The translations under genes and the position numbers were made by a program. The notes beneath the pieces were generated by a model that was not told where the DNA came from, searched no databases, and saw only the letters and a list, made by a program, of their open reading frames with translations. From Bordetella parapertussis (GTDB taxonomy: Bacteria; Pseudomonadota; Gammaproteobacteria; Burkholderiales; Burkholderiaceae_B), in assembly GCA_945882005.1 (NCBI GenBank), contig CAMCWG010000053.1, positions 1-12,886 of the forward strand: a stretch of 12,886 bases of DNA. The letters are read 5' to 3'. Of this stretch, positions 1-12,886 are shown in pieces; positions within the stretch are counted from its first letter, which is position 1, and each line of letters opens with the position of its first letter.

Positions 1-557
1 GTGGGTATCCCACCTAAGAATGACAAGATACGATTGCGTTCGATATCTAGTTTGTCTGCAAGATTGCCTTGCGTGAAGTAGGCAATCCGACCTTCATTTA
101 ATGCAACTTTTGCGCGCACAGCTTCAGGATCCGTGCATGTTGCGAGCTCGCTACGCAGCTTCTTCAAGATCTTGCCAAGCAGTCTCGGAAACACAAATCG
201 TAAAACGGGAAACTTCACCATCGCCTTGCCAAACGTAAGATCTTCGATTGCAATTTGATAAAAAGCATTGACAATTTTTACGATGTTTGCATGCTGAATA
301 GAGTCTGCATCCGCCCATGTATCGCCAGCTTTTGCGCTTGCAAAGTGAAGGATGTCCCGGCTGTCGGTGAATGTTCTTTCGGCAGTTACTAATGTGGGTA
401 CCGTCATATGTGGATTGAGTGCACGGTACCAACTAGCGAACTGTTCTTTGGCTACGTGAATGTCCATGCGTCGATTTTCAAATGGTACGCTCGCTTCAAG
501 CAGCGCTAGCCGGGCAACCATTGAGTAATACGATGACGGAGCGTTATATAGAATCAC
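1..557 (-). CDS. Glutathione S-transferase-like protein, C-terminus beyond the window
   Basis: About 185 codons are open from a GTG at 557 to the left edge with no stop. The N-terminus (VILYNAPSSYYSMVARLALL) has the thioredoxin-like beta-alpha pattern of GSTs, with the Ser/Tyr cluster at residues 8-12 where the glutathione-activating residue normally lies. T-V-P-T-L at 52-56 fits the cis-proline loop, and D-S-R-D-I at 65-69 sits where the glutathione-binding E/D-S motif lies. A helical segment follows, as in the GST C-terminal domain. A TAG lies two codons before the GTG, which fixes the start closely; no good Shine-Dalgarno is visible. It begins 7 bases after the acetyltransferase stop, so it is probably the last visible gene of the same operon. 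Cytosolic; glutathione-dependent conjugation, isomerisation or detoxification is inferred from family only. Confidence 0.8.
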   Translation of the reverse strand, partial: MILYNAPSSYYSMVARLALLEASVPFENRRMDIHVAKEQFASWYRALNPHMTVPTLVTAERTFTDSRDILHFASAKAGDTWADADSIQHANIVKIVNAFYQIAIEDLTFGKAMVKFPVLRFVFPRLLGKILKKLRSELATCTDPEAVRAKVALNEGRIAYFTQGNLADKLDIERNRILSFLGGIP

Positions 558-564
558 AGACTAT

Positions 565-1047
565 TCACAAATTCATGCCGAGAAATACCAAGTTCTGCCC
601 ACGATCTTCTTTAAAAGACTCTGTGGGCATGAATCCCAGCGAACGATATAGTTCAAGGGCTTTGGGGTTGTCTGGCCAGGTGCTAAGTACGCCACGAAAA
701 TATCCAGCTTGCTTGGCCATGCGCATTGTTTCAGTCAGAAGTATTCGGGCATAGCCTTTGCCTCTGAACGATTTGCGTACAAATAGTCGTTTAAGTTCAC
801 ACGTCCCGTCGAACTTGCTAGCCGTAAACGCCATACATCCGACCAGTATGTGGTCCTGATGCAGTTGGACAACTCCTCCAACTGGGCTGCCGTAGCGAGC
901 AGGTAAATCGTCTAGATCTTTCCAGATCGTGCTGAGTTGCGGTTGCGCTAGATCTTGCTCAGCGTACTCGTGCAGCAGTGTGTCGAAATCTGCCCAGGCC
1001 GACGTAGTACGGACTTGATCAGAGAGATAAGTAAATTGATATTGCAC
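565..1047 (-). CDS. GNAT-family N-acetyltransferase
   Basis: This is a GCN5-related acetyltransferase of about 160 residues, expected to move an acetyl group from acetyl-CoA to an unknown amine. The core fold is visible: VGCMAFTASKFDGTCELKRL (beta4-beta5), then the acetyl-CoA pyrophosphate loop RGKGYA following VRKSF, and a C-terminal NPKALELYRSLGF motif, which is highly typical. The start is uncertain. The frame opens at a GTG at 1116, with an ATG at 1107, but those starts overlap the preceding oxidase by 29-38 bases and add a tail that does not look like GNAT. The GTG at 1047 gives QYQFTYLSD at the N-terminus, the usual beta1 start, so I prefer it. None has a clear ribosome-binding site. 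It sits between the FAD oxidase and the GST-like gene; it could modify a pathway intermediate or be an unrelated passenger. Confidence 0.85.
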   Translation of the reverse strand: MQYQFTYLSDQVRTTSAWADFDTLLHEYAEQDLAQPQLSTIWKDLDDLPARYGSPVGGVVQLHQDHILVGCMAFTASKFDGTCELKRLFVRKSFRGKGYARILLTETMRMAKQAGYFRGVLSTWPDNPKALELYRSLGFMPTESFKEDRGQNLVFLGMNL

Positions 1048-1078
1048 GGTATCGCGTGTGTTTTCAGATGAATGGTAG

Positions 1079-2833
1079 TTACGATAGGGCGTCGCTGCCG
1101 ACACCATGATGCACACGGAACAGGTTTGTTGGATCGTATTTGCGTTTGATATTTAGTAAGCGCGGATAATTGCTACCCCAGAATTCCGATTGCCAGTTCG
1201 CTTCGCCAAAATGGCCTTCATTTGTATAAGAGGCACCACCTGGTGTCGCAGATTTGATGAACGCCATGGCTTGGTCGACACCTAGAGCTTCGGTGGCTGC
1301 CCAGGCCAGATCTGGCTCATGACCTGCGACGCCAGCATACTTACATTGCACCCAGCTACCGAGCGTGACAAACCCTACATTCTTAAATACAGCGGGATTC
1401 ATGGATGTCGTACGGTCGCGTTCGTGGGCCTCAGCGGGTGCGCCCGCTAAACCCTTGTTTGTCTGAAACAAAACCAGACTAGTGCGTGTCGCTTGAAAAA
1501 TAGCCTGCGCCAGCTTTCTTGTATTGCTGGGCTCCATCGCGCTCGAGGGGATCCCTCTGCCTTGATAGTTAGCCCAATAGGCACCCACTTCGGACGCATT
1601 GCCTTTCCACCAGAAATAGCCTTCTGGTACGCCAGGTCGGGTGTCCATGACGGCCCCGCCTAGTTTGGGATTCCATTTGTCTTTGAATGGCACGACTCGG
1701 TAGTTGAGCTTCACACTGAAGTCCGCTGGTCGCTCCCTTAAGGGTGCGAGAAATGGTTCCCAAACTTTCTGTGCCTGCTCGGCTGTTAAGTCCAGGAAGG
1801 CCGTGCCAACATCGATTTCATTTTTGCCCTTGACGAAGATGACCCCTTCGCCCCAGTTGCCATTATTGAGGGACGTTGCAACGAATTCGAAGTAGCGTTG
1901 AATCAGTTCTTGATAGGCTTCATCCGATGACGCGGTGATTGACCCGGAGAGCCAGCCATCGGTCGTGGGAATAGGGTGCGCGAGCAATGTCATCCTGCTA
2001 ACAATACCGAAGGTTCCACCACCTCCGCCTCGCAGAGCCCAGAACAAATCAGCGTTTTGAAAAGCGTTAGCGACGAGTACGCTGCCATCTGCGGTCACAA
2101 CTTCAAGTTCCAGCACGCCACCGGCGCCGCTACCAAATTTTTTGGAATAGGAGCCAAAGCCACCGCCAAGAGCAAAGCCACCGCAAGCACCGACGCTTGT
2201 GCAGCCACCGCCTTGTATGTAGCAGTTTGCAGCAGTCGCCGCTTGGTAGGCTTCAAGCCACCGGTTACCTGCCTTCACGTTGACGGCGCGAACGGCCTTT
2301 GTCTCTTCCGGAGCGCCTAGCGGTTTGAAGGCATCGTGAACCGTCACTCCCCGATATTTGTGTGTCCAGACCAAGAGCGAGTTCGGCGCGCTTGATCGTC
2401 CAAAGTAGTCGTGCCCAGTTCCTTTGACGACGAGTCGGACGTGATGTTCTTTAGCAAATTTCACCGCAGCGATGATGTCGCTAACACTTTCAACTGCGAC
2501 AGCATATTCGCTGGGGGTTGAATCCCAGGCCTGATACATGCCGGTTGACTGCGTTGCACCAGGTTGTTCTTCAAGGAACCAGGGGTTTGTTAATTCAGGC
2601 GGGACTGCTCCTGGCTTGAGCGTCGCCCAAGGTGCGGTGGGACGAATAAGGCGCCCACCAACTTGCTGCTGTAATGCCTCCCATGCTTTTGCAGAGGGCC
2701 ATGATGTTGTCTTGAGTGCATTGCCGGCAGCGTTCGGTTGCGCTAGGACGCGTACAGGCGAAAGTGCAAGCGCGCCAGCAAGTGCCGCAGATGAAGAGAT
2801 AAACTCACGGCGCGTCCGCTTTTTGTGTGCCAT
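1079..2833 (-). CDS. Tat-exported FAD-dependent oxidase, berberine-bridge type
   Basis: A 584-residue protein of the PCMH/FAD_binding_4 class with a BBE C-terminal motif. Residues 1-31 form a twin-arginine signal peptide (T-R-R-E-F-I at 7-12, a hydrophobic stretch, then A-Q), so it should fold with FAD in the cytoplasm and act in the periplasm. The FAD domain includes KGTGHD with His141, the residue that carries covalent FAD in this family. GGGCTSVGACGGF places Cys211 where the second flavin link lies in bicovalent BBE-type enzymes; Cys217 is also close. LRGGGGGTFGIV at 268-279 is a further FAD-domain signature. The C-terminal YPRLLNIKRKYDPTNLFR is the typical BBE tail. Such enzymes oxidise sugars, alcohols, alkaloids or aromatic alcohols using oxygen; the substrate here is unknown. 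The ATG lies 2 bases after the RraA-like stop, consistent with translational coupling. Confidence 0.92.
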   Translation of the reverse strand: MAHKKRTRREFISSSAALAGALALSPVRVLAQPNAAGNALKTTSWPSAKAWEALQQQVGGRLIRPTAPWATLKPGAVPPELTNPWFLEEQPGATQSTGMYQAWDSTPSEYAVAVESVSDIIAAVKFAKEHHVRLVVKGTGHDYFGRSSAPNSLLVWTHKYRGVTVHDAFKPLGAPEETKAVRAVNVKAGNRWLEAYQAATAANCYIQGGGCTSVGACGGFALGGGFGSYSKKFGSGAGGVLELEVVTADGSVLVANAFQNADLFWALRGGGGGTFGIVSRMTLLAHPIPTTDGWLSGSITASSDEAYQELIQRYFEFVATSLNNGNWGEGVIFVKGKNEIDVGTAFLDLTAEQAQKVWEPFLAPLRERPADFSVKLNYRVVPFKDKWNPKLGGAVMDTRPGVPEGYFWWKGNASEVGAYWANYQGRGIPSSAMEPSNTRKLAQAIFQATRTSLVLFQTNKGLAGAPAEAHERDRTTSMNPAVFKNVGFVTLGSWVQCKYAGVAGHEPDLAWAATEALGVDQAMAFIKSATPGGASYTNEGHFGEANWQSEFWGSNYPRLLNIKRKYDPTNLFRVHHGVGSDALS

Positions 2834-2835
2834 TT

Positions 2836-3510
2836 TTATTTGCGTAACATCTGTTCGTAGTTAAAGCGTCGATCAACCTCAAGGATGGACTCCCCGGAGC
2901 GCAGCGCATCGATCATGGCTAATTCTTTGGCCATGATTTCTTCGGCAGCAGTCACGACCTCCGCTAAGCGCTCGATTGGAATCACCACAACACCGTTGAC
3001 ATCAGCTACGACGACATCGCCTGGCCGAACAGGTGCATCGCCCAAGCGCACAGGAATATTCCAGGCTTCTTGCACGATACGGCCACGTGCTGTGCTCGGT
3101 ACAGTGCCACGCGCATGTACAGGAAAATCGAATGTTTCACAGGCATCCACATCCCGTACAGCACCGTCCACGACAACGCCTGATACACCTTTCTGTTTTG
3201 CACCCATCGCTAGGATTTCACCCCAGCAGTTGTGGTGTAAATCGCCCCGGTTATCGACCACGATGATATCGCCCGCTTCGCTGTTGAAGATGGCATCTAT
3301 ACCTAAGTGTGTACCCGGTGGGACTGCGCCAGCTGCAATTAAGCGAATGGTCACCGCGCGACCCACGATCTTCGTGCGGCCCCATTGCGGGATGATGCCG
3401 TGTATGGCACACCGTGGAATTCCAACCCGGTCGAGTGCATCACTCAAGTTAGACGTCGCGAGTCCATCTAGTCGGGCGCGGAATTGCGTATCGAAATCTG
3501 TAGCATTCAT
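2836..3510 (-). CDS. RraA-family protein, HMG/CHA aldolase or oxaloacetate decarboxylase-like
   Basis: A 224-residue protein of the RraA/dimethylmenaquinone-methyltransferase-like fold. Known enzymes of this fold are class II, divalent-metal aldolases cleaving 4-hydroxy-4-methyl-2-oxoglutarate or 4-carboxy-4-hydroxy-2-oxoadipate to pyruvate plus an oxo acid, often also decarboxylating oxaloacetate. Visible motifs are N-L-S-D-A-L-D (21-27), G-D-I-I-V-V-D-N (80-87), W-G-E-I-L-A (96-101) and G-A-V-R-D-V-D (116-122). Arg119 binds substrate and Asp120 the metal in characterised aldolases. Both are present, which argues for an enzyme rather than a pure RNase E inhibitor. AAGGA lies about 8 bases upstream of the ATG at 3510. 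It follows tctC by 32 bases and precedes the oxidase by 2. In this operon it probably performs the carbon-carbon cleavage or decarboxylation step. Confidence 0.9.
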   Translation of the reverse strand: MNATDFDTQFRARLDGLATSNLSDALDRVGIPRCAIHGIIPQWGRTKIVGRAVTIRLIAAGAVPPGTHLGIDAIFNSEAGDIIVVDNRGDLHHNCWGEILAMGAKQKGVSGVVVDGAVRDVDACETFDFPVHARGTVPSTARGRIVQEAWNIPVRLGDAPVRPGDVVVADVNGVVVIPIERLAEVVTAAEEIMAKELAMIDALRSGESILEVDRRFNYEQMLRK

Positions 3511-3542
3511 TACTCTGTTCCTTTGGGTGGCAACGTCGGATA

Positions 3543-4517
3543 TTAGTCAACGCGGGCGCCGGCCATCTTGATTAGATCACCCCATTTGACGATTTCTGCT
3601 TCGACTACTTTCTTGAAGTCGTCGGGGTTGCTTTTTAGTGCGGTCGAGCCTTGTTCCGCAAGCTTCTTGAGAACAGCGGGGTCTTGCAGAACGGTTTGAA
3701 CCGCATCGCTCAATTTCTGAACAATCGCTTTCGGTGTTCCGGTCGGAACAAAAATTCCGTTCCACAAAACAATTTCAAAACCAGGTAGTACCTCTGCGAT
3801 TGCGGGCACATCCGGTAGCTTTGTAATACGAGATTTAGTGGTGACCGCGAGTGGCCTGAGTTTTCCGCTATCTACAAAACCGAGAACTTCGACAAGCGGC
3901 GAGAATACCGCCTGAACTTGACCTGCTAATAAGTCATTATTTGCGAGCGAACCACCTTTGTAGGGGACATGAACCATGTCGCCGCCAACCATGTTGTTGA
4001 ACAATACGCCCGCGAGGTGGTTCGAGGCTCCGCTACCCGATGAGCCATAATTGATTGCCACTTTCTTCTGTTTCACAACTTCAACAAAGTCTTTCAGCGT
4101 TTTTGCCTGAAAGTTATTGTTGACCATTAAAACGTTGGGAATGAGAGCGACTTGGGAAACGGGTATCAAATCCTTTTGTACATTGAGTCCCATATTTTTA
4201 TAGAGGGAAACGTTTGCAGTCAACGTACTCGTATGAAGCAAAATTGTGTAGCCATCGGGGGTGGAACGTGCAACTGCCGCGGCGCCAATATTGCCACCCG
4301 CCCCGGTTTTATTCTCCACTACCACGTTTTGACCGAGAAGGCCGCCTAGCTTTTCTGCGAGCATCCGTGCGGTAATGTCGGTGCTGCCACCTGCTGCAAA
4401 GGGGACCACCATCGTGATGGGGCGCGTCGGCCAGGCTTGCGCGTGAGCGATTTCGCACAGTCCAAAGGTCAAGCTTGATACGGCAAGAACAGCTTTAATA
4501 ATTGTTGAGTGCACCAT
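3543..4517 (-). CDS. Tripartite tricarboxylate transporter-type solute-binding protein (Bug/TctC family)
   Basis: A 324-residue periplasmic binding protein. Residues 1-26 are a Sec signal peptide ending A-H-A, followed by the hallmark WPTRPITMVVPFAAGGSTDI of the Bug family. Later family motifs include NKTGAGGNIG near residue 67, YGSSGSGASNHLAG in the middle and VPYKGG near 183. Bug proteins bind small carboxylates such as tricarboxylates, amino acids or aromatic acids, and feed TctA/TctB or act in sensing. No tctA or tctB gene lies in this window, so this is an orphan receptor, which is common in Burkholderiales. AGGAG about 7 bases before the ATG is a strong ribosome-binding site. Its place between the AcnX genes and the aldolase-like gene suggests that it captures the acid degraded by the operon. 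Confidence 0.93.
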   Translation of the reverse strand: MVHSTIIKAVLAVSSLTFGLCEIAHAQAWPTRPITMVVPFAAGGSTDITARMLAEKLGGLLGQNVVVENKTGAGGNIGAAAVARSTPDGYTILLHTSTLTANVSLYKNMGLNVQKDLIPVSQVALIPNVLMVNNNFQAKTLKDFVEVVKQKKVAINYGSSGSGASNHLAGVLFNNMVGGDMVHVPYKGGSLANNDLLAGQVQAVFSPLVEVLGFVDSGKLRPLAVTTKSRITKLPDVPAIAEVLPGFEIVLWNGIFVPTGTPKAIVQKLSDAVQTVLQDPAVLKKLAEQGSTALKSNPDDFKKVVEAEIVKWGDLIKMAGARVD

Positions 4518-4555
4518 GTTTGTCTCCTAATGAATTTAAAACGACGATTAAGTGA

Positions 4556-4975
4556 TCACTTTTTAGTGACTTCTACTTTTCCTGCATCTGCATCCAGCTC
4601 GACAAAGTCGCCTGTTGCAATAACGGTTGTTGGATTTTCATTTAATCCAGCTACGACGGGTATATTCCCGATAATGGCACCAACGGTTGTAATGGGTTCT
4701 GGATTAACTTGAATAAACGCGACAGGCGCTGTTCCTCTTGAGACCATGTCGTAAATTTTGTAGGAACCACCTGTGGATCCCTTTCCGGTTAAGAAGACGA
4801 GAACTTTGCCAGAAATGTTGACGCCTTCGAGCTCGTGTCCTGGTTCAGTCACGATGCCGGTCATGTTATCTACGCCGCCGTTAAAGCTAATGGCCTCGCT
4901 GGTCACGACTGCTTCGCCGCTGGCTTTGCCTTTCACAATCTTGCGGCCTAGGAGTACTAATTTAGCTGTGCTCAT
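4556..4975 (-). CDS. Aconitase X small (swivel-domain) subunit, DUF126
   Basis: A 139-residue protein matching the aconitase X swivel domain. Evidence is the opening G-R-K-I-V-K-G-K-A-S-G-E-A (10-22), then S-F-N-G-G-V-D, the G-H-E-L-x-G-x-x-I-x-G-K-V-L stretch (46-59), and T-G-K-G-S-T-G-G-S-Y at 63-72. The Ser in this last loop (Ser67) is expected to belong to the active site formed with the large subunit. In one-piece AcnX enzymes this domain is fused to the catalytic domain; here it is a separate gene, as in two-subunit AcnX. The partner ends 5 bases upstream, with GGAGA at the junction acting as ribosome-binding site, so equal synthesis is likely. Characterised AcnX members dehydrate cis-3-hydroxy-L-proline (bacteria) or phosphomevalonate (archaea). 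Confidence 0.92.
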   Translation of the reverse strand: MSTAKLVLLGRKIVKGKASGEAVVTSEAISFNGGVDNMTGIVTEPGHELEGVNISGKVLVFLTGKGSTGGSYKIYDMVSRGTAPVAFIQVNPEPITTVGAIIGNIPVVAGLNENPTTVIATGDFVELDADAGKVEVTKK

Positions 4976-4980
4976 TATGC

Positions 4981-6222
4981 TTATCTCCAGACGCCGTCGA
5001 TCGCGGCCTGCATCACCCGCGAAAGATTGCCGTAGTGGGCTGGCAGTCCAAACTGACCCGGTGCATAAAAGGCCATTTTGGCCGAGTTGGTTGTCAAGGT
5101 CTTATAGCCTTTGTTGGGTGCAATCACGCGGCTACGCGCAAGGAAGGGACAGGTCTCGCGTACAACCACACCACCTGCTTTTTTGATCGTATCGACGTAC
5201 CCCATCTGTTCGGCCATGGCGTACATTGCACCGGCTGTCGTAACCCAGAGCGCAACGTCTTTGTGTACTTTTTTACCCTCAAGAGCCTCTGCGACCTCAC
5301 GCATTTCTTGCACTGAGGCATTCGGACAGCCGACAAGAATCCAATCTACATGGTCCGACGGCTCTTTATTCAATGCGTTCTCGGCCTGTGTTCGCTCTTC
5401 CACCCCAAAAACAAGAGTCTTCGCTGGCGCACGACCGCCGAAGGCTGCGTCGACGGTCGGGGCTTCCGGCGTGACCCCCACGGCATGAAACATACTGACT
5501 GCGCCGGAAGCGGCAAGCGCAGCGCTCAGCGCTTTGAGGTCCTCCAACGTTGGGTTGCTTGGTAGACCTGCAAAGACCGGAGTGTCTTGGCCGGCAATCT
5601 TGCCTGCAAAAAAGCCAAGCGTTCCGTAGTCAGTCATATCGCGCATGGGCGCTTCGACGTTAATCAAAAAGCTTCCATACCGGTTTTCGGGGAGGTGGAA
5701 CCCATACGCGGGTGTGCGGCCGGTGAGTGCGGTCGCCAATGCGCTTGGTCCACCCTCGCGGTTAGTTCTCGCACCGCACACTGAGTTGGCGAATACAACC
5801 GCAGAGGACTCGCCCCAAGCCATGTGTTCGCCGAAGCGCGGCATATTGCCGACAAGGTAGGGGATGCAGGTGTTACAGGTGTTGGCTCCCATACCCGCAT
5901 AGGCGCCTGTCAGACGCACCTGCAGTGTGCTGTCGGACTCTGGGATGCCGATTTCCTTCCACTGGCTTGGATCGACGGCAGTCGGATTGGTTGTCACGCG
6001 AGTGACAAACTTCCCGCCTTGCTTGCGTATGTCTTCCACAAAGCGCGTACCGGCCTCTTCGGCTACCAGCACAGAAGAGCCGGCCATGTGTACATTGTTG
6101 ACAGGAAGAAGGCGCTCTGCGCCGAAACTTTCACCTAGCGCAACCAAGATTTCCATGGCTTTTTGGACAGCTGGGCCTCTATCGCCACTCAGCATTTTTG
6201 TCTCTTCATCGGTCAGTAACAC
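4981..6222 (-). CDS. Aconitase X large (catalytic) subunit, DUF521; hydroxyacid dehydratase
   Basis: The catalytic half of a two-subunit aconitase X, about 413 residues from the chosen start. Signatures: L-T-D-E-E opening, A-M-E-I-L-V-A-L-G then A-E-R-L-L-P-V, H-M-A-G-S, and a cysteine-rich A-N-T-C-N-T-C-I-P-Y segment (113-122). These are followed by N-S-V-C-G-A-R-T-N-R-E-G, G-C-P-N-A-S (298-303), E-T-C-P and T-N-S-A-K-M-A-F-Y-A-P-G near the end. The conserved cysteines would bind iron or an Fe-S cluster. The frame opens at a GTG at 6318, but the added 32 residues do not resemble the family. The GTG at 6222 has AGGGG five bases upstream and gives the usual N-terminus; GTG 6228 is an alternative. 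First gene of the operon. Without proline-pathway genes nearby, the substrate is undetermined. Confidence 0.92.
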   Translation of the reverse strand: MLLTDEETKMLSGDRGPAVQKAMEILVALGESFGAERLLPVNNVHMAGSSVLVAEEAGTRFVEDIRKQGGKFVTRVTTNPTAVDPSQWKEIGIPESDSTLQVRLTGAYAGMGANTCNTCIPYLVGNMPRFGEHMAWGESSAVVFANSVCGARTNREGGPSALATALTGRTPAYGFHLPENRYGSFLINVEAPMRDMTDYGTLGFFAGKIAGQDTPVFAGLPSNPTLEDLKALSAALAASGAVSMFHAVGVTPEAPTVDAAFGGRAPAKTLVFGVEERTQAENALNKEPSDHVDWILVGCPNASVQEMREVAEALEGKKVHKDVALWVTTAGAMYAMAEQMGYVDTIKKAGGVVVRETCPFLARSRVIAPNKGYKTLTTNSAKMAFYAPGQFGLPAHYGNLSRVMQAAIDGVWR

Positions 6223-6254
6223 GCTCACCCCTATTTTTTTATCGTCACGATTAT

Positions 6255-6273
6255 CCAGTTCTAAATTGACTGG
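6255..6273. promoter_or_regulatory. Inverted repeat upstream of the AcnX operon, candidate operator
   Basis: CCAGT and ACTGG are separated by nine A/T-rich bases (19 bp in total), ending 33 bases before the preferred AcnX GTG. The arms are only five bases each, so chance is a real possibility. Position and symmetry fit a regulator site for the operon, but no regulator gene is in the window. Confidence 0.25.
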
Positions 6274-6411
6274 TTGATATGCTATCGAATTTAACTGAAA
6301 AACTACGTTTCTGAACACGTAAGAATCGGGGGGCTGTGTATCTCTTAAGGTTATTATTGGTCCTCACTAACCGCTAGGCATAACGCTGGCCGGCATATTC
6401 TTAGCCGATGC

Positions 6412-6573
6412 ATGACAGAATGCAGTAGTGATATCCGCCCTAACTTGTGTACGATCGTCATTGCGGGACACTCGGCGGGAGGACAGTATGTTGGTCGCCA
6501 ACAGATGAGTAACCACATCCATGAACAACTACGTAAAGAAAATCGGGTTGGAGCGGCACTTGGTTTTGCATAG
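6412..6573 (+). pseudogene. Relic of an alpha/beta hydrolase gene (GHSAGG elbow fragment)
   Basis: The frame ATG 6412 to TAG 6571-6573 encodes 53 residues. Its centre reads T-I-V-I-A-G-H-S-A-G-G-Q-Y-V, followed by M-S-N-H-I-H-E. This is a beta-strand running into a G-x-S-x-G nucleophile elbow, then a helix of the type seen in alpha/beta hydrolases with a GHSAGGQ motif. The residues before it (S-S-D-I-R-P-N-L) and after it (R-K-E-N-R-V-G-A-A-L) lack the rest of a hydrolase fold, and the frame stops at once. I read it as a decayed internal piece of a once longer gene rather than a working protein. A chance match remains possible because only about 25 residues are convincing. Confidence 0.45.
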
Positions 6574-6630
6574 GCACGATGCATGTTTACGGCTAAAAGG
6601 TACTGCCTTATTTGTTTTTGAATAATTTTT

Positions 6631-7455
6631 ATGACAAATCTTAGCACTGAAAAAGCGTCGTTTAAACACCGAATATCGAAGGTGGTCTTTGAGTCAGAGA
6701 CCTCGGCGGGCAGACGGTTCGACAAGGTATTGTTTGTCGCGATCCTTGTGTCTGTTGCCGTTGTCGTGTTAGCCAGCGTCGAATCGATTGCCAAAAAACA
6801 TGAAGACATCCTGTCTTTATTGGAGTGGTTTTTTACGATCGCCTTTACGCTGGAATATTTGATTCGTGTTTATTGCGCTCCGGATAGGCGGCAATACGTG
6901 CTGAGTTTTTTTGGTGTAATTGATCTGCTTGCGGTCGTCCCAACATACCTCGCGTTGATGTTTCCTGAGCTGCACTCTTTGATTGACGTCAGAGTGCTCC
7001 GTTTGATTCGTATCTTTCGGGTATTTAAGCTCACGGCCTATTCGTCTGAGTACACGCATTTGGCGCAAGCCTTTGCTGCCAGCAAAAGAAAGATCCTTGT
7101 GTTCCTCTCCGTCGTCCTAATGGTGGTGCTGGTGATGGGTACTTTGATGTACATCATTGAAGGACCAGAACACGGTTACACCAGCATTCCCACTGGAATT
7201 TATTGGGCCATCACAACGATGACGACAGTCGGTTTTGGTGATATCGCTCCGCAAACCGGTCTAGGTAGATTTTTGTCGTCGGTCATGATGTTGATCGGAT
7301 GGGGCACGTTGGCTGTTCCAACAGGGATTGTTACGGCTGAAATTTCTGTACATAACAAAAAAAGGGCCCATGAGCAGAAAACCTGCGCCCAATGTTCGCG
7401 CACAAACTTAAAGCTGTACGATAAGTTTTGTGGAACGTGCGGTCATAAGGTCTAG
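6631..7455 (+). CDS. Voltage-gated-type potassium channel with C-terminal zinc ribbon
   Basis: A 274-residue inner-membrane cation channel of the six-transmembrane type. The N-terminal K-V-V-F-E-S-E-T-S-A-G-R-R-F-D precedes S1 (about 31-50). S2 is near 63-82 and S3 near 91-110. S4 is R-V-L-R-L-I-R-I-F-R-V-F-K (121-133), with positive charges spaced as in a voltage sensor. S5 is near 154-175. The pore helix leads to T-T-V-G-F-G-D (198-204), the potassium selectivity filter, and S6 covers about 212-232. The tail holds C252-x2-C255-x11-C267-x2-C270, a zinc-ribbon-like knuckle. Potassium selectivity is inferred from the filter. No clear ribosome-binding site precedes the ATG, and a weak promoter at 6586-6614 would give a very short leader. 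Its stop codon overlaps that of the facing channel gene. Confidence 0.93.
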   Translation: MTNLSTEKASFKHRISKVVFESETSAGRRFDKVLFVAILVSVAVVVLASVESIAKKHEDILSLLEWFFTIAFTLEYLIRVYCAPDRRQYVLSFFGVIDLLAVVPTYLALMFPELHSLIDVRVLRLIRIFRVFKLTAYSSEYTHLAQAFAASKRKILVFLSVVLMVVLVMGTLMYIIEGPEHGYTSIPTGIYWAITTMTTVGFGDIAPQTGLGRFLSSVMMLIGWGTLAVPTGIVTAEISVHNKKRAHEQKTCAQCSRTNLKLYDKFCGTCGHKV

Positions 7456-7931
7456 GAATTTTTCCTGTGTTCGTTTCTTTTCTGACGTGCCGTATTGACG
7501 AGCTGCGACATGTTGAGCAAGACCGAAATGGACCACCCAAAGGCGATCATGCCACTCAGTGCAATGACAACCATCACGAGATCCCAGTTCAGTGGCAACG
7601 GGTTAGTGCCAACGCCTAGGGTTGTGTAGGTACTACCTGCGAAGAACATGGCTTGATGCTCGTTCGCGATCAGGCCAAAATAGTAAAGGGCATAACCCCA
7701 GAGATATATTTCAAGTAAATGCGATAGCGCCAAGATAAAGGCCGTCAAATAAAAGACAGGCGGTACCCAACCATAACGTTTGGCTTCAATGAGCGAGTCG
7801 GTAATCGTTTCGTATCCGCGTGTGACAAAAAACATATAGGTTGCATGGATGACAAGAATCAAGAAAAGCATCACCCCGCTAAAAAGAAGCGCATCCGCAT
7901 TGAAGACGAAATCTGATGAATTGGTTAGCAT
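7452..7931 (-). CDS. Small ion-channel-like membrane protein with pore-loop motif
   Basis: A 159-residue membrane protein. Hydrophobic segments lie at about 13-35, 57-87 (long, perhaps a helix plus turn) and 117-140. Between the last two, residues 93-110 look like a pore helix and filter: M-F-F-A-G-S-T-Y-T-T-L-G-V-G. This aligns with the T-x-V-G-Y/F-G loop of potassium channels, but with Leu and Val where the standard filter has Val and Tyr/Phe. The tail is short and basic. It resembles two-pore-segment channel subunits, probably working as a tetramer, with an extra N-terminal helix. Selectivity cannot be stated. The Shine-Dalgarno is poor: AAGG lies 13 bases before the ATG. It points tail-to-tail at the six-segment channel and shares CTAG with its stop. 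Confidence 0.8.
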   Translation of the reverse strand: MLTNSSDFVFNADALLFSGVMLFLILVIHATYMFFVTRGYETITDSLIEAKRYGWVPPVFYLTAFILALSHLLEIYLWGYALYYFGLIANEHQAMFFAGSTYTTLGVGTNPLPLNWDLVMVVIALSGMIAFGWSISVLLNMSQLVNTARQKRNEHRKNS

Positions 7932-7980
7932 TTTTTGATAGCTACCTTAAGCGTATTATTTTCTTCTATAACTTAGCAAT

Positions 7981-8073
7981 TTATCGCAGAATGACCAGAG
8001 TCAGAACACTCGTGGGCAACATGCCTGTTTCAACGAGACCCTTTGCTGCACTTCTTTCAATAACACCGGTCAT
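7981..8073 (-). CDS. Possible 30-residue small ORF after pirin
   Basis: ATG at 8073 to TAA at 7981 encodes 30 residues beginning M-T-G-V-I-E-R-S-A-A-K-G-L-V-E-T-G-M. It is preceded by GAAGGG with four bases to the start, a good ribosome-binding site. It lies between the pirin stop (8113) and the small channel gene (start 7931), in the same direction. The frame is open back to the pirin stop codon itself, so the 130 bases after pirin are uninterrupted in pirin's own frame. I recognise no family. It could be a small protein, a remnant of an older pirin tail, or chance. Confidence 0.3.
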   Translation of the reverse strand: MTGVIERSAAKGLVETGMLPTSVLTLVILR

Positions 8074-8112
8074 CGTGCCCTTCAATACAAGTGTTTTGTT
8101 ACCAAGCAGGAA

Positions 8113-8817
8113 TTAGTTTGGTGCCAGATCAAACACTAAAACTTCAGCGTGCTCACCGTTTGAGATTTCAAGCTCTTCTTCATCTGAGATCAGCAATGCA
8201 TCGCCGCCATTGATTGTTAGGCCGTTAACTTGAAGTGAACCGGCAATCAAATGTACGTATGCCTTGCGTCCTTTAGAGATGCTGAGCTTAGCGCTGTGCC
8301 CAGAATCAAATATGCCAACATACAGCTTAGCGTCGGCATGGATAGTGACTGAACCGAGCTCTCCGGTAGATGAAGCAACTAGACACAGCGCACCTTGTTT
8401 CTTCTGTTGCGGAATTGTTTTTTGTTCGTAACCGGGGGCAATGCCTTTAATGGAGGGTTCAATCCAGATTTGCAAAAAATGTGTCTGTTGATTGGCCGCA
8501 TGATTGAACTCACTGTGCACGACGCCTGTGCCAGCGCTCATGCGCTGAATGTCCCCCGGAGGGATCCCTTTGATATTGCCAAGACTGTCTTGGTGTGCAA
8601 GCTCGCCTGACAGGACGTAACTAATGATCTCCATGTCGCGGTGACCGTGTTGTCCAAAGCCGCGGCCTGGCTCGATTCTGTCCTCATTAATCACCCGCAA
8701 GTTACCCCAGCCCATAAATTTTGGGTCGTAGTAATTGGCAAAAGAAAAGGAGTGATAGCTTTTCAGCCATCCATGGTCGGCATATCCGCGCTCATCAGAT
8801 TTTCGAAGCTCGAGCAT
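8113..8817 (-). CDS. Pirin family protein (bicupin)
   Basis: From the ATG at 8817 the protein has 234 residues, the usual pirin length. It opens with M-L-E-L-R-K-S-D-E-R-G, followed by the pirin signature HGWLKSYHSFSFANYYDP and L-R-V-I-N-E-D-R. Metal ligands are visible in the first cupin domain: His57 and His59 in H-G-H-R-D-M-E, then His101 and Glu103 in V-V-H-S-E-F. The second cupin half, about 130-234, is more divergent and lacks a metal set. The frame extends to an ATG at 8958, but those 47 residues are not pirin-like. AAGGA stands seven bases before the 8817 ATG, so that start is preferred. Bacterial pirins include quercetin 2,3-dioxygenases and regulators of central metabolism; which applies here is unknown. 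It is divergent from the APC permease. Confidence 0.93.
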   Translation of the reverse strand: MLELRKSDERGYADHGWLKSYHSFSFANYYDPKFMGWGNLRVINEDRIEPGRGFGQHGHRDMEIISYVLSGELAHQDSLGNIKGIPPGDIQRMSAGTGVVHSEFNHAANQQTHFLQIWIEPSIKGIAPGYEQKTIPQQKKQGALCLVASSTGELGSVTIHADAKLYVGIFDSGHSAKLSISKGRKAYVHLIAGSLQVNGLTINGGDALLISDEEELEISNGEHAEVLVFDLAPN

Positions 8818-8865
8818 AGAGAGATCCTTTTGCTTAAAAACATCAACAGTTAGCTTGTTGCATGA

Positions 8866-8871
8866 ATTATA
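8866..8871 (-). promoter_or_regulatory. Candidate -10 box for the pirin gene
   Basis: On the minus strand this reads TATAAT, a perfect sigma-70 -10 hexamer, about 48 bases before the preferred pirin ATG. The -35 region is poor: TTGCAC lies 20 bases upstream, which is longer than the ideal 17. It is supported mainly by the -10 match and by its position. Confidence 0.3.
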
Positions 8872-8936
8872 TTGGTCCGCATTCATACTAAGTGCAATGC
8901 CTTCAACTTTTGGATGAAACGCTTGCACGTTTAGTA

Positions 8937-8953
8937 GCAAATTGTTAATTTGC
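8937..8953. promoter_or_regulatory. Perfect 17-bp palindrome between pirin and permease, candidate operator
   Basis: GCAAATT, a GTT spacer and AATTTGC form a perfect inverted repeat of seven-base arms. It lies 49 bases before the permease ATG and upstream of the pirin promoter candidate, in a 185-base divergent intergenic region. The short A/T-rich spacer fits a dimeric helix-turn-helix repressor site better than a terminator, since no U-tract follows on either strand. Confidence 0.4.
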
Positions 8954-9002
8954 GGCATGGTTTTTTCGCGCGGTTAGCCCAGACTGGATTGGTGGTAATG
9001 AC

Positions 9003-10394
9003 ATGTCACAAGAAAAAGGTTTGGCAAGTGGGTCCCTGGGCACCCTAGAGTCTGCCGTCATGGGTGTTGCGGGCTCGGCGCCTGCCTTTAGTGTCGCGGT
9101 CACAACAGCAGTGATTGTGGCCTCCGTGGGCGTTCTGTCGGTAGGAAGTGTCCTGTATTGCGGCCTGATCATGTTTGGCATTTTGTTCACGTTCATTAAT
9201 CTGAACAAAATGCAGCCGCATGCTGGTGCGACGTACGCTTGGGTTGGGGCAGTCTTCGGATCTAAATGGGGATTCTTTGCGGGTTGGGGTTTGTTGGTTG
9301 CATCGGTTGTTTTTATGGTGTCCGCCACGATCCCCGCGGCCACGTCGACGCTAAAGATTTTCTCAACGCTTGACTGGGTCGATGCGAGCAAAATCGAGGA
9401 CACCGCTTGGGTGACCTGTATCGCTGCAATATGGCTAACGCTGGTTACTGCAGTGGTGACAAAAGGGATTAAGCACGCCAGTTACGCGCAGTTGATTCTT
9501 ACCGTGATCGAATCAACGATCGTCGTGGCGTTGATTATTGGTGCGTTTGTCGAGTACGGATCAAAGCCGGCACATCCGCCATCGTTCGTTTGGATCTCAC
9601 CGTTTTCGTTTACTCCGGAAACCTTTGCAACTGGCGCGTTAACAGCCATCTTTTTTTATTGGGGCTGGGATGTAACGATGAACTTAGGTGAGGAAACTAA
9701 AGGGGGAGAGCCTTTGCCATCAAGCATGGGCGCGTTTTGGTCAATGGTTAACCTGATGTTGTTTTACATCATCATCGTTATTGTGGTGTTGATTGTGTTG
9801 ACTGATGAAGAGATTGCAGCCGCAAACACGAATGTTCTTTATGCCGTCGCAGACAAGTTATTCCCCCAGCCCTGGAGCTACCTGGCTGTGCTATCAACGA
9901 TCTTGTCGACAATCGGAACAATTGAAACGCAAATTCTCCAATTCAGTCGCACGTTGTTTGCAATGTCGCGTGACCGCGTTCTGCATATTCGCTACAGCAA
10001 GATTCATCCAGAATGGCAGACACCTTGGGTTGCGACTTTTGTAATTTGGTTCCTTGGCGTCGTGCTTTTGTTCGGCTCCTCCTATCTGCCTTCAGTAAAA
10101 GACATTTTGGATAAGTCAGTATCCGCAATCGGCTTTCAGATTTGTTTTTATATGAGCTTAGCTGGCTTCGCTTGCGCTTGGTATTACCGTGGCTTATGGA
10201 GCGGAAGCTTTAAAACATCGCTGACGCATATTTGGTGGCCGTTACTAAGCGCAACGTTTATGGTGTTTATTGCTGTCTTGAGCGCTGTATCGTTCGATCT
10301 TATAACCAACATCATTGGAATGGGTGGTTTGCTAATTGGATTCATTCCTTTGTGGTTGAATCGCAGCGCGAAGCCCACACAGCGGGTTGGTTAG
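9003..10394 (+). CDS. APC-superfamily amino acid permease
   Basis: A 463-residue inner-membrane transporter with about 12 hydrophobic helices. The N-terminus holds L-E-S-A-V-M-G-V-A-G-S-A-P-A-F-S, where G-S-A-P-A is the unwound TM1 substrate-binding stretch of APC-type permeases. N-K-M-Q-P-H-A-G-A-T-Y-A-W-V-G further on corresponds to the family's conserved G-G-x-Y-x-W segment. Another conserved feature is Y-W-G-W-D-V-T-M-N-L-G-E-E-T in the sixth-helix region, followed by a charged loop. S-R-T-L-F-A-M-S-R-D-R-V-L is the usual A-x-S-R-D loop. It is expected to import amino acids or amines with protons or in exchange; specificity is not readable. Its last 63 bases overlap the 3' end of the convergent racemase gene. 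It is a plausible uptake partner of the amidase cluster. Confidence 0.93.
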   Translation: MSQEKGLASGSLGTLESAVMGVAGSAPAFSVAVTTAVIVASVGVLSVGSVLYCGLIMFGILFTFINLNKMQPHAGATYAWVGAVFGSKWGFFAGWGLLVASVVFMVSATIPAATSTLKIFSTLDWVDASKIEDTAWVTCIAAIWLTLVTAVVTKGIKHASYAQLILTVIESTIVVALIIGAFVEYGSKPAHPPSFVWISPFSFTPETFATGALTAIFFYWGWDVTMNLGEETKGGEPLPSSMGAFWSMVNLMLFYIIIVIVVLIVLTDEEIAAANTNVLYAVADKLFPQPWSYLAVLSTILSTIGTIETQILQFSRTLFAMSRDRVLHIRYSKIHPEWQTPWVATFVIWFLGVVLLFGSSYLPSVKDILDKSVSAIGFQICFYMSLAGFACAWYYRGLWSGSFKTSLTHIWWPLLSATFMVFIAVLSAVSFDLITNIIGMGGLLIGFIPLWLNRSAKPTQRVG

Positions 10395-10985
10395 CGGAGT
10401 CCTGCCGTTTTTAACGAGCACTGCCGCACCTGCCATCGATGCTTGCGCCAACGCAACGACGTTGGCGCCCTCCAAATAGGCGTTGTCTGCTGCAGCTGCA
10501 ATTGCTAAAAGATACCCCTTCAAGTCCCCAGCTTTAAACAAATCCCAAATGCTTGGGATGAGTTGGATGTCAACGGTTGAATCTTTACCAGCATTCGCGC
10601 TAAAAAATAGATCAGATGTCGGCTTAATAGTGGTCTCAACAGCGCAAAGGACGACGATGCGACCGCCCTGCAATATTGCTTGCTCTGCTAAGGCCTCATC
10701 AACACGGATCACGCGAGTGCCCGTCATGGTAGACATTCCGCCAACCGAGGGGCCTAGCGTGGAGCAGGTCAAGACGACTGCATCATGATCATTACAAAGG
10801 CTTTGAAGAACAGTTTGCGTTTGTGCGGTGATTTCAGGGGTTAAGCCTCCCACACTTTCCGCTGCGGCTAATAAATCAGACCTGACCGTATGCGTTAAGT
10901 GAAGCGATTCCATGCCTAGCCCCATCACTGCCTCTTCAAAGACAGTGATGTTGCTGCTGGCAGTGTGTAAACAAGCGATGCGCAT
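10332..10985 (-). CDS. Asp/Glu racemase superfamily protein lacking the second catalytic cysteine
   Basis: A 217-residue protein of the Asp/Glu/hydantoin racemase fold. The first half has D-A-V-V-L-T-C-S-T-L-G-P, with Cys74 at the first catalytic position. In the second half the motif that usually carries the second cysteine reads V-V-A-L-A-Q-A-S-M-A-G, with Gln181 in its place. The C-terminal P-L-T-N-P-L-C-G-L-R-A-A fits the family's closing segment. Two-base racemisation with paired cysteines is therefore unlikely; a one-cysteine isomerase, decarboxylase-like or lyase role is possible. Cys5, Cys114 and Cys203 are other cysteines, not at the expected site. It starts 15 bases after the amidase stop, so it belongs to that operon. 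Its end overlaps the permease by 63 bases on the opposite strand. No clear Shine-Dalgarno. Confidence 0.88.
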   Translation of the reverse strand: MRIACLHTASSNITVFEEAVMGLGMESLHLTHTVRSDLLAAAESVGGLTPEITAQTQTVLQSLCNDHDAVVLTCSTLGPSVGGMSTMTGTRVIRVDEALAEQAILQGGRIVVLCAVETTIKPTSDLFFSANAGKDSTVDIQLIPSIWDLFKAGDLKGYLLAIAAAADNAYLEGANVVALAQASMAGAAVLVKNGRTPLTNPLCGLRAAIQPQRNESN

Positions 10986-11000
10986 ACGGACTGGTGTTGA

Positions 11001-12059
11001 CTACTTGAGCAGAGGGATCAAGCGTAACGTTTTGCTGGTCATGTCCGCCTCTGTAAAGCCAATGCTCAACACACCAGGATTTTCGAAAGAGCGGATGTTG
11101 TAGGTTTTGGTCTTCAGGTTCGCGACAACGGTCCACTCTGTGAACTCATAGGAATTCACTCCACCACCATAGCCGCTTGAGCTATCGAGATGAATCGCAC
11201 CAAACGGAATATCAAAGTTGTTCATGATGTGCCAAGCGCGACGCTCTTGCAGGTCTGTTGTCGCTGCAGGGGTATTCATGACAATGGTGGACGCACGCAC
11301 AAATCGGTCTGGGCTTAAAAAGCTACCTGGAAGGCCATGCAGACCGTTACCAGAGCTCGCTGCTAAAAATTTCTGCTTGTTGTATTCCATCGGTTTTTTA
11401 TCGGTACCGCTTAAATTTGCGTAATTGCCTATATTTTGTAGGTGCCAAGCGAACGCAGGGTCGTTTGTCATCGTGCCGATAATGTTGTCGGTCATGACGA
11501 GCTTACCGTCTAAATATTCAACCACCAAGCTTCCACCCGAGCTGTCGTGCAACGTCATACGTGATTTAGCAACACCGCCCCATTCTTTGAGTGGCGAACT
11601 GTTCACAAACATTTTAGGAAGAGCATCTTTGACTTCAGCAACATTCGCGAAATTCGTTAAGACATAGACGAGCAGCTGTTGCGATGCGATGCTGTTGGCT
11701 GAGTCCGCTTGAGATGGAGTCTGGTATTGAGCAGTATTGGGTGCATTAAGTAAGCCACCTACAAGGCCGGCCTCGTTCATGCCGTCAACGTAAACAGGCA
11801 GGCCTAGCACGTTTGCGCCGATAGCCGCATACTTGGACACCCAGTTTTTGCCAGTTCCTGCGGCGCCATCAATGCCAACGCCCTGAAGCGAGTAGCCTCT
11901 GGGCATGATCATAATCGCCGACTTCAGTGGTATGCCGAATTCCATCGTACGGCCATACACCCGCCCATTGTCCGTGCCATTCAAGACAATAGACGTGCAA
12001 GCCTGCGCCAAAGTACTGCCGAAGAACGTGAGTAGAACAAACCAGATTTTTAGTCTCAT
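11001..12059 (-). CDS. Secreted linear amide C-N hydrolase (choloylglycine hydrolase/penicillin V acylase family)
   Basis: A 352-residue Ntn-hydrolase. Residues 1-20 form a Sec signal peptide ending A-Q-A, and the next residue, Cys21, opens C-T-S-I-V-L. Cleavage thus exposes the N-terminal cysteine nucleophile of the family. Supporting residues are Arg37 in G-R-T-M-E-F-G, D92-G-M-N-E-A-G-L, the T-N-D-P-x-F-x-W-H-L motif (198-207) and R252/R256 in S-P-D-R-F-V-R-A-S. The family hydrolyses amide bonds in bile salts, penicillin V or N-acyl homoserine lactones; periplasmic Gram-negative members often act on acyl amides. The substrate here is unknown. AGGGGT lies seven bases before the ATG. It follows LysE by 46 bases and precedes the racemase-like gene by 15, which suggests release of an amino acid or amine from an amide. 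Confidence 0.93.
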   Translation of the reverse strand: MRLKIWFVLLTFFGSTLAQACTSIVLNGTDNGRVYGRTMEFGIPLKSAIMIMPRGYSLQGVGIDGAAGTGKNWVSKYAAIGANVLGLPVYVDGMNEAGLVGGLLNAPNTAQYQTPSQADSANSIASQQLLVYVLTNFANVAEVKDALPKMFVNSSPLKEWGGVAKSRMTLHDSSGGSLVVEYLDGKLVMTDNIIGTMTNDPAFAWHLQNIGNYANLSGTDKKPMEYNKQKFLAASSGNGLHGLPGSFLSPDRFVRASTIVMNTPAATTDLQERRAWHIMNNFDIPFGAIHLDSSSGYGGGVNSYEFTEWTVVANLKTKTYNIRSFENPGVLSIGFTEADMTSKTLRLIPLLK

Positions 12060-12105
12060 GGACTGACCCCTAGGTTATTTAAAGTTAACGGACACGACGG
12101 ATACG

Positions 12106-12723
12106 TCAAACGGCTCGGCGGACGAAGGCAAGCAAGCAGCCCAGCCCGACCATTATCGAGCCAGATACGTAGTTGATTATCTTAGCATTTGAAGTGCGAA
12201 TGACCTTCGACTTTATTAGGCGATGGGCGAGCAGCACCGCAATAACGTCGACCAGAGTGTTGAGTGCTACGCAAATACAACCCAGTGCCACGAGTTGTAG
12301 CAACAGAGGTTGATCGGGCGTAGCGAATTGAGGCAAAAATGCAAGGAAAAATAATGCTGTCTTGATATTTAACGTTTCAACGGCGATACCTTCTAAGAGT
12401 GCGCGGCGGCTGCCTTGTGGATCAATGGACTCGGTTGGCAACGGCAAGTTTGGACGTAACCACATCCGAACGCCAAGGTAGATTAAATATGCAGCACCAA
12501 CGTACTTCAGCAAACTAAAGGCAATCGCTGATTGAGCGATGATAAGGGATACACCAAGCGCGGAAGCAAGGACATGTATCAGTCCTCCCAAGCCGGTCCC
12601 AATACAGGATGCTAAGCCTTCTGCCCGGCCACCAGAGATTGTTCTGGCCACCACATAGGCTATGCCTGGTCCTGGAGTGACCGCCAGAACGGTCGCAGCA
12701 ATCAAGAACGGGAGGAGCGTCAT
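12106..12723 (-). CDS. LysE/RhtB family amino acid exporter
   Basis: A 205-residue membrane protein with about six hydrophobic helices. It opens with F-L-I-A-A-T-V-L-A-V-T-P-G-P-G, where T-P-G-P-G (16-20) is the family hallmark, followed by G-G-R-A-E-G-L-A-S-C-I-G-T-G-L-G. The Y-V-G-A-A-Y-L-I-Y-L-G-V-R-M-W segment is also typical of RhtB proteins. It should export amino acids or related metabolites across the inner membrane. Its ATG shares one base with the stop of the upstream amidohydrolase (TAATG) and has no separate ribosome-binding site, so translation is probably coupled to that gene. Confidence 0.93.
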   Translation of the reverse strand: MTLLPFLIAATVLAVTPGPGIAYVVARTISGGRAEGLASCIGTGLGGLIHVLASALGVSLIIAQSAIAFSLLKYVGAAYLIYLGVRMWLRPNLPLPTESIDPQGSRRALLEGIAVETLNIKTALFFLAFLPQFATPDQPLLLQLVALGCICVALNTLVDVIAVLLAHRLIKSKVIRTSNAKIINYVSGSIMVGLGCLLAFVRRAV

Positions 12724-12886
12724 TATTGTCTGGTGTACAAGAGCTTACCGTGCTTGATCGTTTGCAGAACCTCAATATTCTTGATGTCGTCGGGAATGGC
12801 TTTTAATGGATTGCGATCCAATATCACCAGATCTGCAAGCATGCCTTTGGCAAGAACGCCTTTGGTCGATTCCTCTTTGTACTGGT
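12723..12886 (-). CDS. Amidohydrolase family protein, C-terminal end only
   Basis: The last 54 codons of a gene entering from the right edge and ending at TAA 12723-12725. The visible part reads S-T-K-G-V-L-A-K-G-M-L-A-D-L-V-I-L-D-R-N-P, then I-K-N-I-E-V-L-Q-T-I-K-H-G-K-L-L-Y. G-x-x-A-D-L-V-I-L-D-x-N-P followed by a beta-strand V-x-x-T-I-x-x-G-K is the standard C-terminal beta-sandwich of amidohydrolases such as the YtcJ-type amidohydrolase_3 group. The metal-binding catalytic part lies outside the window, so activity and substrate cannot be judged. It is the first visible gene of the amidase cluster. Confidence 0.85.
   Translation of the reverse strand, partial: QYKEESTKGVLAKGMLADLVILDRNPLKAIPDDIKNIEVLQTIKHGKLLYTRQ

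What the first reader, a model, noticed from the sequence alone, without database searches (positions are those of the whole stretch)
1..6222. Unassigned catabolic operon pairing two-subunit aconitase X with an RraA-like aldolase and an exported FAD oxidase
Seven same-strand genes with short gaps encode AcnX large and small subunits, a Bug binding protein, an RraA-fold aldolase with intact Arg119/Asp120, a Tat-exported berberine-bridge-type oxidase, an acetyltransferase and a GST-like protein. Known bacterial AcnX enzymes dehydrate cis-3-hydroxy-L-proline, but no pyrroline-carboxylate reductase or proline racemase gene is here. My inference is that the oxidase makes an acid in the periplasm, the Bug protein binds it, AcnX dehydrates a hydroxy-acid intermediate, and the RraA-like enzyme cleaves or decarboxylates it. 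This would be a new substrate class for AcnX.
Basis: partly seen in the sequence, partly recalled or inferred. Interest (0 to 1): 0.72.

Follow-up and report, generated by a model that had tools for sequence, protein, structure and literature searches.

The report
Aconitase X–RraA aldolase catabolic operon
A bacterial operon pairs an aconitase-like enzyme of unknown substrate with an aldolase-like enzyme, and the same pairing recurs in distantly related bacteria, which suggests an undescribed pathway for breaking down an organic acid.

Summary
The seven same-strand genes are there as described (the GST-like gene is cut by the window edge). The AcnX belongs to a supported clade apart from cis-3-hydroxyproline dehydratases and mevalonate-5-phosphate dehydratases. 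It keeps the catalytic Ser, Glu, Lys and Tyr and the three [4Fe-4S]-type cysteines, but lacks the residues that hold the proline ring and amine, and one Asn that holds the phosphate. The robust finding is AcnX plus RraA: an RraA gene lies within 10 kb in 21 of 25 clade loci (0.7 expected; three of four misses are contig ends) against 0 of 24 loci of other AcnX clades. It spans Pseudomonadota and Bacillota and several RraA subfamilies. A Bug protein is usual in Burkholderiales. The exported FAD oxidase is not core (1 of 25). In other lineages this AcnX sits near PrpD, aconitase, homoaconitase-like, isocitrate-dehydrogenase-like or UbiD genes, which points to citrate-like acids. Best reading: a hydro-lyase for an acyclic beta-hydroxy di- or tricarboxylate, coupled to RraA cleavage or decarboxylation; exact substrate unknown. 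AcnX types IIc–f of unknown function are already in print, so this is a new variant of a known kind, with a testable partner.

The parts
4981..6222 (-). AcnX large subunit (PF04412); core enzyme, Cys119/Cys299/Cys358, Glu138, Lys382, Tyr386
4556..4975 (-). AcnX small (swivel) subunit (PF01989); Ser67 is the predicted general base, Asn32 and Gly69 are clade-specific
3543..4517 (-). Bug/TctC periplasmic binding protein (PF03401), presumed uptake
   Evidence: same subfamily (58-95%) beside AcnXs in 18 of 25 relatives' loci
2836..3510 (-). RraA-fold protein (PF03737), Glu98/Arg119/Asp120; conserved partner of this AcnX clade
1079..2833 (-). Tat-type exported FAD oxidase of BBE family; local addition, not part of the conserved core
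565..1116 (-). GNAT acetyltransferase, upstream start uncertain; 68% relative after RraA in Zwartia hollandica L040 only
1..557 (-). GST-like protein (GST_N), cut by the window edge; no relative in the 25 loci

Best explanation
The core is AcnX large + AcnX small + RraA, with a Bug/TctC binding protein for uptake. The AcnX is most likely a [4Fe-4S] hydro-lyase that dehydrates (or hydrates) an acyclic beta-hydroxy di- or tricarboxylic acid, citrate-like rather than hydroxyproline or mevalonate phosphate: Ser67 of the small subunit takes the alpha proton, and the open iron with Glu138 and Lys382 takes the beta hydroxyl. The RraA-fold enzyme then acts on the product, or on a compound in equilibrium with it, as a metal-dependent retro-aldolase or beta-keto-acid decarboxylase that yields pyruvate or a similar 2-oxo acid. 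The FAD oxidase, GNAT and GST genes are local additions. SHOWN by computation: gene identities, a separate AcnX clade, kept catalytic residues, AcnX-RraA linkage. INFERRED: the class of acid, the order of steps, the uptake role of Bug. UNKNOWN: the exact substrate and the direction.
For: Separate clade of 24 rows, SH-aLRT 99 in two quick trees. Cluster and catalytic residues as in TkAcnX; proline-specific Asp203/Trp35/Thr72 are Ala47/Asn32/Gly69 and phosphate-specific Asn53 is Val53 (contact lists from PMC8184944). RraA within 10 kb in 21 of 25 loci against 0.70 expected, 0 of 24 loci of other AcnX clades. Several RraA subfamilies stand beside the same AcnX. L107, a 53% relative, has AcnXL-AcnXs followed by three RraA genes. 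Citrate-type neighbours elsewhere: PrpD family in L031, TcuA-like and AcnA in L028 over curated cut-offs, isocitrate/homoisocitrate-dehydrogenase relatives in L039 and L107, homoaconitase/isopropylmalate-isomerase-type subunits in L039 and L107 over subfamily cut-offs.
Against: No substrate evidence at all; neighbours are indirect. The citrate-type neighbours come from single loci of Hoeflea, Paenibacillus and two Bacillota-side genomes, not from the window's own relatives, where I saw none within 10 kb. Asn79, one of the two phosphate side-chain ligands, is kept. The even-scatter null for RraA ignores that catabolic genes cluster, and 7 of the 24 control loci are shorter than 11 kb. L023 has no RraA within 10 kb (about 11 kb away), and the 48% relative L108 has none in 12.4 kb. 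Several islands also hold aminotransferase, 5-oxoprolinase-like, TPP-decarboxylase and sugar-transporter genes, which fit other chemistries.
Confidence: 0.5

Rival explanations
1. AcnX is a 2,3-dihydroxy-acid (tartrate-like or sugar-acid) dehydratase that makes a 2-oxo acid, which RraA then cleaves or, if it is oxaloacetate, decarboxylates.
For: Same C2-H/C3-OH chemistry; RraA relatives are named CHA aldolase/oxaloacetate decarboxylase; L039 and L107 dehydrogenases also match tartrate dehydrogenase models (below cut-off); a sugar-type ABC transporter stands after RraA-cupin in Hoeflea L028.
Against: The Hoeflea transporter starts 346 bp further on with its own LacI-type regulator and may be a separate operon; no sugar-acid enzyme recurs among the neighbour families that I annotated.
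Confidence: 0.2
2. [quoted passage not shown]
For: CHA is a beta-hydroxy tricarboxylate of the right shape for AcnX (own chemistry reasoning); type-a RraA in Cupriavidus and L107 comes near the CHA-aldolase cut-off (171-172 against 179 bits).
Against: No LigB-type dioxygenase lies near AcnX in any of 20 genomes; 4 of the 20 have no match and a fifth none over the cut-off. The window's own RraA scores 104 bits against 179. One paper holds both 'oxalomesaconate' and 'aconitase' and its title is on another subject.
Confidence: 0.1
3. [quoted passage not shown]
For: Best NCBIfam model of the large subunit is the cis-3-hydroxyproline dehydratase NF051439 (311.6 bits); best PDB match is TkAcnX 7cnr (280.7 bits).
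Against: Far below the NF051439 cut-off of 700; separate clade; landmark residues differ; no proline racemase or pyrroline-carboxylate reductase among the window proteins scanned.
Confidence: 0.05
4. One reading: the exported FAD oxidase makes an acid in the periplasm, Bug binds it, AcnX dehydrates it and RraA cleaves it.
For: All four genes are in one likely operon in the window.
Against: The FAD oxidase is in 1 of 25 relatives' loci and missing in Zwartia hollandica and Z. panacis, whose AcnX, Bug and RraA are 76-96% identical to the window's.
Confidence: 0.07
5. The island degrades a lactam or substituted glutamate: a 5-oxoprolinase-like enzyme opens it, an aminotransferase makes the 2-oxo acid, RraA cleaves it; AcnX serves a side branch.
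For: LamB/YcsF and carboxyltransferase-domain genes lie near RraA.b/RraA.c in 4 of 20 islands examined (11 of them with wider flanks), and a class I/II aminotransferase cluster is in the same four.
Against: Only 4 of 20 islands; none seen in the window, Zwartia, Paenibacillus or L107; AcnX lacks the amine-binding residues of type I.
Confidence: 0.08

Closest known systems
Type IIb AcnX, mevalonate 5-phosphate dehydratase (TkAcnX 7cnr/7cns; ApPMDh)
   Same: Two subunits; Cys110/Cys283/Cys342 set, Glu129, Ser130, Ser131, Lys361, Tyr365, Asn79, Ala47, Gly48 and Ser50 all match
   Different: Asn53 is Val53, Val49 is Ser49; small-subunit Leu27 and Val64 are Asn32 and Gly69; another clade; neighbours are RraA/Bug and not UbiD plus isopentenyl phosphate kinase
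[quoted passage not shown]
   Same: Catalytic Ser, Glu, Lys and Tyr kept
   Different: Trp35, Thr72 and Asp203 absent; Cys at the type I Ser449 place and no Cys510; two-residue longer loop at 49-53; another clade
AcnX types IIc-f of unknown function
   Same: Bacterial two-subunit AcnX without the landmark residues of either activity, as PMC8184944 section 14 describes them
   Different: I could not map the clade to one of the letters, since the supplementary figure was not seen; the RraA partner is not mentioned in the passages I saw
HMG/CHA aldolase (RraA fold, 3noj)
   Same: RraA fold match (57 bits); Arg123/Asp124 equivalents Arg119/Asp120
   Different: Glu98 in place of Asp; NCBIfam CHA-aldolase models well below cut-off (104 of 179, 94.5 of 304.5 bits)

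Membership tests
AcnX family | PF04412 and PF01989 matches above cut-off in paired subunits | tested here: met
   474.5 (31.5) and 100.9 (27) bits
AcnX family | Catalytic Ser of the small subunit; Glu, Lys and Tyr of the large subunit | tested here: met
   Ser67, Glu138, Lys382, Tyr386
[quoted passage not shown]
   Ala47, Asn32, Gly69
[quoted passage not shown]
   AtAcnX and S. meliloti pSymB copy in another group
[quoted passage not shown]
   311.6 against 700 bits, large subunit alone; the model is for the fused form
Mevalonate 5-phosphate dehydratase (AcnX IIb) | Asn53 and Asn79 side chains that hold the 5-phosphate | tested here: not met
   Val53 (not met), Asn79 (met)
Mevalonate 5-phosphate dehydratase (AcnX IIb) | Groups with TkAcnX | tested here: not met
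   TkAcnX groups with Chloroflexota rows
Either characterised AcnX activity | Turnover of the substrate | not testable with these tools
   needs an assay
[4Fe-4S] AcnX | Three Cys at the TkAcnX ligand positions | tested here: met
   Cys119, Cys299, Cys358; the cluster itself needs spectroscopy
HMG/CHA aldolase (RraA fold) | RraA-fold domain with the Arg-Asp pair | tested here: met
   PF03737 131.9 bits; Arg119/Asp120
HMG/CHA aldolase (RraA fold) | Curated CHA-aldolase models over cut-off | tested here: not met
   NF006731 104 of 179, TIGR02798 94.5 of 304.5 bits
HMG/CHA aldolase (RraA fold) | Aldolase or decarboxylase activity | not testable with these tools
   needs an assay
AcnX types IIc-f | Position in the published subclass tree | not tested
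   published supplementary tree not available here

The most novel reading that the evidence does not exclude
A third functional kind of aconitase X, a hydro-lyase for citrate-like hydroxy di- or tricarboxylates, drives an undescribed catabolic pathway with RraA-family aldolases. It would give a function both to an orphan AcnX subfamily and to several orphan RraA subfamilies, and the same core has spread between Pseudomonadota and Bacillota.
Probability: 0.42. Interest if true: 0.68.

Novelty: new variant of a known kind. Interest (0 to 1): 0.55.

Why it matters
Several bacterial AcnX subfamilies have no known substrate (PMC8184944, PMC10040528), and many RraA-fold proteins carry names such as RNase regulator without a tested role. 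A conserved AcnX-RraA pair turns two annotation problems into one experiment. The residue table tells this clade from the two characterised activities; database names such as 'Phosphomevalonate dehydratase' and '3-isopropylmalate dehydratase large subunit' on some members are probably wrong.

Tried and rejected
Rejected: the FAD oxidase, GNAT and GST as conserved pathway members; a gallate/protocatechuate context through LigB; a ligand-telling riboswitch at the operon (gathering threshold: nothing in the window; the two hits in the seven sources are in L031 at 19537 and L039 at 14400, not before AcnX). I first took two recurring ORF families in L039, L042, L044 and L045 (about 420 and 165 aa) for TRAP-transporter subunits, and both notebook entries say so; searches show homoaconitase/isopropylmalate-isomerase-type subunits. 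L107:19407-19999 was not scanned; by BLAST it is a 32% relative of a Bug protein.

Led nowhere: literature searches for the pairing. One search listed 13 papers, none of whose titles is on AcnX; two searches listed one each; ('AcnX' with 'aldolase') none. The plasmid records behind L064, L065 and L067 hold no gene table for the stretch. My first gene caller was poor on GC-rich DNA and was replaced; it still missed some genes (for example the small subunit in L028, found). In one search the column labels are off by one residue, since the copied TkAcnX and AtAcnX stretches were numbered with different offsets; I used the motif strings printed beside them. Structure prediction and fold search were not run: a single chain would not show a pocket made by two subunits.

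Rows dropped: from the first AcnX tree, rows with an aligned length under 330, and L001-L009, L018 and L068-L077 as repeats or fragments; from the second, L016 and L022; from the RraA tree, ORFs under 190 aa. The 24 control loci leave out L010-L017, whose flanks are only 1.5 kb. The trees are quick ones with SH-aLRT and no bootstrap; the program warned of long branches.
Full report
WHAT IS THERE. The minus strand of 1-6222 encodes AcnX large and small subunits, a Bug/TctC protein, an RraA-fold protein, a BBE-type FAD oxidase, a GNAT and a truncated GST-like protein, with gaps of 5, 38, 32 and 2 bp, an overlap of up to 38 bp, and 7 bp. The window's own assembly is not held; the nearest held genome shares 40% of sampled 31-letter words. 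By AcnX the nearest named organisms are Zwartia hollandica and Z. panacis (Alcaligenaceae).

HOW COMMON IS IT. It is sporadic: 8 of 32 genus-mates including the nearest genome (genus membership as listed), 2 of 399 genomes of the order sample (the nearest genome is one of them), and 24 loci (L019-L041, L043; 57-99% identical) among the 45 that a scan of one genome for each of 84,980 species brought in (that scan needs an exact peptide pattern and finds close relatives only). Plasmid L064 adds one. Later samples gave 3 of 341, 4 of 398, 1 of 104 and 1 of 248 genomes at E 1e-110, each with its centre genome counted. Members at 81-86% occur in Achromobacter, Variovorax, Ramlibacter, Cupriavidus, Comamonas, Paraburkholderia, Bradyrhizobium, Hoeflea and Paenibacillus; with the patchy distribution this suggests horizontal transfer.

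WHICH AcnX IS IT. In a quick IQ-TREE of 53 rows the window falls in a clade of 24 (SH-aLRT 99), apart from AtAcnX with the S. meliloti pSymB copy (type I), from a group of Kribbella, Acidimicrobiia and others (IIa-like; the label is mine), and from TkAcnX with three Chloroflexota rows (IIb). A second tree of 54 rows gives a clade of 24 again (SH-aLRT 99). Cys119, Cys299 and Cys358 match the TkAcnX cluster ligands; type I has Ser at the second place and an extra Cys. Glu138, Ser139, Lys382, Tyr386 and the small-subunit Ser67 are kept. The proline-specific Asp203, Trp35 and Thr72 are Ala47, Asn32 and Gly69. The phosphate ligand Asn53 is Val53, though Asn79 is kept. Contact lists are from PMC8184944 (section 14 and two parts of the main text read; passages). 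So by sequence it is neither known activity. Internal control: the Chloroflexota rows keep the IIb residues, and in L046 and L048 AcnX lies with UbiD and with an isopentenyl phosphate kinase over its curated cut-off.

THE CONSERVED PARTNER. With an HMM of local RraA proteins, 21 of 25 clade loci have an RraA gene within 10 kb, 20 of them within 2.8 kb. From whole-genome PF03737 counts 0.70 such loci are expected under even scattering; with one locus per genus, 11 of 12 against 0.33. That null ignores gene clustering, so the control counts more: 0 of 24 loci of other AcnX clades hold RraA (358,992 bases; 7 of the 24 are under 11 kb). Of the four misses, L022, L038 and L043 end with the contig; L023 has RraA genes about 11 kb away. 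The RraA proteins belong to several subfamilies: the window type, also in Paenibacillus; types b and c in many Burkholderiales; a CHA-aldolase-like type a; and another in Hoeflea and Bradyrhizobium. The more distant L108 (48%) has none in 12.4 kb. So the link holds for this clade and its sister L107.

OTHER NEIGHBOURS. A Bug protein of the window's subfamily (58-95%) lies beside AcnXs in 18 of 25 loci; L031 has a 28% relative. FAD oxidase 1 of 25 (L019), GNAT 1 of 25 (L040), GST 0 of 25. A LysR gene stands divergent before AcnX in 15 of the 24 loci but not in the window. In L021 and L040 genes for a two-subunit TPP decarboxylase (sulfopyruvate-decarboxylase-like, under the cut-offs) follow RraA, after a GNAT gene in L040; such a pair lies in 8 of those 24 loci. 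Four of 20 islands also have 5-oxoprolinase-like genes and an aminotransferase. Outside Burkholderiales the neighbours are enzymes of citrate-like acids: PrpD family right after the second RraA gene in L031; TcuA-like and AcnA, both over curated cut-offs, with a relative of that PrpD by clustering, in L028; isocitrate/homoisocitrate-dehydrogenase relatives in L039 and L107, under the equivalog cut-offs; homoaconitase/isopropylmalate-isomerase-type subunits in L039 and L107 over subfamily cut-offs; UbiD in L107 and L108. In the outer clade, L044 and L045 have that isomerase pair right after AcnX, and L044 a CoA-transferase and an HMG-CoA-lyase relative.

MECHANISM. Shown: gene identities, clade, catalytic residues, linkage. 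Inferred: AcnX removes (or adds) water at the alpha and beta carbons of an acyclic hydroxy acid with at least two carboxylates. Reasons: the machinery for carboxylate and hydroxyl is kept; amine-binding residues are lost and phosphate binding is altered; polar Asn32 stands where the known enzymes have Trp or Leu; the loop that gives main-chain contacts to the phosphate is not shortened as in type I; and other lineages have citrate-type neighbours. RraA then cleaves or decarboxylates; its Arg-Asp pair is kept, and in the P. putida aldolase R123K lowers kcat with HMG 181-fold (PMC5065237, passages). The substrate is not known. CHA is chemically attractive, but no LigB dioxygenase lies near AcnX in any of 20 genomes, and 4 of the 20 have none.

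NOVELTY. PMC8184944 (section 14) and PMC10040528 (passages) state that AcnX types IIc-f have no known function, and the latter names a Cupriavidus basilensis AcnX of unknown function, so an orphan AcnX is not new in itself. I found no paper on an AcnX-RraA pair, which search an open-licence library; I saw listings, and passages or sections of the papers named here. Most subscription papers are not held, and PMC5527387, on a two-subunit AcnX, was not held. I rate it a new variant of a known kind: a known superfamily with a recurrent partner that I have not seen described, and a probable third substrate class. On checking, confidence in the best explanation was set at 0.5, since the citrate-type neighbours rest on few loci outside the window's relatives.

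Noticed in passing
L048:8638-12585 and L046:6474-12653: Chloroflexota MAGs carry AcnX of type IIb residues near UbiD and an isopentenyl phosphate kinase (over cut-off), like the archaeal modified mevalonate pathway that PMC10040528's abstract calls unique to archaea.
   Followed up: partly
window 6631-7931: Two ion-channel-like genes (Ion_trans; Ion_trans_2, the latter just under its cut-off) stand upstream of AcnX in the window and some Zwartia-like relatives, where other relatives have a LysR regulator.
   Followed up: partly
window 8113-8958, 9003-10394, 10332-10985, 11001-12059: A pirin, an amino-acid-transporter-like protein, an unassigned ORF that overlaps the transporter's 3' end on the other strand, and a choloylglycine-hydrolase relative below the NCBIfam cut-offs.
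   Followed up: no
L027:12792-13982, L030:12752-13942, L064:14798-15982: A beta-propeller 'Lactonase'-type protein with a lipoprotein-like leader stands between Bug and RraA in Cupriavidus.
   Followed up: partly
L078, L086, L088, L036: LamB/YcsF, carboxyltransferase-domain, biotin-carrier and biotin-carboxylase genes and an aminotransferase near further RraA genes: a 5-oxoprolinase-like module of unknown substrate.
   Followed up: partly
L027:13999-16054, L030:13994-15983: RraA genes of types c, b and a stand in a row, in L030 with stop and start overlapping, which raises the question of mixed RraA oligomers.
   Followed up: no
L021, L022: Two MAG records titled Bordetella parapertussis hold AcnX 95-96% identical to the window's and group with Zwartia; the titles look like misassignments.
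   Followed up: no
L044:9582-15185: An outer AcnX clade (Bacillota, Desulfovibrio) with Asn and Gly at the same two small-subunit places; in L044 AcnX is followed by isomerase-type subunits, a CoA-transferase and an HMG-CoA-lyase relative.
   Followed up: partly
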